Shown in pieces: positions 1 through 58,072 of a stretch of 58,072 bases of DNA; positions within the stretch are counted from its first letter, which is position 1, and every line of letters begins with the position of its first letter. This stretch comes from a virus. The stretch spans positions 1-58,072 of the IMG/VR virus record IMGVR_UViG_3300017605_000517; one strand, written 5' to 3'. The translations under genes and the position numbers were made by a program. The notes beneath the pieces were generated by a model. It did no database searches. It was not told where the DNA came from and was given only the letters and a program-made list of their open reading frames with translations.

Positions 1-141
1 GAAGACAAGGCGGGGGGATTCCGGCCACGTAGGAAGCCGGAGGGCGACTACTACGCTCGAATCACGGCGGTGGCTGACCACGAGAGCAAGGAGGGCAACC
101 ACGGCTGGGTATTTACGGTTAAGGTGGACGGTGACGTTCGC
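1..141. repeat. Terminal direct repeat, left copy
   Basis: Bases 1-141 are identical to 57932-58072. The length suits an assembler k-mer overlap and the coding frame is kept across the join, so this marks a circular or circularly permuted genome rather than a biological terminal repeat. The genome unit is then 57,931 bp. Confidence 0.9.
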
Positions 142-729
142 GCCTCCTATCCATACTACTGCATGTTCGAGAACAACCAGTTGTGGAAGATCCGAGGACT
201 ATGCATCAGCGCCGGTATCAAGGTCCCCGGTTCCAAGGTCAAGCTCGACCCGACCAAGTTGGTCGGAAAGTCTATCGGCATCTGTCTCGTCGATGACGAG
301 TACGAGGGCCGCGAGAAGTCCCAGATTGACATGCTGTTCCCCGTCGCGGACATCGAGGACGCGCGCAACGAGCAGGGGTCGGCATCGTCCAGCAAGTCCA
401 AGTCGCGTAAGGCCGCTGACGATGAAGACGACGATGACGAGGACGAGGAGCCTACCTCCCGCAAGTCCAAGGCAAAGTCCAAGAGGGCCGCTGAGCCGGA
501 CGATGACGACGAGGACGATGACGACGAGGAAGAGGAGAAGCCCAAGAAGGGCAAGTCGAAGGCCAAGAAGGGCAAGTCATCCAAGAAGGCTCGTGACGAG
601 GACGAAGACGAGGACGACGAAGAGGACGAGGAGGAAGAGAAGCCCAAGAGCAAGAAGGGCAAGTCCAAGTCCAAGAAGTCCCGTGACGACGATGACGAGG
701 ACGACGAGCTCGACTTGGATGACCTCTGA
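1..729 (+). CDS. ssDNA-binding-like protein, C-terminal part (gene crosses the circle join)
   Basis: This is the 3' part of a gene whose ATG is at 57893; base 1 is in frame, and joining the ends gives a protein of 255 residues. The N-terminal ~130 residues form a compact beta-rich domain resembling the DUF669/phage single-strand-binding group. The rest alternates lysine-rich blocks (KSKSRK, KSKAKSKR, KGKSKAKKGKSSKK) with runs of Asp/Glu and ends in DELDLDDL, like the acidic tail of SSB proteins that recruits partners. It overlaps the upstream Sak4-like ATPase by ATGA and follows a nuclease and polymerase, so a role in replication or recombination is inferred. The SSB assignment is by domain resemblance and context only. 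Confidence 0.75.
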   Translation, partial: EDKAGGFRPRRKPEGDYYARITAVADHESKEGNHGWVFTVKVDGDVRASYPYYCMFENNQLWKIRGLCISAGIKVPGSKVKLDPTKLVGKSIGICLVDDEYEGREKSQIDMLFPVADIEDARNEQGSASSSKSKSRKAADDEDDDDEDEEPTSRKSKAKSKRAAEPDDDDEDDDDEEEEKPKKGKSKAKKGKSSKKARDEDEDEDDEEDEEEEKPKSKKGKSKSKKSRDDDDEDDELDLDDL

Positions 730-831
730 CATTTGGTGGCTAGGGTTCCGGCATGTCATGATTGACGTGTAGGTCACCGACACGGCCTCCTAACCGGGTA
801 CGTCAATTGCCCTGACAACCCCGAAAAGGTG

Positions 832-876
832 GACCCCGGACCAGTGAACGGCTTCCCCCCGAACTGGTCCGGGGTC
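832..876 (+). terminator. Hairpin after the SSB-like gene
   Basis: A perfect 13-bp inverted repeat (GACCCCGGACCAG at 832-844 and CTGGTCCGGGGTC at 864-876) with a 19-nt loop follows the plus-strand replication operon. The tail after the stem is only moderately T-rich, so termination may be partial. The nuclease gene at 900 begins just after it. Confidence 0.6.
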
Positions 877-899
877 TTCCTCATTAGAAAGGAATCGTT

Positions 900-1202
900 G
901 TGGCACAAGGCGAATCGCGGTTATCCCGCGAGATCCAGGATAGAATCCGCGCACGCGGGGGATTCTGTTTCAAGGTACACGGGGGACCAACCATGATGAA
1001 CGGCCTAACCGATATCGTGGGATGCTATAGGGGACATTCCATCTGGATGGAGACCAAAATGCCGGAGGGTGATGAACCTACCCCGATACAGCGCCTTCGG
1101 CACAACCAGATTAGAGCAGCTCAGGGAATCGTAGCCGTAGTACGAAGCGTACGCGAGGCAATGGACGTGTTGGACGCCATTGATGCTTCTATGGCCATCT
1201 GA
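900..1202 (+). CDS. VRR-NUC domain nuclease
   Basis: This 100-residue protein matches the single-domain VRR-NUC family of restriction-endonuclease-fold nucleases. The order is GLTDI (metal-binding Asp), then a strand ending in the E-x-K pair of WMETKMP, then TPIQRLRHNQI and a final strand with VAVVRSV. Such small phage proteins are thought to cut branched DNA or act in recombination. The GTG start at 900 is preceded by AAAGGAA. It is the last plus-strand gene of the rightward arm, separated from the SSB-like gene by a hairpin, and could be read through with the recombination genes or have its own promoter. Confidence 0.8.
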   Translation: MAQGESRLSREIQDRIRARGGFCFKVHGGPTMMNGLTDIVGCYRGHSIWMETKMPEGDEPTPIQRLRHNQIRAAQGIVAVVRSVREAMDVLDAIDASMAI

Positions 1203-1217
1203 GCGGGCTAAAAAGAT

Positions 1218-1253
1218 ACCCCCGGTCACACCAACCAACGGTGCGCCGGGGGT
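1218..1253. terminator. Bidirectional terminator between convergent genes
   Basis: ACCCCCGG (1218-1225) pairs with CCGGGGGT (1246-1253). T-rich sequence follows on the plus strand and A-rich sequence precedes it, so it can stop transcription from both sides. It separates the rightward nuclease gene from the leftward gene ending at 1260. Confidence 0.75.
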
Positions 1254-1259
1254 TTCGTT

Positions 1260-1469
1260 TTAGTGGATGGTCCATTCTGTGTTGTCGCGGAGCGCATCGC
1301 GGATCTGGGCGGCATCTCCGGCGCATTGGGGATCATCAGCCCGGACCGCCGTCATGATGCGTTCTGCATCGTCAGCGGTGATGGTGTGGGCACACGCGAT
1401 GATGTATTCTTCCGCGTTGTCGATGTCGCCGTTTTTGATGAGGGTCAGAACCCGTTCCATGTTTTCCAT
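1260..1469 (-). CDS. Small acidic hypothetical protein, leaderless
   Basis: The 69-residue product is not recognised. It is mostly helical in composition (AEEYIIACAH, ADDAERIMTAVRADD, AAQIRDALRDN) and could be a helical-hairpin binding protein. The ATG at 1469 has no Shine-Dalgarno sequence. A -10 box TAGAAT ends 6 nt before it, with TTGTGG 18 bp further upstream, which fits leaderless transcription. It is the last gene of the leftward early-type region. Confidence 0.65.
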   Translation of the reverse strand: MENMERVLTLIKNGDIDNAEEYIIACAHTITADDAERIMTAVRADDPQCAGDAAQIRDALRDNTEWTIH

Positions 1470-1475
1470 ACGGCA

Positions 1476-1505
1476 ATTCTAACAGAGAAACCCCCGTCGC
1501 CACAA
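1476..1505 (-). promoter_or_regulatory. Leaderless promoter for the gene at 1469
   Basis: On the minus strand, -35 TTGTGG (1505-1500), an 18-bp spacer and -10 TAGAAT (1481-1476) leave 6 nt before the ATG. The -35 box lies inside the loop of the hairpin at 1489-1519. Confidence 0.6.
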
Positions 1506-1519
1506 GGGAAACGGGGGTT
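1489..1519. terminator. Terminator after the MmpS-like gene
   Basis: AACCCCCGT (1489-1497) pairs with ACGGGGGTT (1511-1519). It lies just downstream of the minus-strand gene ending at 1531. Its loop holds the -35 box of the next gene. Confidence 0.65.
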
Positions 1520-1530
1520 TTTCTCAGGGA

Positions 1531-1929
1531 TTATTTGCGGTTGTGGTAGCACCGGATAGAACCGGGGGTATTGCGGTGGTTGGTGTCCCTCACTTCACCG
1601 TTCACCTGAAGGACACAATCCAGGTCACCATTCTCGCCCTGGTTTGCGTTCACCATCACCTGAACACCCTTGGGCACGTCTACCTGCCAGTTACCCGGGG
1701 AGTGGGTCATGAGCTCATTGAGTATTTCCACACCACCCACGTTGATCCGGACGATTACCGGCTCTTTGCGGCTATCTGCCGGTTTGAACGTCACAGAGGC
1801 GACAATTCGATCCTCGTTCTCATCTACCGCCCTGGTTGTCACCGTATGGACGATCGCAGCCGCGACGATGGTAACGGCAAACCCCGCGATGATCTGCTTG
1901 TGGATCGGGAGTTTCGTGGTTGATCCCAT
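1531..1929 (-). CDS. MmpS-like membrane-anchored protein
   Basis: The start at 1929 follows AAAGGAGG and gives 132 residues. One transmembrane helix lies near the N terminus (IIAGFAVTIVAAAIVHTV), followed by an exported beta-rich domain ending in LDCVLQVNG...GSIRCYH. A pair of Cys around an NG turn near the C terminus is the pattern of mycobacterial MmpS-like accessory domains, which suggests a disulfide outside the membrane. The protein at 36940-37359 has the same plan. The function in phage is unknown; a role at the host envelope is an inference. Confidence 0.6.
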   Translation of the reverse strand: MGSTTKLPIHKQIIAGFAVTIVAAAIVHTVTTRAVDENEDRIVASVTFKPADSRKEPVIVRINVGGVEILNELMTHSPGNWQVDVPKGVQVMVNANQGENGDLDCVLQVNGEVRDTNHRNTPGSIRCYHNRK

Positions 1930-1951
1930 GTGTTGCCTCCTTTTGCAGTTG

Positions 1952-1996
1952 TTGCCCTGATGTATCAATCCTACGGCAAGGGCCCTCACCCCGCAA
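1952..1996 (-). promoter_or_regulatory. Early promoter with TCAGGGCAAC leader (for 1929)
   Basis: On the minus strand: TTGCGG (1996-1991), a 17-bp spacer, TAGGAT (1973-1968), then ATCAGGGCAA (1961-1952). The -35 hexamer is exactly the loop of the terminator at 1980-2007. Confidence 0.75.
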
Positions 1997-2007
1997 GGTA
2001 AGGGCCC
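1980..2007 (-). terminator. Terminator whose loop is the next -35 box
   Basis: GGGCCCTCACC (1980-1990) and GGTAAGGGCCC (1997-2007) form an 11-bp stem with one mismatch. The 6-nt loop CCGCAA is the complement of TTGCGG, the -35 box of the following promoter. It lies downstream of the gene ending at 2036. Confidence 0.65.
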
Positions 2008-2035
2008 CAGTCGATCTGTCTCCTACCCGACAGAA

Positions 2036-2254
2036 TCAATCCTCACGATCCACGCTCACCGACATGCCGGTAATCGCGAATTGGGTGTGATCCCCAGCAG
2101 TCATGATTTCGAAGGCCAGTGCCTCGTAGATGGCATCCCAGGAGTCCGTGTCGTCCAGGCCCAGGGTATCCACCCATCCCCGACGCGACATCGCTTGTTG
2201 AACCTTAGAGGTGTCCAGCAGTACCGAGAATGTCACCGCGTGCTTCATTGTCAT
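2036..2254 (-). CDS. Hypothetical protein
   Basis: The 72-residue product is not recognised. It begins MTMKHAVTFSVLLDT and contains a Trp-rich middle (RRGWVDTLGLDDTDSWDAIYEALAFEI), with beta-alpha-like composition and no membrane segment. The ATG at 2254 overlaps the stop of the small membrane protein upstream (ATGA), so the two are translationally coupled and share the promoter at 2381-2428. Confidence 0.65.
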   Translation of the reverse strand: MTMKHAVTFSVLLDTSKVQQAMSRRGWVDTLGLDDTDSWDAIYEALAFEIMTAGDHTQFAITGMSVSVDRED

Positions 2255-2358
2255 CGTCCAATCACCGAGAAGAGGATAAGCCCCATCAGAACAACCGCAG
2301 CTGTTCCGACAAACCAGATCGGGTTTGCTACCCGGAGGAGGTTGAGGAGGTGTCGCAT
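2251..2358 (-). CDS. Tiny single-pass membrane protein (35 aa)
   Basis: The ATG at 2358 follows GGAAGGAACGGAAA. The product has a basic N terminus (MRHLLNLLRVANP) and one hydrophobic helix (IWFVGTAAVVLMGLILFSVI). It is the first gene of a two-gene unit with the protein at 2036-2254. Its function is unknown; like other tiny membrane proteins in this genome it may act on the host membrane, which is an inference. Confidence 0.65.
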   Translation of the reverse strand: MRHLLNLLRVANPIWFVGTAAVVLMGLILFSVIGR

Positions 2359-2380
2359 TTTCCGTTCCTTCCGTTCGTCG

Positions 2381-2428
2381 TTGCCCTGACGCGTTAACTC
2401 TACCAGAAGTCCCCCCGCCATCAGGCAA
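2381..2428 (-). promoter_or_regulatory. Early promoter with GTCAGGGCAA leader (for 2358)
   Basis: On the minus strand: TTGCCT (2428-2423), an unusually long 20-bp spacer, TAGAGT (2402-2397), then GTCAGGGCAA (2390-2381). The -35 box lies in the loop of a short stem (GTCCCC 2409-2414 and GGGGAC 2429-2434) that may terminate the gene ending at 2448. Confidence 0.65.
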
Positions 2429-2447
2429 GGGGACCTCATACGTTCGG

Positions 2448-2834
2448 TTACTTTCGGAGCAGTGACTGGAAGATCGGGGAGGCCAATTGGGCGGGAGTCA
2501 GCTTAGGCATCGGAAGGTTCTCCACGCGAGTGACCACGCGAACTTTGGAGTCAGCCACCCGCATTGCCCGATCAGCCGCCCGCTTGCCCGCTCCATTATG
2601 GTCATGGCACAAGCACAGTTTCAACGTGCACGTTCCGTTGCGGTTGGTGCACCTGGGAACCACAGTGGCCGGTGACCACTCCGAAGTGTGCTTGACCACA
2701 CCCCGGTTACCCTCATCCATCGCGCCCGAGGTGTCGATTCCGGCATCACGCAGGTAAGCATCGCGTCGGCATGCCGCGCGGCCTGCGGGGGTCCGGGGGT
2801 GTGAGCAGTTCGAGTGATCAATTCGCGTGGTCAT
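2448..2834 (-). CDS. Basic protein with CxHxxTPxxRAxCR motif
   Basis: The ATG at 2834 follows GGAAGGACAACCGCA and gives 128 residues. Residues ~9-23 carry CSHPRTPAGRAACRR, a Cys/His/Arg motif also present in the proteins at 2933-3514 and 39017-39658. Further on, CTNRNGTCTLKLCLCHDH adds more possible metal ligands, and the C terminus is basic (VRVVTRVENLPMPKLTPAQLASPIFQSLLRK). A nucleic-acid-binding role is inferred from the Cys/His/Arg content. The family is not known to me by function. Confidence 0.65.
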   Translation of the reverse strand: MTTRIDHSNCSHPRTPAGRAACRRDAYLRDAGIDTSGAMDEGNRGVVKHTSEWSPATVVPRCTNRNGTCTLKLCLCHDHNGAGKRAADRAMRVADSKVRVVTRVENLPMPKLTPAQLASPIFQSLLRK

Positions 2835-2858
2835 TGCGGTTGTCCTTCCGGTTGTCGT

Positions 2859-2903
2859 TCGCCCTGATACGAAAACTCTACCATGAAAGAAGCCCCGCAC
2901 CAA
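2859..2903 (-). promoter_or_regulatory. Early promoter with ATCAGGGC leader (for 2834)
   Basis: On the minus strand: TTGGTG (2903-2898), a 17-bp spacer, TAGAGT (2880-2875), then ATCAGGGCGA (2868-2859). The -35 box sits at the loop of the terminator 2891-2912. Confidence 0.75.
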
Positions 2904-2912
2904 GGCGGGGCT
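2891..2912 (-). terminator. Terminator overlapping a -35 box
   Basis: AGCCCCGC (2891-2898) pairs with GCGGGGCT (2905-2912) with a 6-nt loop. It follows the gene ending at 2933. Confidence 0.7.
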
Positions 2913-2932
2913 CTCAACCTTTCGGGTTGTTC

Positions 2933-3514
2933 TCACCCGACATACTCCAGCGGTTCGCTGCAGCACTCCGAGTACTCGGTAACCGGCTCAACGCGTCGCT
3001 GGCATCCAGAGCACTGGTAGTCGCTGGTGACGTCCTTGTTGTGGACGATGACGTTCTCCTCACCCTTCAGCGGGCATTTGTGGGAGTGGATGAGGACCTT
3101 CCCGTCAGTTTCGGGGTTTCCCCCGCACGTACACACCTTCACGATCTCCCCGCGCAGGTCTGTCGCGACGGGTGACCCGTGCTCCGCGCGCACCTTCCGG
3201 CACCGTGCACGAGCCAGAGGGGTCCGGGGGTGGGTGCATCCGGCGTGCGATTCGCGCGACTTAGCAACGGTGTTGGTGTGACCCTTGCGGGGGGTGTACT
3301 CCTCAGCAGCCTCGTTCATCTCGGGGTTGCATAGCCAGCACTCCGACATGGGGATGTACTCATGCCCGTTGTCGTGTGCAATCTCATGTTGGCCCTCGTT
3401 GCCACATGGGTTGCAGAATCCCTGCTTGAGGCAGAATTCCTGATCCTCGTATCCGCTGTTCTTGCCCATTCCGACAGGCCGCTTGTTACAGATGGTGCAG
3501 AGTTTCCGTGCCAT
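2933..3514 (-). CDS. Multi-zinc-finger protein
   Basis: The ATG at 3514 follows AGGAGG and gives 193 residues. CxxC-type pairs occur along the whole protein: CTICNKRP and FCNPCGNEG near the N terminus, ECWLC in the middle, CTCGG, then CSGCQRR and ECC near the C terminus. Between them lies the CTHPRTPLARARCRKVR motif shared with two other proteins of this phage. This composition fits a modular metal-binding adaptor for nucleic acid or protein. No catalytic motif is visible. It is a single-gene unit with its own promoter and terminator. Confidence 0.7.
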   Translation of the reverse strand: MARKLCTICNKRPVGMGKNSGYEDQEFCLKQGFCNPCGNEGQHEIAHDNGHEYIPMSECWLCNPEMNEAAEEYTPRKGHTNTVAKSRESHAGCTHPRTPLARARCRKVRAEHGSPVATDLRGEIVKVCTCGGNPETDGKVLIHSHKCPLKGEENVIVHNKDVTSDYQCSGCQRRVEPVTEYSECCSEPLEYVG

Positions 3515-3533
3515 CGTGTCCTCCTGGTGTTCC

Positions 3534-3579
3534 GTGCCCTGACACCTCAACTCTAAACTCTGATGAGGTCCCAGTGCAA
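3534..3579 (-). promoter_or_regulatory. Early promoter with GTCAGGGC leader (for 3514)
   Basis: On the minus strand: TTGCAC (3579-3574), an 18-bp spacer, TAGAGT (3555-3550), then GTCAGGGCAC (3543-3534). The -35 box is in the loop of the stem 3562-3594. Confidence 0.75.
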
Positions 3580-3594
3580 GTCCGAAACCTCATC
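3562..3594 (-). terminator. Weak hairpin enclosing a -35 box
   Basis: GATGAGGT (3562-3569) pairs with ACCTCATC (3587-3594) and encloses the -35 box at 3574-3579. There is no clear T-run. It lies just after the small membrane protein gene ending at 3609. Confidence 0.45.
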
Positions 3595-3608
3595 CGTTCG
3601 GGTACATC

Positions 3609-3761
3609 TCAAGGAGCGAATGTGCCGACGATTCCGCGTACGGCATCAGGCCACGTGACGTAGGCGAACGCCATCATGGCGTAGCCAATGAGTATCATAC
3701 CGGTAACCAGGGCGAGATAGTACCAGCCTATGTGGGTGTATGGGCGCGAGGGGGAAGACAC
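3609..3761 (-). CDS. Tiny membrane protein (50 aa)
   Basis: The GTG at 3761 follows GAAAGGATC. The sequence MSSPSRPYTHIGWYYLAL begins a hydrophobic stretch (YYLALVTGMILIGYAMMAFAYV) long enough for one membrane helix, and a short tail ends in VGTFAP. It lies between the terminator at 3791-3819 and the promoter of the next gene. Function is unknown. Confidence 0.6.
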   Translation of the reverse strand: MSSPSRPYTHIGWYYLALVTGMILIGYAMMAFAYVTWPDAVRGIVGTFAP

Positions 3762-3790
3762 GGGGGTCGATCCTTTCACTAACTAACAGA

Positions 3791-3819
3791 CCGGGTGCGC
3801 CCTGTCCGGCAGCACCCGG
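3791..3819 (-). terminator. Terminator after the gene ending at 3847
   Basis: CCGGGTGC (3791-3798) pairs with GCACCCGG (3812-3819). It sits between the minus-strand genes ending at 3847 and starting at 3761. No strong U-tract follows. Confidence 0.55.
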
Positions 3820-3846
3820 CCCTCCTTGCGGGGGTTGTGGTCGATT

Positions 3847-4461
3847 TTACGCCTTCATTGCGTTCTTCACAAGCGACACCTGGTCAGCGGTGAGGTGGTA
3901 CCGGTGGCCCTTGCCTACACCCATCCCGAGTGCCCGCAGTTTCACGCGCAGTTCCTTGGCCTCAATTCCGAACACCTCCGCCAGTTCCTTCGTCGTGCAT
4001 CCGTCCAGTTCGGCTACCAGCGCGTCCATCTCCGAGTCCATCTCCAGCCCGGAGTCGTCGGCAGCGTCGTCATCGGGGGTTTCATCGTCGTCCGCGTTGG
4101 TGTCGAGGGAGTCCGTGTTCTCCGGCAGGTCCGTGTGCGCGATCCCGTCCTCAGCAGCCGCAACCTCGATGTCATCGTCCTCGGCGTCAATCACACCTTC
4201 CTCGATCATGTCAGCGAGCATGTCGGCTTCGGTGTCCTCGTCCAGTTCAGCGTCATCGGTGATGACATCCACGAAATCGACCTTCGACAGCGCCCGGCTG
4301 ATGGTCTTGCCGTTGGCGTCCTTCACGTTGAGGCCCACCGAGTTGATCGAGATCAACGCTCCCTCAACCGTGTGTCCGTTGGTCAGGTTGACGGTGGCCT
4401 GCGCGCCCTTGTAGTCCGCGATCATCGTGTGCAGTTCGTTGGCGGTGTTGTAGATTCGCAT
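3847..4461 (-). CDS. Three-part DNA/RNA-binding protein: small beta domain, acidic linker, HTH
   Basis: The ATG at 4461 follows CAGGAGGAA and gives 204 residues. Residues ~18-60 (ATVNLTNGHTVEGALISI...GLNVKDANGKT) have the strand pattern of a small SH3/Sm-like barrel. Residues ~65-150 are a very acidic linker. The C-terminal ~50 residues (CTTKELAEVFGIEAKELRVKLRALG...GKGHRYHLTADQ) look like the helix-turn-helix fold common in actinophage proteins, also seen at 5850-6290. A regulatory or DNA-architectural role is inferred; the Sm-like reading is tentative. Confidence 0.65.
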   Translation of the reverse strand: MRIYNTANELHTMIADYKGAQATVNLTNGHTVEGALISINSVGLNVKDANGKTISRALSKVDFVDVITDDAELDEDTEADMLADMIEEGVIDAEDDDIEVAAAEDGIAHTDLPENTDSLDTNADDDETPDDDAADDSGLEMDSEMDALVAELDGCTTKELAEVFGIEAKELRVKLRALGMGVGKGHRYHLTADQVSLVKNAMKA

Positions 4462-4495
4462 TTTGGGTTCCTCCTGTTTGGGATTTTTCATGTCG

Positions 4496-4541
4496 TTGCC
4501 CTGACACCACTAACGCTACGCGGCCTCTCCAGACGTGTCAA
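4496..4541 (-). promoter_or_regulatory. Strong early promoter with GTCAGGGCAAC leader (for 4461)
   Basis: On the minus strand: consensus TTGACA (4541-4536), a 17-bp spacer, TAGCGT (4518-4513), 7 nt, then GTCAGGGCAA (4505-4496). Confidence 0.85.
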
Positions 4542-4593
4542 CACGAGAGCCCAAGATTTTTATGGATTTACATAACGCCCTGGTCGGGGCATG

Positions 4594-4624
4594 AAAAAGG
4601 GCCGGACCCAAGAAGGCCCGACCC
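4594..4624 (-). terminator. Intrinsic terminator after the DUF2786-like gene
   Basis: GGGCCGGACC (4599-4608) and GGCCCGACCC (4615-4624) form a 10-bp stem with two G-U pairs in RNA, followed on the minus strand by TTTTT (4598-4594). Confidence 0.85.
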
Positions 4625-4642
4625 ATGGGGAACGGTGGGGGA

Positions 4643-5698
4643 TTACCCCTCCAGTGCGGTATGGGGGGTGTCCAAGCGCTGAGCCTGGTCGTGGTTGCGC
4701 GTGATTTCCACCTTGCCAGCGGCCGCACTACCGGCCACCCGACCAGCCTCAGCCGACCGGCCGTTACGGCGCTGGTAGGCGCGCTCATCAGCCTGAGTCC
4801 AGTCCTTGCGCCTACGATCCACCTTGACCGGTGCCTTGGGGATGTTGGCCATCTCCGCCTGCCGTTTGGCGATTTGATCAGCGTTCATCGGCCGGAGGCG
4901 GGGGTAAGCACGGTACTTGGCCTCCTTGATGCGCTCGGCACGTCCAGCCAGCACCACGACTCCGCCCACCGCGTCAGCAGCGTCACGAGCGGCCCTGAGA
5001 CGGTCGTGGAGACGCGATGTGAACCCACGGGCATACGACTCCCGGTACATCTCCGCATCGCTTCCCAGACCCGTCAGGAGCGGTTTCTCCCCGCGCTTGG
5101 TGCATTCCGCGACATACAGCCGCTGGGCCTTCGATCGAAGGGCGGGAGTGTTGGCCTGCCACAGTTTGCGCGCGATGTCCTTACGCAGGATACCGGCCTG
5201 ACGCAGGTTGTACGCGTTCTCCTGGTCCGACAGCCGGGGGTCAACCTGAGGATCAAGGTGTGAGCCGAACACCAGACGAGCTGAGGACCAGAGCCACTCG
5301 GCCATCCGGAGATCTCCTTCATACCCGAACAGGTCAAACCACACCCCGGGGTTGTCCGCTTCGTAGTCGTACCGGCTGACGATTTCGATACCGCTATGTT
5401 CAGCAATGAACCGCATCATCGATGAGTACTCCCCGAAGAATTCGGGGTTCATCCCGAACCCGAAGATAGAGTGCATCACCGGTTCGGCAGTGATCTGGTC
5501 GGTAGCGATCAACTGCTCCTCTTCGATCCGGTACTTGCGCATGATGGCCTCCGCAGTAGCGCGGTAGTTGGCCGCTGACTTGCGGTATCCCTCCGAACTT
5601 TCGGGGTCCTGCTCGCGGTCAGCCGTCTTGTCGGTAGCCTCAGCCGCGTCGATCAGACTTTGAACCTTGGAGATCATGCGAGCCAGTTTGTCGTTCAC
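4643..5698 (-). CDS. DUF2786-like protein
   Basis: The GTG at 5698 follows GGAGGAAACC and gives 351 residues. The N-terminal ~60 residues (KVQSLIDAAEATDK...RATAEAIMRKYRIEEEQL) match the DUF2786 pattern of paired helices ending in a K/R-Y-x-I-E motif. A middle domain (SGIEIVSRYDYEADN...DLFGYEGDLRMAEWLWSS) continues as in other actinophage members, and the C terminus is basic. No biochemical activity is known for the family. It has its own strong promoter and terminator. Confidence 0.7.
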   Translation of the reverse strand: MNDKLARMISKVQSLIDAAEATDKTADREQDPESSEGYRKSAANYRATAEAIMRKYRIEEEQLIATDQITAEPVMHSIFGFGMNPEFFGEYSSMMRFIAEHSGIEIVSRYDYEADNPGVWFDLFGYEGDLRMAEWLWSSARLVFGSHLDPQVDPRLSDQENAYNLRQAGILRKDIARKLWQANTPALRSKAQRLYVAECTKRGEKPLLTGLGSDAEMYRESYARGFTSRLHDRLRAARDAADAVGGVVVLAGRAERIKEAKYRAYPRLRPMNADQIAKRQAEMANIPKAPVKVDRRRKDWTQADERAYQRRNGRSAEAGRVAGSAAAGKVEITRNHDQAQRLDTPHTALEG

Positions 5699-5722
5699 GG
5701 TTTCCTCCATTGGGTTGTGCCG

Positions 5723-5768
5723 TTGCCCTGACAACCCCTACGCTACACGTCCTCGCCAGAACCGTCAA
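5723..5768 (-). promoter_or_regulatory. Strong early promoter inside the upstream gene (for 5698)
   Basis: On the minus strand: TTGACG (5768-5763), a 17-bp spacer, TAGCGT (5745-5740), 7 nt, then GTCAGGGCAA (5732-5723). The -35 is in the coding region of the tiny gene 5743-5853, and the TAG of the -10 box is that gene's stop codon. Confidence 0.85.
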
Positions 5769-5853
5769 CAGAAACAGGGCTGCGCACCAACCGGTATACG
5801 GTCAGCGCGGCAGCCCCAATAAAGAGGACGAGGCAGGCAACCCCGTTTATCAC
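5743..5853 (-). CDS. Tiny single-pass membrane protein (36 aa)
   Basis: The GTG at 5853 overlaps the stop of the upstream HTH-protein gene. The product is nearly all one hydrophobic helix (GVACLVLFIGAAALTVYRLV) with a short acidic C-terminal tail. Its stop codon TAG forms the first three bases of the -10 box for the downstream gene. Function is unknown. Confidence 0.6.
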   Translation of the reverse strand: MINGVACLVLFIGAAALTVYRLVRSPVSVDGSGEDV

Positions 5854-6290
5854 ACCGCGACCCTACGATCAGGCATCTGCGAGATGTGCAGTCCGGCTGC
5901 CATCAACCGCTCCTCTAGTCGAGCGTCCCAGAGTCTGGCCTTGGACTGAACGGCCTTGCGCACGCGAGGATCACGGATGTCAGCCATAACCAGAGGACCT
6001 CCCCGATCCCGATCCTCGTCTGCCCACACCGCCTCGTCCTTCAGACGCTGGGCTGCCGCTTCGTCACACTGCCGGAGAATGGCAGGTGTAGCCGGACGTG
6101 TTGCTGCCGGACGGTTGCCCATCCAATCGCTGAAACGGCGCTCCAATTCGGGAATGTCCGTCTCCGTGAAGACGTAGCGCGATCCCGAACCCACGGCGGT
6201 AAACGTCGACTTGGGGTCACGGAGGAAGCGCCGCAGAATGCGAGGTTCCGTTTGCAGCCGGTTGGCAATGGTCTTCGTGTCGAGCGACAT
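5850..6290 (-). CDS. HTH-domain protein
   Basis: The ATG at 6290 follows AAAAGGGGATCATCA and gives 146 residues. The N-terminal ~60 residues (DTKTIANRLQTEPRILRRFLRD...SGSRYVFTETDIPELERRF) are a helix-turn-helix like the C-terminal domain of the protein at 3847-4461: T-E-P-x-x-L-R-R-F-L followed by an SRY strand. The rest is helical and charged (RQCDEAAAQRLKDEAVWADEDRD). DNA binding, perhaps transcriptional control, is inferred. Confidence 0.65.
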   Translation of the reverse strand: MSLDTKTIANRLQTEPRILRRFLRDPKSTFTAVGSGSRYVFTETDIPELERRFSDWMGNRPAATRPATPAILRQCDEAAAQRLKDEAVWADEDRDRGGPLVMADIRDPRVRKAVQSKARLWDARLEERLMAAGLHISQMPDRRVAV

Positions 6291-6310
6291 TGATGATCCC
6301 CTTTTGAGTT

Positions 6311-6331
6311 ATGCCCTGACGGATGAATCTA
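6311..6331 (-). promoter_or_regulatory. Early promoter with GTCAGGGCAT leader (for 6290)
   Basis: On the minus strand, -10 TAGATT (6331-6326) is followed after 5 nt by GTCAGGGCAT (6320-6311). A -35 box is not clear; the region upstream is a strong terminator hairpin (6342-6359). Confidence 0.6.
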
Positions 6332-6341
6332 CTATTAGGGT

Positions 6342-6359
6342 GGGGGTCCGAAGACCCCC
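6342..6359 (-). terminator. Terminator with a UUCG loop
   Basis: GGGGGTC (6342-6348) pairs with GACCCCC (6353-6359); on the minus strand the loop is TTCG, a very stable tetraloop. It follows the DUF6011-like gene ending at 6364. Confidence 0.75.
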
Positions 6360-6363
6360 TCCA

Positions 6364-7137
6364 TTATGCCTTGCTGGCGCAGGTGGATCCCATTCCGCGA
6401 GCGCGGGACTCCTCGTCGGTCAGGTCCCGTCCACACCGCCAGCACATGCGGAGTTCGTCAGCGAACCGCTTACCCGCAACCTCCGGGGTGTCGCGACGGA
6501 TCTTCTCCAGGATAGCGTCAGCGGCCTTCCAGCCCTTGATGTCGTAAAGTTCGTTGGAAGCCTTGACCTGGACCTTGCGATCACCGGACCGCTTCCAGGT
6601 GGACACCCGGTAGAACCCCAGCACGCCCTCTTCCGTGTCAACGGCATAGTAGCCGTCCGGCACATCAGCGAACGGGTCACGCGGGGTGGTGTCCGGGACA
6701 TAAGCGGGTCGCTGATCAGTGATGTTGCACTGGGGACCGTAAGGCGCACCGTGGGTGCACACCACACCATGTGCGGGGGTCGGCATGGGAGTGGTGTTGC
6801 CCGACTCTGCGATGCGGACACGGAGACGGTTGATCGCCGGGGAGATGTCGCCCTTCTTGATCGTGTCGCGCTGGGTTGTCCACCAGGCCGCTGCCTGCGC
6901 GTGAACCGTGGGGTTGACCTGCGCCAGTTGCGCAAGCAGGCGCTCGAACTGATTCTTGGCAGCATCCGAAGCGTTATCCCCGAAGTGCCGCATCTCGGTC
7001 ATTTCACGAGTGCCCGCAGCCGGTGTGCGCTTCGTGGCAGCCTTTGCGCGATTGCGTGCGATGGCGGCCTCCTTGGCCTCGTCACGCCGGATGTCCGCAG
7101 GCTTGAGTTCGTGCTGGGTGTAGAAAATGGTGGTCAT
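6364..7137 (-). CDS. DUF6011-like protein with C-terminal zinc motif
   Basis: The ATG at 7137 follows AAAAGGGGAACTCCG and gives 257 residues. The C-terminal ~25 residues (CWRCGRDLTDEESRARGMGSTC) match the short DUF6011 zinc-binding motif, which sits at the end of many actinophage proteins. Residues ~155-215 (DGYYAVDTEEGVLGFYRVSTWK...) form a beta domain seen in the same context, and the N terminus is helical and basic. The function is unknown; nucleic-acid binding is inferred. Confidence 0.7.
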   Translation of the reverse strand: MTTIFYTQHELKPADIRRDEAKEAAIARNRAKAATKRTPAAGTREMTEMRHFGDNASDAAKNQFERLLAQLAQVNPTVHAQAAAWWTTQRDTIKKGDISPAINRLRVRIAESGNTTPMPTPAHGVVCTHGAPYGPQCNITDQRPAYVPDTTPRDPFADVPDGYYAVDTEEGVLGFYRVSTWKRSGDRKVQVKASNELYDIKGWKAADAILEKIRRDTPEVAGKRFADELRMCWRCGRDLTDEESRARGMGSTCASKA

Positions 7138-7163
7138 CGGAGTTCCCCTTTTCAGATGTCGTC

Positions 7164-7223
7164 ATGCCCTGACATCACCTACGCTACGGCAGCGGTGTGT
7201 CCGATGTCAACCCCCGATGTCAA
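7164..7223 (-). promoter_or_regulatory. Strong early promoter with duplicated TTGACATCGG (for 7137)
   Basis: On the minus strand: TTGACA (7210-7205), an 18-bp spacer, TAGCGT (7186-7181), 7 nt, then GTCAGGGCAT (7173-7164). A second copy of TTGACATCGG lies 13 bp upstream (7223-7214), too far for a -35 here; it may be a regulator site. Confidence 0.8.
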
Positions 7224-7286
7224 CTCGGCCTTGTCGGAGAATATGCTAAAATTTCGCTCAGTCCTAGTTTAAAACGGACAAAGAGG

Positions 7287-7344
7287 GACCCCGGTCACAC
7301 CACCCCCCGAGGCCTTTACGGGGTAGGGGTGAGTGACCGAGGTC
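7287..7344 (-). terminator. Large hairpin after the gene ending at 7360
   Basis: GACCCCGGTCAC (7287-7298) and GTGACCGAGGTC (7333-7344) pair over 12 bp with one mismatch; a smaller C/G stem lies inside. It probably ends the transcript of the lysine-rich DNA-binding protein gene. Confidence 0.6.
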
Positions 7345-7359
7345 AGTCCAGATGTCCAG

Positions 7360-7896
7360 TTAGGACGAACGCCTACGGGTGGCCTTGGGTTTGGGAGCGG
7401 GGGCTTCCTCGGCAGCCGCCTTGGCCTTTTTGCCCTTGGCAGGCTTGGTCTCCTCCTCGGCCTCATCCTCGTCCTTGGCCTTTTTGCCAGCCTTGGCGGC
7501 GCTCAAGCGCTCCTTCTTGGCCTCCTCGACCTCACCGGCCCTCACACGCTTGATGACGGCCTTCACGGTCCGGTCATTCTCGCCGGTGAACGAGTAGCGA
7601 GCGCGGTCGGTGCCAACCTCGCGCTCAATATCACCATCAGCGGCCATCTTGCGCAGGATCACCCGCACGTTGGCCGGAGTGAGCTCGGTGCCGAGCGTCT
7701 CATTGACGTGATCGGCGAGCCACGCCGCACCCATGCCATTGGTCTCGGCCTTCTCCTTCTTGGCCGGAGCCGATGTCTTGGCGGACTTGCCCTTACCCTT
7801 GGCAGGCTTCGGGTCGTCCTCGTCCTCCGCGTCTTCGACCAGTTCCAGACCGTCGTCCTCGAGTTCCTCGACAGCCGGAGCGCTCTTTTTTGCCAT
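7360..7896 (-). CDS. Lysine/alanine-rich protein with winged-helix core
   Basis: The ATG at 7896 follows GGGGGTACGAAC and gives 178 residues. Acidic and K/A/P-rich flanks surround a folded core at ~50-110 (GMGAAWLADHVNETLG...NVRVILRKMAADGDIEREVGTDRARYSFT) that reads as a winged helix. The C terminus is K/A/E-rich and ends RRRSS. The plan of a DNA-binding core with disordered charged arms resembles nucleoid-associated proteins, so DNA compaction or broad regulation is inferred. It is the first gene of the leftward early-type region. Confidence 0.65.
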   Translation of the reverse strand: MAKKSAPAVEELEDDGLELVEDAEDEDDPKPAKGKGKSAKTSAPAKKEKAETNGMGAAWLADHVNETLGTELTPANVRVILRKMAADGDIEREVGTDRARYSFTGENDRTVKAVIKRVRAGEVEEAKKERLSAAKAGKKAKDEDEAEEETKPAKGKKAKAAAEEAPAPKPKATRRRSS

Positions 7897-7951
7897 GTTC
7901 GTACCCCCTGTTAGGTGGTTAGTCCGGATGATGTTTGTCTGTGACGTGATA

Positions 7952-7981
7952 ACACTACCCTCACCCTGCCCTCTTCGCCAA
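7952..7981 (-). promoter_or_regulatory. Promoter for the gene at 7896
   Basis: On the minus strand: TTGGCG (7981-7976), an 18-bp spacer, TAGTGT (7957-7952). The TCAGGGC leader of the other early promoters is absent. It is divergent from the TATAAT of the plus-strand gene at 8001. Confidence 0.55.
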
Positions 7982-7986
7982 AAGGC

Positions 7987-7992
7987 TATAAT
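7987..7992 (+). promoter_or_regulatory. -10 box TATAAT of a leaderless gene
   Basis: A perfect TATAAT ends 8 nt before the ATG at 8001, which has no Shine-Dalgarno sequence. No good -35 box is visible. Confidence 0.6.
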
Positions 7993-8000
7993 GCGTGTCC

Positions 8001-8345
8001 ATGGGATATCTGGTCGTCACGCATGTTAAGGACATCCAGGCTGCTCGCGTAATGATGAACAGCATGCCGGAGGTCGGTGGACCCACCTTTGAGGGCGCGC
8101 AGGTGGTCGGGGTATATCGGATGCCCGATCGGGATGAACCCGTCTGTCCGGGGTCCTCAGGGGGATGCAGGGAGACGTCATGGAAACGGTCACGCCGAGG
8201 ACACATGGTGCATGCATGCGGTCGGCGTAACCCTCGGTATCGCAACTGGATCGCAACTACACTACTCGACATGTTCGGGATCAATCTTCTACCTCGAGAC
8301 AAGACACGGCGAGTGTTTCAGAACCCTCAGGGTTGGGGACGATAG
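8001..8345 (+). CDS. Hypothetical protein with CGRR motif, leaderless
   Basis: The 114-residue product resembles a family found in many actinophages but of unknown function. Residues ~1-40 are beta-rich (MGYLVVTHVKDIQAARVMM...AQVVGVYRMP), followed by VCPGSSGGC, then GHMVHACGRRNPRY and the ending LLDMFGINLLPRDKTRRVFQNPQGWG. Cys and His residues suggest metal binding. It stands alone on the plus strand between leftward early genes and leftward late genes and ends at a bidirectional terminator. Confidence 0.65.
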   Translation: MGYLVVTHVKDIQAARVMMNSMPEVGGPTFEGAQVVGVYRMPDRDEPVCPGSSGGCRETSWKRSRRGHMVHACGRRNPRYRNWIATTLLDMFGINLLPRDKTRRVFQNPQGWGR

Positions 8346-8351
8346 ACGAAA

Positions 8352-8380
8352 GCACCCCCGGTTCTCCAGTCCGGGGGTGC
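8352..8380. terminator. Bidirectional terminator between early and late regions
   Basis: GCACCCCCGG (8352-8361) pairs perfectly with CCGGGGGTGC (8371-8380) with a 9-nt loop; CTCTTT follows on the plus strand. It separates the gene ending at 8345 from the end of the late operon at 8437. Confidence 0.8.
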
Positions 8381-8436
8381 CCTCTTTACCTACCCTCGAT
8401 ATCCATACCGCCACTTGTTACGGTGGGATATTGATA

Positions 8437-8802
8437 TTACGATTCTCTCGCGGTGCCGTCAATGGTGCGTACACCCACGTTTTCCTGGAGATACACAGAA
8501 GCACCCATCGGCTTCCACACCCCGAAGTGCATGAGTGAGGCAATGCTGAAGTTGATTGCCAGGTTCATCAGGAACGGCACCCAACCGAAGTTGATGTAAT
8601 CGCTTCCGTTGGCAATGAGGGCTTCCACGGTGGTCTTGACCGCAACCACAACTAGAAGTAGAGTACCCTTAGCCCTTGCCGAGGTCACCCGTGTGGTGAT
8701 GACCGCGACGGCTAGAGGCAGGAGAACAGTGATGATGAGGGAGAACATGCCTGCCGCATTCGCTGTGAACGCGTACACCGGCAGCTCAGGTAATGTGTCC
8801 AT
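8437..8802 (-). CDS. Holin-like membrane protein
   Basis: The ATG at 8802 follows GAAGGGAAAT and gives 121 residues. Three hydrophobic segments are visible (~18-38, ~45-62 and ~75-92), with a short charged C terminus. Size, topology and position at the end of the lysis cluster, after the endolysin and two other membrane-associated proteins, fit a holin that permeabilises the inner membrane. The assignment is by topology and context, since holins do not share sequence motifs. Confidence 0.6.
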   Translation of the reverse strand: MDTLPELPVYAFTANAAGMFSLIITVLLPLAVAVITTRVTSARAKGTLLLVVVAVKTTVEALIANGSDYINFGWVPFLMNLAINFSIASLMHFGVWKPMGASVYLQENVGVRTIDGTARES

Positions 8803-9040
8803 ATTTCCCTTCTCTCCAATGCTGCGGCATCATTGCCGCTTGAAACCTGTCACCGAAGTGATTCTCTCGGCGCAGTCGTATGGCCTCTCTGGCTACCCGA
8901 TTTACTACGGGAGTTTCAGCCCTGGTCTGGCGGAGTTTCAGTTCCGCCTCTTCTCGTACACGTTGGGCTTCCTCAAGTTCCGCCTGATGATCCCCGCCCA
9001 ATTCTGGCGACATCCAGAACAAGATCCTTCTCCACTTCAT
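8786..9040 (-). CDS. Charged helical protein of the lysis cluster
   Basis: The 84-residue product begins MKWRRILFWM and continues as a long charged helix (HQAELEEAQRVREEAELKLRQTRAE) followed by NRVAREAIRLRRENHFGDRFQAAM. Proteins of this form are common next to actinophage holins and are of unknown function. It overlaps both neighbours by a few bases, showing coupled translation within the lysis cluster. Confidence 0.65.
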   Translation of the reverse strand: MKWRRILFWMSPELGGDHQAELEEAQRVREEAELKLRQTRAETPVVNRVAREAIRLRRENHFGDRFQAAMMPQHWREGKYGHIT

Positions 9041-9348
9041 CGGTCACTACTCCCCTGAGGCAAGGGCAAAGATGAGAGGGCAGCGTTGGCGGTGTGACCA
9101 ACTTCAACCAGTCTTCCTACCTGCTTGGCCAACTCATCGTTGCGCTGATCTTGGGCTCTGATCGTCTCCCTTTGCTCTGCAATTATGAGGTCTTTCTCCG
9201 CCAGACGGGCTTCTAAATGCTTTTGTTCCCGATCCACCGAAGACTGAGGTCGCAGTGTTCCCCGAAGCAGGGCTGTTACCACAACAAGGACCACACCTAT
9301 GCCAAAGCCAAACTGCGCTATCGGCCCTGTCAGGTCTAATCCAGGCAC
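9037..9348 (-). CDS. Membrane-anchored coiled-coil protein of the lysis cluster
   Basis: The 103-residue product has one N-terminal transmembrane helix (IAQFGFGIGVVLVVVTALL) followed by a coiled coil (DREQKHLEARLAEKDLIIAEQRETIRAQDQRNDELAKQ). This layout occurs in holin partners and spanin-like proteins; which applies here cannot be told from sequence. It lies directly after the endolysin gene and the terminator-like hairpin at 9386-9434. Confidence 0.6.
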   Translation of the reverse strand: MPGLDLTGPIAQFGFGIGVVLVVVTALLRGTLRPQSSVDREQKHLEARLAEKDLIIAEQRETIRAQDQRNDELAKQVGRLVEVGHTANAALSSLPLPQGSSDR

Positions 9349-9385
9349 GCCCTTACCCCCACTTCTTTTCTGTTGTCTGTGTAAA

Positions 9386-9434
9386 CCCCACCTCGACCCC
9401 TGTCACAGGGAGTAGAACAGTTATCGAGGTGGGG
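9386..9434 (-). terminator. Hairpin between endolysin and membrane genes
   Basis: CCCCACCTCGA (9386-9396) pairs perfectly over 11 bp with TCGAGGTGGGG (9424-9434). It could attenuate or end late transcription between the endolysin and the holin-like genes. Confidence 0.6.
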
Positions 9435-9452
9435 AGATTGTTGATGCGGTGA

Positions 9453-10214
9453 TTACCGCATGCGGACACCCATCTGTGCCCAAGTCTTCGGGCCTACAAT
9501 GCCATCCACTTTGAGTTTTCTCATTTTCTGGTACCACTTGACACGCGCTTCGGTCTTGGGACCAAAGACCCCGTCAAGCGTCAGTTTACCCCCGCCAATC
9601 CACTTCTGGAGGAATAGGACGTCTGCTCCCCGCAGGTTGGGTGTGGTCAACCGCAGGATGCGACTACCGGGCTGGTGGTTTCCCCCGCCACCCCCCCACT
9701 TCGCGATCCAAGTTGCCTTGGACTCACCGCTGGCGATTGACCTCAGAGCCTCAAGCATCATTGTATCCTCAGCATATCGCCGAAGAATCTCAGTGTGCTG
9801 GTGCCACTGGTGATCGTTGGTGGTGTCCTCGATGTAGTTTTTGACGAAGTCCCATCGCTTGGCCGAACCGGTACCGGTCCACCCCTGGAAACCCCGAAAG
9901 TACTTGCGTCGAGGGTCACTGTGGTCATGGTAGATGGCAGCCCATCGGCTGGCACTCAGAACCATGTCCGACTTGCTCATGGACATGTCAAGCGCCGTTG
10001 CCAGATCCCTACGCCAATCACCGGGAGGTGCGGCATCGTCCACACCAACCGCTGAATAGTTGTTGGCGTAAGGCTGATCCTCGAGTGACACGTGATAGCC
10101 GCCCTTGCGCATGTGCGCCAGGTTACCGACAATGCCAGAGAACACCGCTGATGCATAGTAACTGTCCCAGTCGACAGCCGCCTGCTTTAGTAAAGAGGGT
10201 GCAAGCGTGCTCAT
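9453..10214 (-). CDS. Endolysin: M15-like peptidase plus peptidoglycan-binding domain
   Basis: This 253-residue protein has two domains. The N-terminal ~165 residues contain GGYHVSLEDQ, ALDMSMSK and DHQWHQHTEI, the H...D...WHxH spacing of an actinophage endolysin domain related to zinc M15 peptidases, which would cut peptide bonds in peptidoglycan. The C-terminal ~65 residues (LRGADVLFLQKWIGGGKLTLDGVFGPKTEARVKWYQK...DGIVGPKTWAQMG) are a PG_binding_1 domain with its paired DG-x-x-GPKT motifs. No lysin B (mycolylarabinogalactan esterase) was recognised anywhere. The gene overlaps its upstream neighbour by four bases. Confidence 0.85.
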   Translation of the reverse strand: MSTLAPSLLKQAAVDWDSYYASAVFSGIVGNLAHMRKGGYHVSLEDQPYANNYSAVGVDDAAPPGDWRRDLATALDMSMSKSDMVLSASRWAAIYHDHSDPRRKYFRGFQGWTGTGSAKRWDFVKNYIEDTTNDHQWHQHTEILRRYAEDTMMLEALRSIASGESKATWIAKWGGGGGNHQPGSRILRLTTPNLRGADVLFLQKWIGGGKLTLDGVFGPKTEARVKWYQKMRKLKVDGIVGPKTWAQMGVRMR

Positions 10215-10561
10215 TCTTCACCCTCCCCAACTGCCTGGGGGACCTCAACACTGGGTGTCTCGATCCAGGGTGCGGCGATGACATCGAACTCCGCCTCTTC
10301 GGCAGCACGCCATCGGTTCTTAGGTGCAGCCGGATCTTCGATCAGTTCCACACCCTCGGCGATGCGAATCAGGAACTTGCCGGGAGTCGGTCCTAGGGCA
10401 TCTCCCGGAAGGTAGTCGTAGAGCCAGGCCTTCTTGCCTGGTCGGTCACACAGCAAGAACCCCTTAGGGAACCGCGAGGATGCGTCCTGACCATTCAGAG
10501 GCCCACCTACGCAGACACCCGAGTAGAGGGGATTCTCCGGAACTTCATGTTCTTCCTGCAT
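10211..10561 (-). CDS. Hypothetical protein between tail and endolysin genes
   Basis: The ATG at 10561 follows AAAGGAGGCAAA and gives 116 residues. The sequence begins MQEEHEVPENPLYSGVCVGGPLNGQDASSRFPKG, and the GGPLNGQ turn is frequent in small actinophage tail-associated proteins. A short beta domain (KKAWLYDYLPGD...PGKFLIRIAEGVELIED) is followed by a Pro/Glu-rich end. It overlaps the endolysin start by four bases. A tail or lysis accessory role is inferred from position. Confidence 0.6.
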   Translation of the reverse strand: MQEEHEVPENPLYSGVCVGGPLNGQDASSRFPKGFLLCDRPGKKAWLYDYLPGDALGPTPGKFLIRIAEGVELIEDPAAPKNRWRAAEEAEFDVIAAPWIETPSVEVPQAVGEGEE

Positions 10562-10605
10562 TTTGCCTCCTTTCATCCTCGATCTTACCGGAGTTAAAAC
10601 TCTGA

Positions 10606-11544
10606 TCAGTTACACTCTCGGGCACTGAAGGACAACCAACCCCCACCATCACGAGTAAGGGTCCCAGTACCGGAGGCTCGTTTCCATCGGGCCTGGACAG
10701 TGTATGTTCCGGCTGGTATTGCGCTGGCAGGAATATAGGCCAGTCCAGAAAACATGGTGTTGGTTGCTGCGGCTGTGATGGTCGCCCCAACTACGTCATA
10801 ATCTACGCTGTTGATGCGGACCCCCAGTTGGGCGAAGGGAAATGATCCACCGTTCTGGAAGAGTATCTGGTGCATGTCGATTCTAACTCGTGTGGGTGTC
10901 CACCTCTTTGTGAAACTAAAGGAGGTTACTGCCCCAGCCCCCGCCATATTGACGTAACTAGCGCTAGTGGTGGTATCGCTTCCTCCGGAAGATACACCGG
11001 ACACACCGTTCTCAGAACCGCAGATGTAGTCTCCGCTTACCTTGAAGGCATCGCCGGAAGCAACACTCAGCTCGTTAGCAGCCGTACGCGACATGCTGAC
11101 ATCAACGGATGCTGGTCCTCCTCCCCAGTTTATGGTGCCAGCCGCGTCAATCATGAATCTGGAGTTTGCATCCCCGGTTACCCGTGTTTTCCACATAGCC
11201 ACACTTGAACCTGAGGCCTGTCCATTGATACCCTCTCCGGTGGTGTCTGTACTGGGTCCAAGGAGATAGGGACCAGCGGCCGCACGAGACTGCAGAATGG
11301 GTAGCCAGTCGTTTACGGTGGTGCTCCACATGTACCGGCGTCGGGTATCTGTCTCAAAAATGTCTCGCCCATCCCACCGCAGCGATCCCACCGGACGAGT
11401 TCCAGAGGTACAGATAAAAGTACCAACGGCAGCATCAAGTTTATCCATGCTGTCGTTCACATCTGTTACCACGTCGATGAAGTCGCCTGTAGTAGGATCG
11501 GGGTCGGGTTTACGAAGTCCCAGTTTAGTTGTCGAAGTTGCCAT
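10606..11544 (-). CDS. Minor tail protein, likely receptor-facing
   Basis: The 312-residue protein starts MATSTTKLGLRKPDPDPTTGDFIDVVTDVN, the typical beginning of actinophage minor tail or tip proteins. The middle (GTRPVGSLRWDGRDIFETDTRRRYMW) is a short beta-hairpin domain common in these proteins. The C-terminal ~130 residues are Ser/Thr/Gly-rich strands (SDTTTSASYVNMAGAGAVTSF...RVRIDMHQILF) likely to form a receptor-binding beta-sandwich. It is the last tail gene before the lysis cluster. Confidence 0.7.
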   Translation of the reverse strand: MATSTTKLGLRKPDPDPTTGDFIDVVTDVNDSMDKLDAAVGTFICTSGTRPVGSLRWDGRDIFETDTRRRYMWSTTVNDWLPILQSRAAAGPYLLGPSTDTTGEGINGQASGSSVAMWKTRVTGDANSRFMIDAAGTINWGGGPASVDVSMSRTAANELSVASGDAFKVSGDYICGSENGVSGVSSGGSDTTTSASYVNMAGAGAVTSFSFTKRWTPTRVRIDMHQILFQNGGSFPFAQLGVRINSVDYDVVGATITAAATNTMFSGLAYIPASAIPAGTYTVQARWKRASGTGTLTRDGGGWLSFSARECN

Positions 11545-11552
11545 GGTATCTC

Positions 11553-14228
11553 CTAGAAGGGAAACGCGATGATGCTGCGGTTCTCAAACCGGCACAGCCC
11601 ACCGTCGATAGTCCTATACTTCGCTATTACTCGATAAAGGCCGGGAGATAGGCCAGTCACGGGTATCACTATGCAAACACTGGCGTAGTAAACCTCATCG
11701 GTGTTAGAGGCCGACCATCCGAAGTCCACCGACCAGGAATCGCTGGGTGACCACACCACCGCGCCAGTTGCCTGATTCTGGATCTCGAAACTCATGTAGC
11801 CCTCGGTACCGGTTACCGGAGTGGCCAGGCTATGGCCGATGTGGACACGAGCGCTCAACATCAGCAGTATTAGTCCTAGACTGCCTACTGATACATTACT
11901 CACCACTGGTCCTGAAACCAAGAATCCCGATGACTCGTCAGTAGGATCCCCGTATGAAGTGCTGGCACGCCACACCAGGCTAGACTCATACCCGTGTTTG
12001 AGTCCAAATGCCAATCGAGATAGAGGAACCAACTGGTTAAGTTCGTTGACAGCAGCAAGACCATAGGTCCCATCGGACAGCAGCCCTGCCTCAACCTTTT
12101 TAACCCCGAGGGTATCAATCACGTCCAGAGATCCATCGGTGATGGTGATGTCACCCCCGCCACTGACTTTGATGCCCCCGGAACCACTAACGGTCAGATT
12201 GGCCAGCAGGGCAGATTCAGCGGTGATGGTTCCCGCTGTCAACTTTGAGACAGACAAGGAACTGATGTGCTGATCCCGGATGAGGTCAGCGGTAACCGTT
12301 GCCGCTGGCGAGGGAGATGACTTGTTCCCCGATCGGTCAACCGCCACCACCTTCACATATACCGTCTCAACCTGGGGAATGTTAAAGGTTCCTACTGCCG
12401 GTATCTCGGCGTTAATCATTCCCGCATTAGCGGCGAGTTCCCCTACGCGGTTGGTCTGGTCCGGATAGAAATCCGCTGATCCACCCACGTGAACGTTCAG
12501 TCTGGCCAAATCAGGCTCCAGGTTGAACGTGCCACCCGAAGATTTACCCAGGGTGTGAGTAACTTGAATGATCAGAGCTCCAAGTGCTACCGAGTCACAA
12601 CTAGCAGGAGTACTGGGAGCGAATAAGTCCCCTACGGTTGTCACGAATGCCGATGCCGAGAAGTCTCCGAAATGCGGGGGTGTCGAGGCATCTACTGCTC
12701 GGATCTGAATCTCATAAGTAACCGCAGGAGTCAACTCGGAGAGAGTAATTTCATTGATTCCCCACCCCACGGGCTGATAAGTCCACTCCGGGGTTACCGC
12801 CACCGGATCACTCAACGGCGCACCCCACGGGTTTCCCGTCAACTGACCCCATCGATAACCGGCTACCTCTCCCCATCGGACTTGATACCCGATCACTTCT
12901 GACACCCGGTAGCGTATCTCGTAGTACGCACCATCAAGAATAGTGGAACCATCCGTATTCAGTGGTGTGGACCAGATAGCCCGAATGACCGATCGAGTGT
13001 CATTCGTAGCACTCGACTGGTAGGACCCTGTCGAGAAGTCTCCAAACACCGGAACATCTGGAACCGTGGTGTCTACTGATGGACGCGACCCAACTGGTTC
13101 GGTCACACCGCCACCACTGAGCGATCTGGGAAGATCTCCAACTATGATATTGGTATCGCCACCCTCATAGAACACATGGGGAGACAGATCTGTCCACACC
13201 CCGTCACCATCGCGGAAGGCGACTGTCCACCCCTTACGAATGGGCCAGGACAACTCGACCACCCGGAGCTTGACGGGATGGATTATCTCGCCATTCCAGG
13301 TTTCCTCGTTGGCCACGTCCTCGAACCCCGCTGCGGGGTTGTAGACGTAGATGTGATCACCAACCTGCACATCTCCCTTGATGTCGTAGGCGGATGTGCC
13401 CAGGTTCACCGAGGGTGCTTGTGGTGCCCCGTACTGTCCCAGCAAAACCGCTGCGCGAGCATCTACGTTGGTAGGTCCGGTGAATGACTCAGAGAATACC
13501 CGAGTCATCACCATGTCGCCTCCATTTAGATCCTTGTAGGGTACTGAGGGCTGACTCGCCGTTCCCACTTGAATAGTTTCGCCCTCACCTTCCCCCAACA
13601 CCACCACCCGTGTTGTGTACTGGTCGTTATCGCGAGACATTGTCGCGTTACCCGGTAGCGCCTTGTATCGAAGATCCGAGGAGTCATTCTTGGCAACCAG
13701 GATTGCTTTTGGTGTGGTCGAATACAGTTGTGCCACCGTTCCGGCGTCCAACCATCCTCGGGTAGTAATCCGCCACTCTGCCCCGAAAACGCTGCAGATG
13801 TAGTCAATCACTTTTCGAGGAGTTACCCATTGGTGAGTTCCGGTGTATGTACCCGGGATGGAATGGAAGGTTCCCTCATCTATGGAACTGATTGGGAGAG
13901 CTCCTCTGATGGCAATGTCAAACGAGGCGTTGGTGTATACCAGGGGATTCTCGAATACCTCCCCTGACCCGTTCTCATCACCCAACCAGAACTCCAGACC
14001 AACACCGCTTATCACGGTACCTGTCTCATTATCGGCCTTGGCCCGATACACACCCACATATCGAGCGTCATTCAGCAGTTTGTCTCCGTACTCCGCGACG
14101 TTGACCGATCCCGGCATGATGACGACATGACCGAACGGGGTCAGGGCGTCTAGAACAGCCTTGGGAATGTTCCCCCGTAGGCGGACATTCCATGACCCCA
14201 CCGATTGCTTGACTTGTGTAACACTCAT
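11553..14228 (-). CDS. Large minor tail protein (tail tip, with fibronectin-like region)
   Basis: The 891-residue protein is long and beta-rich. The N-terminal ~350 residues (SWNVRLRGNIPKAVLDALTPFGHVVI...) resemble the tip-complex protein that follows the distal tail protein in actinophage tails. The central part (~410-560) has a fibronectin type III pattern (INEITLSELTPAVTYEIQIRAVD), preceded by repeated Tyr/Trp-rich strands. The C-terminal part starts with DQHISSLSVSKLTAGTITAE, a motif of phage tip proteins before the terminal fiber domain. It overlaps the preceding gene by four bases and probably contacts the cell surface. Confidence 0.75.
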   Translation of the reverse strand: MSVTQVKQSVGSWNVRLRGNIPKAVLDALTPFGHVVIMPGSVNVAEYGDKLLNDARYVGVYRAKADNETGTVISGVGLEFWLGDENGSGEVFENPLVYTNASFDIAIRGALPISSIDEGTFHSIPGTYTGTHQWVTPRKVIDYICSVFGAEWRITTRGWLDAGTVAQLYSTTPKAILVAKNDSSDLRYKALPGNATMSRDNDQYTTRVVVLGEGEGETIQVGTASQPSVPYKDLNGGDMVMTRVFSESFTGPTNVDARAAVLLGQYGAPQAPSVNLGTSAYDIKGDVQVGDHIYVYNPAAGFEDVANEETWNGEIIHPVKLRVVELSWPIRKGWTVAFRDGDGVWTDLSPHVFYEGGDTNIIVGDLPRSLSGGGVTEPVGSRPSVDTTVPDVPVFGDFSTGSYQSSATNDTRSVIRAIWSTPLNTDGSTILDGAYYEIRYRVSEVIGYQVRWGEVAGYRWGQLTGNPWGAPLSDPVAVTPEWTYQPVGWGINEITLSELTPAVTYEIQIRAVDASTPPHFGDFSASAFVTTVGDLFAPSTPASCDSVALGALIIQVTHTLGKSSGGTFNLEPDLARLNVHVGGSADFYPDQTNRVGELAANAGMINAEIPAVGTFNIPQVETVYVKVVAVDRSGNKSSPSPAATVTADLIRDQHISSLSVSKLTAGTITAESALLANLTVSGSGGIKVSGGGDITITDGSLDVIDTLGVKKVEAGLLSDGTYGLAAVNELNQLVPLSRLAFGLKHGYESSLVWRASTSYGDPTDESSGFLVSGPVVSNVSVGSLGLILLMLSARVHIGHSLATPVTGTEGYMSFEIQNQATGAVVWSPSDSWSVDFGWSASNTDEVYYASVCIVIPVTGLSPGLYRVIAKYRTIDGGLCRFENRSIIAFPF

Positions 14229-15433
14229 CGCTTTACCGCCAACACCTGTTCGCTGAGTGATCCAATATACTGATTGCGGAGATCTGTTGCCGCATTGCCT
14301 GATACCGCCGAGGATCCGTCGATGACGTAGCCGACGTACCAGGACAACTGCGTAACCGCTGTCTTGCTCACGCCACCCGTAACCGACCCCGTGAAGGCCA
14401 CCGGAACACCGATGGTCAACTTGTTCCCCTGGGCATCATTGGAGGTCTCGACAATGTACCCGGAGGTGTCGTTGTTCGTCGTGGTCACCGACGAATCTGT
14501 CTTGACACCGAGGGTCGCAGACGTGTCGGTCTGGATGAATCCCTCCACGAACGCGGAACCGCGCCGGAGGGTGAGGTCAACCAGCACTCGACCAGATGGC
14601 GCTTTGTTCCTCACCAGCCGGATAACCACGCACTCGAAGTCGTTCCGGACTATGGTCACGGCATCGAAAGGCGGAGTCAGGTCAGACCCTACGGTGATGT
14701 CGAAGTCATGAGTAGACCAGGCACCACCGTCCCACCCCTCTATACGCAACATGGCCGAAGACCCCAGCGGTGTGACCCGAATCAGGCCGTTGGTCAGCGT
14801 CCACGTACCGGTGACTATACGGATGCCGACCCCGGATCTCTCCACACCGTCCACAAGGACGCGTGAGCGCCCCTTGAGGTAGTTGGGTGCGGTGATACCC
14901 CACGTCGGGTTAACTCCCGCTGGCAGCCCCCTGAATACGGTTAGCGAGCCCTCCGCATCGGCCAGTACGCGCGCTACACTTCCGCTCGGCGGTGTGGACC
15001 CCGTTAGATACCCATAGGCACCCACGGCTGGCGCATGCCATCGCTCCCCGGTGAGGGCGAAGGCGTTCTGCCGGACAACCGATCCAAGACGGCTCTCCAT
15101 GTCCACCGCATTTTCTGCGCCGATACGACCGAGACTCAGTGTCCAGTTGAAGAATATTGCTTCGGGCCAGAGGGTATCGGTAACCCCCACGTCCTTGACA
15201 ACGTAGAAACCGGTCTGTGTTTGTTTGCTCGAAAATATGACCGGAATCACTCGATCGAGCATGGCCACCAGATCCTCAGATCTGCCAACAACCTGTGCCG
15301 AGGTGAGGGGAGGATTAGACTCCATCCCCTCCAACGACACAGACTGCTCCCCGGTGGTGGCATTCACCTGGTTTCCCAGCGTGTATGTCTCCCGAAGGTT
15401 GATGCGGCCAACCTGCAGCGTTCCCCAGCCCAT
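14225..15433 (-). CDS. Minor tail protein, distal-tail-like
   Basis: About 402 residues; the ATG at 15433 overlaps the tape-measure stop (TGATG), and a GTG one codon earlier is possible. It begins GWGTLQVGRINLRETYTLGNQVNATTGEQSVSLEGMESNPPLTSAQVVGR, the form of the first gene after the tape measure in actinophages, whose product caps the tail tube. The rest is beta-rich with a Ser/Thr-rich C-terminal half. Assignment rests on position and composition. Confidence 0.7.
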   Translation of the reverse strand: MGWGTLQVGRINLRETYTLGNQVNATTGEQSVSLEGMESNPPLTSAQVVGRSEDLVAMLDRVIPVIFSSKQTQTGFYVVKDVGVTDTLWPEAIFFNWTLSLGRIGAENAVDMESRLGSVVRQNAFALTGERWHAPAVGAYGYLTGSTPPSGSVARVLADAEGSLTVFRGLPAGVNPTWGITAPNYLKGRSRVLVDGVERSGVGIRIVTGTWTLTNGLIRVTPLGSSAMLRIEGWDGGAWSTHDFDITVGSDLTPPFDAVTIVRNDFECVVIRLVRNKAPSGRVLVDLTLRRGSAFVEGFIQTDTSATLGVKTDSSVTTTNNDTSGYIVETSNDAQGNKLTIGVPVAFTGSVTGGVSKTAVTQLSWYVGYVIDGSSAVSGNAATDLRNQYIGSLSEQVLAVKR

Positions 15434-18084
15434 CACCTATATCCATTCTTGTAGAGGGTCAACTCCTGGTCAATCTTTGAGACCATGTTACGAGTCGCCA
15501 TTGGATCAGTGAAGTCCCATATCCCGGACACGTTCAGCGAAGCGATGTTGACAGAGCCCGCTACATGGGTAGTCGTGGTGGAAGTTGCACCGGGGGTACT
15601 ACCCACCTCGAACGATGAAGCCACGCCGGACACTGCCCCCATGAGCGAGTCCAGAGACACCGCTGATGCACGATCAACACCTTTGGCAAAATCCTCAATG
15701 AGTGCGGTTCCCGAGTTGAATGTCCAGCCCTTGCCAGAGAAGGGACCTTCCTTAGCCGGGGAGAATGGGAGCAACCGACGCAACCCAGACAGCAGATCAG
15801 ACAAGGTGTCCTTGGCCTTGTTAGCCATCGACTTGATCCCGTCAATCAGACCCTGGATCATCTTTCGTCCGGAGTCATAGAGTAGGCTTCCGATGTTACC
15901 TATTGCACCGAAAATCTTTCCGGGAATTCCCTTAACGAACTCGATCAGCGGGCCAACACCCTTGTCTGCAGCGGCCTTCAACTCACCGAAGAAGTTCCGG
16001 ATCTTGTCAACGATGATCTTAACACCCTCGATGATGGCGACAACACGATCCCTCGCCCATGTGAAGAGAGCTACCACACCATCCCATAGGGCTTTCGCCG
16101 TACCGATGACGTACGGGCCAATGAACCCCCATACTGCGGTGATGACATCTTTGATGAGGTTGAAGACAAACGTGGTGACCTTGACTAGCCCGTTCCACAC
16201 CCCCTGAATGTAGTCCCACCAGAGCTTGATTGCCCCGATGATGAAGGGCCCGATGAATCCCCAGACGAACTTGATCAGGCCGAGGATGGCACCCATGATC
16301 TCAGAGGTAATTGACCACCACAGACCGAAGACGAACTTGACCACCGCGATGATGACCGACAATACTGCTGAGATGATTGTCCAGGCAGTTTTGATGACCG
16401 ACACCACGAGATCGAAGGCGGCCTTGACGACGGGTGCGATGAACTTGAAGATCGACACCCAGATGCCTATGTAGAACTTGACACCTTCAACGATGAATCG
16501 GAAGATCTTGACAACCCAGCCCCAAAGCCATTTGAAGCCCTCAACCACGGCGTCAATGACTACCTTCAGGGTTGGCCACACATACGCCATGAACCAGTCA
16601 ACCACTGCCTTGACGGCTTTTTGGATTGCCGCCCACACCGCTAGGACTACTTTGCGGAACTTCTCATTATGCTTGAATAGGAGGATCAATCCCCCGATGA
16701 GCGCGGCAACGGCAATGATGATGAGGCCAATGGGGTTTGCTGACAGCGCGATGTTCCAGAGCCATTGGGCAGCCGTTGCCAGCTTGGTGGCGATCTCCCA
16801 CGCCTTGATGATGGCCAGCGCGGTTTGTACAGCCTTGATGGCCTGTACCACCTTGACCACCGCAGCCGCCGCGAGGGCGAAGGCACCGATAGCGCCAATC
16901 ACGGTGACGATGGTTTTCTGTGTGCCCTTGTCCAGTGCCCCGAAGGCGTTGACCCAGGTAGTTACCTCTTTCACCATCGAGTTGACGGCGGGGAGGAAGA
17001 TTTGACCGATCGAGATTGCCAGGGTCTCGGCTGATCCCTTGAGTTGTTCAATCGAGCCAGCCGTGTTGTTCATACGGGTAGCGGCAACCTCGGCAGCGGT
17101 GCTCTTGTTCATCTCCGCGTTGAGGTTTTTGAATCCCTCAGCACCTGCGTTCGAGATGATGGCTGCCGCCCTGATGGCGTCAGAACCGAACAGGGTCTCA
17201 AGGGCCAAGGTCTTCTGGGACTCAGACAACCCTACCGTTGCCTGATGCAGCACTCCCGCAATGTCGGTCAGGGATTTGTAGTTACCTTGCGCGTCGATGA
17301 AGGCGTTACCCGATGCCCCGACCGCTAGGCCCAGGTCTTTGAAGGTTTGCTTGGCACGATCGGTTGTAGGGATGAGGTTGTTCAAGAAAGTCTTGAGTGA
17401 AGTACCGGCATCAGACCCCTTGATGCCCGCGTTACCCATCAGGGCGATGGCTGTTGCCGTATCTTCGAACGACTGTCCGGCGAGGTGCGCAACCGCACCA
17501 ACCTGACTGAGGGAGAATCCAAACTCCTTGACATCGATAGCCGAGGCATTGGCTGCCCCCGCGATATTGTCTACGACTCGGTTGAGATCCGACGCTTTGA
17601 GATTGAACTGGTTCAGAGCGTTGCTGGCGATTTGTGCGGCAAACGGCAGGTCAACCTCACCGGCGGCAGCCAGCGCTACTGTCGCATCAGCCGCACCCCC
17701 GAGCACTTCCTCAACCGATAGCCCGGCCTTGACCAGTTCCTCCATGGCAAGTGCAGCCTCACCAGCCGAGAACTTGGTGTCCGCCCCCAGTTGCAATGCC
17801 TTCTTGGACAACTGGTCCATCTGAGCAGCCGTTGCGCCGGACACTGCCTCAATGGCGGACAACCGCTTCTCAAAAGAGATAGCGCTGTTGGTGGCCACAG
17901 CAAAACCGCCTGCGATCACGCCACCGAACAGCGCCAGGTTCCTCGCCATCTTGTCGAGCTGGGCTGTGGTTACCTCTCCTTTTTTCTTCAGCCCCTCGGT
18001 ATCATCCTGGGCTCGGATGATTCCCTTACCGTCGTAGTCAATCTCAATGGTGCCCCGGATGGTACCTATGGATGGCACGGACAT
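15433..18084 (-). CDS. Tape measure protein
   Basis: The 883-residue protein is the longest between the chaperones and the tip genes. It has an N-terminal phage tail tape-measure domain (TTAQLDKMARNLALFGGVIAGGFAV...MDQLSKKALQLGADTKFSAGEAALAMEELVKAGLS) and many hydrophobic, Trp-rich segments (~385-660), as expected for a protein ejected into the envelope. By the usual 0.15 nm per residue rule it predicts a tail of roughly 130 nm. The start at 18084 follows AAAGAGGTAAAGCA. Confidence 0.9.
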   Translation of the reverse strand: MSVPSIGTIRGTIEIDYDGKGIIRAQDDTEGLKKKGEVTTAQLDKMARNLALFGGVIAGGFAVATNSAISFEKRLSAIEAVSGATAAQMDQLSKKALQLGADTKFSAGEAALAMEELVKAGLSVEEVLGGAADATVALAAAGEVDLPFAAQIASNALNQFNLKASDLNRVVDNIAGAANASAIDVKEFGFSLSQVGAVAHLAGQSFEDTATAIALMGNAGIKGSDAGTSLKTFLNNLIPTTDRAKQTFKDLGLAVGASGNAFIDAQGNYKSLTDIAGVLHQATVGLSESQKTLALETLFGSDAIRAAAIISNAGAEGFKNLNAEMNKSTAAEVAATRMNNTAGSIEQLKGSAETLAISIGQIFLPAVNSMVKEVTTWVNAFGALDKGTQKTIVTVIGAIGAFALAAAAVVKVVQAIKAVQTALAIIKAWEIATKLATAAQWLWNIALSANPIGLIIIAVAALIGGLILLFKHNEKFRKVVLAVWAAIQKAVKAVVDWFMAYVWPTLKVVIDAVVEGFKWLWGWVVKIFRFIVEGVKFYIGIWVSIFKFIAPVVKAAFDLVVSVIKTAWTIISAVLSVIIAVVKFVFGLWWSITSEIMGAILGLIKFVWGFIGPFIIGAIKLWWDYIQGVWNGLVKVTTFVFNLIKDVITAVWGFIGPYVIGTAKALWDGVVALFTWARDRVVAIIEGVKIIVDKIRNFFGELKAAADKGVGPLIEFVKGIPGKIFGAIGNIGSLLYDSGRKMIQGLIDGIKSMANKAKDTLSDLLSGLRRLLPFSPAKEGPFSGKGWTFNSGTALIEDFAKGVDRASAVSLDSLMGAVSGVASSFEVGSTPGATSTTTTHVAGSVNIASLNVSGIWDFTDPMATRNMVSKIDQELTLYKNGYR

Positions 18085-18088
18085 TGCT

Positions 18089-18445
18089 TTACCTCTTTCG
18101 TGTCACCGAAAGAGCCGGGTCTCGGAAACGCCCCTTCTGCGTCTCTTCCCTTGCCTTTCCAATATCAAGATAGTTTTGCAAGACCTTCTCGCGCGCCCTT
18201 GCCACGACTTCGGCCTTCGGTTGCTTCTTCCCGCGTTTGAGGTTCGCCTCGGCCTCGTCCATGTCCGCCTCCACAGCAGACCCGAACGTCCACACCGCGC
18301 GGTTGACCGCAAACGCGACGAGGTCACTACCGTCGTCTCGGTGGGCGCCTCCGGCGCTCGGCACGATTCCCAGCAGGATGCTCGGTAGCACCCTGAAGGT
18401 CTTGGACATCCTCCACACCTCCCATAGCACTCTGGGATTGCGCAC
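18089..18445 (-). CDS. Tail assembly chaperone, frameshifted C-terminal part
   Basis: This reading frame overlaps the end of the upstream chaperone by ~119 bases and continues to the tape measure. Its conserved portion (DGSDLVAFAVNRAVWTFGSAVEADMDEAEANLKRGKKQPKAEVVARAREKVLQNYL) is the typical T domain of actinophage gp G/GT chaperones. Relative to the upstream frame it lies at +1 (equivalent to -2), not the more common -1. It is therefore expected as a C-terminal extension made by ribosomal frameshifting rather than as a separate protein. Confidence 0.75.
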   Translation of the reverse strand: MRNPRVLWEVWRMSKTFRVLPSILLGIVPSAGGAHRDDGSDLVAFAVNRAVWTFGSAVEADMDEAEANLKRGKKQPKAEVVARAREKVLQNYLDIGKAREETQKGRFRDPALSVTRKR

Positions 18446-19037
18446 GAAAGGATTCGGCGTCTCTCACCCCCGAGATTGCGAAGTTGAAGAGGAACATCTT
18501 GTCCTCGAGGCCGATCATGTCGGTGTAGATGGCACTCCGGAACTTATGGCCATTGTGGTCATGGTGTTCGTTATGGTCTTCTTGCAACCCGCACTGGCAC
18601 ACTCGCTCTTCCTCCGGAATCATCCGAGTGTCTTCCTTGTCGGTACCTCGGTTGATCACCTCGTAGTGGCAGTAAATCTTGGGCTCGACAACCACCAGCG
18701 GTGTGACCCCATCCACTAGTTTGACGATTTTCTTGAGGGTGTCGGGGGACTTGATCAGCGCCTGCGCGTCTATCTCCTCAGTATCAGGCTTGCCCTTGCC
18801 TCCGCGCACCTTGCGCACGAACTGCTTCCCGACATACGCACTGAGCGAGTCAGCCTCACCGAGAATCCCGGTTTCCATAATTCCCTGCAGCCCAGCAGGC
18901 TTTGCCCAGCAGGTTTGACCGGAGGGGAGAGTCAGGAAGATCCGCTTTCCAAGGACGGACTGTCCCCATACGTTATTGACTTCTTGAGGCGGTAGTCCTA
19001 TAGCCTCGGCAAGTCTTTTTTCTGGTGTGGAAGGCAT
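18327..19037 (-). CDS. Tail assembly chaperone (G-type)
   Basis: The 236-residue protein lies between the major tail protein and the tape measure, the fixed site of tail assembly chaperones. It starts MPSTPEKRLAEAIGLPPQEVNNVWGQSVLGKRIFLTLPSGQTCWAKPAG and ends in a short Arg-rich tail (RAERRRRPPRRR) just where the second frame opens. Runs that could permit slippage near the end include CTGGGAA and CGCCCAC. The fused product would cover 18089-19037. Confidence 0.75.
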   Translation of the reverse strand: MPSTPEKRLAEAIGLPPQEVNNVWGQSVLGKRIFLTLPSGQTCWAKPAGLQGIMETGILGEADSLSAYVGKQFVRKVRGGKGKPDTEEIDAQALIKSPDTLKKIVKLVDGVTPLVVVEPKIYCHYEVINRGTDKEDTRMIPEEERVCQCGLQEDHNEHHDHNGHKFRSAIYTDMIGLEDKMFLFNFAISGVRDAESFRAQSQSAMGGVEDVQDLQGATEHPAGNRAERRRRPPRRR

Positions 19038-19071
19038 CGTGTGCTCCTAGGTTCCGTGAGTTTGATCTTGA

Positions 19072-19926
19072 TTACGAATAGGTGTAGGTATTGGCAGCGG
19101 TCAGCGATCCCGAGGAAGCGCCTGTGCCGTTGGTTACAACAACCGCCACAGCTCCTGCAGCGTGCGCCGGAGTGACGATGACTAGTGTGAAGTTGTCCAC
19201 CACTTCGAAGTCAGTGGCAGCCGTACCACCGACCGTCACGCCAACAGTGCCGGTGAACCCGATTCCGCGAACGGTGATGATCTCGCCACCCGCAGCCGGA
19301 CCAGCGATGTCAGACAGCGAGAACAGGACCGGTGCTGCCGGGGTATCCAGCGCAGGCGCGATGATTGAGGTGATGGTCTCGTGCTGCACGAAGTCATACA
19401 GCGTATCAAAGATCTCCGCACCACCCACGTTGCCGCTCACGCGGCAGGGAAATCCTGTTATGTCCGCAGACGGAATAAAGAAGTTACCGTCCGAGAACTC
19501 TCCCCCGATGTCACCAGTTGCGCGAGCGCAGTAGATAACACACCAGATGTCGCCTCCACTGTCGCTGATGGACTGACCGATTGCCGTGAAGAACGGTCGC
19601 TGGTCGGTCACCCGCTTGCGGTACCGCTTCACCTGATTGGGTGTGATCCCCGTCTCTATAATGGTACCGCCGTTGATCACCTTGTACGCCTCGATCGAGA
19701 GACCTCCCGACTCCAGGCTGCAGTCTATCTCGGGTCCCTGACCGTGCTTCGTGATGAGTTTGTCATCACCTCGCAGATCCGTGTACTCCTCCGAGTCGGT
19801 AAACTCGAGGGTTTGCGAGTTCGGCAGATCAACCAACTGAGTGCCGAACGTCGTTGCTGAAAGGTCAGGGTACGCAATGAGCTTCACGTCCCGGAGACCA
19901 TAAGGCAGCGAGTTTCCAAGAGCCAT
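19072..19926 (-). CDS. Major tail protein with C-terminal Ig-like domain
   Basis: The 284-residue protein forms the tail tube. The N-terminal ~190 residues (LPYGLRDVKLIAYPDLSATTFGTQLVDLPNSQTLEFTDSEEYTDLRGDD) match actinophage major tail proteins. The C-terminal ~85 residues (FSLSDIAGPAAGGEIITVRGIGFTGTVGVTVGG...VVDNFTLVIVTPAHAAGAVAVVVTNG) are an IPT/TIG immunoglobulin-like fold, probably displayed on the tail surface and possibly binding host glycans. The ATG at 19926 follows AAAGGAGTAAAAGAGCC, a strong site for an abundant protein. Confidence 0.85.
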   Translation of the reverse strand: MALGNSLPYGLRDVKLIAYPDLSATTFGTQLVDLPNSQTLEFTDSEEYTDLRGDDKLITKHGQGPEIDCSLESGGLSIEAYKVINGGTIIETGITPNQVKRYRKRVTDQRPFFTAIGQSISDSGGDIWCVIYCARATGDIGGEFSDGNFFIPSADITGFPCRVSGNVGGAEIFDTLYDFVQHETITSIIAPALDTPAAPVLFSLSDIAGPAAGGEIITVRGIGFTGTVGVTVGGTAATDFEVVDNFTLVIVTPAHAAGAVAVVVTNGTGASSGSLTAANTYTYS

Positions 19927-19933
19927 GGCTCTT

Positions 19934-20125
19934 TTACTCCTTTCCTGGATCTTTAAATGCTCGGGTTCCCACCAGTTTCCCGGTGGAAGTATCGAAGGTA
20001 TGCAGGATGACTACGCCAGGCTTCCGTCCACACCACCGCGAGGGGCACAAAAACTCAACTATGCCCTTATCTCTTGAAGGCTTCAACAGCACTCCGAACT
20101 TCCGATGTCTGCAACGGAGGTCCAC
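19934..20125 (-). CDS. Small Com-like zinc protein
   Basis: The 63-residue protein (GTG at 20125) has MDLRCRHRKFGVLL near the N terminus and EFLCPSRWCGRKPGVVILHTFD in the middle. The four Cys in two pairs, ending with HTFD and RAF, resemble the small zinc-knuckle proteins often found before the major tail protein in actinophages and distantly Mu Com. Com-type proteins bind RNA and control translation; that role here is an inference. Confidence 0.65.
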   Translation of the reverse strand: MDLRCRHRKFGVLLKPSRDKGIVEFLCPSRWCGRKPGVVILHTFDTSTGKLVGTRAFKDPGKE

Positions 20126-20127
20126 GG

Positions 20128-20454
20128 CTACTTCTGACTCTGGCCCATCGCAGGGATAGCGTCCTGTGCGTGGAGCACGCGGAGACCCTCTTGCCGCGCC
20201 CTGAGACGCCCCTTGGCGGCCTCAATCCGAGCATCCGTGATGTCATCCTCAGTCGGCGCTTCGTCCGTCAGGATGATGCTGGGGTCACGCTTGAGAACCT
20301 CGCGAGCAGGCTCGGTCACCCGGTCCAGCGGGATCGTGTATCCGTTGCTGGCGGTGAAGGTTAGGTCCTCCTGCTCGATTCCGGCAGTTGCCCACTCCTC
20401 CTTGCCCATGTGCCGGGTATCAGCACTTCCTATGTACTTGGCATACTTAGCCAT
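20128..20454 (-). CDS. Hypothetical head-tail region protein
   Basis: A 108-residue protein; the ATG at 20454 sits 4 nt after AGGAGG, a better spacing than the ATG one codon before. It contains AKYIGSADTRHMGKEEWATAGIEQEDLTFTASNGYTIPLDRVTEPAREVLKRDPSIILTDE, a small beta domain followed by a helical, basic C terminus. Proteins of this kind lie between tail terminator and major tail protein in related genomes; function is unknown. Confidence 0.65.
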   Translation of the reverse strand: MAKYAKYIGSADTRHMGKEEWATAGIEQEDLTFTASNGYTIPLDRVTEPAREVLKRDPSIILTDEAPTEDDITDARIEAAKGRLRARQEGLRVLHAQDAIPAMGQSQK

Positions 20455-20462
20455 CATTCCTC

Positions 20463-20849
20463 CTATGACGCGTTTATCAGGTAGTTGGACACTCGGGCGA
20501 TAGTCCGATGCCCATCGTCTTTCAGATCCCCTCCGTCACCCGTCCAGGCAATCTGTGATACGTAGTCGGTCACATCTTGCATACCGACCAGGGACGGAAT
20601 CAGCACCCGCAGGCGAGCACAGATCAGATCAATCTTGTCGTAGTCATTGGGGTTGTCATGCACCCATACCGCCAGTACTGCCTGATTGACGGCACCCTGG
20701 AAGAAGGGTCGCCTCTCCCCCCACTTCAGGTTGAGAAAGGGACGTTGCGCCGGGGTGTCGATCTCCCCGGACAAGACACCTTCACCCACCACACCCAACC
20801 CCTGAAGGGTCAGGTCAGCAACGATAGCACCCCGGATCACCGCGCGCAT
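20463..20849 (-). CDS. Tail terminator-like protein
   Basis: The 128-residue protein begins MRAVIRGAIVADLTLQGLGVVGEGVLSG and contains PFLNLKWGERRPFFQG...VLAVWVHDNPNDYDKIDLICARLRVLIPSL, the pattern of phage tail-terminator or neck proteins. The position, directly before the major tail protein block and after an HK97 gp10-like gene, supports this. It would cap the tail tube and join it to the head. Confidence 0.65.
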   Translation of the reverse strand: MRAVIRGAIVADLTLQGLGVVGEGVLSGEIDTPAQRPFLNLKWGERRPFFQGAVNQAVLAVWVHDNPNDYDKIDLICARLRVLIPSLVGMQDVTDYVSQIAWTGDGGDLKDDGHRTIARVSNYLINAS

Positions 20850-20850
20850 C

Positions 20851-21228
20851 TCACCCTCCCAATAACTGAACAGCCCGACGAACTGACTCAGCGGTGATCA
20901 CCGCTAGTTGAGGAGCCGTATGGAACAGAGTAGGCCCGATGATGGCGTAGCGCCCAGACCAGCGCACCTCGAGCCATAGCCCATAGGGCATGGTGTGGTA
21001 CACGATTAGCCGGTGTACCACCATTGGCACCTTGTCATGGGTGGCGAAGAGACCATTACGAGCGTTGCTGGTACGATCCGTCCACGGAGCGTTCTCTCTA
21101 GCGTATGACTCAGCCATGGGTTGCACAGCATCAAACGCCAGATCTACCCCGGAGTCGATGACGGGTAGCAAACGCTTCAACGCCGGAGTCAGCGTATCGA
21201 AATCGAACACACCGCGACGGCTGGGCAT
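20851..21228 (-). CDS. HK97 gp10-like head-tail joining protein
   Basis: About 125 residues from an ATG overlapping the upstream stop (TGATG). The sequence DTLTPALKRLLPVIDSGVDLAFDAVQPMAESYARENAPWTDRTSNARNGLFA...HRLIVYHTMPYGLWLEV matches the HK97 gp10-like family: a helix, then AP-W-x-D-x-T-G/N-x-A-R/x-x-G, then a strand with Y-x-x-x-L-E. These proteins act at the head-tail interface. Confidence 0.75.
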   Translation of the reverse strand: MPSRRGVFDFDTLTPALKRLLPVIDSGVDLAFDAVQPMAESYARENAPWTDRTSNARNGLFATHDKVPMVVHRLIVYHTMPYGLWLEVRWSGRYAIIGPTLFHTAPQLAVITAESVRRAVQLLGG

Positions 21229-21611
21229 CAGGACACCCCATCCCTTAGCAAATGCCGCTCGCAAAGCAGTTTTTTCTCATACCCATGGCCATCAGCAATT
21301 GCCACGACAAGGTAATAGTCGTCAGGCTGATCGGGCAGAGTGAACTTGTCCCAGATACCCGCTTGGCAGTCCCACTCACCCAGCAAGGTATAGGAGATGA
21401 TGCGCTCCACACCCCCCAGAGTGACGGTTGGCCGCTGATCGAAGGTCATCGGGATGAGTTTGAACGTCTGATCAGGCCGGGGTGATCCATCCTCCAGTTT
21501 CCGTCCGCCGCCGGGTGTGATTGTCTCCTCTTGGGGGATGAGTGAGACCACCGTAGGACTGGCGTCAATGAAGGCCTTGGTGATCCGGCGATTGGTTTCA
21601 ACCTCCCCCAT
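21228..21611 (-). CDS. Head-tail stopper-like protein
   Basis: About 127 residues, with ATG at 21611 overlapping the upstream stop. It contains ITKAFIDASPTVVSLIPQEETITPGGG..., then PMTFDQRPTVTLGGVERIISYTLLGEWDCQAGIWDKFTL, a small beta barrel as in head-closure proteins of siphoviruses. Its place as third gene after the major capsid supports a stopper role. Overlapping stops and starts tie it to both neighbours. Confidence 0.65.
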   Translation of the reverse strand: MGEVETNRRITKAFIDASPTVVSLIPQEETITPGGGRKLEDGSPRPDQTFKLIPMTFDQRPTVTLGGVERIISYTLLGEWDCQAGIWDKFTLPDQPDDYYLVVAIADGHGYEKKLLCERHLLRDGVS

Positions 21612-21934
21612 CACACACGCTCAATCGGGGTGGTGTAGGCGTATCCAGCCAGATCCTGAGGTTGAGGTGACGTACTGATCAACGTTCGGAAGTGGGCAAC
21701 CATCGTGAGAGCCTGCTGGTGCAGTTGTGACATCCGACGCGATGACCCCGACTCGGTGACATCTACCATAGACGCGGCCTCGGCAGCCTTGGCTTCCCAC
21801 ACCTCCAGCGCAGCCGTGTTGAGGTCGGCAGTGTCGTCAATGATGGCGGAGAGCACGAGGTCAGTCCATGGCTCGGCCTCGGTCGACTCACCCACCAACC
21901 TCCGCAGGCGCTGGATGTCGGCTTGTGTTGCCAT
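21611..21934 (-). CDS. Head-tail adaptor
   Basis: The 107-residue protein is all-helical: ADIQRLRRLVGESTEAEPWTDLVLSAIIDDTADLNTAALEVWEAKAAEAASMVDVTESGSSRRMSQLHQQALTMVAHFRT. This is the fold and sequence style of siphovirus head-tail adaptors that dock on the portal. The conserved region D-x-x-x-x-A-x-x-x-W-x-x-K-A-A-x-A is clear. Confidence 0.75.
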   Translation of the reverse strand: MATQADIQRLRRLVGESTEAEPWTDLVLSAIIDDTADLNTAALEVWEAKAAEAASMVDVTESGSSRRMSQLHQQALTMVAHFRTLISTSPQPQDLAGYAYTTPIERV

Positions 21935-22008
21935 CTCTTGACCTCCTCTAAGTTAAAGGGCAGACATGGACTGGGTCCACATCTGCCCTTCGCCGGGGAT
22001 GTTAGCGA

Positions 22009-22119
22009 TTAATCCTCGTCCTCGTCGGAGTCGGCCTGGGTGTCCTCGGCGGCCTCGGAGGTGGCGGCCTCCGGCGTCGTGGTCTCTTCGGTCGGCTCCT
22101 GGAACGTCGGCTCGGTCAT
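22009..22119 (-). CDS. Very small acidic protein (36 aa)
   Basis: The ATG at 22119 follows AAGGAGATCCG. The product is Glu/Asp/Thr-rich and likely disordered (TEPTFQEPTEETTTPEAATSEAAE...ADSDEDED). It lies between two head genes on the same strand and has a very good ribosome site, so it is probably expressed. Function is unknown; it may be a small virion or chaperone component. Confidence 0.6.
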   Translation of the reverse strand: MTEPTFQEPTEETTTPEAATSEAAEDTQADSDEDED

Positions 22120-22185
22120 CCGGATCTCCTTGTGTGGACGGGGTGTTCAATGCCCACCACGTTACCGGATTCACGGGCTACGCCT

Positions 22186-22515
22186 TCATTCGCCCTCGTC
22201 GTCGGGGTGTTCCCTGTCCCAAGCGCGGAGCGCCTCAATGAGTTGCTCCTTCTTGCTGAGTCCGGTCAGGTCCACCGGAGGATCACGCTTTACCGCCTCG
22301 TCCTTGAGTTCCTGAACCTTCCACGAGTCGTAGTCGTCCTGAGTCTCCCCGGAGTCCTCGTCCTCGTCCTCGTCCTCGATCTTGAGTTTAGGGTTCAGCA
22401 ATAGATTCTCGGCGAACCGCGCCTCGTTGGCCTCGATCTCGCTATGCTTGTCGCGATCCCGCAGCCATGCCTTGTCGTCCTCGGACAGAGGAGCGTCCCA
22501 GTGGATCTCTCGCAT
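22186..22515 (-). CDS. Head-region protein with SAP-like C terminus
   Basis: The ATG at 22515 follows AGAAAGGATCGGACC and gives 109 residues. The N terminus (MREIHWDAPLSEDDKAWLRDRDK) and an acidic linker (EDEDEDEDSGE) lead to a C-terminal helix-extended-helix (SWKVQELKDEAVKRDPPVDLTGLSKKEQLIEALRAWD) with the SAP/Rho-N-like signature. Proteins like this lie directly after the major capsid in many actinophages. A nucleic-acid-binding or head-assembly role is inferred. Confidence 0.65.
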   Translation of the reverse strand: MREIHWDAPLSEDDKAWLRDRDKHSEIEANEARFAENLLLNPKLKIEDEDEDEDSGETQDDYDSWKVQELKDEAVKRDPPVDLTGLSKKEQLIEALRAWDREHPDDEGE

Positions 22516-22606
22516 GGTCCGATCCTTTCTTCTGCGTGCTTGTGCGGTTACGGTGCCGGGGGGTGTGCAATGGTGGGTACACACCCCCCGACATCATCGG
22601 GGAGGG

Positions 22607-23884
22607 TTAGACGTACGCCGCAGGCGGGTCATAGGTGGCATCGGCGGTGATTTCCATCACCATGCCAGCGCCACGGTGCCGGATACCGGTTCCAAAGCCG
22701 AAGGCCCAGAACGAATCGATGAGCGGATAGTCCGCCTGCTTACCCTTCACCAGACGCAAGCCACGGAGGTTCTGCTGCGCGTGCTCCCGGATACCCACCG
22801 GGTTGGTGAGATTGTCCGTGCCTCCCGTGCAGAAGCCGATGATGTGCGTAGAGGGCAGCCAGTCGTCCACAACGATAGTCAGGGGACCGTAGTTGCCGAT
22901 CACCTGAAGACCGGCCAGCGTGCCAGGAACCTGGCTCTGGCCGATGATCTGAGTGTTCTGCGTTATGATCTGGCCAGGCTGACCCTGCGCCGGGATGAAG
23001 TCGTAAGTGCCAGTGCCTGTGTTGGCGGTAGACCGGAACTGACGAATCACCTGACCGATGGTGGAGTGCACCATCAGGACCTGCGTATACCCGTTCTCCT
23101 GGCTGTACCCGTGCGAGTTGAAGTCATTGATCATCTCGTCCAGGTCACCCGCGTTGAGGGTGCCAGCGCCGGTAGTCCGGTAGTGCTGGTGTGAACTCAA
23201 GAACGTATTGTTCTTGAACGACGGTGGCACAGTGCCATCGTTGTTGTAGAACTTATACACGTTGTACTGCGCGTTGTTGATCGTAGCGGTGAGGTTCGTG
23301 GGGTTGAAAATGGTCTTGAACACCTCGAACAGCTGCTTACGCAGATAAGCCTCAACCGCCGCATTCCCGAGGGACTCCACCATCTGAGCGGTAGCATCCG
23401 CGAGGTACTGCCAAGTATAACGACCGGCCAAGTCGTACCACTTGAACGTGTACCCCATCGTGAAGTACGTCGGAACGACGCGCTGACCGACAGGCTCACC
23501 GAACTGCGAGGATTCCTCGAAGTCCACCCCGGAGCCTTGTTGAGCCACGAGCTCAACCGGATCGTTCACCGTAAAGGTGAGGAACCGGAGCAGTGCCTGG
23601 CGCTGGGCGTTCACCGCGTTCAGCATCTCCAGGAAGTCATCCCAGATGCCGTTGAGATCACGACCGTCAGCCGTAGTGGTGACAACGTCACCTGGGACGT
23701 GGAAACCGGAACCGGTCTGCGGAGCGGCACCACCGGCCACACCCATGAGCATACCGATCTGTCGGAGGTCAACACGCTCGTAACCCTTACGCGAGATCCC
23801 CCCACCAGCCCATGCTGGCCAGATCGTATCCAGACCTTTGTCCGGCGTCCACAGGGTCTCGCTGGACCTGATGAGCTTGCTCAT
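22607..23884 (-). CDS. Major capsid protein
   Basis: About 425 residues from an ATG that overlaps the stop of the decoration gene (ATGA). Position after scaffold and decoration protein and before the adaptors identifies it. The sequence contains the long N-arm, a P-loop-like beta segment (VGQRVVPTYFTMGYTFKWYDLAGRYTWQYLADATAQMVESLGNAAVEAYLRKQLFEVFKTIF), and a late A-domain (TLAGLQVIGNYGPLTIVVDDWLPSTHIIGFCTGG). The HK97 fold is inferred from this arrangement rather than a detected motif. Confidence 0.85.
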   Translation of the reverse strand: MSKLIRSSETLWTPDKGLDTIWPAWAGGGISRKGYERVDLRQIGMLMGVAGGAAPQTGSGFHVPGDVVTTTADGRDLNGIWDDFLEMLNAVNAQRQALLRFLTFTVNDPVELVAQQGSGVDFEESSQFGEPVGQRVVPTYFTMGYTFKWYDLAGRYTWQYLADATAQMVESLGNAAVEAYLRKQLFEVFKTIFNPTNLTATINNAQYNVYKFYNNDGTVPPSFKNNTFLSSHQHYRTTGAGTLNAGDLDEMINDFNSHGYSQENGYTQVLMVHSTIGQVIRQFRSTANTGTGTYDFIPAQGQPGQIITQNTQIIGQSQVPGTLAGLQVIGNYGPLTIVVDDWLPSTHIIGFCTGGTDNLTNPVGIREHAQQNLRGLRLVKGKQADYPLIDSFWAFGFGTGIRHRGAGMVMEITADATYDPPAAYV

Positions 23885-24312
23885 CCCTGGATCACCCCAC
23901 ACCGCACAACCAGTCGACCGGCCTCGATGACCTGACCGACAAAGAACCCGTTCACACCCGCACCGGGTGCTGTGGTGCTGAGGCGCGATGCCGTAGCATC
24001 CAGATACAGCCGATCACCGGCCACCGGGGCAGCGCCTGACTGCATGTCGGTACCCGAGATCTCCACGATCTCACCGTGCGTCATGACGTCAACGACGTCA
24101 CCAGCCCCCCTGGGGGTCATGTGCACGATGAGGAGACCAGCGACGGTCAGCGCCGTGGTGGCCTTGACGATCCTACCGCTGCCGTTGATACCAACGCACA
24201 GGATACGGTTCAGATCAGAGACACCAGCCGGACCACTGGTAGCAGTCCACGCTGCGTTGAGACCTGCACGAAAGCCACCCGAAATCGGGTTGTACTTGTC
24301 GTAACGACTCAT
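23881..24312 (-). CDS. Head decoration-like protein
   Basis: The 143-residue protein starts MSRYDKYNPISGGFRAGLNAAW and contains AGVSDLNRILCVGINGSGRIVKATTALTVAGLLIVHMTPRGAGDVVDVMTHGEIVEI...VAGDRLYLDATASRLSTTAPGAGVNGFFVGQVIEAGRLVVRC. This is the DUF2190-like beta-barrel pattern of capsid cement proteins. It lies between scaffold and major capsid, with a good ribosome site (GAAGGGAG) and a possible promoter just upstream. Confidence 0.75.
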   Translation of the reverse strand: MSRYDKYNPISGGFRAGLNAAWTATSGPAGVSDLNRILCVGINGSGRIVKATTALTVAGLLIVHMTPRGAGDVVDVMTHGEIVEISGTDMQSGAAPVAGDRLYLDATASRLSTTAPGAGVNGFFVGQVIEAGRLVVRCGVIQG

Positions 24313-24330
24313 CCTTACACTCCCTTCTCA

Positions 24331-24361
24331 ACTCTATGAAGGATGGCCTGAAAACTTGCAA
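24331..24361 (-). promoter_or_regulatory. Possible promoter for decoration and capsid genes
   Basis: On the minus strand: TTGCAA (24361-24356), a 19-bp spacer, TAGAGT (24336-24331), 24 nt before the ATG region. The -10 matches the early promoters but there is no TCAGGGC leader. It would boost the two most abundant head proteins. Confidence 0.45.
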
Positions 24362-24411
24362 AATTCCTGTCCCCGGATCTCAGACCATCGGGGAGTGTGT
24401 TGGGATGATGC

Positions 24412-25260
24412 CTAGAGGCGGTTCAGGACGGGGAACTTCTTGGCCAACTGCTCACGCGTCGGCTTGTCGTCCTTCTTGCCTTTTCGCTTCCCGTTCATGG
24501 AGGATGCGGTCTGCCTCTGGCTCCCGTTATCCGTCGCGTCCTCCCCGCCCTTGTCGTCATCCTTCGGCGCAGCCTTCTTGACGAGGTGGGGATTTGCCTT
24601 CGCCAGCCGCTTGAGCTCAGCCCTAAGCGATTTGCGGTCAACTGTACCATCCTCGTTGAACTCGACCTCGTAGTCGTCGTCACCGAGGAGAATTGTCAAG
24701 GCTTGTTCAGGTTTTACCCAGTTAATCTCGTTTGCCCGGAGGAAGGCGTTCTCAAGACGCAAGCGCTGGGTGGCTATCTCAGCCTTACTGTCCTTCTCAT
24801 CCTGCTCTTTCTTGCGCCGGGCTTCCTTCTCCTCCGGCTTGAGGTCTTTCTCTTCAATCGCCTTGATACGAGCCTCGAGATCGTCGGCACGCTTCTTCTG
24901 GACCTTGAACTTCTTATAGTGCCGGTCTTTCTCCTCTTCCAAGGCCTTTATCTTGGCCTGGGCATTTTTCTTCTTTTTGCCCTTGGCCTTGTCGTCATCA
25001 TCCTCCTCCTCCTCCGAATCATCGTCGTCGGAGTCGTCGTCCTCCTTATCGTCTTCGTCGTCGTCTTCGTCTTCATCGTCATCGGACTTGTCGTCATCCC
25101 CCGACTTGTCCTCGTCGTCGTCCGGCGCACCACCCATCACGGGCCAGATGGGCTTGCCGTGCTTGGTCACACCAAGCGGGACGATCGGCTCACCCGTGAG
25201 GGGGTGAATGCGAACCATCGGCGCAGCCGACAATCCCGGTTTGATAGACCTCAGGTCCAT
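24412..25260 (-). CDS. Scaffolding protein
   Basis: The 282-residue protein has an N-terminal segment (PLTGEPIVPLGVTKHGKPIWPVMGGAPDDDE), a long Asp/Glu/Lys stretch, a coiled coil (~95-170, AKIKALEEEKDRHYKKFKVQKKRADDLEARIKAIEEKD) and a C-terminal ENAFLRANEINWVKPEQALTILLGDDDYEVEFNEDGTVDRKSLRAELKRLAKANPHLVK. This matches actinophage capsid scaffolds, whose C-terminal part binds the capsid protein. It is placed just before decoration and capsid genes. Confidence 0.85.
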   Translation of the reverse strand: MDLRSIKPGLSAAPMVRIHPLTGEPIVPLGVTKHGKPIWPVMGGAPDDDEDKSGDDDKSDDDEDEDDDEDDKEDDDSDDDDSEEEEDDDDKAKGKKKKNAQAKIKALEEEKDRHYKKFKVQKKRADDLEARIKAIEEKDLKPEEKEARRKKEQDEKDSKAEIATQRLRLENAFLRANEINWVKPEQALTILLGDDDYEVEFNEDGTVDRKSLRAELKRLAKANPHLVKKAAPKDDDKGGEDATDNGSQRQTASSMNGKRKGKKDDKPTREQLAKKFPVLNRL

Positions 25261-25309
25261 CTTCGCTCCTTCGTCAATGATCCCGAGAATCTCCCGAGAT
25301 TACCCCATC

Positions 25310-25882
25310 CTAAAAGAATGGTAGAAACTCAGCGCCCTTGGAGTGTCCGGTAGGCGGACTCACATCAGTGATCAGCTCGACGAAGAAGTTGTATCCCTCT
25401 CCTCCGGGGAAGTTATTTGCTGCAAGGCTGTTCTCGGTCAGCCCATTGCTCCACCGGCCATTACCGGAGGTATTGGCAGCCAACATGCTGAGTGTCCCGT
25501 TGGTGATGGGAAACACAGTAGGCGGTGTGAACGTATACCGACTACCCTCAATAGCCACCTGAGCAACCTTCGGGGTATTCTGCGGCATCGCCAATGGTGC
25601 GGGCAGATTAACGCGGTTCCAGACTCCCGCAGTAATGCTCCCCAAGGGCAGAAGGATATCCCGAGTACCGGTGTTAGAGGCAGGATCATTACTCGTCAGT
25701 GACCACACCGCCATTGATACCGCCGTGATACCGGTGAGCGTCTGCGGAGCAAACCAGCGAATCCCGACTATGTTGGTGTTTACTGTTGATTGTTCAACCG
25801 TGCCCAGAATCCGGCGAACCTCACCGTCTATTGCATCCGGAGTTGCGGGTGTCTCGGCAACAAGCGCGGTCAGCTCGGGCAT
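25310..25882 (-). CDS. DUF4082-like fiber or decoration protein
   Basis: The 190-residue protein contains IVGIRWFAPQTLTGITAVSMAVWSL...NTGTRDILLPLGSITAGVWNRVNLPAPLAMPQNTPKVAQVAIEGSRYTFT and GGEGYNFFVELITDV, the jelly-roll pattern of DUF4082, a domain on actinobacterial surface proteins and actinophage fibers. It overlaps the upstream fiber gene by one base and lies within the head module. A head-attached or tail-attached adhesive role is inferred. Confidence 0.65.
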   Translation of the reverse strand: MPELTALVAETPATPDAIDGEVRRILGTVEQSTVNTNIVGIRWFAPQTLTGITAVSMAVWSLTSNDPASNTGTRDILLPLGSITAGVWNRVNLPAPLAMPQNTPKVAQVAIEGSRYTFTPPTVFPITNGTLSMLAANTSGNGRWSNGLTENSLAANNFPGGEGYNFFVELITDVSPPTGHSKGAEFLPFF

Positions 25883-27117
25883 CAGTACCCCTTAAGGAAA
25901 GCGATCACGTCCCACTTGGAATCTGTGTTGTTGTAGCGCACACCGAGGTAATCGGTCTTGCCCGCTGCGGTAGAAAGAACGACCGAAGAGATATCCGTAC
26001 CCAACCGATAGGCCGACCCGAGGGTAAGCGTGCGATTCCCCGTGCCGTCCTGTCGGATAGCGAACATGATCTTCTGGCCATTCACGGGATTAGTCGGATT
26101 CCCTAAGGTCCGGTTACCCCCGAGGGTGACTGTGAAGTCATTACCCAGCGACGCGTCTACCGCGATGGTTGCCGCATCGGTCAGGGCGTCAGGCGTGCTG
26201 AGGTATCGTCCGGACTGAGTCAGATCAACTGCCGTAGTTGCGCCAGTCAATGCCGGACCTGCCAGATTGGCCTTCAAGTCCAGCGCGGTCTGAGTGGCAG
26301 TCGATATCGGCTTGTTCGCATCAGACGTGTTATCAGCGTTCCCCAATCCTACGTCCGCCTTGATCAGCCCTAGGCTGATCTTTAGCTGTGCCGGGGTACG
26401 CGATGCCCACATCCCCGCAACCGACTGGATGATGTTGTCTGTCGTAGCGGTCAGCCCCGCGATGGCGGTGAGATCCCCATCAACCGGCTGGGCTCCCACG
26501 TCGGTAGCCGTCAGCACGACATCCCCGGTCTGGCCATTGACCGAATCAACAGCGCCACCACCCCCGCCACCGGGGTATACCTTCCAGATGGCCGCATTGG
26601 TGCCCGGGGTAACCCCGCTAGAGGCCTTCAGAGCGCCGTAGACGGCCGAACTGTGCTGCACCGTGTCACCGGCACGATACAGGACCCCAGCCCCCCACGT
26701 TCCCTTATAGCCCCCATCAGCCAGCGGTTGTGTGGTCCCCTGAAGGATGCTGCGCGCCGGAGTACCGACTGTTGGGTTACCGACATCAGCCAGATCCAGA
26801 GAATCCCCCGCTGTGTCATGCGGCAGGGGAAAGGACCACCAAAGCTTGCGAAAGTCCTCATCGAATACCGCCTGCACCGCATACTCGGCGGTGTTCGGTA
26901 TCCAGTCAGGGTCTGTGGTGGCCGGAATATCCACAGTGAAATGCCCGTTAGAGTCGAGATCAATCTCGAGATCAAACGGAGGGATCACCACATCATCACC
27001 GGTAGACCGGATAGGTGTAGGCAGCGTGATGGTGACCACACCTCCCCGAGGGTCTCCCTCACCATCCAGGAAGGTTCCTGTGAGAGTGATCTGCTTTAAC
27101 GATACGGGAAATGACAT
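25882..27117 (-). CDS. Fiber-like protein with carbohydrate-binding segment
   Basis: The 411-residue protein has four parts. The N-terminal ~120 residues are beta-rich (TGTFLDGEGDPRGGVVTITLPTPI...). Residues ~135-185 (YKGTWGAGVLYRAGDTVQHSSAVYGALKASSGVTPG...W) resemble a CBM5/12-type carbohydrate-binding module. Then comes a GGGGGG hinge and a fiber repeat (VDSVNGQTGDVVLTATDVGA). The C-terminal ~120 residues end in a beta domain (NDFTVTLGGNRTLGNPTNPVNGQKIMFAIRQDGTGNRTLTLG). Fiber genes between MuF and scaffold are unusual in position and suggest a capsid-linked adhesin. Confidence 0.7.
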   Translation of the reverse strand: MSFPVSLKQITLTGTFLDGEGDPRGGVVTITLPTPIRSTGDDVVIPPFDLEIDLDSNGHFTVDIPATTDPDWIPNTAEYAVQAVFDEDFRKLWWSFPLPHDTAGDSLDLADVGNPTVGTPARSILQGTTQPLADGGYKGTWGAGVLYRAGDTVQHSSAVYGALKASSGVTPGTNAAIWKVYPGGGGGGAVDSVNGQTGDVVLTATDVGAQPVDGDLTAIAGLTATTDNIIQSVAGMWASRTPAQLKISLGLIKADVGLGNADNTSDANKPISTATQTALDLKANLAGPALTGATTAVDLTQSGRYLSTPDALTDAATIAVDASLGNDFTVTLGGNRTLGNPTNPVNGQKIMFAIRQDGTGNRTLTLGSAYRLGTDISSVVLSTAAGKTDYLGVRYNNTDSKWDVIAFLKGY

Positions 27118-27119
27118 CT

Positions 27120-28010
27120 CTATCCTTTCAGTGCGGCAAGGTTCGCGTTGTACCTGCGTCGAAGTTCATCATCGTACTTGCCATCTTTCAGGTTGGAAAC
27201 GAATTGGTTGGGGGACAGGGTCACCGCTGTGAGGTAGCACAGACACTGCGGGTGGGGCTTCCCCGGCACACTGCGCTTCGGAAAGGTTCCGCGACCTAGC
27301 GAGTACTGATCAGTCTCCGCCAGCCGGTTGCATTCGTCCTTGCGTGGGTGTGACCCAGACAGGTTCCACCTGATCGCCTCCACCCATGGGCTATCGAAGT
27401 TGGTCCGCTGTTGGTTGTGGAAGGCGTTGTTTATCTCTGTACGCGCGAGGCGCATCGAGACATACGAGGCACCCCCCGGCGCAGTGGGTGACACGAATTT
27501 ATAGACATCCTTGGCCAACTCCCGTGCTGACGCACCTCGGATCAGACCATCTCGGATCGCTTCCTGAATCTTCCCCTCAGACCAGGCTCTAGCCTTGTAC
27601 AACCGCTCAGACAGCTCGCGCGGTGTGCGTGCGTAGAAGTTCTTCAGTCCGGCTTCGGCAGTGAACCGGATCGAGTCAAACAGGTTGTCTGCCGCTTCAC
27701 GAGTCACCGAGGCGAAAATCACATTGCGAATGAACTCGAGGTCATCCATTGCCTGAATGGCGGCAGCCAACTGACCAGCCCGCGTAACATCCCCAATAGA
27801 CAAGAACATCTGCGACAGTTCTCGCCGGATCGTTGCCAACACCAACCTCAATTGAGAGGTACGCACTCGATCTGAAAACTTGTCTGATATCTCAAGACGA
27901 GCAATCCTGCGTTGGATACTCTTGGCTGCCGTCTCGAGGATTCTAATCAGCCTGCGGTCAAACTGGCGCTGAATGACCAGGTAGCCCTTAAGCGGATTGG
28001 GTGTCGTCAT
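27120..28010 (-). CDS. MuF-like capsid maturation protein
   Basis: The 296-residue protein is helical in its first ~170 residues, then contains SMRLARTEINNAFHNQQRTNFDSPWVEAIRWNLSGSHPRKDECNRLAETDQYSLGRGTFPKRSVPGKPHPQCLCYLTAV. The R-T-E-x-x-x-A...W-x-L-S-x-S-H-x-x-x-D-x-C...P-H-P-x-C-x-C pattern is the MuF head-morphogenesis domain, which is packaged with the capsid. It overlaps the portal gene by 23 bases. Confidence 0.85.
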   Translation of the reverse strand: MTTPNPLKGYLVIQRQFDRRLIRILETAAKSIQRRIARLEISDKFSDRVRTSQLRLVLATIRRELSQMFLSIGDVTRAGQLAAAIQAMDDLEFIRNVIFASVTREAADNLFDSIRFTAEAGLKNFYARTPRELSERLYKARAWSEGKIQEAIRDGLIRGASARELAKDVYKFVSPTAPGGASYVSMRLARTEINNAFHNQQRTNFDSPWVEAIRWNLSGSHPRKDECNRLAETDQYSLGRGTFPKRSVPGKPHPQCLCYLTAVTLSPNQFVSNLKDGKYDDELRRRYNANLAALKG

Positions 28011-29490
28011 TGTTCAACTCGTCGTCTACCCGAGTGGCGAATGGGTCAACAGCCGAAGTTTGCTGCTCCTCACGCCAGGTTTTGGCCCGTATCTGCATGT
28101 CTTCGGGGAACACATAACCGAGCTTGGTAGCCTCCTGACGGTAATAGACGTCATCGATCACACCCCGATCGAGCATATCGTTCAATTCCTTGAACCGGGT
28201 GTCTCGGTCAACCGGAACGGCCTCACCAAAGGTGGACTTGACAGTAACCTCATTGAAGGTGGTTTCCTCAAACGCGGGATACCACATGTTAACGAGGTCA
28301 AACCACATCTGATCATGAGTCTCAGCGATCAGATCATTCTTCTCTGAAGATTTCGCCATGATGGGGGACAGTTGCAGCGCCAGCGCAATACCAGACTGAG
28401 CGATCTGGACATCCACTGTACCTATCGCGACATCGGGTGACGCTGTGGCCTGCTTGAAGGCTTCCCAAATACGGTTGTAGTGGTCACCATAGGGGACAAC
28501 CGACGTTACGCCAGAGACACGATTCCAAGCCGTCCCCTCAGGATGCTGGATGACCCGAGCAGGCCCCAGTTGCCACGGTACAGGCTTCTTGGTCTCCGGA
28601 TCGATAGGACTACCCGCAGTCGTTGCATACATCCCCAGACCATTCATGGCGAGAGTCAAATCCTCGTCACTGATCGTCTGGTTAAGCGCCGAGATCAGCC
28701 GCTCCATGCCGCGAAGCTCTGACGACCCGAAGGGGTTCCCGGGCTCTTCGAAGTTCTTGATGTGATAGACGGGGATGGAGGTGATCTCCTCCGGAAGTTG
28801 CACCATCGATCGGATGACTCGTTCTGGTGTGGCCTCCAGATTCTGCCAATTGTCAACCGGGAACATCCCCTCCTCGACAAAGATCTTAGCCGGAGACGTT
28901 GCCGTGGACGCTTCCTTCCGGTAACACACTCGGCGGACAAGTACATTGTCCCCCTCAGTCACCTGCTCAGCCAGAAACACGGCAATGATCCGGTCTACAT
29001 TGTCCGGATCAGTCACCGGGAAATAGAACCCAGGCTCTATCGTGTTGAGGGTCAACCTTGACCCTATTGGCTTGTCGGGGTTGGCGGTGATATGCCAGAT
29101 CCAATCTCCTTGAATCTGGCAATACCTCTTGGCACCCCGGAACTTAGACTTGAAACGCTCACGCGCCATCAGATCACTGAGCGATAGACGCACGGCTAGC
29201 ACATCTGCGGTATCCGTGCCCCCGGTGGAGGTGCTTACAGCGACGCTGTACCCCGGACCGGTGTACCGGTTGGAGGTATCCACGATGGTCCGGCCAGAGG
29301 GAATGTAGATGGGTTTGTCATCAGTACCCCGCTGAGACAGTTTGAAGGTCTCCGGCTGGTTCCAATAGACCTTCTCATAAAGTTGGTACGACATCAGACG
29401 CTGCTGGTCGAGGGGGTCAGCAACCCACGAAGGCTTCTGCCCAAAAAGAGAGGCTCCGGTTGAATACGGAGTGAAAGGTGTGGTCATCAT
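27988..29490 (-). CDS. Portal protein
   Basis: The 500-residue protein follows the large terminase with overlapping stop and start and precedes the MuF-like gene, the standard portal position. Visible features are a beta-rich wing (VRRVCYRKEASTATSPAKIFVEEGMFPVDNWQNLEATPERVIRSMVQLPEEITSIPVYHIKNF), and a stem/helical region (SSELRGMERLISALNQTISDEDLTLAMNGLGMYATT) typical of actinophage portals. The C-terminal part is acidic. It forms the dodecameric channel for DNA. Confidence 0.85.
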   Translation of the reverse strand: MMTTPFTPYSTGASLFGQKPSWVADPLDQQRLMSYQLYEKVYWNQPETFKLSQRGTDDKPIYIPSGRTIVDTSNRYTGPGYSVAVSTSTGGTDTADVLAVRLSLSDLMARERFKSKFRGAKRYCQIQGDWIWHITANPDKPIGSRLTLNTIEPGFYFPVTDPDNVDRIIAVFLAEQVTEGDNVLVRRVCYRKEASTATSPAKIFVEEGMFPVDNWQNLEATPERVIRSMVQLPEEITSIPVYHIKNFEEPGNPFGSSELRGMERLISALNQTISDEDLTLAMNGLGMYATTAGSPIDPETKKPVPWQLGPARVIQHPEGTAWNRVSGVTSVVPYGDHYNRIWEAFKQATASPDVAIGTVDVQIAQSGIALALQLSPIMAKSSEKNDLIAETHDQMWFDLVNMWYPAFEETTFNEVTVKSTFGEAVPVDRDTRFKELNDMLDRGVIDDVYYRQEATKLGYVFPEDMQIRAKTWREEQQTSAVDPFATRVDDELNNDDTQSA

Positions 29491-30854
29491 CCAATCCTTG
29501 CCGTTGTGATGAAGGTTCCGCCTTCTGTGACGGGTGCTTTGAAGTGCCCTTTGAAGAACCGACCTAAGGCCTCAACCCCGTGGTTGTCCTTGTCCATGGG
29601 ATTCTCAGAATCGGATTTGATCTGTGACTTATGTTCTGGCCACTTGTATCCCTCGCGCATCTCCCAAGAAAGCGCTTTGCAACTCCGATCTACCTGGAGT
29701 TGAGGTATGCGTTCTGGGTCTCCCTCCTCGAGGTGTGCATTCCGTACCTTGAGCGACCGTCGAATCATTCCCAGACGTGTGCTAAGCGGTCCCCCGGTAG
29801 CGTTGTGCGCCGGAATGCGGAGCATTCGCTCCAGCGTTTTGGTGTCGTCGGGTTCAGCAGGGTCCGGATAGAGTCGTTCACACACCCGCACAATGCCGGG
29901 GATGGCTGCCATGACGTCTGCAGCAACCTCCGGAGTGTCCATCCGCTGGTAACGTCGCTCCCAGATCACCCGAATCTCATCGAACGGGCCAAGTTGAATA
30001 ATGAGCACCACAAAAGGGTTAGTGAACCCATAGTCAACCGCCATGAAGGTTCGCCAGGAGGGTTCATAGGCAAAATCCCCGATGTGTATGTCATCATCCC
30101 ACTCCTGCATGACAACACCGGTCTTCTCACTGAACTCCGCTCCGTACTGGCGGTCAAACTCATCCTTTGTCAGATCATCTTCAGCGTCTAGGATTTCTGG
30201 ATCGTTCCGCCCACCGGGAAAGACAACACTGTTTGTCCAAGACGGCATTTTCCAGGAACGCCAACCTCGCTTCTGCGCCACTGGGGTGAGTCCCCGCTGA
30301 TACAAGGCGTAAAGAAGCGAGTTCTCAGACTTACCCTCCGGCACACCCGTAAACAGCGCCCATCCCCGCTTGTCCGACAACGTAGGACGAATGTACTCTC
30401 CCCATGTCTTGCGCTTGTGCCGACCGGCCTCGACCATCAGCACGAAATCCAAGCCATCACCGACGAGCGATTCTGGCTTGGCTGCCGACTTACCTAGCAG
30501 CTCGAATCCCCAATTGGTCTTGATGTGCAGGTTTCCAGAATCCACGTTCCGCAAGAACTTGATAGAGTCCTTATCCACACCTGCCTTGCGCAACGAGTCG
30601 TAGACAAGTCCAAACTCCTTGTCAGCATCGCTGTATTGGGGACCCACAATCCATCCTAGTTGAGGCTGGCCGGTGATAGCGGAGGGCACGTAGCAGTTTG
30701 GCTCCGCCTCACGCGCACCGAACAACGTCTTACCCCAGCGCCTGCCGTTAGACACGACTTTGAACCGCGCTGGGGTGAAGTGAATCTGCTGCTGTCCGGC
30801 GTGAGGGCTATACCCGATGCTGCGGTAGAACCCTGATTTGCTGAGCGTGGGCAT
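29487..30854 (-). CDS. terL: Terminase large subunit
   Basis: The 455-residue protein packages DNA into the head. Walker A is SNGRRWGKT (residues ~36-44). The expected Walker B (four hydrophobics then DE) reads FVLMVEAGRHKR, with Val in place of Asp and the catalytic Glu kept. The coupling motif FTGVPEG follows. The nuclease domain shows MAVDYGFTNPFVVLI (first metal Asp) and DNHGVEALGRFF (last Asp). Length is usual. The start at 30854 overlaps the upstream stop by one base. Confidence 0.9.
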   Translation of the reverse strand: MPTLSKSGFYRSIGYSPHAGQQQIHFTPARFKVVSNGRRWGKTLFGAREAEPNCYVPSAITGQPQLGWIVGPQYSDADKEFGLVYDSLRKAGVDKDSIKFLRNVDSGNLHIKTNWGFELLGKSAAKPESLVGDGLDFVLMVEAGRHKRKTWGEYIRPTLSDKRGWALFTGVPEGKSENSLLYALYQRGLTPVAQKRGWRSWKMPSWTNSVVFPGGRNDPEILDAEDDLTKDEFDRQYGAEFSEKTGVVMQEWDDDIHIGDFAYEPSWRTFMAVDYGFTNPFVVLIIQLGPFDEIRVIWERRYQRMDTPEVAADVMAAIPGIVRVCERLYPDPAEPDDTKTLERMLRIPAHNATGGPLSTRLGMIRRSLKVRNAHLEEGDPERIPQLQVDRSCKALSWEMREGYKWPEHKSQIKSDSENPMDKDNHGVEALGRFFKGHFKAPVTEGGTFITTARIG

Positions 30855-31081
30855 TACCGGTACCCACGTGACGAGAAGTCTCCCTCTAGTTCCGGAGCAA
30901 TGATGGAGTCAGGACGGGTGCCGTCATCGCTAGGGTCGATGGCGTAGATCATTGACAATCGCTCGGATGCCGTGGGAGTGTGCGGAGGAGGTTGGACTAG
31001 ACCACCCACACCACCGAACTCAGATCCCCCGCTGGCGTCCTGATCAGATATAAGGTTGCGGCTGTTGAGAGGCTGCGTCAT
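30854..31081 (-). CDS. Small hypothetical protein next to terminase
   Basis: A 75-residue, mostly disordered protein (MTQPLNSRNLISDQDASGGSEFGGVGGLVQPPPHTPTASERLSMIYAIDPSDDGTRPDSII). It overlaps the terminase start by one base and the upstream gene by four, so it is translated with them. No domain is visible. It may be a linker or accessory of the packaging motor, an inference from position only. Confidence 0.6.
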   Translation of the reverse strand: MTQPLNSRNLISDQDASGGSEFGGVGGLVQPPPHTPTASERLSMIYAIDPSDDGTRPDSIIAPELEGDFSSRGYR

Positions 31082-31422
31082 GATAGAACACCCCCTGACG
31101 ATTGAAACTGGTCGGTGACCGCACGGATCTGGTTCTCAGCAGCGGTCAGGTCCTCGGGAGTTATCACTCCCTTATTGATGAGCGCTTGCCGGAGCACCGG
31201 ATCAAATGGCCAGCGGACCTCAGAGACCTGCACAGACTGATCCCCGGGAGGTGTGCGATCCCCCGATGCCAAACGCCTGCCGAAGGTCGTCGTGGTACTA
31301 ATGCTGCCATCATTGAACGGGTGCTTGGGGATCACCCCCTCTCGAGCCAGTTGCTCGTGACTCTTACCGCAGGTAAGGCAAACTCTCTCCTCGTTGATAC
31401 TCTCATTAGGAATCGGCTGCAT
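31078..31422 (-). CDS. Small protein with one CxxC motif
   Basis: About 114 residues; the ATG at 31422 lies 9 nt after GAGGAGG, and two earlier ATGs are possible. The N terminus has RVCLTCGKSHEQLAREGVIPKHPF, a single CxxC and a His that could bind zinc, followed by a disordered region and VRWPFDPVLRQALINKGVITPEDLTAAENQIRAVTDQF, a helical C terminus. It overlaps the terminase small-like gene and lies in the packaging cluster. Confidence 0.6.
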   Translation of the reverse strand: MQPIPNESINEERVCLTCGKSHEQLAREGVIPKHPFNDGSISTTTTFGRRLASGDRTPPGDQSVQVSEVRWPFDPVLRQALINKGVITPEDLTAAENQIRAVTDQFQSSGGVLS

Positions 31423-31999
31423 CGTCATCATCCTCCTCTTCGCTTACCAACGTGCCCTCAATCACCGGATGCGCCGGAGTGCCGTCATCCAGCACCAATG
31501 CAGACGCCAGCATGGACTGCAGTTGAACATTTCCGGTGACGTGAATGTTCTTATCAGGTGCGCCTGCCGCATACTCCAGAATCAACTGGGCGGCCCTGAA
31601 ACGCAAGTGCGGCTCCTCCTCGTTTTTCAGGAACTCAGCCAACACCTTGATAGCCGCTCCAGTGTGGCCCACCAGGTTCTGGATGGTCTCCTCACGCAGC
31701 CTACGCCGAACCTCCGCTTGAACAATGGGGGTGATCCACCTAGGTCGAGGTCCTCTCCATCCGGCTGTGGGATGCCGGGGACGGCCTTTCTGGAGTTCCT
31801 CCAGCGTCCATTCGGTAACTGGCTTGACGCTACCATAGGCAATCTCATGAAGCAGTGCAATGTCCTCGGCAGTTCGGCCACCGTTACGTCTGATTCTCTG
31901 CCTAATGGCTCGCGGATTGGTGGAGAGACGACGGGTATCCTCAGTGATCTCCACCGTCAGGCCGTCTTCGTCAACCGGTGCACCTTTGCGTTGTGGCAT
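31406..31999 (-). CDS. Terminase small subunit-like protein
   Basis: The 197-residue protein is the first gene of the packaging cluster. It is helical with a basic N-terminal half (NPRAIRQRIRRNGGRTAEDIALLHEIAYG...RPRWITPIVQAEVRRRLREETIQNLVGHTGAAIKVLAEFLKNEEEPHLRFRAAQLILEYAAG) and an acidic end. The HTH-like start followed by an oligomerising helix pair is typical of small terminases, which bind the packaging site. Assignment is by position and style. Confidence 0.65.
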   Translation of the reverse strand: MPQRKGAPVDEDGLTVEITEDTRRLSTNPRAIRQRIRRNGGRTAEDIALLHEIAYGSVKPVTEWTLEELQKGRPRHPTAGWRGPRPRWITPIVQAEVRRRLREETIQNLVGHTGAAIKVLAEFLKNEEEPHLRFRAAQLILEYAAGAPDKNIHVTGNVQLQSMLASALVLDDGTPAHPVIEGTLVSEEEDDDDAADS

Positions 32000-32025
32000 A
32001 GTTTTTTCTCCCTCCGTAACTCCAG

Positions 32026-32076
32026 AGAGGCACCGCCGAGGTCTCCCACATCCGCACGCTCCTCAGCGGTGCCTCT
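32026..32076 (-). promoter_or_regulatory. Leader hairpin before the packaging/head operon
   Basis: AGAGGCACCGCCGAGG (32026-32041) pairs with CCTCAGCGGTGCCTCT (32061-32076) over 16 bp with one G-U pair. It lies in the transcribed leader just upstream of the GGAGGGAG ribosome site of the small terminase gene. There is no T-run, so it may be an antitermination, processing or translation-control element rather than a terminator. Confidence 0.6.
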
Positions 32077-32171
32077 ATAACCGAACCACTACCTGATGCC
32101 ATGGTCACCGGGCGCAGGGGTCACACCTACCCGGAGGGACGCAGGGGACCCCGAGCGCTGTGGTCCGATCT

Positions 32172-32262
32172 TGTAAACCATAAGTCGTATACTCGGCTTT
32201 TACAAAACCCCGATACCGGAATTTCAAACTCCGATACCGGAGTTTTCCCGGGAACTCGGCAT
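32172..32262 (-). promoter_or_regulatory. Candidate late promoter region with paired repeats
   Basis: On the minus strand TTGTAA is followed after 17 bp by TATGGT, a plausible promoter for the packaging and head operon. Just upstream, CCGATACCGGA occurs at 32210-32220 and 32231-32241, exactly 21 bp apart (two helical turns), each part of a small palindrome. This is the form of an activator or operator pair. Confidence 0.5.
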
Positions 32263-32955
32263 CTAGAAACGGCCGGGCTTGGATTCACCTGGGGGGAGCT
32301 GGGATGCCCAACCCCAATCCAATGTCTCGCTGACCCCCATTGCAGGATCACCGGGTGCCGATAAGGGAGTGTTGTGATCAACCGTGGCCGGAGCCACATG
32401 CCCCCGTTTCTCCCAGGGTGGTGTGTCGTCGCTGTCAACCGGGGGAGTGACCGGAAGGCCGGTTGGGATGTTCTGCACGGTTCCCTTGTCCCTTCCTTTC
32501 TTCAATTCAGCCCTCAAGCTACGGATAGTGATCTTGTATTGCTCGAACTCGTCCGCACACCACTTGAGGTATCCCGCAATGATAGTGAATGGAGTGTCAT
32601 CCTCATTGAATAGATCATAGCGCTCGGTCACCATTTTGAGCAGTTTCATAGCCTCGGCTGGCGTGATGACTTCCTGGGCTTCCTCAACAGCCCGCGCTTC
32701 CCGGATGATCGGAGCCAGCTCCGACTCGGCAATCAGGGCAGCATCGTTAGTCTCATCCCGCATGTACTCGCGGAGTTGGTCATTTCGCTTCTCCAGCAAG
32801 GCAACCAGTCGGTTGATGCTTGCCTTCTGATTCTCGATACGAGTCTCATACCCATGTTGCATGGCCTGGACCTCTTCAACCGAGACCTGCATCTTGGTCC
32901 GCTTATCGAAGCCCGAAGACTCCGTTCTAGCCCGAGGTTTGTTCTTGTCTCCCAC
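32263..32955 (-). CDS. Helical protein of unknown function
   Basis: The GTG at 32955 follows GAGGAG and gives 230 residues. A long coiled coil (~25-75, EVQAMQHGYETRIENQKASINRLVALLEKRNDQLREYMRDE) is followed by helical repeats and a disordered Pro-rich end (TGLPVTPPVDSDDTPPWEK). The family is not recognised. It lies between ThyX and the packaging genes, downstream of the gene at 33029, and may be an accessory of packaging or replication. Confidence 0.6.
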   Translation of the reverse strand: MGDKNKPRARTESSGFDKRTKMQVSVEEVQAMQHGYETRIENQKASINRLVALLEKRNDQLREYMRDETNDAALIAESELAPIIREARAVEEAQEVITPAEAMKLLKMVTERYDLFNEDDTPFTIIAGYLKWCADEFEQYKITIRSLRAELKKGRDKGTVQNIPTGLPVTPPVDSDDTPPWEKRGHVAPATVDHNTPLSAPGDPAMGVSETLDWGWASQLPPGESKPGRF

Positions 32956-33028
32956 GACCCTGACTACTCCTCGTCATCGTCACTCAAGACCAGGTCTTTA
33001 AGCATGACCTGATGCACTTGAATCAATC

Positions 33029-33268
33029 CTATCGCTCGATACAAAGGCAGAGTATTGTCGCGGAGAATGTGAGGTGTCCGGTCACCGTATCCCCATTAGG
33101 CATGTATCCCTGAGTAGCGGTCAGGACAACGTAATCCGTAAGGACACGAGGAACCCCATCACCCTCCGCGCCACCATCGTACTGGTAAACCCGTAGCCAT
33201 TCTTCAATGGCACGGGTTACCTTCTCGTCGGCAGCAACCTGCTCAGGCGTTCTATCCACGGACGACAA
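33029..33268 (-). CDS. DUF7213-like small protein
   Basis: The 79-residue protein has a helical first half (PEQVAADEKVTRAIEEWLRVYQYDG) and a beta second half (VLTDYVVLTATQGYMPNGDTVTGHLTFS). The V-L-T-D-Y-V-V-x-T-A-x-Q pattern is found in many actinophages, with unknown function. It overlaps the ThyX gene by 17 bases. Its stop codon TAG is the beginning of TAGGAT, a possible -10 box for the next gene. Confidence 0.65.
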   Translation of the reverse strand: MSSVDRTPEQVAADEKVTRAIEEWLRVYQYDGGAEGDGVPRVLTDYVVLTATQGYMPNGDTVTGHLTFSATILCLCIER

Positions 33269-34025
33269 GATAGTTACGGTTCCGGTCGTCTTTCACCCGC
33301 TGGAAGTCCTGGTAAAGGTTCGGCTCCAGGCCCGCCAACCACGAGTACAACTCGACAGCAAGTTCCCTGATCTCCGCGTCGGCATGCAGCGACCCTCGCT
33401 TCTCCAGGAACTCACGCCAAACCCGATGATTCCCCGTCAGCACCACTGCCGTAGGGGTCATGTTCGGCAGCACACACCGCGCAGCCTCCCGTGACTCCTT
33501 CTTCAGGGCTGTTCCGGTCACCCCCTGAGCACGTAGGACCGATTCCCAGATGCCAACCAACTTGTCATACGCCCTCACGGCATGTGACCACACCTCCTCC
33601 ACAATGCCCTGAGTTTCGCTCACAGGCGCTGTGGGGTCGGATTGCCATAGGAACTGGTACAGCGGGGGGATAATCGGCTGTGTGTCCATCTCGAGCCGTG
33701 CGAATCGCTGGCTCAGCTGACTGGGGGACATGTGCCGATGCCGAACCAGCTCATGGGTCAGCGATCGAGACACATCGGTGATGCGGAAGGTTACCGATCC
33801 ATGCTCGAGCACCGAGAAGTGCTTCTGATTGATGATGTTGGCCAGGTACGCGTGGTTGTCGGCTGTCTCGGGGTTGGGCTTGTTCCATGACTCGTAGCAA
33901 GACCGACCTGCGAACTCGGACAATTGCGATGCGTCCTCGCTGCCGTCAGCTTCCCACTCTCCCCCGGTGCTGTCTTCCGCGTTATCAGGGATGAACGCGG
34001 TTCTGGCGATAATGGTTACCCTCAT
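33252..34025 (-). CDS. thyX: Flavin-dependent thymidylate synthase ThyX
   Basis: The 257-residue protein makes dTMP from dUMP with methylene-tetrahydrofolate, FAD and NADPH. The signature RHRHMSPSQLSQR (a variant of RHRxxSxNxxSxR, with Q where N/E is common) is at residues ~96-108, and the substrate/FAD helices follow (KKESREAARCVLPNMTPTAVVLTGNHRVWREFLEKR). It lies in the leftward operon upstream of head genes and overlaps its upstream neighbour by four bases. Because ThyX covers dTMP synthesis, the TS-fold proteins in the other arm are free for another job. Confidence 0.93.
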   Translation of the reverse strand: MRVTIIARTAFIPDNAEDSTGGEWEADGSEDASQLSEFAGRSCYESWNKPNPETADNHAYLANIINQKHFSVLEHGSVTFRITDVSRSLTHELVRHRHMSPSQLSQRFARLEMDTQPIIPPLYQFLWQSDPTAPVSETQGIVEEVWSHAVRAYDKLVGIWESVLRAQGVTGTALKKESREAARCVLPNMTPTAVVLTGNHRVWREFLEKRGSLHADAEIRELAVELYSWLAGLEPNLYQDFQRVKDDRNRNYLVVRG

Positions 34026-34522
34026 GCGGGTACTAACTCCTTTTCTATTGTGGGTAATGCGCTGATGAAGACGTTCCCTCCGGGATCATCCCATGCGCAG
34101 GGGTACTCCCTGATCCCCTCATAAGGATTGACCTTGTCGGGCATCGGGGAAACCGCCACCACCAGGACCGCCGTGTCTATCCACGGGCTCGGGTCGCGGT
34201 CCATAAGCGGTGTGACGTAGTGGTGCCCATACTGCTGGGCATCGTCGGGTTGGGCAGGGCTATCGAACAGGCCACGGAACGCGCGCAGCTCGGACTCCCG
34301 GCGCATCATCTCGATCAGCTCTACGGCTGATTTAGCGTTCTCCCTGCCCCATCCGTGTTCCTCTTCGTACACGTACGCTCTACTGCATAAGTACACCAAT
34401 CCCCAGCAGCCGCCGAACCGATACATAGCCGGAATCAGGGCGCATAGAAAGAATTGGCCACACCACCAATAGTAGCGTAGGTATAGGGCTCCCTCACCGC
34501 TCCGCTGGGTAATCCAGTCCAT
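34022..34522 (-). CDS. Hypothetical protein with N-terminal Cys/Trp-rich helical segment
   Basis: About 166 residues from the ATG at 34522 (an upstream ATG at 34555 is possible). The N-terminal ~40 residues are hydrophobic and aromatic (EGALYLRYYWWCGQFFLCALIPAMYRFGGCWGLVYLCSRAYVYEEEHGWG), then a helix (KSAVELIEMMRRESELRAFRGLF) and a Pro/Asp-rich end. The Cys/Trp-rich segment may be membrane-associated. No family is recognised. It is translationally coupled to ThyX. Confidence 0.5.
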   Translation of the reverse strand: MDWITQRSGEGALYLRYYWWCGQFFLCALIPAMYRFGGCWGLVYLCSRAYVYEEEHGWGRENAKSAVELIEMMRRESELRAFRGLFDSPAQPDDAQQYGHHYVTPLMDRDPSPWIDTAVLVVAVSPMPDKVNPYEGIREYPCAWDDPGGNVFISALPTIEKELVPA

Positions 34523-34709
34523 CCGGTACTGAAGGGTAGAGATCGATCGCATCACGGCAGGATACCACCTGTTCTGGGGTTAGGTGGTTGACACAAAGGG
34601 GAGGGTCCATGAGCGCCTCGATAATCGGCACCATGGACTCCTCATCTACCCGCCATACGGTTACCTCTTGCCCACCGTCCGGCAGAATGTCAACCTTAGC
34701 AAATATCAT
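34494..34709 (-). CDS. Small hypothetical protein
   Basis: The 71-residue protein has a beta start (MIFAKVDILPDGGQEVTVWRVDEESMVPIIEALMDPPL) and a short helical end. It shares overlapping stop/start bases with the gene upstream (34706). No domain is recognised; it belongs to the ThyX operon. Confidence 0.6.
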   Translation of the reverse strand: MIFAKVDILPDGGQEVTVWRVDEESMVPIIEALMDPPLCVNHLTPEQVVSCRDAIDLYPSVPDGLDYPAER

Positions 34710-35314
34710 TCACCGATGATGCCCGGAGGTGCCGTAGCCCCACAACTTCCAGGTAATTTGTCATCCACCAGTGCACGGCTAGCCGCATCCCAATCTGCCA
34801 TTACGCCGGAGCGTTGCAATAGCAGAGCCGATCGGCTCTTATTGAGCAGGTAGATGGCCAGATCTACAATGTTGGCGTCTTCAAGGCCTTGGCGAGTGCT
34901 CGTGTAGGTGATGACCCAGTCTCGGATCCTCCCCAACTGCTCCCGGTACCAGGTTATCTCATCTCGCTTCTTGTGGAGGGCCACAACCAACGGCTCGTGC
35001 AGCGGGTCGGCTTTCCGGTACCCGTCCAACTCCTGCAACAACTCCACTAAGCGTGTGTACGTCAGTCCTACATGGTGACCCTGTTCATTGACGATGGGCT
35101 CACCCATGAACTTCATCTGGTCCAGGATAGCCAGAGCATGGATTGCACGATGGCTCAGTATGGGAGCTCGTTTGGCCCTCTCCATCTGAGTGTCCCTACG
35201 GTCTTCGTCATCGCAGGTACACCGACCGGCCCTACCCCTACGCATGTTGATCTCACAAGACGGGTGGTGTTCGATCCCCCTAGCCATCCACTTGCGATGT
35301 TCCCTTCTCCCCAT
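34706..35314 (-). CDS. Hypothetical protein with Cys motif and helical body
   Basis: The ATG at 35314 follows GGAGGTAGGG and gives 202 residues. The N terminus (MARGIEHHPSCEINMRRGRAGRCTCDDEDRRDTQM) has three Cys and His residues that could bind metal. The rest is helical (RLVELLQELDGYRKADPLHEPLVVALHKKRDEITWYREQLGRIRDWVI). Not recognised. It is the first gene of the operon that includes ThyX. Confidence 0.6.
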   Translation of the reverse strand: MGRREHRKWMARGIEHHPSCEINMRRGRAGRCTCDDEDRRDTQMERAKRAPILSHRAIHALAILDQMKFMGEPIVNEQGHHVGLTYTRLVELLQELDGYRKADPLHEPLVVALHKKRDEITWYREQLGRIRDWVITYTSTRQGLEDANIVDLAIYLLNKSRSALLLQRSGVMADWDAASRALVDDKLPGSCGATAPPGIIGE

Positions 35315-35410
35315 CCCTACCTCCGATTACTTCGCGGCGCTTTAGCCGTTCGGAGGCGAAACATACCGTACTGATTCCGACAGTTGCCACTAGCCACTTC
35401 TCGGCTACAA

Positions 35411-35441
35411 AAAGGGCCCACCACGTCAAACGCGATGGGCC
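35411..35441 (-). terminator. Terminator after the small membrane protein gene
   Basis: GGCCCA (35415-35420) pairs with TGGGCC (35436-35441), and TTTTTG follows on the minus strand. It ends the tiny-membrane-protein operon and separates it from the ThyX operon. Confidence 0.75.
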
Positions 35442-35457
35442 TCTCAAGTTGTGGATC

Positions 35458-35643
35458 TCAACTCCGACTCCTTCTTCGCGGGAAGGTCCACGACACTCCC
35501 AGGTAGCACAGAGTCAGCGTGAACAACATCAGCTCGGGCACAAGACCATTCCACCGAACCACACCGGAAGCGCCCACACCCAGCACCATGACAATCAGAC
35601 CTAGCGATATCATCGCGATGGCAAAAACCTTGATCTTACCCAT
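35458..35643 (-). CDS. Two-helix membrane protein (61 aa)
   Basis: The ATG at 35643 follows AAGGAGG. The product has two hydrophobic helices (FAIAMISLGLIVMVLGVGAS and LVPELMLFTLTLCYLGVSW) and a basic end. It has its own likely promoter (TATAGT at 35683-35678) and terminator. The topology resembles small holins or antiholins, but it lies far from the endolysin. Function is unknown. Confidence 0.65.
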   Translation of the reverse strand: MGKIKVFAIAMISLGLIVMVLGVGASGVVRWNGLVPELMLFTLTLCYLGVSWTFPRRRSRS

Positions 35644-35677
35644 TCCTCTTCACCTCCTTCAATCGTGTCTAGTGTCC

Positions 35678-35715
35678 ACTATAAACGATAACCGGGGATT
35701 GTGGACAGTCCCCGG
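35678..35715 (-). promoter_or_regulatory. Promoter for 35643 joined to an upstream terminator
   Basis: On the minus strand a hairpin (CCGGGGA 35692-35698 with TCCCCGG 35709-35715) follows the lipoprotein gene, and TATAGT (35683-35678) lies directly after it. The -35 would fall in or near the hairpin. Confidence 0.55.
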
Positions 35716-35737
35716 TCACCAACGCGTCAGTTTGGGT

Positions 35738-35914
35738 CTAGTTACGACCCGTCTGAAGTGGGCACTCACGATTTCCTGTGACATCGGTAACGCACGATGG
35801 TTGGTTATTCGGGCTAGTCGTCTCGGGTTCACACCCCCCGCTCAGGAACCCCAGCGCCATTGCTGTCAGCGTCAGGAACACCAGGTGTCCCGGTCCGAAC
35901 ATCCGCTTGCTCAT
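35738..35914 (-). CDS. Small lipoprotein
   Basis: The ATG at 35914 follows GAGGAGGGGT. The product begins MSKRMFGPGHLVFLTLTAMALGFLSGGC: basic start, hydrophobic core and lipobox LSGGC, with Cys28 as the lipidation site. The mature part is only ~31 residues, with two more Cys (SCVTDVTGNRECP). Exported phage lipoproteins often block superinfection or act in lysis (as Rz1 does); which applies is not visible. It overlaps the upstream gene by 86 bases in another frame. Confidence 0.7.
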   Translation of the reverse strand: MSKRMFGPGHLVFLTLTAMALGFLSGGCEPETTSPNNQPSCVTDVTGNRECPLQTGRN

Positions 35915-36143
35915 CACCCCTCCTCAGAAACTTGTCGATAGACTCGCGCGACATCATATGTCTGCCCTCGGTGATGTAGTGGGCGCTCTCTGCATAGGTG
36001 ATGGTGCCGCACGGATAGCCGTTCAAGTTGATGTAGTCACACTTCTTGACTGCTCGCTGCAAGGCTCCCTCGCCAATCAGGATGTCTTCTCCCCAGTGGT
36101 GGAAGTGGTGCTCAACCACTACCGCCTGAAAGCCTGTTATCAC
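35829..36143 (-). CDS. His-rich hypothetical protein
   Basis: The 104-residue frame begins MITGFQAVVVEHHFHHWGEDILIGEGALQRAVKKCDYINLNGYPCGTITYAESAHYITEGRHMMSRESIDKFL. The HHFHHWGED cluster and spaced Cys could bind metal. The C-terminal ~28 residues overlap the lipoprotein gene in another frame, so that part may not be conserved. It is coupled to the upstream gene by ATGA. Confidence 0.55.
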   Translation of the reverse strand: MITGFQAVVVEHHFHHWGEDILIGEGALQRAVKKCDYINLNGYPCGTITYAESAHYITEGRHMMSRESIDKFLRRGDEQADVRTGTPGVPDADSNGAGVPERGV

Positions 36144-36367
36144 GGCATCTCCCCACCGAGAAGACTGAACGTACCCAACCGCGCGATGCAGTAGGAGAGG
36201 GTTTTGACTTCCTTATCCCGGGTAAGTTCTATATCTGACAGTACGCCCTTACGAAACACCTCGACCTCATCGGGGTCATTCGTCATGCCCTCGAATCGCC
36301 AGCCGTTGTGAGGGCCAGTGTTCAACTTGACGAACATCACATAAGTGATCCTAGTCATCGACATCAC
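36140..36367 (-). CDS. Small hypothetical protein
   Basis: A 75-residue protein (MTRITYVMFVKLNTGPHNGWRFEGMTNDPDEVEVFRKGVLSDIELTRDKEVKTLSYCIARLG) with a small alpha-beta composition. It overlaps both neighbours, showing it is part of the tiny-gene operon. No family is recognised. Confidence 0.6.
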   Translation of the reverse strand: MMSMTRITYVMFVKLNTGPHNGWRFEGMTNDPDEVEVFRKGVLSDIELTRDKEVKTLSYCIARLGTFSLLGGEMP

Positions 36368-36530
36368 CCTTCTTGAAAATCATCTCGAGGATCTGCCCAC
36401 CGAACCCTACTCGGGTTCGCCTGAGGACATTAAAACCCGCCGCTCGAGCTTGCGCCAACACGGTTGAGATCTCGTCAGGCTGCATACCGGTGCAATGTTG
36501 GGCAACAATCCTCAACTCATCGCGCATCAT
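36351..36530 (-). CDS. Small basic protein
   Basis: About 59 residues from the ATG at 36530 (an upstream start at 36557 would overlap the gene before it). It contains MMRDELRIVAQHCTGMQPDEISTVLAQARAAGFNVLRRTRVGFGGQILEMIFKKGDVDD: a helical first half and two strands. No family is recognised; position within the operon supports expression. Confidence 0.55.
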   Translation of the reverse strand: MMRDELRIVAQHCTGMQPDEISTVLAQARAAGFNVLRRTRVGFGGQILEMIFKKGDVDD

Positions 36531-36534
36531 GACA

Positions 36535-36630
36535 CTATTGGCCCGCTGTCTGGGCACTGTGGCACATGACCGCCACCAGCACCGTGAACGCGATGAATCC
36601 CGTGATAACCCAGAACACTCTACTCTTCAC
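36535..36630 (-). CDS. Tiny single-pass membrane protein (31 aa)
   Basis: The GTG at 36630 overlaps the upstream stop (GTGA) and follows GGGGGAAGAA. The product is a single hydrophobic helix (RVFWVITGFIAFTVLVAVMC) with short polar ends. Function is unknown. Confidence 0.55.
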   Translation of the reverse strand: MKSRVFWVITGFIAFTVLVAVMCHSAQTAGQ

Positions 36631-36740
36631 TTCTTCCCCCTAATCAGGCGTATCAGTCCCCAGAACACCCCAACGATGACTACCGCACACACAAGACCGC
36701 CGTAGTCACCGAACAGGACATTCCAGTTTTCTTCACTCAC
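36627..36740 (-). CDS. Tiny single-pass membrane protein (37 aa)
   Basis: The GTG at 36740 overlaps the upstream stop. It begins SEENWNVLFGDYGG and has one hydrophobic helix (LVCAVVIVGVFWGLIRLI) ending RGKK, so the C terminus probably faces the cytoplasm. Function is unknown. Confidence 0.6.
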   Translation of the reverse strand: MSEENWNVLFGDYGGLVCAVVIVGVFWGLIRLIRGKK

Positions 36741-36922
36741 CCCTCGTCTCCCTTCCAATCGGTAACCCCATCGCTGTGAAGATTACGGGGGGTGTGCCCC
36801 CAGGGAAGGGAGCACACCAGTTCCACTGCCGGTATCTTGCGAATCGCGTCTTCGTTTCCCCAGGCCATGATGTCAAACGCGTCTATCTCAAATACATGAC
36901 CGCACGGCTCGTATCCGGTCAT
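36737..36922 (-). CDS. Small Cys/His protein
   Basis: The ATG at 36922 follows AAGGAGTCTTGGCG and gives 61 residues (MTGYEPCGHVFEIDAFDIMAWGNEDAIRKIPAVELVCSLPWGHTPRNLHSDGVTDWKGDEG). The repeated C-x-H/C-x(4)-G-H pattern (EPCGHVF and CSLPWGHTP) suggests a zinc-binding knuckle. Similar small proteins of unknown function are found in actinophages. Confidence 0.65.
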   Translation of the reverse strand: MTGYEPCGHVFEIDAFDIMAWGNEDAIRKIPAVELVCSLPWGHTPRNLHSDGVTDWKGDEG

Positions 36923-36939
36923 CGCCAAGACTCCTTACA

Positions 36940-37359
36940 TTAGGGAACTACGACCCAACACGTTACCTCATCGGCCGAAGTCGCGTTAGGCACGTGCTCG
37001 CGCACCATTTCGGCACCATTCAACGAGATGGAACACCCCAGCAGTTTCACCTTCCCCGGACCCACTAACTTGGCCCGAATCTCCACGCGGGTACCCTGCG
37101 TCACCGAGAACGACTGAATAAACGGGGCAGTAGTTTTGTTCTGGATCTGTCCCTGCCCCTCCACCAGGGTGAGAATGGCCACGCCTCCCGGTTCGCGCGG
37201 TGAGGGCTCCCAGATGGCTCCCACGGTCACCGCTCGGGGCTTCGTCTTGTCCTTCGTTGACCACGTGATGAGTTGCGGCAAACCGGTATAGATGACTGCC
37301 GCAATGATGATCGTCAGAACAAGGCCAGTGACCTTGCCCCCTTTGGTTGGTGCTGTCAC
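36940..37359 (-). CDS. MmpS-like membrane-anchored protein
   Basis: The GTG at 37359 overlaps the upstream stop and follows GGAGGACGGCA; 139 residues. One membrane helix (VTGLVLTIIIAAVIYTGLPQLI) is followed by an exported beta domain ending KLLGCSISLNGAEMVREHVPNATSADEVTCWVVVP. The C...NG...C pattern matches the protein at 1531-1929 and mycobacterial MmpS-like domains. Two proteins with this plan in one genome suggest a role at the host envelope, which is an inference. Confidence 0.6.
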   Translation of the reverse strand: MTAPTKGGKVTGLVLTIIIAAVIYTGLPQLITWSTKDKTKPRAVTVGAIWEPSPREPGGVAILTLVEGQGQIQNKTTAPFIQSFSVTQGTRVEIRAKLVGPGKVKLLGCSISLNGAEMVREHVPNATSADEVTCWVVVP

Positions 37360-37514
37360 TGCCGTCCTCCGAAGATCGGTAGGGGGATGTTGAAGCATCC
37401 CTGGTTATGGAAGTCGCAATTACCTAATCTGATCCCCACACACCAGCCACACATGATCACAAGAACCAGAATGGCTATAGTCGTCGGGGTCCATTTCATA
37501 CCTCTGAAGAACAT
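37356..37514 (-). CDS. Small membrane protein with exported Cys residues (52 aa)
   Basis: The ATG at 37514 follows GAGGAGAACTG. One hydrophobic helix (TTIAILVLVIMCGWCVGI) is followed by RLGNCDFHNQGCFNIPLPIFGG, a short tail with two Cys that could form a disulfide if exported. It is coupled to the MmpS-like gene by a 4-base overlap, so the two may work together. Confidence 0.6.
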   Translation of the reverse strand: MFFRGMKWTPTTIAILVLVIMCGWCVGIRLGNCDFHNQGCFNIPLPIFGGRQ

Positions 37515-37539
37515 CAGTTCTCCTCACCTCATGAAAGAG

Positions 37540-37572
37540 GGTGGGGTACCGGACCCTGACCGATACCCCACC
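37540..37572 (-). terminator. Hairpin within the tiny-gene operon
   Basis: GGTGGGGTA (37540-37548) pairs with TACCCCACC (37564-37572), followed on the minus strand by CTCTTTC. It could reduce transcription into the genes downstream. Confidence 0.6.
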
Positions 37573-37584
37573 AGCCCCCACCGA

Positions 37585-37674
37585 CTACTTAGCCGGGATG
37601 TATGGCATCACAACGAGGAACCACAGTACTGCTGCTACCGTAATGCCGAGAAGCGGAGCCACGAAGCTGTTCAT
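37585..37674 (-). CDS. Tiny single-pass membrane protein (29 aa)
   Basis: The ATG at 37674 follows GAGGGGAGGTAAGC. The product is one helix ending in a short aromatic and basic tail (GITVAAVLWFLVVMPYIPAK). The ending LWFLVVMPYIPAK is similar to LWFLYVGPWI...PITK of the neighbour at 37719-37823, suggesting duplication. Confidence 0.6.
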   Translation of the reverse strand: MNSFVAPLLGITVAAVLWFLVVMPYIPAK

Positions 37675-37718
37675 GCTTACCTCCCCTCAATCTTCAGTTG
37701 TACACACCACCGCGTTGC

Positions 37719-37823
37719 TTACTTCGTGATCGGGAGTTGCTCGTAGATCCAAGGCCCAACGTACAGGAACCAGAGAGCTCCTAGAACGACAAACGCCAAG
37801 ACCGTATGAACGACACCCCTCAC
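37719..37823 (-). CDS. Tiny single-pass membrane protein (34 aa)
   Basis: The GTG at 37823 overlaps the upstream stop (GTGA). One helix (VVHTVLAFVVLGALWFLYVG) is followed by PWIYEQLPITK. It appears to be a relative of the next gene (37585-37674). Function is unknown. Confidence 0.6.
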   Translation of the reverse strand: MRGVVHTVLAFVVLGALWFLYVGPWIYEQLPITK

Positions 37824-37948
37824 CGACCGAACTCCACCGTTGGGACGTCAGGGGGAACGAACATTCCCTGCTTGTCCATGTACCGCAACCCTGCCACCAT
37901 GGCAAGAATCACGATAACGGCGAAGACCTTACCGAGGGTGATTCGCAC
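37820..37948 (-). CDS. Tiny single-pass membrane protein (42 aa)
   Basis: The GTG at 37948 follows AGGAGGTATGGG. It has a basic start, one helix (KVFAVIVILAMVAGLRYM) and an exported-type tail (DKQGMFVPPDVPTVEFGR). It is the first gene of the tiny-gene operon that runs to 35738. Confidence 0.6.
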   Translation of the reverse strand: MRITLGKVFAVIVILAMVAGLRYMDKQGMFVPPDVPTVEFGR

Positions 37949-37975
37949 CCCATACCTCCTGTGTGATCGTTTCCT

Positions 37976-37995
37976 CCCCTGACGCATTGATACAA
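37976..37995 (-). promoter_or_regulatory. Possible weak copy of the GTCAGGG leader promoter
   Basis: On the minus strand TTGTAT (37995-37990) is followed after 6 nt by GTCAGGGG (37983-37976), as in the left-arm promoters but with a poorer -10. It would serve the tiny-gene operon. Confidence 0.45.
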
Positions 37996-38036
37996 CCACA
38001 TTCACAAGGGCTCAGCAAACGTGATCAACGGTGCCG

Positions 38037-38042
38037 TAGGAT
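38037..38042 (+). promoter_or_regulatory. -10 box TAGGAT of a leaderless gene
   Basis: TAGGAT ends 7 nt before the ATG at 38050; no Shine-Dalgarno sequence is present. The -35 is not clear. Confidence 0.55.
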
Positions 38043-38049
38043 AAAGCCT

Positions 38050-38268
38050 ATGGAACAGTATTACTTAGAGATCCGGCACCCCGGATCAACTTCGTGGGAA
38101 CATGTCCACCCGCAAGAGTGGAGCAAAACCAAAAACTGGATTGTTGCCGAAAGATACGGTCATGAGCTACTGCGGAACTCCCCGAATTCTGAGGTTCGTA
38201 TGATCTCAGAAGTCTCAGGAGGACATCGTCGTCCCATTCGGTACTGGGCTATTCCCCTCGCTCATTAA
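38050..38268 (+). CDS. Small hypothetical protein, leaderless
   Basis: A 72-residue protein (MEQYYLEIRHPGSTSWEHVHPQEWSKTKNWIVAERYGHELLRNSPNSEVRMISEVSGGHRRPIRYW). It is rich in Tyr, Trp, His and Arg and has a small alpha-beta pattern. The end of the gene overlaps the ends of two minus-strand genes (38215 and 38249). Function is unknown. Confidence 0.6.
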   Translation: MEQYYLEIRHPGSTSWEHVHPQEWSKTKNWIVAERYGHELLRNSPNSEVRMISEVSGGHRRPIRYWAIPLAH

Positions 38269-38418
38269 CTCCGCATCTCTGACCCGCGTTCTGTGTGGGG
38301 GGTACACCGTGCTCGTTGGGTGACCCCCCTTCGGCACACACCGTTGCAGCGGACCCCTCCCACACGTCCGGCACGTTATCGCCATCACCTGCGGTGTGTA
38401 CCTCGTCAGATTCCCCAT
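38215..38418 (-). CDS. Small zinc-finger protein overlapping the WhiB gene
   Basis: The ATG at 38418 follows GGGGAG. The 67-residue frame contains AITCRTCGRGPLQRCVPKGGHPTSTVYPPHRTRVRDAE, a CxxC...C...H-x-x-R-x-x-x-A pattern found in many short actinobacterial zinc-finger proteins. It lies in another frame inside the C-terminal part of the WhiB-like reading frame, overlapping it by 170 bases. Either the two genes truly overlap or one frame has shifted. Confidence 0.5.
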   Translation of the reverse strand: MGNLTRYTPQVMAITCRTCGRGPLQRCVPKGGHPTSTVYPPHRTRVRDAELMSEGNSPVPNGTTMSS

Positions 38419-38635
38419 CTTCTCCCCTGTTCCGCCATGAGAAGTACTGGCCTCCCCAGTACCCTGACTCTTTGTTCTCCAGGGCCCATGCCAAACATCC
38501 CGTCTTGATGTGGCATGCTGCGCATATCGGCTCCAGGTAGGCCGACCACTTCTCGATGTGATCCACGGGGAACCAGGCCTCATAGTCCGTTCCGGCACAG
38601 TTGGCCGAGGCCCAGTCAACCTCCTCGTAATTCAT
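38249..38635 (-). CDS. WhiB-family iron-sulfur regulator
   Basis: The 128-residue frame carries the WhiB signature in residues ~10-70: NCAGTDYEAWFP (first Cys), ICAACHIKTGCLAWALE (three further Cys, C-x2-C-x5-C) and GYWGGQYFSWR (the G-x-W-G-G turn). The four Cys hold a 4Fe-4S cluster in the family, which binds RNA polymerase sigma factor to alter transcription. Phage copies can silence host whiB genes and block superinfection; that use is inferred. The last ~60 residues overlap another gene and may not be conserved. Confidence 0.85.
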   Translation of the reverse strand: MNYEEVDWASANCAGTDYEAWFPVDHIEKWSAYLEPICAACHIKTGCLAWALENKESGYWGGQYFSWRNRGEDGESDEVHTAGDGDNVPDVWEGSAATVCAEGGSPNEHGVPPTQNAGQRCGVNERGE

Positions 38636-38912
38636 CCCTGAAATGCCTCGGCTTTCTCTTCTCTATACCTAGGGTGCGTCCATCAGCCCGGCGCTTCAGC
38701 TCGGCGATAACAGCCCTTTGCTGGACTTTGCTCAGGTGTGGCCACACCTCCTGCTTGAACTTCAACATGCGCATCAGCACAGTGAGTACGCGACCAGGAT
38801 CCCAGCCATTGCGCACCGTTTCGCGCGCCAATCGCTGTATCGCCTTTTCTAAGCCTTTAGGTATTCGCGGCTTATCGATTTCCTCAGCACTCATTTTCTC
38901 TGGACCTTTCAT
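38616..38912 (-). CDS. Helical hypothetical protein, probably leaderless
   Basis: A 98-residue basic helical protein (AEEIDKPRIPKGLEKAIQRLARETVRNGWDPGRVLTVLMRMLKFKQEVWPHLSKVQQRAVIAELKRRADGRTLG). Its -10 box TATTCT (38924-38919) ends 6 nt before the ATG at 38912, fitting leaderless transcription; an ATG at 38894 is an alternative. It overlaps the WhiB start by 20 bases and may be co-regulated with it. Not recognised. Confidence 0.55.
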   Translation of the reverse strand: MKGPEKMSAEEIDKPRIPKGLEKAIQRLARETVRNGWDPGRVLTVLMRMLKFKQEVWPHLSKVQQRAVIAELKRRADGRTLGIEKRKPRHFRDELRGG

Positions 38913-38948
38913 TGGCCAAGAATAGACCGAACGGATGAGGTATTCCTC

Positions 38949-38993
38949 TTGCTATTCTGCACGCGTTCTCTATACAATAGAAGCACAGGGCAA
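38949..38993 (+). promoter_or_regulatory. Promoter with CAGGGCAA leader (for 39017)
   Basis: TTGCTA (38949-38954), an 18-bp spacer, TACAAT (38973-38978), then CAGGGCAA (38986-38993) at the transcription start, the same initial sequence as the left-arm promoters but on the plus strand. A strong ribosome site (GAAGGAGAA) follows. Confidence 0.65.
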
Positions 38994-39016
38994 TCGACAA
39001 CCGAAGGAGAACCGAA

Positions 39017-39658
39017 ATGAACCTCACCGACATCCCCGCTGACAAGATCGCGAAGGCCGCCAACACGATCAAGAAACTGGCCTACACGATCGCCGCGATT
39101 GGCACCGTGGCCTCGTACGGCACGCAGGCATCGCTCCTCGCCGCGAACGGCCTGGGCATGTTCTCTTACGCCATCCCGCTGACCATCGACCTCCTGGCGA
39201 TCGGTGCCGCGATGGCGCTGCAACTGCCCCGGATCAACATCCCCGGTATCAACATCGAAGGCCTGCGCAAAATGGCCGGGACGATCCTCACGGTTGCCGT
39301 GATCGTCTCCATCCTCGCGAACGTGTGGGACGCGCACTCCCCCATCGCGGCTGTTGCACACGCGTGGCCGGTCGTGGCCTACCTGCTCGGAGAAATGCTG
39401 GCCAACAAGGTGCGGGCCTACGCCGACCGCCTCCAGATGGCTGTGCAGGCCGCCACTGCCGCCCCGGTTACCCCCGTTGTGGTTCCGACCCCCGCCCCGG
39501 TGGTTGCTCCCGTTCAGGTGGCCCAGCCGCTCCCCACCGCCACGGTTCGCACCCGCAAAGCCACCCCGACCGCGACAACTCGCAAGGCCACATCGCACGC
39601 GGCGTGCACCCACGCCACCACCCCAGCTGGTCGCGCTGCCTGCCGCGCTGGCCGGTAA
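39017..39658 (+). CDS. DUF2637-like membrane protein with C-terminal Cys/His motif
   Basis: The 213-residue protein has membrane helices at ~20-40, ~45-65 and ~85-105 and the DUF2637/SpdB-like sequence (IAAIGTVASYGTQASLLAANGLGMFSYAIPLTIDLLAIGAAMALQ), a family known from actinobacterial conjugative plasmids. A Pro/Ala/Val-rich linker follows, and the end is HAACTHATTPAGRAACRAGR, the same CxHxxTPxxRAxCR motif as two left-arm proteins. The strong promoter and ribosome site predict high expression. Its function in phage is unknown. Confidence 0.75.
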   Translation: MNLTDIPADKIAKAANTIKKLAYTIAAIGTVASYGTQASLLAANGLGMFSYAIPLTIDLLAIGAAMALQLPRINIPGINIEGLRKMAGTILTVAVIVSILANVWDAHSPIAAVAHAWPVVAYLLGEMLANKVRAYADRLQMAVQAATAAPVTPVVVPTPAPVVAPVQVAQPLPTATVRTRKATPTATTRKATSHAACTHATTPAGRAACRAGR

Positions 39659-39665
39659 TCCAACC

Positions 39666-39696
39666 AATCCCCCGGTTGCAGGTTGACCGGGGGATT
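39666..39696 (+). terminator. Intrinsic terminator after the DUF2637-like gene
   Basis: AATCCCCCGGT (39666-39676) pairs with ACCGGGGGATT (39686-39696), followed by TTT. The -35 box TTGACC of the next gene (39683-39688) overlaps its loop and stem. Confidence 0.85.
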
Positions 39697-39712
39697 TTTC
39701 TAGCCCTAAGAT
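39683..39712 (+). promoter_or_regulatory. Leaderless promoter for 39719
   Basis: TTGACC (39683-39688), an 18-bp spacer, TAAGAT (39707-39712), then 6 nt to the ATG. The -35 overlaps the upstream terminator. Confidence 0.65.
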
Positions 39713-39718
39713 GTACCC

Positions 39719-39874
39719 ATGTACGAGATGATTGCCCATCACGAAACCCAATGCCCTTCCACACTGATCATCCGGCTGGTCACTGTAGAACCCCCGACCC
39801 CCGTAATCGAGGTTTCTTGCCCCGAATGCGAGTGGTGGGGGCACTTTGACGTATCCACCTACCAGGCCATCTGA
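39719..39874 (+). CDS. Small CxxC protein, leaderless
   Basis: A 51-residue protein (MYEMIAHHETQCPSTLIIRLVTVEPPTPVIEVSCPECEWWGHFDVSTYQAI). The N-terminal HH...C and CPEC pairs suggest one zinc site in a small beta fold. No Shine-Dalgarno sequence is present; the -10 box is 6 nt upstream. Function is unknown. Confidence 0.6.
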   Translation: MYEMIAHHETQCPSTLIIRLVTVEPPTPVIEVSCPECEWWGHFDVSTYQAI

Positions 39875-39910
39875 CCGGCTACGGCCTGGCTCCTTCGGGG
39901 GTCGGGCCTT

Positions 39911-39916
39911 TACAAT
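39911..39916 (+). promoter_or_regulatory. -10 box TACAAT of a leaderless gene
   Basis: TACAAT ends 6 nt before the ATG at 39923; no Shine-Dalgarno sequence and no clear -35 box. Confidence 0.55.
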
Positions 39917-39922
39917 GTCCGC

Positions 39923-40168
39923 ATGACCCCACTGGAGCATATGGCTAACGCCGTCCACCGCACCCTGACCGCCCATGGACAAGACTACGAGGTGGAACCC
40001 CTCACCGACATGGGCGGAGCTTTCAGTATCACCATTTACACTAACGAGGGCCACGAGTTCCAGTTGACGATGTCCGAGATCATCAGCCGCAGCAAACAAC
40101 CTCGCTGCTGCTGGGGACCGTGGGGACCGGAAGGCCGCCCTCCATCGCCCGATCAACTGGCTGATTAG
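39923..40168 (+). CDS. Small hypothetical protein, leaderless
   Basis: An 81-residue protein: a helix (LEHMANAVHRTLTAHGQDYEVEPLTDMGG), two strands (AFSITIYTNEGHEFQLTM), and a basic, Pro-rich tail. The alpha-beta form could be a small DNA- or protein-binding fold. No family is recognised. Confidence 0.6.
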   Translation: MTPLEHMANAVHRTLTAHGQDYEVEPLTDMGGAFSITIYTNEGHEFQLTMSEIISRSKQPRCCWGPWGPEGRPPSPDQLAD

Positions 40169-40187
40169 AACAATCAAACGAAGGAGG

Positions 40188-40225
40188 CCCCCGCCTTGCA
40201 CGGGGGTCTCTCCGTAGGTTACAGT
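40188..40225 (+). promoter_or_regulatory. Terminator and leaderless promoter for 40232
   Basis: CCCCCG (40188-40193) pairs with CGGGGG (40201-40206), and TTGCAC (40196-40201) in its loop is the -35 of a promoter with an 18-bp spacer and TACAGT (40220-40225). The ATG follows after 6 nt. Confidence 0.65.
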
Positions 40226-40231
40226 TCTGGC

Positions 40232-40561
40232 ATGACAATAAAGGGAATCACGCCGGAGGACATCGAATTCGTGATGCACAGTGAGATCGAGGTGGGAGAC
40301 ATTCTCGTACATGCACACCCGATCCTGGTGCACATCGCTGACCGACCGACTCAGCGGATGTTCAACACCAAGCGTGCTAGCGCTCACGCAGTGGTGACCA
40401 TTGACCCCTACATCCCCGCACCCGGCGCACTCAACGCAGGAAGGGCGGATGAGATCATGGTCACCAACGCGGGCCTGCCCACTGAGGCCACGTCGGTAAA
40501 AAGCTCTAAGGTGTGGCGTGTGAAGCGCAACATGCGCGCCAACGTGATGATTGCCCACTAA
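40232..40561 (+). CDS. Hypothetical protein, leaderless
   Basis: A 109-residue protein (MTIKGITPEDIEFVMHSEIEVGDILVHAHPILVHIADRPTQRMFNTKRASAHAVVTIDPYIPAPGALNAGRADEIMVTN...). It is beta-rich with several His and may be a small barrel or cupin-like fold; no motif proves this. It is the last of four plus-strand leaderless genes in a row. Confidence 0.6.
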   Translation: MTIKGITPEDIEFVMHSEIEVGDILVHAHPILVHIADRPTQRMFNTKRASAHAVVTIDPYIPAPGALNAGRADEIMVTNAGLPTEATSVKSSKVWRVKRNMRANVMIAH

Positions 40562-40597
40562 CCCCCCGGTCACCCCTCGGCCTCTCGGTCGGGGGGT
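40561..40597 (+). terminator. Terminator after 40232-40561
   Basis: ACCCCCCG (40561-40568) pairs with CGGGGGGT (40590-40597), followed by TTCTTTA. It lies within the 3' end of the convergent gene 40570-40743. Confidence 0.65.
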
Positions 40598-40743
40598 TTC
40601 TTTATGCGCAGGTACTCATAAAACTCTTTGAGTGCGGCCTCGTCTTCGGCGGTTAGCTCCGCACCAGGCTTCAGCCGCACTAGCACCACTGACCCATCGT
40701 TCATCTTAACGGGCTGGCACATCGGACCCTTACGTTTACTCAT
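40570..40743 (-). CDS. Small charged protein
   Basis: A 57-residue protein; ATG at 40743 after AAAGGGAAG. It has a short beta start (GPMCQPVKMNDGSVVLVRLKPGAELTAEDEAALKEFYEYLRIKKPP), then a helix. Its 3' end is part of the plus-strand terminator. Function is unknown. Confidence 0.55.
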   Translation of the reverse strand: MSKRKGPMCQPVKMNDGSVVLVRLKPGAELTAEDEAALKEFYEYLRIKKPPDREAEG

Positions 40744-40755
40744 CTTCCCTTTCCC

Positions 40756-40944
40756 TCACCGGTCGTACATGGCGTCATACTCTGCCCGCTCCTCAGGGCT
40801 CCATGACCGGTAGCCGTACTGCGGAGGACACACTGGGGGAGGTTGCACCCCACGGCAGCGCGCTATCGGCTCGTCTCCCCTCGGACCCATGTGCAAGTGT
40901 GGGTTGTGTGCCCACGTCCGCCAACATTGCCTCTCGGGTTTCAT
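40756..40944 (-). CDS. Small hypothetical protein
   Basis: A 62-residue protein that overlaps the upstream stop by ATGA. It is rich in Pro, Arg and Cys (CWRTWAHNPHLHMGPRGDEPIARCRGVQPPPVCPPQYGYRSWSPEERAEYDAMYD) and could bind a metal through Cys and His. Not recognised. Confidence 0.5.
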   Translation of the reverse strand: MKPERQCWRTWAHNPHLHMGPRGDEPIARCRGVQPPPVCPPQYGYRSWSPEERAEYDAMYDR

Positions 40945-41276
40945 GCCCCCAGTCTCCCGTCAGACACGAGCAAACCCAGGATGGCACCCACGGACCACAC
41001 CACCGCGCACCAACGCGTCAAAATCCAACTGAGCGGCCTTTTCATCCCGGTTCCTTCCCGCTTCCACTCCCACAGGTTCCATGCGTACACCGACCCGAAG
41101 ATTATCCCATTGAGCAACGCTCCGACGCTCCAGCAGGCTATCCCATAGGTCAGCCAGAACACCGACCCCAGCAGCGCCACCCACCACCCCGCCATCTTCT
41201 TCTTACCCACCAACCGCTGCCCCGTGGCAGACACGGCAACCATACCCACCTGCCACACGACCCAAAAGTGCTCCAT
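40941..41276 (-). CDS. Membrane protein of unknown function
   Basis: About 111 residues from the ATG at 41276 (after GGGGAGG). Three hydrophobic helices (GWWVALLGSVFWLTYGIAC, VGALLNGIIFGSVYAWNLW and TRWCAVVWSVGAILGLLVS) separated by basic loops resemble small PnuC-like or SWEET-like membrane proteins seen in actinophages. No transport signature is certain. Confidence 0.6.
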   Translation of the reverse strand: MEHFWVVWQVGMVAVSATGQRLVGKKKMAGWWVALLGSVFWLTYGIACWSVGALLNGIIFGSVYAWNLWEWKREGTGMKRPLSWILTRWCAVVWSVGAILGLLVSDGRLGA

Positions 41277-41343
41277 TGCCCAAAGACCTCCCCGGCACTG
41301 TCCTAATACGACCGGGGGATTATCCCTCACAGATTCACCTGTG

Positions 41344-41553
41344 TCATCTACAGCAAAAGGGCCGGATTCCGGAGAACCCGACCCTCGAAGCCAACCCCCC
41401 TACTCTTTCAACGGTCACGCTCATGGGGAGGGGACACCCGTGTTTCTCACAAAACCCCTCGTTGTCCAGCCAGGTCTTTAGGTCCTCAGTGCTGTTGAAA
41501 ATCTTGGTCTCATCGTGGCCCTTCGGCCAGGTCACATACACGCGCCACTTCAT
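41344..41553 (-). CDS. Small hypothetical protein
   Basis: A 69-residue protein (MKWRVYVTWPKGHDETKIFNSTEDLKTWLDNEGFCEKHGCPLPMSVTVERVG...). The beta-alpha-beta pattern with FCEKHGC suggests a possible zinc site. It overlaps the stop of the upstream zinc-ribbon gene (ATGA). Confidence 0.6.
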   Translation of the reverse strand: MKWRVYVTWPKGHDETKIFNSTEDLKTWLDNEGFCEKHGCPLPMSVTVERVGGLASRVGFSGIRPFCCR

Positions 41554-41708
41554 CGCAACCTCTTGTCATTACCCGTGGTCATATCACAGGTGGGACACAC
41601 CGCGACAGTGTAATCCGGATCGGTCGGTGTGGGCGATTTAACCAGCACTCGGAACCGTTCCTTGTTGCAGCACTTACACGACCGTGACCGGTTCACCTTC
41701 AGGTACAT
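41550..41708 (-). CDS. Small zinc-ribbon protein (52 aa)
   Basis: The ATG at 41708 follows GGAGGAGGGAT. The sequence has SCKCCNKERFRVLVKSPTP...YTVAVCPTCDMTTG, a two-knuckle zinc ribbon (CxxC...CxxC). Its start overlaps the upstream gene by 35 bases. Such proteins often bind nucleic acid or regulate other proteins. Confidence 0.65.
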   Translation of the reverse strand: MYLKVNRSRSCKCCNKERFRVLVKSPTPTDPDYTVAVCPTCDMTTGNDKRLR

Positions 41709-42027
41709 ATCCCTCCTCCTCTTCTACCCACTTCTTTGACCTGCGAACAATGTCTGCCAGCGCAGAGGGAAACACTCCCCCCACCAAGTCGCAGGCGTAG
41801 ATCTTCTCATCCCCAACTTTCTTCAACTTGCCCCGATACCCCGGTATCCCCACAAGGAGCCAGACGCGCGTATCCACCAGACGACCATTCCGCAACTCGT
41901 GAACGATCACCATCTCCATAGGGTACACATTGCGACGCGCGCCTATCGCCAACGGTTCAGCGTCCTTGAGTCTCACCACCCTCCGAACGTGGGTAACGCT
42001 ATGCGTCGGCAGCCAGTTCTCTCTCAC
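41674..42027 (-). CDS. Hypothetical beta-rich protein
   Basis: The GTG at 42027 follows GGAGGGGGAGGTAGAC; 117 residues. It contains HSVTHVRRVVRLKDAEPLAIGARRNVYPMEMVIVHELRNGRLVDTRVWLLVGIPGYRGKLKKVGDEKIYACDLVGGVFPSALADIVRRSKKWVEEEEGYV: a five-strand beta domain with a helical end. Not recognised. It belongs to a small-gene operon from 42608 to 40756. Confidence 0.6.
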   Translation of the reverse strand: MRENWLPTHSVTHVRRVVRLKDAEPLAIGARRNVYPMEMVIVHELRNGRLVDTRVWLLVGIPGYRGKLKKVGDEKIYACDLVGGVFPSALADIVRRSKKWVEEEEGYVPEGEPVTVV

Positions 42028-42029
42028 GT

Positions 42030-42128
42030 CTACCTCCCCCTCCGATTCTTGAGCCACCCCGCCACGATGACGCCCAGCAGCCACAATACGAACAGCAGGG
42101 CTCCGATTCCAATCACAGGCCAGCCCAC
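42030..42128 (-). CDS. Tiny single-pass membrane protein (32 aa)
   Basis: A GTG start after GGAGGGG; the product is one hydrophobic helix (VIGIGALLFVLWLLGVIVAGWL) with a basic end (KNRRGR). Its stop is 2 nt before the next start. Function is unknown. Confidence 0.5.
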   Translation of the reverse strand: MGWPVIGIGALLFVLWLLGVIVAGWLKNRRGR

Positions 42129-42286
42129 CCCCTCCGCTCCTCATCCCAGTCCGCCTGCCGCTCCATGAACATCTCCACCTCCACCTCCACCTCCACCTCC
42201 GATGGATCAGACTCAGCCGACTCCCAGCGCTCGTGCACACAACACCAGCCATCAGTGCAGTGCTCACACTGCCCGCAGATGCTCAC
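42113..42286 (-). CDS. Small Cys-rich protein with VE repeat
   Basis: The GTG at 42286 overlaps the upstream stop and follows GGAGGAGGTGGA; 57 residues. The N terminus has SICGQCEHCTDGWCCVHERW, five Cys for a zinc knuckle. A (GTGGAG)n DNA repeat encodes VEVEVEVE, followed by MFMERQADWDEERRGW. Related Cys-rich small proteins are common here; function is unknown. Confidence 0.55.
   Translation of the reverse strand: MSICGQCEHCTDGWCCVHERWESAESDPSEVEVEVEVEMFMERQADWDEERRGWAGL
42173..42200. repeat. Hexanucleotide repeat (CTCCAC)n
   Basis: About 4.7 tandem copies of CTCCAC on the plus strand, in frame within the gene 42113-42286, where it encodes Val-Glu repeats. Copy-number change would lengthen the protein without shifting its frame. 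Confidence 0.8.
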
Positions 42287-42387
42287 TCCACCTCCTCCAT
42301 GTCTTCCCTCTTACCGCAGTGCTCACACACCCAGTCAGAGACCAGTCCTCCGGCGACCCACAAGTGATCGCAGTTTTCCTCGGTCAT
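42283..42387 (-). CDS. Tiny zinc-knuckle protein (34 aa)
   Basis: The ATG at 42387 overlaps the stop of the upstream gene (TGATG). The product (MTEENCDHLWVAGGLVSDWVCEHCGKREDMEEVE) has C-x2-H...C-x2-C spacing, a possible minimal zinc site. It is translationally coupled on both sides. Confidence 0.55.
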   Translation of the reverse strand: MTEENCDHLWVAGGLVSDWVCEHCGKREDMEEVE

Positions 42388-42608
42388 CAGATCCACTCCA
42401 GTATGAGAATTCGACACGGTCGGCAGACGTGGCGAGTGTTCCCCTCCCGGAAGTCAATAGTCCGTACATCCTCGATACCCCCGCAATGTCCGCAGTACAG
42501 GTGATCGATTCCCTCAGCCCGGATCTCCTCGAGTGCGCGCTTCGCCCTCTCCAACTCATCCAACACTCCGACTCCAATCTCTCGCCATCCCAGGCGCAGA
42601 ATTTCCAC
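42387..42608 (-). CDS. Small protein with CxxC pairs
   Basis: About 73 residues from a GTG at 42608 after GAGAGGAAAC. A helical start (LRLGWREIGVGVLDELERAKRALEEIRAEG) leads to HLYCGHCGGIEDVRTIDFREGNTRHVCRPCRILILEWI, a CxxC...CxxC zinc ribbon. It is the first confidently supported gene of this leftward cluster. Confidence 0.6.
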   Translation of the reverse strand: MEILRLGWREIGVGVLDELERAKRALEEIRAEGIDHLYCGHCGGIEDVRTIDFREGNTRHVCRPCRILILEWI

Positions 42609-42997
42609 GTTTCCTCTCCGCCACATTCCCACTTTTCACGCCTCCACGCAACGTTTTCTCTCATCCCCAGAGTCCTCAGTTCTAGCCCAGAGCAGATCAC
42701 TTGCGAAACCTTCCCCTTCTCTTGTCCACACCCCGCTTCCCGACCCTTAGACCGCCGTTCGCCATCGTTCGTCACCACCCCGCAAGACTTGACCCTCAGC
42801 GCCACGCAACGGCTCTAACACCCCCATACCCCGGTCCACGGACGCAACCCACCCGAACTCCCGGCACCATCGATCTCAGGTACCTTAGCGACGCCATCGA
42901 ATCCGCTTCCAACCCACCCCCGACGCCTCCACCCCGTCTATCCCGCCACCCACCCCCGTTTTTCTCTACCAGTCCGCCATCACCCCCGTACCGATCG
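42609..42997. other. Region without a confident gene
   Basis: About 390 bp very rich in C on the plus strand, with few stop codons on either strand as a result. Short minus-strand frames exist (22 aa from 42765 region; 75 aa ending at 42796) but they lack clear ribosome sites or recognisable sequence. It adjoins the iteron region and may belong to the origin. Confidence 0.5.
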
Positions 42998-43341
42998 AGT
43001 GTCACGCTCCATATTCTTTCCAACCCCCTTCACACTGTCGCTAAAAGCACGGCGGTAACCGGTGTCACGGTGGGGTACCCCCCTACGGGGGGTATACCCC
43101 CCCGGCGTGATACCCGTTCCCGTTACCGTGCGGACTAGTGTCACGCCCAGTGTCACGCTAGTGTCACGCTCGTGACACTCAGACGGACATATAACCTCTA
43201 TTTACCTTTTTTTGCCCCTGTTTCGGCGCTTCATTTGACTTCTTACCTCAGCATCCGTCAAATCGCGTGGATTTACCCCCCGGGGAGTGGCGCGTCTAGT
43301 GTCACGCCCAGTGTCACGCTCCCCATCCTCAGGCGTGACAC
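42998..43341. other. Candidate replication origin with AGTGTCACGC iterons
   Basis: AGTGTCACGC occurs directly at 42998, 43137, 43149, 43160, 43298 and 43310, with inverted copies at 43072-type spacing (GTGACACT 43172-43179, GCGTGACAC 43333-43341) and a partial copy at 43062. Between them lies a strong hairpin (TACCCCCC-TAC-GGGGGGTA, 43077-43095) and an AT-rich patch (43188-43212). The set overlaps the 3' end of the primase-helicase gene. Iterons, hairpin, AT-rich DNA and primase together mark an origin; the role is inferred. Confidence 0.6.
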
Positions 43342-45403
43342 CGCTCTCTTCCTCGTCAAATGAACCGTCTTCTGGTTCCACGGCATGATAGTGCTTAGAC
43401 CGATTGACTCCAGATTTCTCGCGAATTCGCCCTCTCAGCAGAGCCTCGTCGCGTGCTTCCTCGATACGTCGTTCTGAGGCGCTACCTGCTCGTTCACGTA
43501 CCAACCGGGTGAGAGATTTCCAGGTTATCCCGTCATGGTCCATCACAAGAGAAATCAGCAAATCGGTCAGGCCGCTGGTTTTGGCCTCCGCTGGGTTGTG
43601 CTTGCCGAGGGTCATCCGCTTGGTTCCCTCGTTAAAAACCAGAGAACGTGCAGTCATGTCCTGCACACTCCGGCCCTCAACGGCAAGGAATCTTACTTTG
43701 TCCTGGCGTGTGAGCACCCAGCGCGCATCAGCCCAGTCATCGATCACGGTTGCGCCACGAGCGCGCTCCCGGCCCTCCTGCTGTTCACCCCTGCCCGTGT
43801 GTACGAGGTAGAACAATTCACCCACACCAGCCAGTTCTTTGATCTCGTCCAGCCGATGGAGCAGATTGAGCACAGCGCCATTGTCGTTCTCGTCTACACC
43901 GGCCATCCGGCACATGCGCGCGTGAGAGTCGACCACCCAGGTCTTCACACTACCGTCCTGCAGCCAGTTCACAGTCCACTGCTTGCCCACATCGGTGAGA
44001 ATGTTCACGCCATAACCACGGCCGGAGAGGACTACCAGGCGGTCAGCGTTTCCTAGACCGATTGGGTCTATGTAGCCGTCGAGGTCGGACATGGACATCT
44101 CTAGAGACCAGAAGCCGACACTGCCGTTACTCCCCGCACCGTTACCTTCTGTCTTGAACTCACCTAAGAACGGCTCGTTATCGACGAGGCACCTGATGAG
44201 GTTCACACCCAGGAGCGTTTTACCGGCCTTGTACTGCCCGGTGATGGTGACGTTCTGCCCGACCGCCGCAATGCCCTCCACGGCGTACTGGAGGGGTGGG
44301 CGAGGGGTTGCTATGTGATCGGACCACCGGTAGGAAACCTCAGCGGGGGGTGGCATGAACGAGCGCTGAGCGCGCATCTGTCGAGCGAGATCCTCAACGT
44401 CCAGAGCGCGCACCCGCTTGCGGGCAGAGGACAGCAGGCTGTCATCGGGTTCGTTGCCGCTGTCTTCGACAATCTCGAATACGTCCTCGACGATTTCCAG
44501 CGCTTCAACGGTGGGGTTGGCACTCAAACACCGGTCGATGTCCACATGCAGCGAGTACCCGCGCTCGGTTTCCTCCTTGTCCACACCAGCGGGGAACTCG
44601 GCCATGAGGGTATGGATCTGGTCAGCGGTGAGGCCTTTCTTGGACAGCCAGGATGCCACCTGGTACACCGCGCCGTGACGCGTGCCATACCTGCCCTGTG
44701 CCTCGTCGGTATCCATGGTGACCCTGCGCCGGATCTCCGAGCGTCCCAGCAGGTGTGAGACGTCTACGCGGTCAAATGCTCCATCGTTGGCGCCCTTGTC
44801 ATCAGTGATGACTACTTCTTTCCACACCTTGTTGTCGAGTAGTTTCTGCACTTCGGCTACCTGCCCGTTGAACGTCTGCTTGATGCCGACGCGTCCACCC
44901 TCGGGCTTGCGGTTGATGGTGCCAGGCAACCTGAGAAGAGCGTTGTCGGTGTGCTTGGCGTCGGCGTACAGGTAATCGCGCAGACCCGCGTTGAGACGTC
45001 GCCAGATGTCCAGGGTTTGGGCCTTGGGCAGTTTGACGTACACATGGACGTTGTCACCGCTGCCGCTAGAGATCACCATCGAGCTGATCTTGTTGATGCG
45101 CCGATGCACCAGGGAGACCTTGTCAGTGGGAACGTCTTGGAAGTCGACGTCAGCCCACAGCCACTGCAGGTGTGCACCGTCGCTCTTCATGCGGTCGGGT
45201 GATTTGCGCAGTGCTGGGCAGATGAACACGTCTCCTTTCCTATTGTGGTGTGCCCAGGATAGGAGCAGGTCACGATCCTCGGGCCAATGGAACGTCTGTT
45301 CTGACCATGCTCCTCCAGCACCGTTCTTGGCAGCGACAGCGGCGTAACCCTTATTCTTGGCGAACAGGAGATCTATGAACTGCTCACCTTGTTGATTTGC
45401 CAC
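43202..45403 (-). CDS. Primase-helicase (AEP primase plus RepA-like ATPase)
   Basis: The 733-residue protein has two enzymatic domains. The N-terminal ~250 residues are a prim-pol (AEP) type primase: LWADVDFQD (metal Asp pair) and VISSGSGDNVHVYVKL (second motif with S-x-G-x-x-x-H). Residues ~370-600 are a hexameric RecA-fold ATPase with Walker A TGQYKAGKT and Walker B-like VDSHARM, like RepA/DnaB-type helicases. A HTH-like stretch and a charged tail follow. The GTG at 45403 overlaps the regulator gene by 20 bases. It would unwind and prime the phage origin. Confidence 0.85.
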   Translation of the reverse strand: MANQQGEQFIDLLFAKNKGYAAVAAKNGAGGAWSEQTFHWPEDRDLLLSWAHHNRKGDVFICPALRKSPDRMKSDGAHLQWLWADVDFQDVPTDKVSLVHRRINKISSMVISSGSGDNVHVYVKLPKAQTLDIWRRLNAGLRDYLYADAKHTDNALLRLPGTINRKPEGGRVGIKQTFNGQVAEVQKLLDNKVWKEVVITDDKGANDGAFDRVDVSHLLGRSEIRRRVTMDTDEAQGRYGTRHGAVYQVASWLSKKGLTADQIHTLMAEFPAGVDKEETERGYSLHVDIDRCLSANPTVEALEIVEDVFEIVEDSGNEPDDSLLSSARKRVRALDVEDLARQMRAQRSFMPPPAEVSYRWSDHIATPRPPLQYAVEGIAAVGQNVTITGQYKAGKTLLGVNLIRCLVDNEPFLGEFKTEGNGAGSNGSVGFWSLEMSMSDLDGYIDPIGLGNADRLVVLSGRGYGVNILTDVGKQWTVNWLQDGSVKTWVVDSHARMCRMAGVDENDNGAVLNLLHRLDEIKELAGVGELFYLVHTGRGEQQEGRERARGATVIDDWADARWVLTRQDKVRFLAVEGRSVQDMTARSLVFNEGTKRMTLGKHNPAEAKTSGLTDLLISLVMDHDGITWKSLTRLVRERAGSASERRIEEARDEALLRGRIREKSGVNRSKHYHAVEPEDGSFDEEESGVTPEDGERDTGRDTRRATPRGVNPRDLTDAEVRSQMKRRNRGKKR

Positions 45404-45560
45404 GCCTGGTCTCCTGGTTCACCACAGTGGACACATACTGCTGAACGGCTTTGCTGGCAGACAGGCCGCGCTTGCGCATGAGGCGCACGAACACCGGCCA
45501 CTCTTCAGGATGTACATTGAGGCACGTCTGCTTCTGCCTGCGTTGGGTGGGTTGGGTCAT
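45384..45560 (-). CDS. Ribbon-helix-helix regulator, leaderless
   Basis: The 58-residue protein (MTQPTQRRQKQTCLNVHPEEWPVFVRLMRKRGLSASKAVQQYVSTVV...) has the strand-helix-helix pattern of CopG/Arc-type repressors, with a basic start and the strand QTCLNV that would enter the major groove. Its -10 box TACATT (45573-45568) ends 7 nt before the ATG and lies in the palindrome AATGTACATT, so it probably represses its own operon with the primase-helicase. Confidence 0.7.
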   Translation of the reverse strand: MTQPTQRRQKQTCLNVHPEEWPVFVRLMRKRGLSASKAVQQYVSTVVNQETRRGKSTR

Positions 45561-45567
45561 GCGTCAA

Positions 45568-45577
45568 AATGTACATT
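45568..45577. promoter_or_regulatory. Palindromic operator AATGTACATT over a -10 box
   Basis: A perfect 10-bp palindrome overlapping the -10 (TACATT) of the ribbon-helix-helix gene. ATGTACAT recurs at 45510-45517 and 45701-45708, flanking the divergent region. These are likely binding sites of that regulator. Confidence 0.6.
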
Positions 45578-45655
45578 GGACATCGGCCTTGATCCCAATG
45601 CTCCGGGTGCGGTGGTATTGTCCCGGCGCATCAACACACACCAGGGAGTCAGGGC

Positions 45656-46171
45656 ATGCCACCTACGTTGAGAGAATTGTTAGATGACCCGGTTTACCGG
45701 ATGTACATCTTGCGCGTTCCGAAGATCCCAGACAACATCGCTTGGGGTGACCCCTGGATGGTGTGGGCAGTGACGCATGAGAACCGGTGGGGTAAGCGGT
45801 TGTTCGCTACGTATGCCGAGGCATGGGCGAAGACGGTAGAACTGTACAAGCAGCCGGACAAGTTCCGTGACGTGGCGCTGGTTTCTCGGCGTATGCTGTT
45901 TCCTCCGCCCAATCGGCTGATGTGGAAGGGTCGGCTGTACGCCTGGTGTTCCAGGTGCCGGAGACCCAGCGAGTTCCGCTTGCGTGCGCCGGACCATCAC
46001 GCGCTACGCGGTCAGGCTACGCTGACAGATGACAACAGCCAGCGGTGTTATTACTGTGGCATTCGCAAGGTGGCTATGCCGGAGTACTTCCCCGGATGGG
46101 ATGCCGATGCCGCTCGGCAGGCTGTCGAAGATCGTAAAAAGCGACGTGAGGAAAGGAGCAAGCGAAAGTGA
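45656..46171 (+). CDS. Zinc-ribbon protein, first gene of the rightward arm
   Basis: The 171-residue protein has a mixed N-terminal part (MPPTLRELLDDPVYRMYILRVPKIPDNIAWGDPWMVWAVTHENRWGKRLFATYAEAWAKTVELYK) and a zinc ribbon (AWCSRCRRPSEFRLRAPDHHALRGQATLTDDNSQRCYYCGIRK), ending with a basic helix. Similar proteins occur in actinophages without known function. The ATG follows GTCAGGGC directly, the same octamer as in the early leaders, but no -10 box lies at the usual distance. Confidence 0.7.
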   Translation: MPPTLRELLDDPVYRMYILRVPKIPDNIAWGDPWMVWAVTHENRWGKRLFATYAEAWAKTVELYKQPDKFRDVALVSRRMLFPPPNRLMWKGRLYAWCSRCRRPSEFRLRAPDHHALRGQATLTDDNSQRCYYCGIRKVAMPEYFPGWDADAARQAVEDRKKRREERSKRK

Positions 46172-46398
46172 AGACGTACCTGGTTACAGTGAAACTGGCT
46201 AAGAATCCCGACCATGACCCCCATCGTAAGGTGATTGGTCCGTGCCCCCTGAATGGGGATGAGGCGAAGATCTGCACCGACACCACGGGTGAGCATCACA
46301 CCATCATGGTTCAGGCCATGGGGTATGAGGCCGCGCGTATCAACACATTGAAAGCCTATCCAGAGGCCAAACACGTCACTCGCATCGAGGAGATGTAA
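46168..46398 (+). CDS. Small hypothetical protein
   Basis: The GTG at 46168 overlaps the upstream stop and follows AAAGGAGCAAGC. The 76-residue product (MKTYLVTVKLAKNPDHDPHRKVIGPCPLNGDEAKICTDTTGEHHTIMVQAMGYEAARINTLKAYPEAKHVTRIEEM) has two strands, a C/H-rich middle and a helix. Not recognised. Confidence 0.65.
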   Translation: MKTYLVTVKLAKNPDHDPHRKVIGPCPLNGDEAKICTDTTGEHHTIMVQAMGYEAARINTLKAYPEAKHVTRIEEM

Positions 46399-46450
46399 CC
46401 GCTCTCGATATAGTGATCTAGTAGCCTAGAGTTCCCAGAAGAGAGGACTA

Positions 46451-46654
46451 ATGAGAGCCCGTATCATGTTCCGCAATGGTGCTGACGTCATTGTGGAGAT
46501 TGAGCATTTGAACCTGACCTACAACAACCAGGGGGAGCTTATCGGGATTAAGTGTGAGAGTCCCGAGAAAGGTCACGGGGAATACCTTCAATGGATTGAT
46601 CCCCGGTCTGTCATGTGCGTGACCAACTTCTTTGAGGAGCACAGGCCAAAGTGA
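46451..46654 (+). CDS. Small hypothetical protein
   Basis: The ATG at 46451 follows AGAAGAGAGG; 67 residues. Beta-rich (MRARIMFRNGADVIVEIEHLNLTYNNQGELIGIKCESPEKGHGEYLQWIDPRSVMCVTNFFEEH). Not recognised. It overlaps the next gene's GTG by four bases. Confidence 0.65.
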   Translation: MRARIMFRNGADVIVEIEHLNLTYNNQGELIGIKCESPEKGHGEYLQWIDPRSVMCVTNFFEEHRPK

Positions 46655-46986
46655 AGTTCAAAAAGACCGAGATTCCCAACCATGAGTATATGATCGGGTG
46701 CTCAACTGCTGAGTGGGTGATGATAAAGGCTGCCCTCCAGGAAGTATCCAATATGCTTAAGGGGCACTGTGATCACCCAGATGAGCTAAGACTTTATGCT
46801 CTTACTAGGGTGATGTACGCAGAGATGGAGGAATTCAGCAGTGTCAACCGGCACGTACCGCTTCAAGACGAAGCCTTACCGTCACCAGGTCCGGGGAGTC
46901 AAGTTCGCGTTCCGGCAGTGGCATCAGGGGTTGGGAGCGGCGCTGCTGTTCGATCCTCGAACGGGGAAGACCAAGACGTCAATTGA
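46651..46986 (+). CDS. Small helical protein with long overlap
   Basis: The first ~65 residues (MKFKKTEIPNHEYMIGCSTAEWVMIKAALQEVSNMLKGHCDHPDELRLYALTRVMYAEMEEF) form a helical domain. The last ~45 residues, beginning SSVNRHVPLQDE, overlap the helicase gene by 146 bases in another frame and are probably not conserved. Either the overlap is real or a small indel displaced the true stop. Function is unknown. Confidence 0.55.
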   Translation: MKFKKTEIPNHEYMIGCSTAEWVMIKAALQEVSNMLKGHCDHPDELRLYALTRVMYAEMEEFSSVNRHVPLQDEALPSPGPGSQVRVPAVASGVGSGAAVRSSNGEDQDVN

Positions 46987-48430
46987 CGCGATAGGCGCAC
47001 TGCACCTAAAGCACGGTATAAGACGAGTCCTCGTAATATGTCCTAACCGTGTGATGGGGACGTGGGTGCAGGAATTCCTCACCCACTCTCCATTGCATGT
47101 GCAGTGTGTCATCTGGGATGCCAAGGGAAGGCGTCGGGCGTTACCCAAGACGGTGACCCCCTATGACATCCAGGTGGTTGTGGTCAACTTCGAAGCGTTT
47201 GCCACTCCCGGCAAACGTCTTCCTTCTGGCCGAAGATCGAAGTCAACAGGACGATTCGCCACCCGTAAGAAAATCTTGACCTGGTTGGGGGACACACCAG
47301 CCGCCTGCATCATTGACGAGGGTCACAAGATAAAGTCGGCATCCGGTAAGGCGTCAAACCTCATAGTGTCCATGCGCAAGAACTTCAGGTACCGATTACT
47401 ACTGACCGGTACGCCGATAACCAAGGCGCATCGTGCACACGACATCTACATGCAGTGGCAGTGGGTCAACCCCTCGCGGTTCAAGCGGTGGGGTGCCACG
47501 GCTGAGGAGTTCCGCAACCACGTCGGGGTATGGCGGGAACATCTCGGGTTCCCCGTATGGGTCCGTGCGCGTAAACAAGGACTGGAGGAGATGCGCCGGG
47601 GTATGCACCGTGATGCGATGGTAGTGCGCCGGGAGGATTGCTTTGACCTACCCGATAAACTGCCCGATCGGTTCATCCCCATCAAGTTGAGCACGAAGAC
47701 ACGCCGTGCATACAACGACATGGCCGAGACAATGATCGCTGAAATTGAGGAGGGGTTGATCGCAGAGGCCTCAATCCCGATCGTGGTTGCTCTGCGCCTG
47801 CAGCAAATCACCTCGGGGTTTGTCGGCATCAAGGAACCTCGGCGGATGTTCAACTCCCGCACCCGAAAGTATGAAGACAAGATGGTGTCGCTAGCACACC
47901 GCCTCGGTACCGAGAAACTGAACGCCCTCGAAGACCTGTTGGTTGATGAGTACCTCGAGCGAGACATAGACGAGAAGTTGGTGGTGTGCGCCAAGTACAT
48001 ACGTGACCTGAACGACATCACCAAGTTGATAACAAAACTCGAGATTCCGCAATTCACCATCCGGGGAGGCATGACCCGAGCGGAGTCAGACGAACAGATC
48101 AGGTTGTTCAAGAAACACAACAGAATAGGGGTCATGCTGGTGCAGCCGGATGCGGCAAGCCTCGGCATTGACCTGTCAACAGCGTCACACATGGTGTGGT
48201 ATTCGCTGACCAACTCCTGGGTGAACTGGACTCAGTGTTGTGATCGGACCGCGCTGAGTAGTAGAGCAACTCAGAACACATATCTGCAGGTACCTGGCAG
48301 TATAGACGAGTTGCTATATCGGTCGCTGATCAATGATACTAACGTCGCGCGATACATCTTAAAACGGCCTGGAGAGTTGAGGTTGAAAAGTGAAAAACGT
48401 GATAGTCGAGGGACCGGACGGAGCCGGTAA
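46841..48430 (+). CDS. SNF2-type DNA helicase
   Basis: The 529-residue superfamily 2 protein has Walker A (DPRTGKTKTS, motif I), DEGH (IIDEGHKIK, motif II), LLTGTPI (motif III), and a C-terminal half with VVCAKYIRDL, LVQPDAASLGIDL and WTQCCDRTAL (motifs IV to VI, with QCCDR instead of QxxGR). It resembles phage SNF2-like helicases of replication operons. A role in unwinding or remodelling phage DNA is inferred. The start GTG at 46841 overlaps the upstream gene by 146 bases. Confidence 0.85.
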   Translation: MSTGTYRFKTKPYRHQVRGVKFAFRQWHQGLGAALLFDPRTGKTKTSIDAIGALHLKHGIRRVLVICPNRVMGTWVQEFLTHSPLHVQCVIWDAKGRRRALPKTVTPYDIQVVVVNFEAFATPGKRLPSGRRSKSTGRFATRKKILTWLGDTPAACIIDEGHKIKSASGKASNLIVSMRKNFRYRLLLTGTPITKAHRAHDIYMQWQWVNPSRFKRWGATAEEFRNHVGVWREHLGFPVWVRARKQGLEEMRRGMHRDAMVVRREDCFDLPDKLPDRFIPIKLSTKTRRAYNDMAETMIAEIEEGLIAEASIPIVVALRLQQITSGFVGIKEPRRMFNSRTRKYEDKMVSLAHRLGTEKLNALEDLLVDEYLERDIDEKLVVCAKYIRDLNDITKLITKLEIPQFTIRGGMTRAESDEQIRLFKKHNRIGVMLVQPDAASLGIDLSTASHMVWYSLTNSWVNWTQCCDRTALSSRATQNTYLQVPGSIDELLYRSLINDTNVARYILKRPGELRLKSEKRDSRGTGRSR

Positions 48431-48920
48431 GTCAACCCTAGTGAGCTACCTCTCACAAGCCCTGGATCTGAAGGTTCACACCCGCGCATCCAGCAGCAAG
48501 GATGGTCCGGTTGAGGACCTGGCCGAATGGGTGACCGAGCAATTCAGGTGGCACGAAGACACGGGGATGGCCACAATCTACGATCGACACCCGATCATCA
48601 GCGAACCCATCTATGGACCAGCAATCCGAAACAAGACTCGTCCCAAGTTTGATGACGAGGCCTGGATCAGGCTTGTTAAAGCCGAGTTGTATAAGACCTC
48701 GGTGGTGGTGTGGTGCCGTCCTCCGATTGAGGTTGTGTCCGCCAACGTGACCGATTCCATGCACGAGCAAATGCACGGAGTCCTGGCCAATATCGGTAGG
48801 GTGTATACGGAATACACCATGGCCTACTTCCGGTGGCGTGGTGATAAACGGATGTACAACTACAAGACCAACGCAGAATCTGAGTTGGCTGCGGACCTGA
48901 AGAGGATGATCGAACAATGA
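48390..48920 (+). CDS. Thymidylate-kinase-like dNMP kinase
   Basis: The 176-residue protein starts with VIVEGPDGAGKSTLVS (P-loop, residues ~5-19). YDRHPIISE (residues ~67-75) matches the DR motif of the thymidylate kinase family and the C-terminal half is helical with TVNDK-type charges. It transfers a phosphate to a dNMP, perhaps 5-hydroxymethyl-dCMP in this context, as T4 gp1 does. It overlaps the helicase gene by 41 bases and the next gene by four. Confidence 0.75.
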   Translation: MKNVIVEGPDGAGKSTLVSYLSQALDLKVHTRASSSKDGPVEDLAEWVTEQFRWHEDTGMATIYDRHPIISEPIYGPAIRNKTRPKFDDEAWIRLVKAELYKTSVVVWCRPPIEVVSANVTDSMHEQMHGVLANIGRVYTEYTMAYFRWRGDKRMYNYKTNAESELAADLKRMIEQ

Positions 48921-49579
48921 CCACGACTAGCCTTTGCACCGATCCCGAGCACGCCAACCTGAAGGCATTCATGGAACCGGCTGACCGCCTGGGAAACATG
49001 TTCACGGAGCAGGGGAATCTCCAGCGGTTACTGGGTCGCAACGTCGCAACGATGACCCCTGATGAGTTGGCCTCGTATCGGGTGGAGATGGCCTTCGCTA
49101 TGACCGACGAACTCCACGAGGCGATGAATGAGACCGGATGGAAGTCCTGGGCATCCTCCCGTCATGTGAACGAGGAAGAGATCAAAGATGAGCTGGCTGA
49201 TACTTGGTTGTTCCTGCTCAATCTCATGCTGTCGGTCGGTATGACTGCCGAGGACCTGTTCACTCGGTATGCCCAGAAGCGAATCAAGGCTGAGCGCCGA
49301 TTGGCTAACAAATATCAGGGTACTGAGAAGTGTCCGACGTGTAAGCGCGCCTATGACAACGATGCGGTGAAGTGCACACCACCAAATGTCTGCGCGTATG
49401 TGGTGGAAGATGAGTCCTTCAATCCCGATCAGCAGTGCGCGCGATGCAAGCACGACTTCGCGGACACTCACTGCGTGGCGGCTACCGGCCAGGGGTTCGG
49501 GTGGTGTGACACCCGTAAGGTGTCGTTTGACATCGCCGGTCATGTTGTAGGCGAGAAGACTGATGCTCAACTCGTTTGA
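48917..49579 (+). CDS. All-alpha NTP pyrophosphohydrolase with zinc fingers
   Basis: The 220-residue protein has two parts. Residues ~45-130 contain DELHEA (E65, E68) and EEIKDELADTWLFLLNLMLSVGM (E92, D95), the ExxE...ExxD metal motifs of the MazG/dUTPase_2 family. Residues ~138-215 have CPTCKRAYDNDAVKC...C and CARCKHDFADTHC...WC, two zinc ribbons. It could convert dCTP or dUTP to monophosphate, like T4 gp56. It is coupled to both neighbours. Confidence 0.75.
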   Translation: MTTTSLCTDPEHANLKAFMEPADRLGNMFTEQGNLQRLLGRNVATMTPDELASYRVEMAFAMTDELHEAMNETGWKSWASSRHVNEEEIKDELADTWLFLLNLMLSVGMTAEDLFTRYAQKRIKAERRLANKYQGTEKCPTCKRAYDNDAVKCTPPNVCAYVVEDESFNPDQQCARCKHDFADTHCVAATGQGFGWCDTRKVSFDIAGHVVGEKTDAQLV

Positions 49580-50546
49580 GTATAGTGGTGTGGTGGAGAT
49601 GCACGACGTTACTTGTCGTGCTCTCTTCCGTGGTCGACTAGGAACCGACTACAACTGGTCGGGATCATCCGAGGTGGGGCTGGACAATGTCACGCTGGGG
49701 GTGCGATCATTCGCCACCCCCACCTATGACTTGTCTCGTCTGTGGTTGACGCAGTCGCGCTGGAACACGATGGTTCGACAGTACATCAATCCCGAGGCAC
49801 TTGACGACACACTCGGCATGGTGCAGACCCACCTGGCCAAGTCCAAGCGCAAGTCAGGTACCGCAACGCTACGGATGATGCCGACCGATGAGGAGATGGA
49901 CGAACCCAGCGAGGAAGTGGTTGACCTCCAAACCAACCTAGTGCAGGGTAAGAAATCTGGTCGCCAGGTCCGGCGCAGGTGGGGGTCATGCATGCTGGCG
50001 ATGACCTACCGTAATGTGCCACACCCCACAGTAACCTTGACCAGTCGAACAACCTACTTCGGGTACCTGGCAATCATGGACGCGATGGTAGCCAATGTAT
50101 TCGCCCAGAAGTGCGGAGAGATCACGGGGTTTGATCCGGCTGAGATGCGGTTCGTGTGGCACATCAACCTGGCTCAGTACCACGGCTTCCGATCTCTGGC
50201 ATTCCCGGCAGGTGACAAGCATTTTCTTGATCGTTTAAATACGTATGTGGACGATAACCGGGCATGGGCAGTAGCGAAGAAACAAGGGCGTATCGGTCTT
50301 CTGAGAACCTTGACTGGGTACCGGCGTATCCTCAAGTCCGATCGCGCAGGCGTGCTGTATGGCGATGAATCCTTCTCATCTTTCTGCCGGGTACGTCGTC
50401 GTTTCCATACCGAGATCTTGGGGTACGAATACGCACAGCAGTTTAACGGAGGATCACGGATCGGGGGAGAACACGGGGTGAACGCCTTCAGGCCGGTACC
50501 CAAGTTGTTAGCCAAAACACTTAACTTCTCAGCGATCGGGAGATAG
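49563..50546 (+). CDS. Divergent thymidylate-synthase-fold protein (Asp variant)
   Basis: The 327-residue protein aligns with the TS core by position and spacing: RRRWGSCMLAMTYR (C143 at the catalytic Cys position), TLTSRTTYFGYLAIMDAM (S161/R162 for the TS RS pair; D173 eleven residues later where TS has Asn177), and AQKCGEITG...RFVWHINLAQYHG (matching AQQC...FVWTGGDTHLY). This is a TS-fold homolog with Asp, suggesting a cytosine substrate, but several active-site positions differ, so its reaction is unproven. The ATG overlaps the upstream gene by 17 bases. Confidence 0.6.
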   Translation: MLNSFEYSGVVEMHDVTCRALFRGRLGTDYNWSGSSEVGLDNVTLGVRSFATPTYDLSRLWLTQSRWNTMVRQYINPEALDDTLGMVQTHLAKSKRKSGTATLRMMPTDEEMDEPSEEVVDLQTNLVQGKKSGRQVRRRWGSCMLAMTYRNVPHPTVTLTSRTTYFGYLAIMDAMVANVFAQKCGEITGFDPAEMRFVWHINLAQYHGFRSLAFPAGDKHFLDRLNTYVDDNRAWAVAKKQGRIGLLRTLTGYRRILKSDRAGVLYGDESFSSFCRVRRRFHTEILGYEYAQQFNGGSRIGGEHGVNAFRPVPKLLAKTLNFSAIGR

Positions 50547-50548
50547 AC

Positions 50549-50794
50549 ATGGTCATGCTCACAGCCGCAGAGCTGGAAGCCAAGCGAGAGGAATTGCTCC
50601 GGCAGTTCAATGAGTACACCACCCAGGTGAAAGATGGCCTGGATGCGGTAAGCGAGGCGCTAGGTTTTGGGGAGTACGCACGTGCCTGCTCGCTCATGAA
50701 CACCGTCAGTGCACACCAAGCTCAGGCGTCCGTCAGGATGCGTGCTGTCCTTGTCAAGAACGGGTTCGTAGTTAGGGAGCGTTCCGATGCTTAA
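50549..50794 (+). CDS. Small helical protein between the TS-fold genes
   Basis: The ATG at 50549 follows GGGAGATAGAC. The 81-residue helical protein (TAAELEAKREELLRQFNEYTTQVKDGLDAVSEALGFGEYARACSLMNTVSAHQAQASVRMRAVLVKNGF) has no enzymatic motif. It may be a binding partner or cofactor of the two TS-fold proteins. It overlaps the next gene by eight bases. Confidence 0.65.
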   Translation: MVMLTAAELEAKREELLRQFNEYTTQVKDGLDAVSEALGFGEYARACSLMNTVSAHQAQASVRMRAVLVKNGFVVRERSDA

Positions 50795-51668
50795 CTTTGA
50801 TCAGCCCCACCCCCTCACGCAATACCAGTATCAGGGAACCATGCGATATCTCGCCAGTGCCCTTATGCGTGAGAAGCCTTTCAACATTGGAGAGTGGCAG
50901 TCTACCGATATATCGCAATCCCCGCTGCACGCGACACATGAACTGTTAGATACGGTTATCAAGTTCGATATCCCGCAGACCCAGTCAGAACTGGCTGACG
51001 CCCTGGTTCCCTACCTCAACCTGGATTGGTCAGAAGAGCACTTCGGGGAGCGCGTCGGTGGTATGCCCGTCAACCCCCCTCCCTCTCACGAGCGCTGGCC
51101 ATGGGCACGCCACAACGGCAATCACCAGAATGGGGAACAGCAGCAGTTCGCCCACACCTACCCCGAACGCATGTGGCCTAAACGTGCAGGGGCAGGCCAA
51201 TACTACTCGATGGGGGTAAGTCGTCCCAATCTCTTTGGTGTTCGATTCGAGTATGGTGATCTGCGAGACGTTGTGGATCTACTGCTTCGGTCACCGATGA
51301 CGCGTCAAGCGTACCTGCCCATATGGTTCCCGGAGGACACTGGGGCACACCACCGCCAGCGGGTACCGTGCACCCTTGGCTACCACTTCATGATTCGACA
51401 GGGTCAGTTGTCGTGCCGGTACTACATGCGATCGTGTGACCTGATCCGGCACTTCACCGATGACGTGTACCTGGCCGGTCGACTCATGCAGTGGGTCACC
51501 GATCAGTACAATGAGGCCAATCGCGAGGCGCAGTGGACCAACGAGATCCCTTACCAAATAGTTCCGAATCTCAAGCCCGGTCTCCTGACGATGTACATCT
51601 CCTCGCTGCACGCGTTCACGGGGGACCAGTGGCGGCTTAAGCAGATGATAAAGGAGCCAACGACATGA
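50787..51668 (+). CDS. Predicted dCMP hydroxymethylase (TS fold with Asp in place of Asn)
   Basis: The 293-residue protein is a clear TS-family member: RQRVPCTLGYHFMIRQGQLSCRYYMRSCD matches TS LPPCHxxxQF...LSC...QRSCD, with C195 the nucleophile and R215/S216/D218 the phosphate-binding set. Eleven residues after R215 is D226, where TS has the Asn that reads dUMP; T4 dCMP hydroxymethylase has Asp there. It would convert dCMP to 5-hydroxymethyl-dCMP with methylene-tetrahydrofolate. The start is after GGGAGCG. The product awaits proof. Confidence 0.7.
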   Translation: MLNFDQPHPLTQYQYQGTMRYLASALMREKPFNIGEWQSTDISQSPLHATHELLDTVIKFDIPQTQSELADALVPYLNLDWSEEHFGERVGGMPVNPPPSHERWPWARHNGNHQNGEQQQFAHTYPERMWPKRAGAGQYYSMGVSRPNLFGVRFEYGDLRDVVDLLLRSPMTRQAYLPIWFPEDTGAHHRQRVPCTLGYHFMIRQGQLSCRYYMRSCDLIRHFTDDVYLAGRLMQWVTDQYNEANREAQWTNEIPYQIVPNLKPGLLTMYISSLHAFTGDQWRLKQMIKEPTT

Positions 51669-52141
51669 CTCGACCGTCACGCCATGAGGTCCTCATGCGG
51701 CAGGCTCAGATCGTCGCAGAGCGGTCAACGTGCTCCCGCGCACATGTGGGTGCCGTCATCGCCCATGACGGGCGTGTCGTGGCTCAAGGCTACAACGGTG
51801 CCCCTGCTGGGATGCCTCACTGCTCTCATGAGTGTAAGTGCGAATTGTTGCCGGATGAGGACGACGAACATGCGGTGTGGTGTCCAATGGGCACTCCCAG
51901 TCCGAGACACTGCAAGATATCGGTTCATGCCGAGGTTAACGCCATAGCCTTCGCGGCAAAGCATGGTGTCGCAACGGCCGGAGCGGTGCTGTTCACTACC
52001 ATGGCACCATGTCTGCCGTGCTCTCAACTCATCATCAACGCCGGAATCATCGGGGTGGTCTACAGCAAGCCGTATCGGTATGACGAGGGAATCATGCTGA
52101 TGATGGACGCTGGTCTGTCGGTGGTGATGGGGGTTGAATAA
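51665..52141 (+). CDS. dCMP deaminase
   Basis: The 158-residue protein has the cytidine-deaminase signature HAEVNAIAFAAKHG (catalytic Glu) and TMAPCLPCSQLIINAGI (two zinc Cys). The additional CSHECKCELLPDED segment is the second zinc site found in dCMP deaminases. It makes dUMP for ThyX, and in the presence of the hydroxymethylase it would compete for dCMP. It overlaps both neighbouring genes. Confidence 0.9.
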   Translation: MTRPSRHEVLMRQAQIVAERSTCSRAHVGAVIAHDGRVVAQGYNGAPAGMPHCSHECKCELLPDEDDEHAVWCPMGTPSPRHCKISVHAEVNAIAFAAKHGVATAGAVLFTTMAPCLPCSQLIINAGIIGVVYSKPYRYDEGIMLMMDAGLSVVMGVE

Positions 52142-54731
52142 GCGCCTGCGTTTGGCAGTGCGCAATAGTCAGTGCAACAACTGCAAACTGTCGAGAGATA
52201 CAGATGAAGAGGACGTATGCGTCACTGGCGTCGGACCCAACGGCGCTACTGTCGGGATTGTGACACAGTTCCCGGTGTCCCCTGAGTCATCACACAAGAA
52301 GGCCATAGAAGAGTCATTGTCACAGCTGGGGCTGGACCCCCAGACATTCATGTGGATGTCCGCTGTCAAGTGCCGGACCTGGTCAGATTCGCCTAGCAAG
52401 ACGGACCTCAAGGCGTGTCGTCCTTACCTCACCAATGAGCTCGAGTTCCTGAATCTGACACATGTGTTGGCTCTGGGCGGTGAGGCATTGTTCGCCACCA
52501 CCGGGCGTAGCGGAATCACGAAGTGGAGGGGTAAGACCTACGAACATCCGGCCGGACCAGTAATCTTCCCCACCATCAGCCCGTCAATGGTCACCCGCAA
52601 CCCGAAGTACATTGAGGGATTCTTGGGTGACCTGCGATATTTCTCCAATCTGGTTCGGGGTGTGGAAGCCGACCAGGATCCTTGGCATCTGCCATATGAC
52701 GACCAGTGGACAAACGTCTACACCAAGAAACAACTCAAGGCGATGGCAGAATCCATTGCCACTGCTGACGCAATCTCCTACGACATCGAAACCACCGGAG
52801 CATCAGAGTTCGAAAAAGACGCAGCCATCGTGTCCCTCTCGGTTACCACGATGCACGGGGAGGAACCTCACGTCTGGACCCTACCCCTATTCCACCCTGA
52901 GTCACCGTTTCGCGGGATATGGCGTGAGATCATTGAGCGTCTGGCCAAATACTTCTACCGACCTAAGTACCGCATCGCGCACAACGCCAAGTTTGATACC
53001 CGGTGGTTGGTCCACTTCGGGATGCCCAACCTTCTCCCGACGTTTGACACCATCATCGCTACCAGCCTGCTTGACGAGAACCGTCAGAAGGGCTTGAAGC
53101 CGTTGGCCCAGCAGCTGTTGCAGGCCGACCCGTGGGGTATCGATACCAAGGATCTGCTGACCACACCGCTTGATGAGGTTCTGGACTACAACGGCCTTGA
53201 CACTTGGCACACTCTACGGCTGTGGCGGTTGTTCAGGGTTCAACTAGTGAAGCAGCCACGGTTGGCAAAACTGATGCTCCATCTTATGATGCCTGCCGTT
53301 CAGGAGCTCGTGTATGTCGAGCGTCGGGGTGTCTACGTTGATCAGTCCAAGTTGGTTGACAACTGGGCAAAGGTGCAGGGCACGCTGGCCGGTATTGAAA
53401 GTCAGTTGTCTGAGCACATCCCCGACCCCGACGAGGTACCTGACCGGTTGAAGCATAAGAAGACTGGTGAGATCAAGGTCAATTTCAACGCGTCCAACTT
53501 CCTGCGATGGTGGCTCTTTGAGTATCTTGAGTTACCAGTACTTAAGCGGGGGAAAACTAAAGATGACGGTCGGCCTGGTGATCCGTCATGCGCTGAAGAC
53601 ATCATGGCGGCATTGGTACTGAGCAACCCTGAGACACCGGTACCAAAGTTGATGGTTGACCGAGTGGAGTGGAACAAGTACGACACTGCCTTCTTCGCCC
53701 CGTACCACGACCAACTGCAGGCATCACCCGATGGCCGAATCAGGTCAACGTTCAAACCGTGGGGAACGGTCACCGGTCGGCTGTCGTCGGGTAAAGAAGA
53801 CCAAGAGAAGATCACCGGCAAGGCACAGCGCCGAGGGGTCAACCTTCAGCAGGTACCCCGTAACAAACTGGTACGTGGTGTGTTCGGGGCAGCTCCGGGC
53901 TGGGCATTTGTCGAAGCTGACTACTCCCAGATTGAGTTGCGCATCGCTGCGTTCCTGGCGCGCGAGCAAACCATGCTGCATCTGTACGCCACCGGTCAGG
54001 ATATCCACATGGCTACCGCTATGCGGATGACCGGTAAACCGGCGCATCTCGTCACGCCGGAGGAACGCAAGAAGGCCAAGGCAGTCAACTTCGGATTCTT
54101 GTACGGCATGGGCTGGGCCAAGTTCATTCACACCGCGTTCGCCAACTACGAGCTGATCGTGTCCGAGGAGGAATCGCGCGCCTTCCGCAAGTCGTTCTTC
54201 GACCAATTCCCGGACCTACTCCCCTGGCATGGGCGGCAGCGTAAGCTGGCATCGACGTACAAGAGGGTTGAGACCCTGATGGGTCGTATCCGGCACCTGC
54301 CCGACATCGACTCGGCCAACGCTGACGTACGCGCTGAGGCAGAGCGCCAGGCAATCAACTCCCCGGTACAGGGCTTCGCTTCAGATATGGCGCTGTTGTC
54401 GTTGGTGCACACCGCGCGACTGTTCCGGAGCGAGGGCATCGAGGCGTACCCGATTGGTGCCGTGCACGATGCGGTTAACTTCGAGATCCGCATTGACGAC
54501 CTACCCCGGGCGCTGCCGCTCATCAAGCGCACCATGGAAAACCTACCCCTCGAGAAGTTGTTCGGTATCAACCTCACCGTGCCCATCGTGGCCGATCTCA
54601 AAGTCGGGTCGCACTGGGGCGGCGCTACCGAGATACCCGCTGAATTGCTAAGGTCTGGCAACCGTGCCAATGTGGGGCTAAGAAATTGGCTGCAGGACAC
54701 AATGAAGTATGAATTGGAGTTGGCCGCATGA
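52134..54731 (+). CDS. DNA polymerase I with N-terminal iron-sulfur UDG-like domain
   Basis: The 865-residue protein has three parts. Residues ~1-180 are a uracil-DNA-glycosylase-like domain with four Cys for a 4Fe-4S cluster (CNNC and KC...AC) but without GEAPG or the catalytic His (TISPS), so it is probably inactive. Residues ~210-370 are a 3'-5' exonuclease (DIETTG, AHNAKFDTRW, YNGLDTWHT). The rest is a family A polymerase (DYSQIELR, RKKAKAVNFGFLYG, VHDAVNFE). In the last motif Ala replaces the usual Glu of HDE. TTG start after GATGGGGG. Confidence 0.9.
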   Translation: MNKRLRLAVRNSQCNNCKLSRDTDEEDVCVTGVGPNGATVGIVTQFPVSPESSHKKAIEESLSQLGLDPQTFMWMSAVKCRTWSDSPSKTDLKACRPYLTNELEFLNLTHVLALGGEALFATTGRSGITKWRGKTYEHPAGPVIFPTISPSMVTRNPKYIEGFLGDLRYFSNLVRGVEADQDPWHLPYDDQWTNVYTKKQLKAMAESIATADAISYDIETTGASEFEKDAAIVSLSVTTMHGEEPHVWTLPLFHPESPFRGIWREIIERLAKYFYRPKYRIAHNAKFDTRWLVHFGMPNLLPTFDTIIATSLLDENRQKGLKPLAQQLLQADPWGIDTKDLLTTPLDEVLDYNGLDTWHTLRLWRLFRVQLVKQPRLAKLMLHLMMPAVQELVYVERRGVYVDQSKLVDNWAKVQGTLAGIESQLSEHIPDPDEVPDRLKHKKTGEIKVNFNASNFLRWWLFEYLELPVLKRGKTKDDGRPGDPSCAEDIMAALVLSNPETPVPKLMVDRVEWNKYDTAFFAPYHDQLQASPDGRIRSTFKPWGTVTGRLSSGKEDQEKITGKAQRRGVNLQQVPRNKLVRGVFGAAPGWAFVEADYSQIELRIAAFLAREQTMLHLYATGQDIHMATAMRMTGKPAHLVTPEERKKAKAVNFGFLYGMGWAKFIHTAFANYELIVSEEESRAFRKSFFDQFPDLLPWHGRQRKLASTYKRVETLMGRIRHLPDIDSANADVRAEAERQAINSPVQGFASDMALLSLVHTARLFRSEGIEAYPIGAVHDAVNFEIRIDDLPRALPLIKRTMENLPLEKLFGINLTVPIVADLKVGSHWGGATEIPAELLRSGNRANVGLRNWLQDTMKYELELAA

Positions 54732-55069
54732 ATCCTCAACCCCCACCCACCAACGATCAAACCCCGTGGTCCTGGATCGGTGAAGATGCCTTGCAGGCTG
54801 GGGTGTACGCGATGCAGGGCCCATTGATCACCTACAACGACAACGATGTTCCGGTGTACTGGTTTCAGAAAAAGACCACGGCTCACCGACACCTCAACGT
54901 GCGCATGGTGAAAGACCTCCAGAAAATCGGCTTGGCTTATGTCGTGATTTACCTCAATGATGGAACTCCCTCTCGGGTGGTTGATATGAGGAGCCCCAAT
55001 CGATCCCGGGCTATTACTCGCAAGGAATTGCATGACTTGCTGCGGCTCCAGGGACAACTGAAACCATGA
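54728..55069 (+). CDS. Hypothetical protein
   Basis: The 113-residue protein overlaps the polymerase stop (ATGA). It contains EDALQAGVYAMQGPLITYNDNDVPVYWFQKKTTAHRHLNVRMVKDLQKIGLAYVVIYLNDGTPSRVVD: a beta-rich domain with a helical end. Not recognised; the replication context suggests an accessory role. Confidence 0.65.
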   Translation: MNPQPPPTNDQTPWSWIGEDALQAGVYAMQGPLITYNDNDVPVYWFQKKTTAHRHLNVRMVKDLQKIGLAYVVIYLNDGTPSRVVDMRSPNRSRAITRKELHDLLRLQGQLKP

Positions 55070-55251
55070 CTGGATTTGAACACTCTGACGAGGAAGAGAC
55101 GTACAACGGTCTGGTTGATTGGCTGAAAAAACGCCGCGATGAGTACGCCGATTGGATCAGCGAGGGCACTATTGCCTACGACACTATCGACATACTACTG
55201 GATGAGGTTCGCGATGCCGGGGTTGAGGGATTCCTACCATGGCAAAGGTGA
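55066..55251 (+). CDS. Small acidic helical protein
   Basis: A 61-residue protein (MTGFEHSDEEETYNGLVDWLKKRRDEYADWISEGTIAYDTIDILLDEVRDAGVEGFLPW) with an acidic, helical form. It overlaps both neighbours. Function is unknown; it may regulate the nuclease gene that follows. Confidence 0.6.
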   Translation: MTGFEHSDEEETYNGLVDWLKKRRDEYADWISEGTIAYDTIDILLDEVRDAGVEGFLPWQR

Positions 55252-56441
55252 AGTGTCGAACTTGCAAGGACTCCGGGTTTGAGGGACGCGGTAACGGATA
55301 CGCGGATGTGTGTACCGATTGCGGGGGACAGTCGGCATGGGCTGCAACGTTCCAAGGGCCCGCGTTGTATATCGACAGCGGCAAGCGCATCACGACGCAC
55401 AGCATGCTGTCGTCTATGCGGCGGTGTGCCAACCAGACACGGTACAAGTACGCCGAGCGGTTGAAGGTTCGCTACGCCACCAAGCGTGACCGGCCACTTA
55501 AGCGGGGTACTTGGTTCCATGCCTTGCTCGAGGAGCATTACGCGGGCAGGTCATGGAAGGCCAAGCACGCGGAGTTCACTGAGAAGTACCACAATCTCAT
55601 GGATGAGGAGAAAGAGGCACTGGGGGACCTACCCCACGAACTCCGTGACATGATGAGGTCATACCTCTGGCACTACGGTGCTGACAAGAACGACCCTCAC
55701 CACGGCACCCGCACGATTGCCACAGAACTCATGTTGGAGTGTCCATGGCCGGATAGTGAGGACGGGCTGGACATCTACCGGTGTCGTGTTGACCGGCTGT
55801 ACGAGGACGAGTGGGGTTTATGGATCGAGGACACCAAGACGAACAAGACCTTGCCCAACAACGCAGTCAGGATCCTCGACGCTGCCAGCCCGCTCTACAT
55901 TTGGTGTGCACGAGAGAACGGGTACCCGGTTGAGGGGTTCGTCTGGAACTACATACGGGCGAAAGTACCAACCAAGCCAACACTCTCGTATGCGGGTACC
56001 AAACGTGAGGGGTTGTCCAAGAAAGCGATAGACACCGACTACCCCACGATGATTCGCGGCCTCCGAGAATTGGGCTTGAATCCGGGGGACTATAAGGAGT
56101 TGCTCCGTCCTTTATACAACCAGCGATACCGACACGGGGAAGTTCAGACCTCGCCCTTTTTCCGACGTGATTTGCTGGAGAAGGACGAAGGTATGTTGCA
56201 ACGTGCCGTTGCCGCTGGCATGCGTACGCGTGACCGGATGCACGGCTATGAGTGGGACGATCCTGACTCAGTGGAACGCAGTAATGAGCGATCGTGTGAG
56301 TGGATGTGCTCGTTCACGAACCTATGCATGACAGAACTCAAGGGCGGTGATGCGCTGACACTACGTCGTCGTGAATTCCGCGTAGGTGACCCACTCGATT
56401 ACTACCAAGACAAACCAGAACCAGAATCCGAGGGAGTTTGA
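55239..56441 (+). CDS. PD-(D/E)XK nuclease with zinc ribbon and Fe-S cluster
   Basis: The 400-residue protein has an N-terminal zinc ribbon (KCRTCKDSG...VCTDCGG), then a Cas4/AddB-type nuclease: RGTWFHALLE, VDRLYEDEWGLWIEDTKTNKT (Asp, then E-D-x-K). An upstream Cys (MRRCANQTR) and CEWMCSFTNLC at the C terminus fit the four-Cys Fe-S site of this family. It is the exonuclease of a recombination pair with the Sak4-like ATPase that follows. Confidence 0.85.
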   Translation: MAKVKCRTCKDSGFEGRGNGYADVCTDCGGQSAWAATFQGPALYIDSGKRITTHSMLSSMRRCANQTRYKYAERLKVRYATKRDRPLKRGTWFHALLEEHYAGRSWKAKHAEFTEKYHNLMDEEKEALGDLPHELRDMMRSYLWHYGADKNDPHHGTRTIATELMLECPWPDSEDGLDIYRCRVDRLYEDEWGLWIEDTKTNKTLPNNAVRILDAASPLYIWCARENGYPVEGFVWNYIRAKVPTKPTLSYAGTKREGLSKKAIDTDYPTMIRGLRELGLNPGDYKELLRPLYNQRYRHGEVQTSPFFRRDLLEKDEGMLQRAVAAGMRTRDRMHGYEWDDPDSVERSNERSCEWMCSFTNLCMTELKGGDALTLRRREFRVGDPLDYYQDKPEPESEGV

Positions 56442-57076
56442 CCACCTCCGCCAATCACGACACCATGGAACCCCAACCGTTGGGAGGATATCCACCGATG
56501 AAGACACCGGCATATGCGCGCACTCGCTCGAAGCGATTCCGTGCGGGTAGCCGACGCAACAAACACCTTCAGATCGTCATGTGCCCCGAACCGAAGGTGT
56601 GCCTGGTCCATACCACCCGACCGACCCCACCGGCCCTCAGGATGCGTCTGACGGCCTGCGAACAGCGATGGGTGGACGACGTTCGAGCGGGTCGTATACA
56701 CGCTCACACGCTTAAACCGCTAGCACCTCGCCAGGAGATGTTGTTCGCCCTCCGCCAGCGCATCAACAACAAACGCTTTGCTGATGCAGGCATCATCAAT
56801 GCATCTTCCTATGATCCCCGTATGCCCATCGATGACATGTCCGACCAGGGGCTGATGATCCTTGAGCACACCGCAGACACTGTAGCTGAGGCCCTTCGAT
56901 TTGCTCTGGTGTATGGGGGTGATCCGAGAACGACACAGCAACGGGTTCAGGCGATGGTCAACGAGCGCATGTCTGAGCCACCTAATGCCGAGGGTCGTAT
57001 GCAGATGGGTGTGGACTACGGGTACAGGCGCAGGCGTATGGACATCTCTGACTGGTGGTACCCTCGTGGCGAGTAA
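56438..57076 (+). CDS. Hypothetical protein between nuclease and Sak4-like ATPase
   Basis: About 212 residues if started at the TTG at 56438; an ATG at 56498 with GGAGG upstream would give ~192. A basic N terminus (TPAYARTRSKRFRAGSRRNKHLQIVMC) is followed by helical repeats (EQRWVDDVRAGRIHAHTLKPLAPRQEMLFALRQRINNKRFADAGIINASSYDPRMPIDDMSDQ). Not recognised; the recombination context suggests DNA binding. Confidence 0.6.
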   Translation: MTTSANHDTMEPQPLGGYPPMKTPAYARTRSKRFRAGSRRNKHLQIVMCPEPKVCLVHTTRPTPPALRMRLTACEQRWVDDVRAGRIHAHTLKPLAPRQEMLFALRQRINNKRFADAGIINASSYDPRMPIDDMSDQGLMILEHTADTVAEALRFALVYGGDPRTTQQRVQAMVNERMSEPPNAEGRMQMGVDYGYRRRRMDISDWWYPRGE

Positions 57077-57896
57077 AACTGAATACTCCAAGATAGCCAA
57101 ACAGAAGATCCGGAATCCAGGTGAGGAGCCTCGCGAACCGCGCCTCCTGGTGTACGGACGGAACAAAAAGGGCAAGACCACCTTCGGCAACAGTGCGCCG
57201 GATGTGTTGGCCCTCGATCCCGATGATCAGCCATCGGCGCTGAAACCCACCTGGCCTATCAACCAGTGGGAGGATATGCACGAGGCGTATCAGTACCTCA
57301 GGGCAGGGAACCACCCTTACCGCTGGGTCAACATGGACGGACTCACCGGTATCTACCGACACGCCTTCAACTGGGTGGCACACCAGAAGGGCGAGAAGGA
57401 GATTACCAAACGTCCGGAGCAGAAGAAGATCCAGTATTACGGGCAGGCCAATCAAGCCTTTGAGAACATGATCCAGAACTTTCACTCACTCCGGCACATG
57501 GGTATCGTTTTCACCGCTCATGAAAAGATGGTGCCGGTAGTTGAGTTGATCGCGGGTAAGCCTATGTCGGTTTCTGACGATATGGAAGACGACGAGGATT
57601 ACACACCAACCAGTTACCAGTACATCGTGTCGTTGCCCAAGGGTGCGCGAGCAGCCATCAACGGCATGGTTGACCTCACCGGACGTATCTATGTGGTGCG
57701 CGGTAACTTTGAGCGCCGGGTGAAGGTCGATGGCAAGTGGACAACTGAAGAGTACACCAAGCAGCGCCGGTTGTTCATCGGGGTTGACGACATGTACGAA
57801 ACCGGGTACCGGAGCGAACACCTGCTGCCGGACATAATTGAAGACCCTACCGTTCGGAGAGTGGTCAGGGCGTTGAGAACAGGAGAGATCAAATGA
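57066..57896 (+). CDS. Sak4-like RecA-fold ATPase
   Basis: About 276 residues from the GTG at 57066. The P-loop is VYGRNKKGKTTFG (residues ~27-39), and the Walker B-like DPDDQP and WVNMDGLTGIY and the VFTAHEKMV strand are as in phage Sak4/AAA ssDNA annealing or recombination ATPases. It is preceded by a PD-(D/E)XK nuclease and followed by an SSB-like protein, forming a recombination module. The start overlaps the upstream gene by 11 bases. Confidence 0.8.
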   Translation: MASKTEYSKIAKQKIRNPGEEPREPRLLVYGRNKKGKTTFGNSAPDVLALDPDDQPSALKPTWPINQWEDMHEAYQYLRAGNHPYRWVNMDGLTGIYRHAFNWVAHQKGEKEITKRPEQKKIQYYGQANQAFENMIQNFHSLRHMGIVFTAHEKMVPVVELIAGKPMSVSDDMEDDEDYTPTSYQYIVSLPKGARAAINGMVDLTGRIYVVRGNFERRVKVDGKWTTEEYTKQRRLFIGVDDMYETGYRSEHLLPDIIEDPTVRRVVRALRTGEIK

Positions 57897-58072
57897 CGGT
57901 CAAGGCGAAGATCCTCGACTTCAGCGGTGTGGAAGACAAGGCGGGGGGATTCCGGCCACGTAGGAAGCCGGAGGGCGACTACTACGCTCGAATCACGGCG
58001 GTGGCTGACCACGAGAGCAAGGAGGGCAACCACGGCTGGGTATTTACGGTTAAGGTGGACGGTGACGTTCGC
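57893..58072 (+). CDS. ssDNA-binding-like protein, N-terminal part (gene crosses the circle join)
   Basis: The ATG at 57893 overlaps the ATPase stop (ATGA). The 60 codons here (MTVKAKILDFSGVEDKAGGF...) continue in frame at base 1 because 57932-58072 repeats 1-141. See the entry at 1-729 for the full protein. Confidence 0.8.
   Translation, partial: MTVKAKILDFSGVEDKAGGFRPRRKPEGDYYARITAVADHESKEGNHGWVFTVKVDGDVR
57932..58072. repeat. Terminal direct repeat, right copy
   Basis: Exact copy of bases 1-141; see that entry. Confidence 0.9.

What the first reader, a model, noticed from the sequence alone, without database searches (positions are those of the whole stretch)
1952..7223. Repeated promoter cassette with conserved initial transcribed sequence TCAGGGCAAC
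At least eight minus-strand promoters share TTGACR-like -35, 17-20 bp, TAGNNT, 5-7 nt, then (G/A)TCAGGGC(A)A at the predicted +1. A plus-strand copy stands before 39017 and a weak one before 37948. The constant place relative to -10 suggests an operator at +1 or a leader element that a phage or host factor reads.
Basis: seen in the sequence. Interest (0 to 1): 0.65.

Follow-up and report, generated by a model that had tools for sequence, protein, structure and literature searches.

The report
Phage leader tag matched by antisense RNA
A seven-letter tag (UCAGGGC) at the start of about ten messages of an uncultured phage of actinobacteria is matched, base for base, by an apparent small RNA gene of the same phage; a sister lineage has a different tag with an equally changed matching RNA, which suggests the phage controls its own genes by RNA pairing rather than by a protein bound at its promoters.

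Summary
The repeat is real. RTCAGGGC stands in front of eight minus-strand genes, 6-8 nt after a TANNNT -10 box; only three of the eight have a good -35. It is the most frequent leader 7-mer in the window and in relative G014, and recurs in relative G001.

The motif is not a +1 element. Leaders without a -10 keep it, and one copy lies in coding sequence as rare GTC-AGG codons in three phages where seven relatives use other codons. It sits mostly 28-35 nt before start codons.

Its exact complement, GCCCTGAC, lies 75-79 nt after the stop codon of the SSB-like gene, just before a terminator, in four phages. In a sister lineage the same locus holds a predicted small-RNA gene whose 5' end, CGUUGUCCCGAU, pairs (11-12 of 12) with four leaders carrying a different tag, (AU)CGGGACAACG; three of these genes are orthologues or likely counterparts of tagged genes here. 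Tag and anti-tag changed together, as expected of RNA-RNA pairing.

Best explanation (0.70): the tag is the target site of a phage-encoded trans-acting sRNA. One tagged gene encodes a predicted Hfq-fold protein, a candidate helper. There are no expression data; the direction of regulation is inferred.

The parts
7134..7210 (-). Cassette 1: TTGACA-18-TAGCGT-8-G|TCAGGGC (7172-7166), leader 35 nt to ATG of 6364-7137 (DUF6011 protein); tandem TTGACA and conserved AATTTTAGCATA upstream
   Evidence: conserved in G001 and G014
6287..6331 (-). Cassette 2: hairpin GGGGGTC-TTCG-GACCCCC, TAGATT-6-G|TCAGGGC (6319-6313), leader 29 nt to ATG of the HTH gene 5850-6290; orthologous leaders in G001 and G014 keep hairpin and TCAGGGC without a -10
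5696..5768 (-). Cassette 3: TTGACG-17-TAGCGT-8-G|TCAGGGC (5731-5725), leader 33 nt to GTG of 4643-5698 (phrog_421)
4459..4541 (-). Cassette 4: TTGACA-17-TAGCGT-8-G|TCAGGGC (4504-4498), leader 43 nt to ATG of 3847-4461; best conserved cassette (CGTTAGTGGTGTCAGGGCAAC identical in three genomes)
3512..3555 (-). Cassette 5: TAGAGT-7-G|TCAGGGC (3542-3536), leader 28 nt to ATG of 2933-3514 (zinc-finger-like)
2832..2880 (-). Cassette 6: TAGAGT-7-A|TCAGGGC (2867-2861), leader 33 nt to ATG of 2448-2834
2356..2402 (-). Cassette 7: TAGAGT-7-G|TCAGGGC (2389-2383), leader 31 nt to ATG of a 35-aa membrane-like peptide
1927..1973 (-). Cassette 8: TAGGAT-7-A|TCAGGGC (1960-1954), leader 31 nt to ATG of 1531-1929 (membrane-like)
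38973..39019 (+). Plus-strand cassette: TACAAT-6-ACAGGGC (38985-38991), leader 32 nt to ATG of 39017-39658 (DUF2637); conserved in G001
57864..57895 (+). Tag without promoter, G|TCAGGGC (57865-57871), inside the 3' end of the Sak4-like gene as codons GTC-AGG-GCG, 28 nt before the ssb start; kept in G001 and G014 while seven relatives use other codons
809..816 (+). Anti-tag GCCCTGAC in the 3' UTR of the SSB-like gene, 79 nt after its stop codon; at 78, 76 and 75 nt in G001, G014 and G003
730..885 (+). Proposed sRNA (3'-UTR-derived): SSB stop codon to terminator, anti-tag predicted in a small stem-loop
   Evidence: inference; no Rfam family
832..876 (+). Terminator-like hairpin that ends the proposed sRNA
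3847..4461 (-). Gene of a 204-aa protein: N-terminal Sm/Hfq-like fold (residues 8-70) plus C-terminal IF2_N/HTH-like domain; candidate RNA-binding helper
57893..58072 (+). Start of the SSB-like gene; it continues at 1-729 (the contig ends overlap by an identical 141 bp)

Best explanation
RTCAGGGC is the target site of a phage-encoded, trans-acting antisense small RNA. The RNA lies in the 3' UTR of the SSB-like gene at the end of the rightward replication operon and ends at a terminator hairpin. Its GCCCUGAC anti-tag pairs with GUCAGGGC at or near the 5' end of about ten phage mRNAs, about 31 nt before their start codons. Most tagged genes have their own SigA-like promoter whose predicted start puts the tag at the 5' end of the mRNA; others are read through from upstream. 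Likely effect, inferred: when the replication operon is transcribed, the RNA lowers translation or stability of the tagged genes, mainly small non-structural leftward genes and ssb itself, as a timing switch; stabilisation by pairing at the 5' end is the less likely opposite. The Hfq-fold protein behind cassette 4 may assist. Shown by sequence: tag, anti-tag, their conservation, and their joint change between two lineages. Inferred: transcription of the sRNA, pairing in the cell, direction of control, role of the Hfq-fold protein.
For: (1) Tag enrichment and sense-only orientation. (2) Independence of promoters: no -10 in the HTH leaders of G001 and G014; copy 57865 kept in coding sequence as GTC-AGG in three genomes, against CGN or GGN codons in seven relatives, with AGG 8% of Arg codons; of the other coding copies that can be aligned to G001 only one keeps all seven bases. 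(3) Anti-tag GCCCTGAC at 75-79 nt after the SSB stop and just before a terminator in four genomes, although the intervening sequence is unalignable in most pairs. (4) Sister lineage L078/L080: promoter TTGACG-17-(G/C)ATACT directly after the SSB stop, 5' end CGUUGUCCCGAU, terminator; ATCGGGACAACG occurs three times in each 20-kb locus, in two leaders and opposite the sRNA. TCGGGAC was already a top leader 7-mer there before the link was seen. The four best of 29 leaders by duplex energy are the four CGGGAC leaders in both genomes, among them the HTH and DUF2637 genes, both tagged in the window. (5) In the window the nine best leaders by duplex energy with the anti-tag segment are tag leaders, the best one being the anti-tag locus's own opposite strand. 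(6) In L078/L080 the opposite strand of the locus has no SD or start, so the sRNA strand is the meaningful one. (7) 1-mismatch tags are not enriched (11 seen, 9.3 expected), as expected if the site must match a seed.
Against: No transcript data. Two lineages only; L078 and L080 are close sisters and count once, and shuffled-seed tests there are modest (0.03-0.05). No clear sRNA promoter in G000, G001 or G014, so processing from the ssb mRNA must be assumed. Relatives G007, G010, L081 and L084 have a similar RNA-like locus but no repeated leader tag was found, only anti-SD loops. A broad count of complementary k-mers between the whole 3' UTR and leaders was noisy. In G014 the anti-tag is predicted partly paired (unpaired 0.31). 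The hypothesis was reached post hoc.
Confidence: 0.7

Rival explanations
1. RTCAGGGC is a DNA site for a phage regulator (repressor or roadblock, stoperator-like) at transcription starts, gene ends and the SSB 3' UTR; its specificity has drifted in the sister lineage.
For: Most copies overlap predicted starts; one orientation relative to transcription; some overlap gene ends, as described for stoperators (PMC4351075, PMC13313380). HTH proteins are encoded next to the tags.
Against: Seven bases are short for a DNA site: 24 copies in 58 kb, many plainly in coding sequence and not conserved. No dyad. Not stoperator-like in sequence. The SSB-3'UTR copy is in the antisense orientation in both lineages, with an sRNA-type promoter and terminator around it in L078/L080. 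Complementarity extends to 11-12 nt with a G-U wobble. No integrase match in the window.
Confidence: 0.13
2. The tag is an RNA element read by a protein (the Hfq-fold protein or a host RNA-binding protein) or by the ribosome as a translation enhancer, without an sRNA.
For: Fixed distance to the start codon, mostly 28-35 nt; Hfq-fold protein in the same gene block; precedents: SAS of Cluster K phages (PMC3203893) and the T7 gene 10 enhancer (PMC8748333).
Against: No GCCCTGA in two actinobacterial 16S or one 23S locus, and duplex energy no better than shuffles. It does not explain the conserved complement after ssb or the joint change in L078/L080. The Hfq-fold protein is also present where the tag is absent.
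Confidence: 0.1
3. The tag is an initial-transcribed-sequence or promoter-escape element of the phage's SigA-like promoters, as first suggested.
For: 19 of 27 copies lie 6-8 nt after a TANNNT box.
Against: Promoterless conserved copies; the purine before the tag is also present in the promoterless copies, so it is not explained by start-site choice.
Confidence: 0.04
4. The 809-816 site is only a ninth minus-strand leader (for an antisense ORF) and its match to the tags is ordinary repetition; the tag's reader is unknown.
For: In G000 it has an SD and a GTG with a 68-aa ORF; G001 has TAGGGT at the right distance.
Against: No -10 in G000, G014 or G003; no consistent start codon or ORF in G001, G014 and G003; the antisense ORF arises automatically opposite an acidic low-complexity tail. 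It does not explain the L078/L080 sRNA match.
Confidence: 0.08

Closest known systems
Phage-encoded trans-acting base-pairing sRNAs (reviewed in PMC12197685: PreS of lambda, c4 of P1/P7, VpdS, AgvB)
   Same: Small RNA gene of a phage with an intrinsic terminator; short complementarity to mRNA leaders
   Different: Here one RNA appears to match a repeated tag in about ten of the phage's own mRNAs, in a phage of actinobacteria, with lineage-specific seeds; no expression data
Mycobacterial 6C sRNA (Mai et al. 2019, cited in PMC8628891)
   Same: Actinobacterial sRNA with C-rich loops that pairs with several mRNAs; the relatives' terminator loops show CCUCCUCGG, complementary to SDs
   Different: No Rfam match; here the main seed is a lineage-specific tag, not only the SD
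Cluster K mycobacteriophage SAS/ESAS (PMC3203893, PMC11373665)
   Same: Short repeated sequence tied to gene starts; ESAS contain SigA-like promoters
   Different: SAS is 13 bp, 3-9 nt from the start; ESAS carries 15-17 bp inverted repeats; no antisense RNA reported in the passages read
Cluster A stoperators (PMC13313380, PMC9283540)
   Same: Many asymmetric copies in one orientation, between genes or at gene ends
   Different: 13-14 bp with TGTCAAG core, bound as DNA by the immunity repressor; here 7-8 bp, tied to start codons, with a conserved complement after ssb
Hfq/Sm family
   Same: Predicted fold of residues 8-70 of the 204-aa protein (Z 9.4 to S. aureus Hfq, 58 residues, 1.3 A)
   Different: Fused to an acidic linker and an IF2_N/HTH-like domain; 17% identity; oligomerisation and RNA binding untested

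Membership tests
Trans-acting base-pairing sRNA | Complementarity between a stretch of the RNA and leaders of unlinked mRNAs, beyond chance | tested here: met
   Window: best-4 duplex mean -30.0 against shuffled -18.9 (0 of 60 as good, though the best leader is the locus's own opposite strand); top four leaders in L078/L080 are the four tag leaders
Trans-acting base-pairing sRNA | Joint change of seed and target between lineages | tested here: met
   GCCCUGAC/GUCAGGGC against CGUUGUCCCGAU/AUCGGGACAACG, HTH and DUF2637 targets shared; one contrast only
Trans-acting base-pairing sRNA | Own promoter or processing site, and terminator | tested here: inconclusive
   Promoter and terminator in L078/L080; in G000, G001 and G014 terminator only
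Trans-acting base-pairing sRNA | Expressed RNA that changes target expression | not testable with these tools
   Uncultured phage, no RNA data
Cluster A stoperator | 13-14 bp asymmetric site with TGTCAAG core | tested here: not met
   Conserved core is CAGGGC; logo falls off outside positions -1 to +8
Cluster K SAS/ESAS | GGGATAGGAGCCC 3-9 nt before the start; 17-bp inverted repeats in ESAS | tested here: not met
   Different sequence, mostly 28-35 nt before the start; -35/+1 inverted repeat not significant
Sm/Hfq fold (204-aa protein) | alpha1-beta1..5 Sm barrel | tested here: met
   AlphaFold2 model, pLDDT about 90 over residues 21-60, order H7-17, E21-26, E31-39, E43-47, E53-57, E61-66; nearly all of the top 50 PDB rows are Hfq or Sm proteins
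Sm/Hfq fold (204-aa protein) | Ring oligomer that binds RNA | not testable with these tools
   Single-chain model only

The most novel reading that the evidence does not exclude
A self-contained phage riboregulatory system in actinobacteria: a phage sRNA from the ssb 3' UTR switches off (or on) a regulon of about ten phage mRNAs through a shared 5' tag, helped by a phage-encoded Hfq-like protein, with tag and seed co-evolving into lineage-specific pairs.
Probability: 0.35. Interest if true: 0.88.

Novelty: new variant of a known kind. Interest (0 to 1): 0.72.

Why it matters
Repeated intergenic tags in actinophages (SAS, ESAS, Cluster O repeats) are described as being of unclear or unknown function in the papers read here. 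A tag whose reader is an RNA of the same phage, with matched changes between lineages, would give one such repeat a testable mechanism and suggest looking for antisense copies of other phages' tags. No Hfq orthologue has been found in M. tuberculosis (PMC8628891), so a phage gene with an Hfq fold next to an sRNA regulon would be of interest to RNA biologists and as a tool.

Tried and rejected
Operator dyad between -35 TTGACAY and +1 RTGTCA: looked convincing by eye, permutation P 0.11. Purine before the tag as a sign of the start site: also present in promoterless copies. Pairing with 16S or 23S rRNA: none. Consensus hairpin in all leaders (GUCA..UGAC): only about half of the copies, no covariation. 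Own gene caller for leader statistics: poor start choice, replaced by SD-led ORFs. Broad k-mer matrix of whole 3' UTR against leaders across genomes: too noisy to separate lineages. Pattern scans of IMG/VR for promoter plus tag: nearly all single chance hits, except G001 and G014. Tag in cultured phages: no significant DNA match. Rfam: no family. Search for third-lineage tags in G007, G010, L081 and L084: no repeated tag, only anti-SD loops. Literature search for a phage Hfq-like protein: no hit.
Full report
WHAT IS THERE. The window is a 58,072-bp phage contig whose ends repeat 141 identical bases, so it closes into a circle. Its proteins mark it as a siphophage of actinobacteria: portal, terminase, capsid, tape measure, DNA polymerase, SSB-like protein, DUF2637, WhiB-like protein. 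No integrase match was found. The nearest isolates are only distantly related. Eight minus-strand leaders carry RTCAGGGC 6-8 nt after a TAGNNT box. Three have a strong -35; in several others the upstream gene's hairpin overlaps the would-be -35. A ninth copy, ACAGGGC, stands before 39017.

MORE THAN CHANCE. In leaders (-45 to -20 of SD-led ORFs) TCAGGGC is the most frequent 7-mer in the window: 9 of 24 genomic copies, P about 1e-9. Against 200 composition-matched 7-mers it scored 22 leaders in three genomes; the best other 7-mer scored 9. One-mismatch forms are not enriched.

RELATIVES. G001 (IMG/VR 3300049055_000031, capsid 79% identical) and G014 (3300043313_000589) carry the same tag in leaders. 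More distant phages with orthologous genes (G007, G010, L078, L080, L081) do not. G003 lacks the region because the contig is partial.

THE TAG IS NOT A PROMOTER PART. Over 27 copies in three genomes, 19 have TANNNT 6-8 nt upstream and 8 do not; the distance to the start codon is mostly 28-35 nt. For the HTH gene, G001 and G014 keep hairpin plus TCAGGGC with no -10. A plus-strand copy at 57865 lies in the end of the Sak4-like gene, 28 nt before the ssb start. It is read as GTC-AGG-GCN in all three tag phages, whereas seven relatives have CGN or GGN codons there; AGG is 8% of Arg codons. Of the other coding copies that align with G001, one keeps all seven bases.

THE ANTI-TAG. The copy at 809-816 has no promoter in G000, G014 or G003 and no consistent downstream ORF. 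Read on the plus strand it is GCCCTGAC in the 3' UTR of the SSB-like gene. In G000, G001, G014 and G003 it lies 79, 78, 76 and 75 nt after the stop codon and just before a terminator-like hairpin, although the 75-79 nt in between are unalignable in most pairs.

THE SISTER LINEAGE. After the same ssb gene, L078 and L080 have TTGACG-17-(G/C)ATACT, then CCGUUGUCCCGAUCGG at the predicted 5' end, then a strong terminator. Their top or joint-top leader 7-mer was TCGGGAC, noted before this link was seen. Four leaders carry the CGGGAC tag: the orthologue of the window's HTH gene, a DUF2637-type gene like 39017, a CxHPxTP zinc-finger-like gene, and one more; each pairs with 11-12 of 12 bases of the RNA's 5' end, one with a G-U wobble. 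These are the four best of 29 leaders by duplex energy in both genomes. In the window the nine best are all tag leaders, the best being the locus's own opposite strand. ATCGGGACAACG occurs in each 20-kb locus only in two leaders and opposite the RNA gene. Four further relatives have an RNA-like locus at the same place, with hairpin pairs that change on both sides and loops complementary to SDs, but no repeated tag.

MECHANISM. Tag and anti-tag being kept together, and changing together at partly the same target genes, is what RNA-RNA pairing predicts; a DNA operator or a protein-read leader does not predict the complement after ssb. I therefore take the tag as the target site of a trans-acting phage sRNA. 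Inferred: that the RNA is made (from the ssb mRNA here, from its own promoter in L078/L080), that it pairs in the cell, and that it lowers expression of the tagged genes once the replication operon is on. Pairing at an mRNA's 5' end could instead stabilise it.

A POSSIBLE HELPER. The gene behind cassette 4 encodes a 204-aa protein. Its N-terminal part is predicted as an Sm/Hfq barrel: pLDDT about 90, VIA-align Z 9.4 over 58 residues at 1.3 A to S. aureus Hfq, nearly all of the top 50 rows Hfq or Sm proteins; profile hits to LSM and Sm chains are weak. The C-terminus resembles IF2_N/HTH domains, below cut-off. It also occurs in relatives without the tag, so it is not specific to it. Its link to the sRNA is conjecture.

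WHAT IS KNOWN. Phage sRNAs that pair with mRNAs are known (PMC12197685). Repeated start-linked sequences are known in actinophages: SAS/ESAS in Cluster K (PMC3203893, PMC11373665), palindromic repeats in Cluster O (PMC4351075), stoperators in Cluster A (PMC13313380). Defining features of SAS/ESAS and stoperators were tested and not met. M. tuberculosis has no known Hfq orthologue (PMC8628891). I found no report of this tag, this RNA or a phage Hfq-fold protein in the library searched; the library is partial.

LIMITS. No expression data; one independent seed/tag contrast; modest shuffle statistics in L078/L080; no clear sRNA promoter in the tag lineage; the idea arose after seeing the data. A third and fourth lineage would be the cheapest strong test.

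Noticed in passing
window 3847-4461 (-) and orthologues in L057, L089, L068, L084, L078, L080, L081, L079, L066: 204-aa protein with predicted Sm/Hfq barrel, acidic linker and IF2_N/HTH-like C-terminus, conserved in the whole phage group, also where the tag is absent.
   Followed up: partly
window about 8440-8462 (-); L062, L066, L081, L084, L085: A second promoter type, TTGACG-17-TAATRT without the tag, near or before the gene orthologous to 7360-7896, shared with relatives that lack TCAGGGC; partly conserved sequence CACCRWAACAAG downstream.
   Followed up: no
window 7205-7260 (-): AATTTTAGCATA invariant in three genomes upstream of cassette 1, next to a tandem repeat of TTGACA.
   Followed up: no
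L078, L080, L085 (promoters listed): These relatives have their own set of repeated promoters with GTCTCAC in the -35/-10 spacer and leaderless starts ATGACGAAC directly at the predicted +1.
   Followed up: partly
L062, L075, L084, L078, L080, L081 after the ssb stop codon: Terminator hairpins with apical CCUCCUCGG or similar, complementary to the phages' own SD context, at the end of RNA-like loci.
   Followed up: partly
window 3590-3542, 2445-2389, 38920-38960: CGAACGNATGAGGT repeated upstream of cassettes 5 and 7 and of the plus-strand cassette; a similar CATTCGTATGAGGC in G001 before its 39017 orthologue.
   Followed up: no
window cassettes 2, 5, 6, 7, 8: Hairpins of the upstream gene enclose the position of the -35, so terminator and next promoter overlap in a very short gap.
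   Followed up: partly
window 2448-2834, 2933-3514, 39017-39658: Unrelated proteins share a short motif CxHPxTPxxRAxCR at different places (N-terminal, internal, C-terminal).
   Followed up: no
L113-L116: Capsid relatives (34-39% identity) in genomes of Nocardioides and Aeromicrobium, a hint to the host group.
   Followed up: no

Follow-up and report, generated by a model that had tools for sequence, protein, structure and literature searches.

Phage T4 modifies cytosine by means of gp56, gp42, gp1, and the alpha- and beta-glucosyltransferases. Its dCMP hydroxymethylase requires Asp145, which is located three residues before the catalytic Cys, and also Ser94 (PMC6400193). RB69 is a member of Mosigvirus, a group that produces 5-hydroxy-dCMP (PMC13390438). 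Among homologues of thymidylate synthase (TS), residues 177 and 147 best divided those of modified contigs from those of unmodified contigs, and Asp177 together with Thr/Ser147 is the signature linked to modified-cytosine contigs (PMC8670742). A carbamoyltransferase, of a kind also present in one locus related to ours (L059), was shown to act on 5hmC (PMC8670742). The DNA of Stenotrophomonas phage AXL3 resists 35 enzymes whose sites contain G/C; only two A/T-only enzymes cut it (PMC7504290).

Here, we analyzed a DNA of 58,072 nucleotides from a soil phage (IMG/VR record IMGVR_UViG_3300017605_000517; the window). Its operon with two neighboring TS-fold proteins, genes A and B, is probably a mononucleotide-level cytosine-modification module, through which cytosine in the phage DNA would be replaced. 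The initial annotation called this module T4-like. The likeness extends to the cytosine-directed residues (gene B has equivalents of T4 Cys148, Asp179, and Thr149), the gp56-type dCTPase, the dCMP deaminase, and a modified nucleotide that is thought to form before replication. However, the module kinase is not gp1, gene B lacks the counterparts of Asp145 and Ser94, there is a second TS-fold protein, and replication relies on PolA. In addition, no glucosyltransferase was recognized in the window by a search for GT2 enzymes.

The RB69/Mosigvirus 5-hydroxycytosine pathway shares with the module a TS-superfamily dCMP enzyme and a phrog_761 kinase, and its AfhB-type enzyme is the best structural match of gene A. 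It differs in that one TS-fold enzyme is seen, Glu stands before the Cys, arabinose genes are present, and no sequence similarity to gene A is detectable. The MetaGPA contigs with the 5hmC carbamoyltransferase resemble the module in Asp177 and an altered residue 147, and L059 carries a gene B relative of 45% identity near its carbamoyltransferase. Gene A is absent from L059, and the gene A-bearing phages lack the carbamoyltransferase. AXL3 has an analogous set, comprising a TS with Asp177/Thr147, a kinase, an NTP pyrophosphohydrolase, a deaminase, and ThyX, and its resistant DNA speaks for cytosine modification by such modules. However, the AXL3 TS, which is 25% identical to gene B, has Asp before the Cys. 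Chemistry for a phage with exactly this module was not found in the literature, and no paper turned up that dealt with GTE2 restriction or analyzed the bases of Muddy DNA.

The operon and its occurrence in phages

The operon is real. The genes from the kinase to PolA lie on the plus strand with mostly overlapping stop and start codons, and every component listed in the initial annotation was found in its place (Table 1). The gene order is common to about 66 further loci and is thus not due to chance. In the 66 related loci with gene A, the dCMP deaminase gene is always present, the helicase gene that opens the block occurs in 60, and the Cas4/RecB-like exonuclease gene is kept downstream of PolA in 56; the RecA/Sak4-like ATPase gene was found in 43 loci with gene A. 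The small ORF between genes A and B has coding-like codon usage, and its best family match is phrog_6760 with an E-value of only 0.0046.

Table 1. Features of the module, the surrounding replication block, and the separate ThyX gene in the window.
Feature	Coordinates	Strand	Matches and remarks
SNF2/DEAD-like helicase	46841..48430	+	PF00176 2.7e-23, phrog_62 1.7e-87; opens conserved replication block
P-loop nucleotide kinase, thymidylate-kinase-like	48390..48920	+	phrog_761 1.1e-15
All-alpha NTP pyrophosphohydrolase, T4 gp56 dCTPase/dUTPase relative	48917..49579	+	PF08761 1.4e-10
Gene A, unannotated TS-fold protein (predicted structure)	49563..50546	+	phrog_13667, function unknown
Small ORF, 81 aa, between genes A and B	50549..50794	+	no firm family match
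Gene B, TS superfamily	50787..51668	+	PF00303 7.1e-7, phrog_160 1.4e-30
dCMP deaminase	51665..52141	+	PF00383 4.8e-22, phrog_174 3e-49
DNA polymerase I (PolA)	52134..54731	+	PF00476 4.5e-74; 3'-5' exonuclease PF01612 6.5e-15; N-terminal UDG-like domain PF03167 1.3e-11
Cas4/RecB-like PD-(D/E)XK exonuclease	55239..56441	+	PF12705 2.7e-15, phrog_1218 1.7e-65
RecA/Sak4-like ATPase	56901..57896	+	PF13479 1.1e-20; closes conserved block
ThyX, flavin-dependent thymidylate synthase	33252..34025	-	PF02511 5.1e-43, phrog_85 4e-60

The therapy phage Muddy is one of 85 cultured actinobacterial phages that likewise have two neighboring TS relatives and a gp56 relative. Genes A and B are equally numerous in cultured actinophages (68/68 in Gordonia, 9/9 in Mycobacterium, and 4/4 in Streptomyces phages), and gene B is present in all 17 loci that were seeded on gene A and are long enough to show the pairing. 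Co-evolution analysis by identity matrices gave 0.89 for A-Pol, 0.67 for B-Pol, and 0.58 for A-B, with no A-B signal beyond linkage. In proteobacterial phages, the proteins encoded upstream are probable counterparts of gene A. The actinophage gene A profile did not match them significantly (E 0.1-0.8), although a structural match links the gene A model to the upstream protein of PMBT14. With cultured phages that carry the module (Muddy, Emalyn, and Cozz among them), the modified-cytosine reading can be tested directly.

The pyrophosphohydrolase is a genuine relative of the T4 gp56 dCTPase. It is 27% identical to gp56 over 135 aa (E 4e-9), both proteins match phrog_173, phrog_18650, and phrog_12184, and both contain PF08761. 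The window protein bears a Cys-rich C-terminal extension. A relationship of the kinase to T4 gp1 was ruled out, as it matches neither PF21448/DNMK nor phrog_139. Instead, it belongs to phrog_761, which also holds the RB69 kinase, sited near the RB69 5-hodCMP synthase. The phrog_761 kinase would phosphorylate the modified dCMP.

Active-site residues of the two TS-fold proteins

As a member of the TS superfamily, gene B is predicted to use dCMP as its substrate. Its active site in the window protein consists of Cys195, Thr196, Arg215, Asp218, Asp226, and His275. The nucleophilic Cys, Arg166, and the Asp that replaces Asn177 (TS numbering) are each invariant in 99/99 relatives; the same holds for Asp173 in 42/42 gene A proteins, which bears out the earlier claim of Asp at the dUMP/dCMP-reading position in both. 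Residue 147 is never His among the 99 gene B relatives (Thr in 88 and Ser in 11). The Thr147/Asp177 pair is also found in T4 gp42, MilA, AfhB, and AXL3_28, whereas canonical TS has His/Asn. A canonical ThyA was ruled out for gene B, which has Asp226, Thr196, and Arg192 instead of Asn177, His147, and Leu143. The AlphaFold model of gene B (pLDDT 83.6) is matched by TS and MilA in Foldseek.

The residue three positions before the catalytic Cys is Asp in the T4 and MilA hydroxymethylases, Glu in AfhB, and Leu in TS. In gene B, this position is occupied by Arg192, which is unusual and invariant in the relatives. Gene B thus lacks both the Asp/Glu before the Cys and the Ser94 of T4-type dCMP hydroxymethylases; two residues before the catalytic Tyr, where the equivalent of T4 Ser94 is probably located, it has His123. 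The replacement of the water-activating Asp of T4 and MilA by Arg192, and the probable replacement of Ser94 by His123, are points against reading the operon as a modification module. Annotators label gene B as thymidylate synthase, sometimes with the note ThyX. A search of 84,980 genomes gave only 5 cellular matches, mostly on MAG contigs, so the gene B family is essentially viral.

Gene A has no Pfam or PDB sequence match, and its TS fold is invisible at the sequence level. The predicted structure supports a TS fold. In Foldseek searches of the PDB with the AlphaFold model (pLDDT 90.8), all 20 matches at E<=0.001 belong to the TS superfamily. The top match is AfhB, a phage dCMP 5-hydroxylase (9iqu, E 7.9e-6), and MilA and T4dCH match nearly as well; these three enzymes act on cytosine. 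The TM-scores of the best matches are modest (0.35-0.55). Cys143, Arg162, and Asp173 correspond to C146, R166, and N177D of TS at near TS spacing and are invariant in 42 relatives; the residue three positions before the Cys is mostly Trp or Leu. HHalign detected no sequence-level homology of gene A to gene B or to a small profile of TS, T4, AfhB, and MilA enzymes; the evidence for its TS fold is thus the predicted structure together with the residue spacing. Gene A may represent an unrecognized family that is annotated as hypothetical. Its alignment is too divergent to serve as a contig-search query.

A candidate pathway for cytosine modification and its rivals

These features suggest dCMP-directed cytosine modification as the best reading. 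From the genes, gene order, constant A-B pairing, predicted fold of gene A, active-site residues, and gp56 relationship shown here, we infer the substrates, the chemistry, the role of gene A, and the incorporation into DNA as follows. The gp56-type pyrophosphatase would strip dCTP (and dUTP), yielding dCMP. Gene B would read cytosine via Asp226, and Cys195 would attack C6 of dCMP for addition of a substituent at C5. This substituent is most likely one carbon from methylene-tetrahydrofolate, with hydroxymethyl preferred, although the product may be hydroxymethyl, hydroxy, methyl, or new. Gene A would work on this nucleotide as well, being either an obligate partner of gene B or the catalyst of a second step. 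Host enzymes together with the phrog_761 kinase would then convert the product to the triphosphate, which the PolA of the operon would insert in place of cytosine.

Carbamoyltransferase PF16861 was found in 0/39 gene A-bearing records. Among loci without gene A, it is close by in only one, and it is present at all in 2/28 records; a general association with gene B was therefore rejected. A search for GT2 glycosyltransferases found none in the window or in 38/39 related records, the exception being Zuko. In the absence of these transferases, the pathway would end at bare hydroxymethylcytosine, provided that gene A does not change the base further. In a bolder and rather doubtful version of the pathway, genes A and B jointly build the C5 substituent on dCMP, with the invariant Arg192 of gene B directing some nucleophile in place of water. 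An undescribed base would then replace cytosine in a large group of actinophages and proteobacterial phages, with no post-replicative transferase.

If cytosine is modified in this way, an altered cytosine has gone unnoticed in many phages of teaching and therapy collections, since annotation lists gene B under thymidylate synthase and calls gene A hypothetical. These phages include Muddy, which has been used against Mycobacteroides abscessus, and Gordonia phages of the Emalyn, Cozz, and GTE2 group. This would bear on restriction, defense systems that sense modified bases, phage genome engineering, and the choice of therapy phages. The TS superfamily would gain an enzyme family, and a fourth active-site state, Arg, would be added at the residue by which methylation, hydroxymethylation, and hydroxylation are told apart.

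Gene A or B could also belong, with AfhB and the RB69 enzyme, to the flavin-dependent dCMP 5-hydroxylases, in which case the base would be 5-hydroxycytosine rather than 5-hydroxymethylcytosine. AfhB, which is nearly identical to RB69p048 (PDB 9iqc/9iqu), leads the structural matches of gene A, and the kinase belongs to the RB69 family rather than the T4 family. Inspection of the sequences also showed that gene B and AfhB both have Phe at the position of Tyr209 and an 'AED...SG' stretch of equal length. However, the near-equal matches of MilA and T4dCH to gene A, the Glu of AfhB where gene B has Arg and gene A mostly Trp or Leu, and the arabinose addition of RB69, whose sugar pathway is not seen here, make this unlikely.

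Deaminases, dUTPases, and kinases occur in many unmodified phages. These three enzymes, as normal parts of pyrimidine supply, might simply feed dTMP synthesis, with B and A as TS variants that play no DNA-modifying role or only deplete dCTP as a counter-defense. The annotators' name for gene B favors such ordinary supply. ThyX had been proposed as a separate source of dTMP that frees the TS-fold enzymes; this applies to the window phage, but with ThyX in just 8/39 module-bearing records it was rejected as a regular companion and fails as a general argument, which also favors ordinary supply. Triscuit serves the argument better, since its canonical TS, additional to gene B, makes gene B dispensable there for dTMP. 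A separate ThyA or ThyX in Triscuit, Zuko, Strzyga, and the window, the invariant Asp177 in B and A proteins, and the constant pairing with gene A, which has no place in dTMP synthesis, all speak against ordinary supply, and we consider it improbable.

A dCMP methylase activity of gene B (or A), with 5-methylcytosine replacing cytosine as in phage XP12, would account for the absent transferases and would agree with the hydrophobic, TS-like residue before the Cys of gene A and with the conversion of TS into a dCMP methylase by Asn177 to Asp alone (Liu & Santi 1992, cited in PMC8670742), but it is very unlikely, as Arg192 and His123 of gene B resemble neither TS nor the hydroxymethylases and the presence of two enzymes would be left without a reason.

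Gene content and conservation of the module

The window, 58,072 bases long, is a virus record. Bases 1-40 recur exactly at 57932, and 100 bases of the repeat were found. This is a direct terminal repeat (1-141 and 57932-58072), probably about 140 bases if it reaches the window end, and the genome is therefore probably complete. The siphophage-type structural and lysis genes are ordinary. The initial annotation had proposed a T4-like cytosine-modification module, and each gene that it named was found in place, those of the module tightly packed on the plus strand.

Features of the window assigned by family scan
Feature	Position	Strand	Family
ThyX	33252-34025	-	PF02511
Kinase	48390-48920	+	phrog_761
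Pyrophosphohydrolase	48917-49579	+	PF08761
Gene A (predicted TS-fold protein)	49563-50546	+	phrog_13667 (function unknown)
Gene B (TS-superfamily enzyme)	50787-51668	+	PF00303
dCMP deaminase	51665-52141	+	PF00383
DNA polymerase (PolA)	52134-54731	+	PF00476, exonuclease domain and N-terminal UDG-like domain PF03167

The conserved order is helicase, kinase, pyrophosphatase, gene A, gene B, deaminase, PolA, Cas4-like exonuclease and RecA-like ATPase. It is repeated in Muddy, Triscuit, Zuko, Emalyn, Lauer, JacoRen57, Shrew, Margaret, Dre3, NoShow and Cozz, and is largely kept in the proteobacterial phages PMBT14, Serbin and Strzyga. Almost all module genes were found across the 66 analysed loci that carry gene A. 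Relatives of gene B occur in 106 phage records and those of gene A in 85, with equal counts across the actinophage host genera (Gordonia 68/68, Mycobacterium 9/9, Streptomyces 4/4, Microbacterium 2/2). In a search seeded on gene A, gene B lay 3' of gene A in 17 of 17 sufficiently long loci, each with Arg ahead of the catalytic Cys of gene B. A gene B profile search recovered 353 loci in IMG/VR. Since only five relatives were found in 84,980 cellular genomes scanned, the gene B family is essentially viral.

Across the 61 loci in which gene A, gene B, the deaminase and PolA are all present, PolA identity is followed more closely by gene A identity (r 0.89) than by that of gene B (0.67). In five Gordonia phages (L007, L008, L014, L015 and L018), a lysin B gene sits within the nucleotide operon, in the gap between gene B and the deaminase.

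Two predicted TS-fold proteins

Pfam and PDB sequence searches with gene A gave no match. With its AlphaFold model (pLDDT 90.8, 42 sequences), all 20 PDB matches at E<=0.001 were TS-superfamily enzymes, the top ones being AfhB (9iqu, a phage dCMP hydroxylase), MilA and T4 dCMP hydroxymethylase. AfhB is almost identical to the RB69 protein RB69p048. Viral-library matches were likewise TS-like and included the PMBT14 protein encoded immediately upstream of gene B. Cys143, Arg162 and Asp173 are invariant in the 42 gene A sequences; the Arg-to-Asp spacing of 11 is the same in TS, whereas the Cys-to-Arg spacing is 19 instead of 20. HHalign detected no sequence-level homology of gene A to TS-type profiles. 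Given this and the modest TM-scores, the predicted relation of gene A to the TS superfamily is remote.

Gene B has a predicted TS fold. All 99 gene B proteins counted (90 distinct; E. coli TS numbering) have Asp at the Asn177 position, Thr or Ser at position 147, and Arg three residues before the catalytic Cys. In the MetaGPA study, Asp177 and an altered residue 147 were the best two positions dividing TS homologues of modified and unmodified phage contigs (PMC8670742). The Thr147/Asp177 pair is common to T4 gp42, MilA, AfhB and AXL3_28, the TS of Stenotrophomonas phage AXL3. Three positions ahead of the catalytic Cys, gp42, MilA and AXL3_28 carry Asp, AfhB carries Glu, TS carries Leu and gene B carries Arg. 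Gene B thus departs from the published hydroxymethylase signature. Hydroxymethylation requires Asp145 in T4 (PMC6400193); as gene B lacks its equivalent, the chemistry cannot be named from sequence. In Triscuit, a canonical ThyA with Asn177 and His147 (L003:9831-10628) lies directly 3' of gene B.

Relation to known cytosine-modification systems

The data favour, with somewhat better than even confidence, dCMP-directed cytosine modification with two TS-fold enzymes. The analysis itself establishes which genes are present and in what order, that A and B are paired, the active-site residues, the fold predicted for gene A and the kinship of the pyrophosphatase with gp56. Beyond this, the substrate would be dCMP, gene A would contribute to the pathway, and the modified product would be incorporated into DNA. 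The T4 comparison holds for the pyrophosphatase, a relative of gp56, and in outline for gp42, but fails for the signature residue, probably for the decoration, and for the kinase, which has no relation to gp1. Instead, phrog_761 unites the window kinase with an RB69 kinase located near the RB69 5-hodCMP synthase. In Mosigvirus phages (RB69 group), 5-hydroxy-dCMP is made by a TS-superfamily enzyme (PMC13390438).

The pyrophosphatase has a Cys-rich C-terminal extension with two CxxC motifs (CPTC, CARC), also seen in the related locus L005, and this may be a zinc ribbon. The UDG-like domain of PolA recurs in PMBT14, Serbin, Triscuit and Zuko, and PF03167 was not matched in PolA of Muddy, Cozz and Strzyga.

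Among 39 records with gene A, a carbamoyltransferase was detected in none and a GT2 glycosyltransferase only in Zuko. Other phages, most of them larger, carry a gene B relative but no gene A. One such relative (L059) has a nearby carbamoyltransferase, of a kind shown to modify 5hmC (PMC8670742). AXL3 DNA resists every tested enzyme with G/C in its site (PMC7504290); the AXL3 gene set is analogous to the window module yet distinct. A singleton QueC-like N-type ATP pyrophosphatase has been reported in Muddy (PMC6884629). By eye, an IMPDH/GuaC-like gene lies just 5' of gene B in several phages without gene A (L045, L054, L058, L060, L062, L066, L083-L085, L088 and L090).
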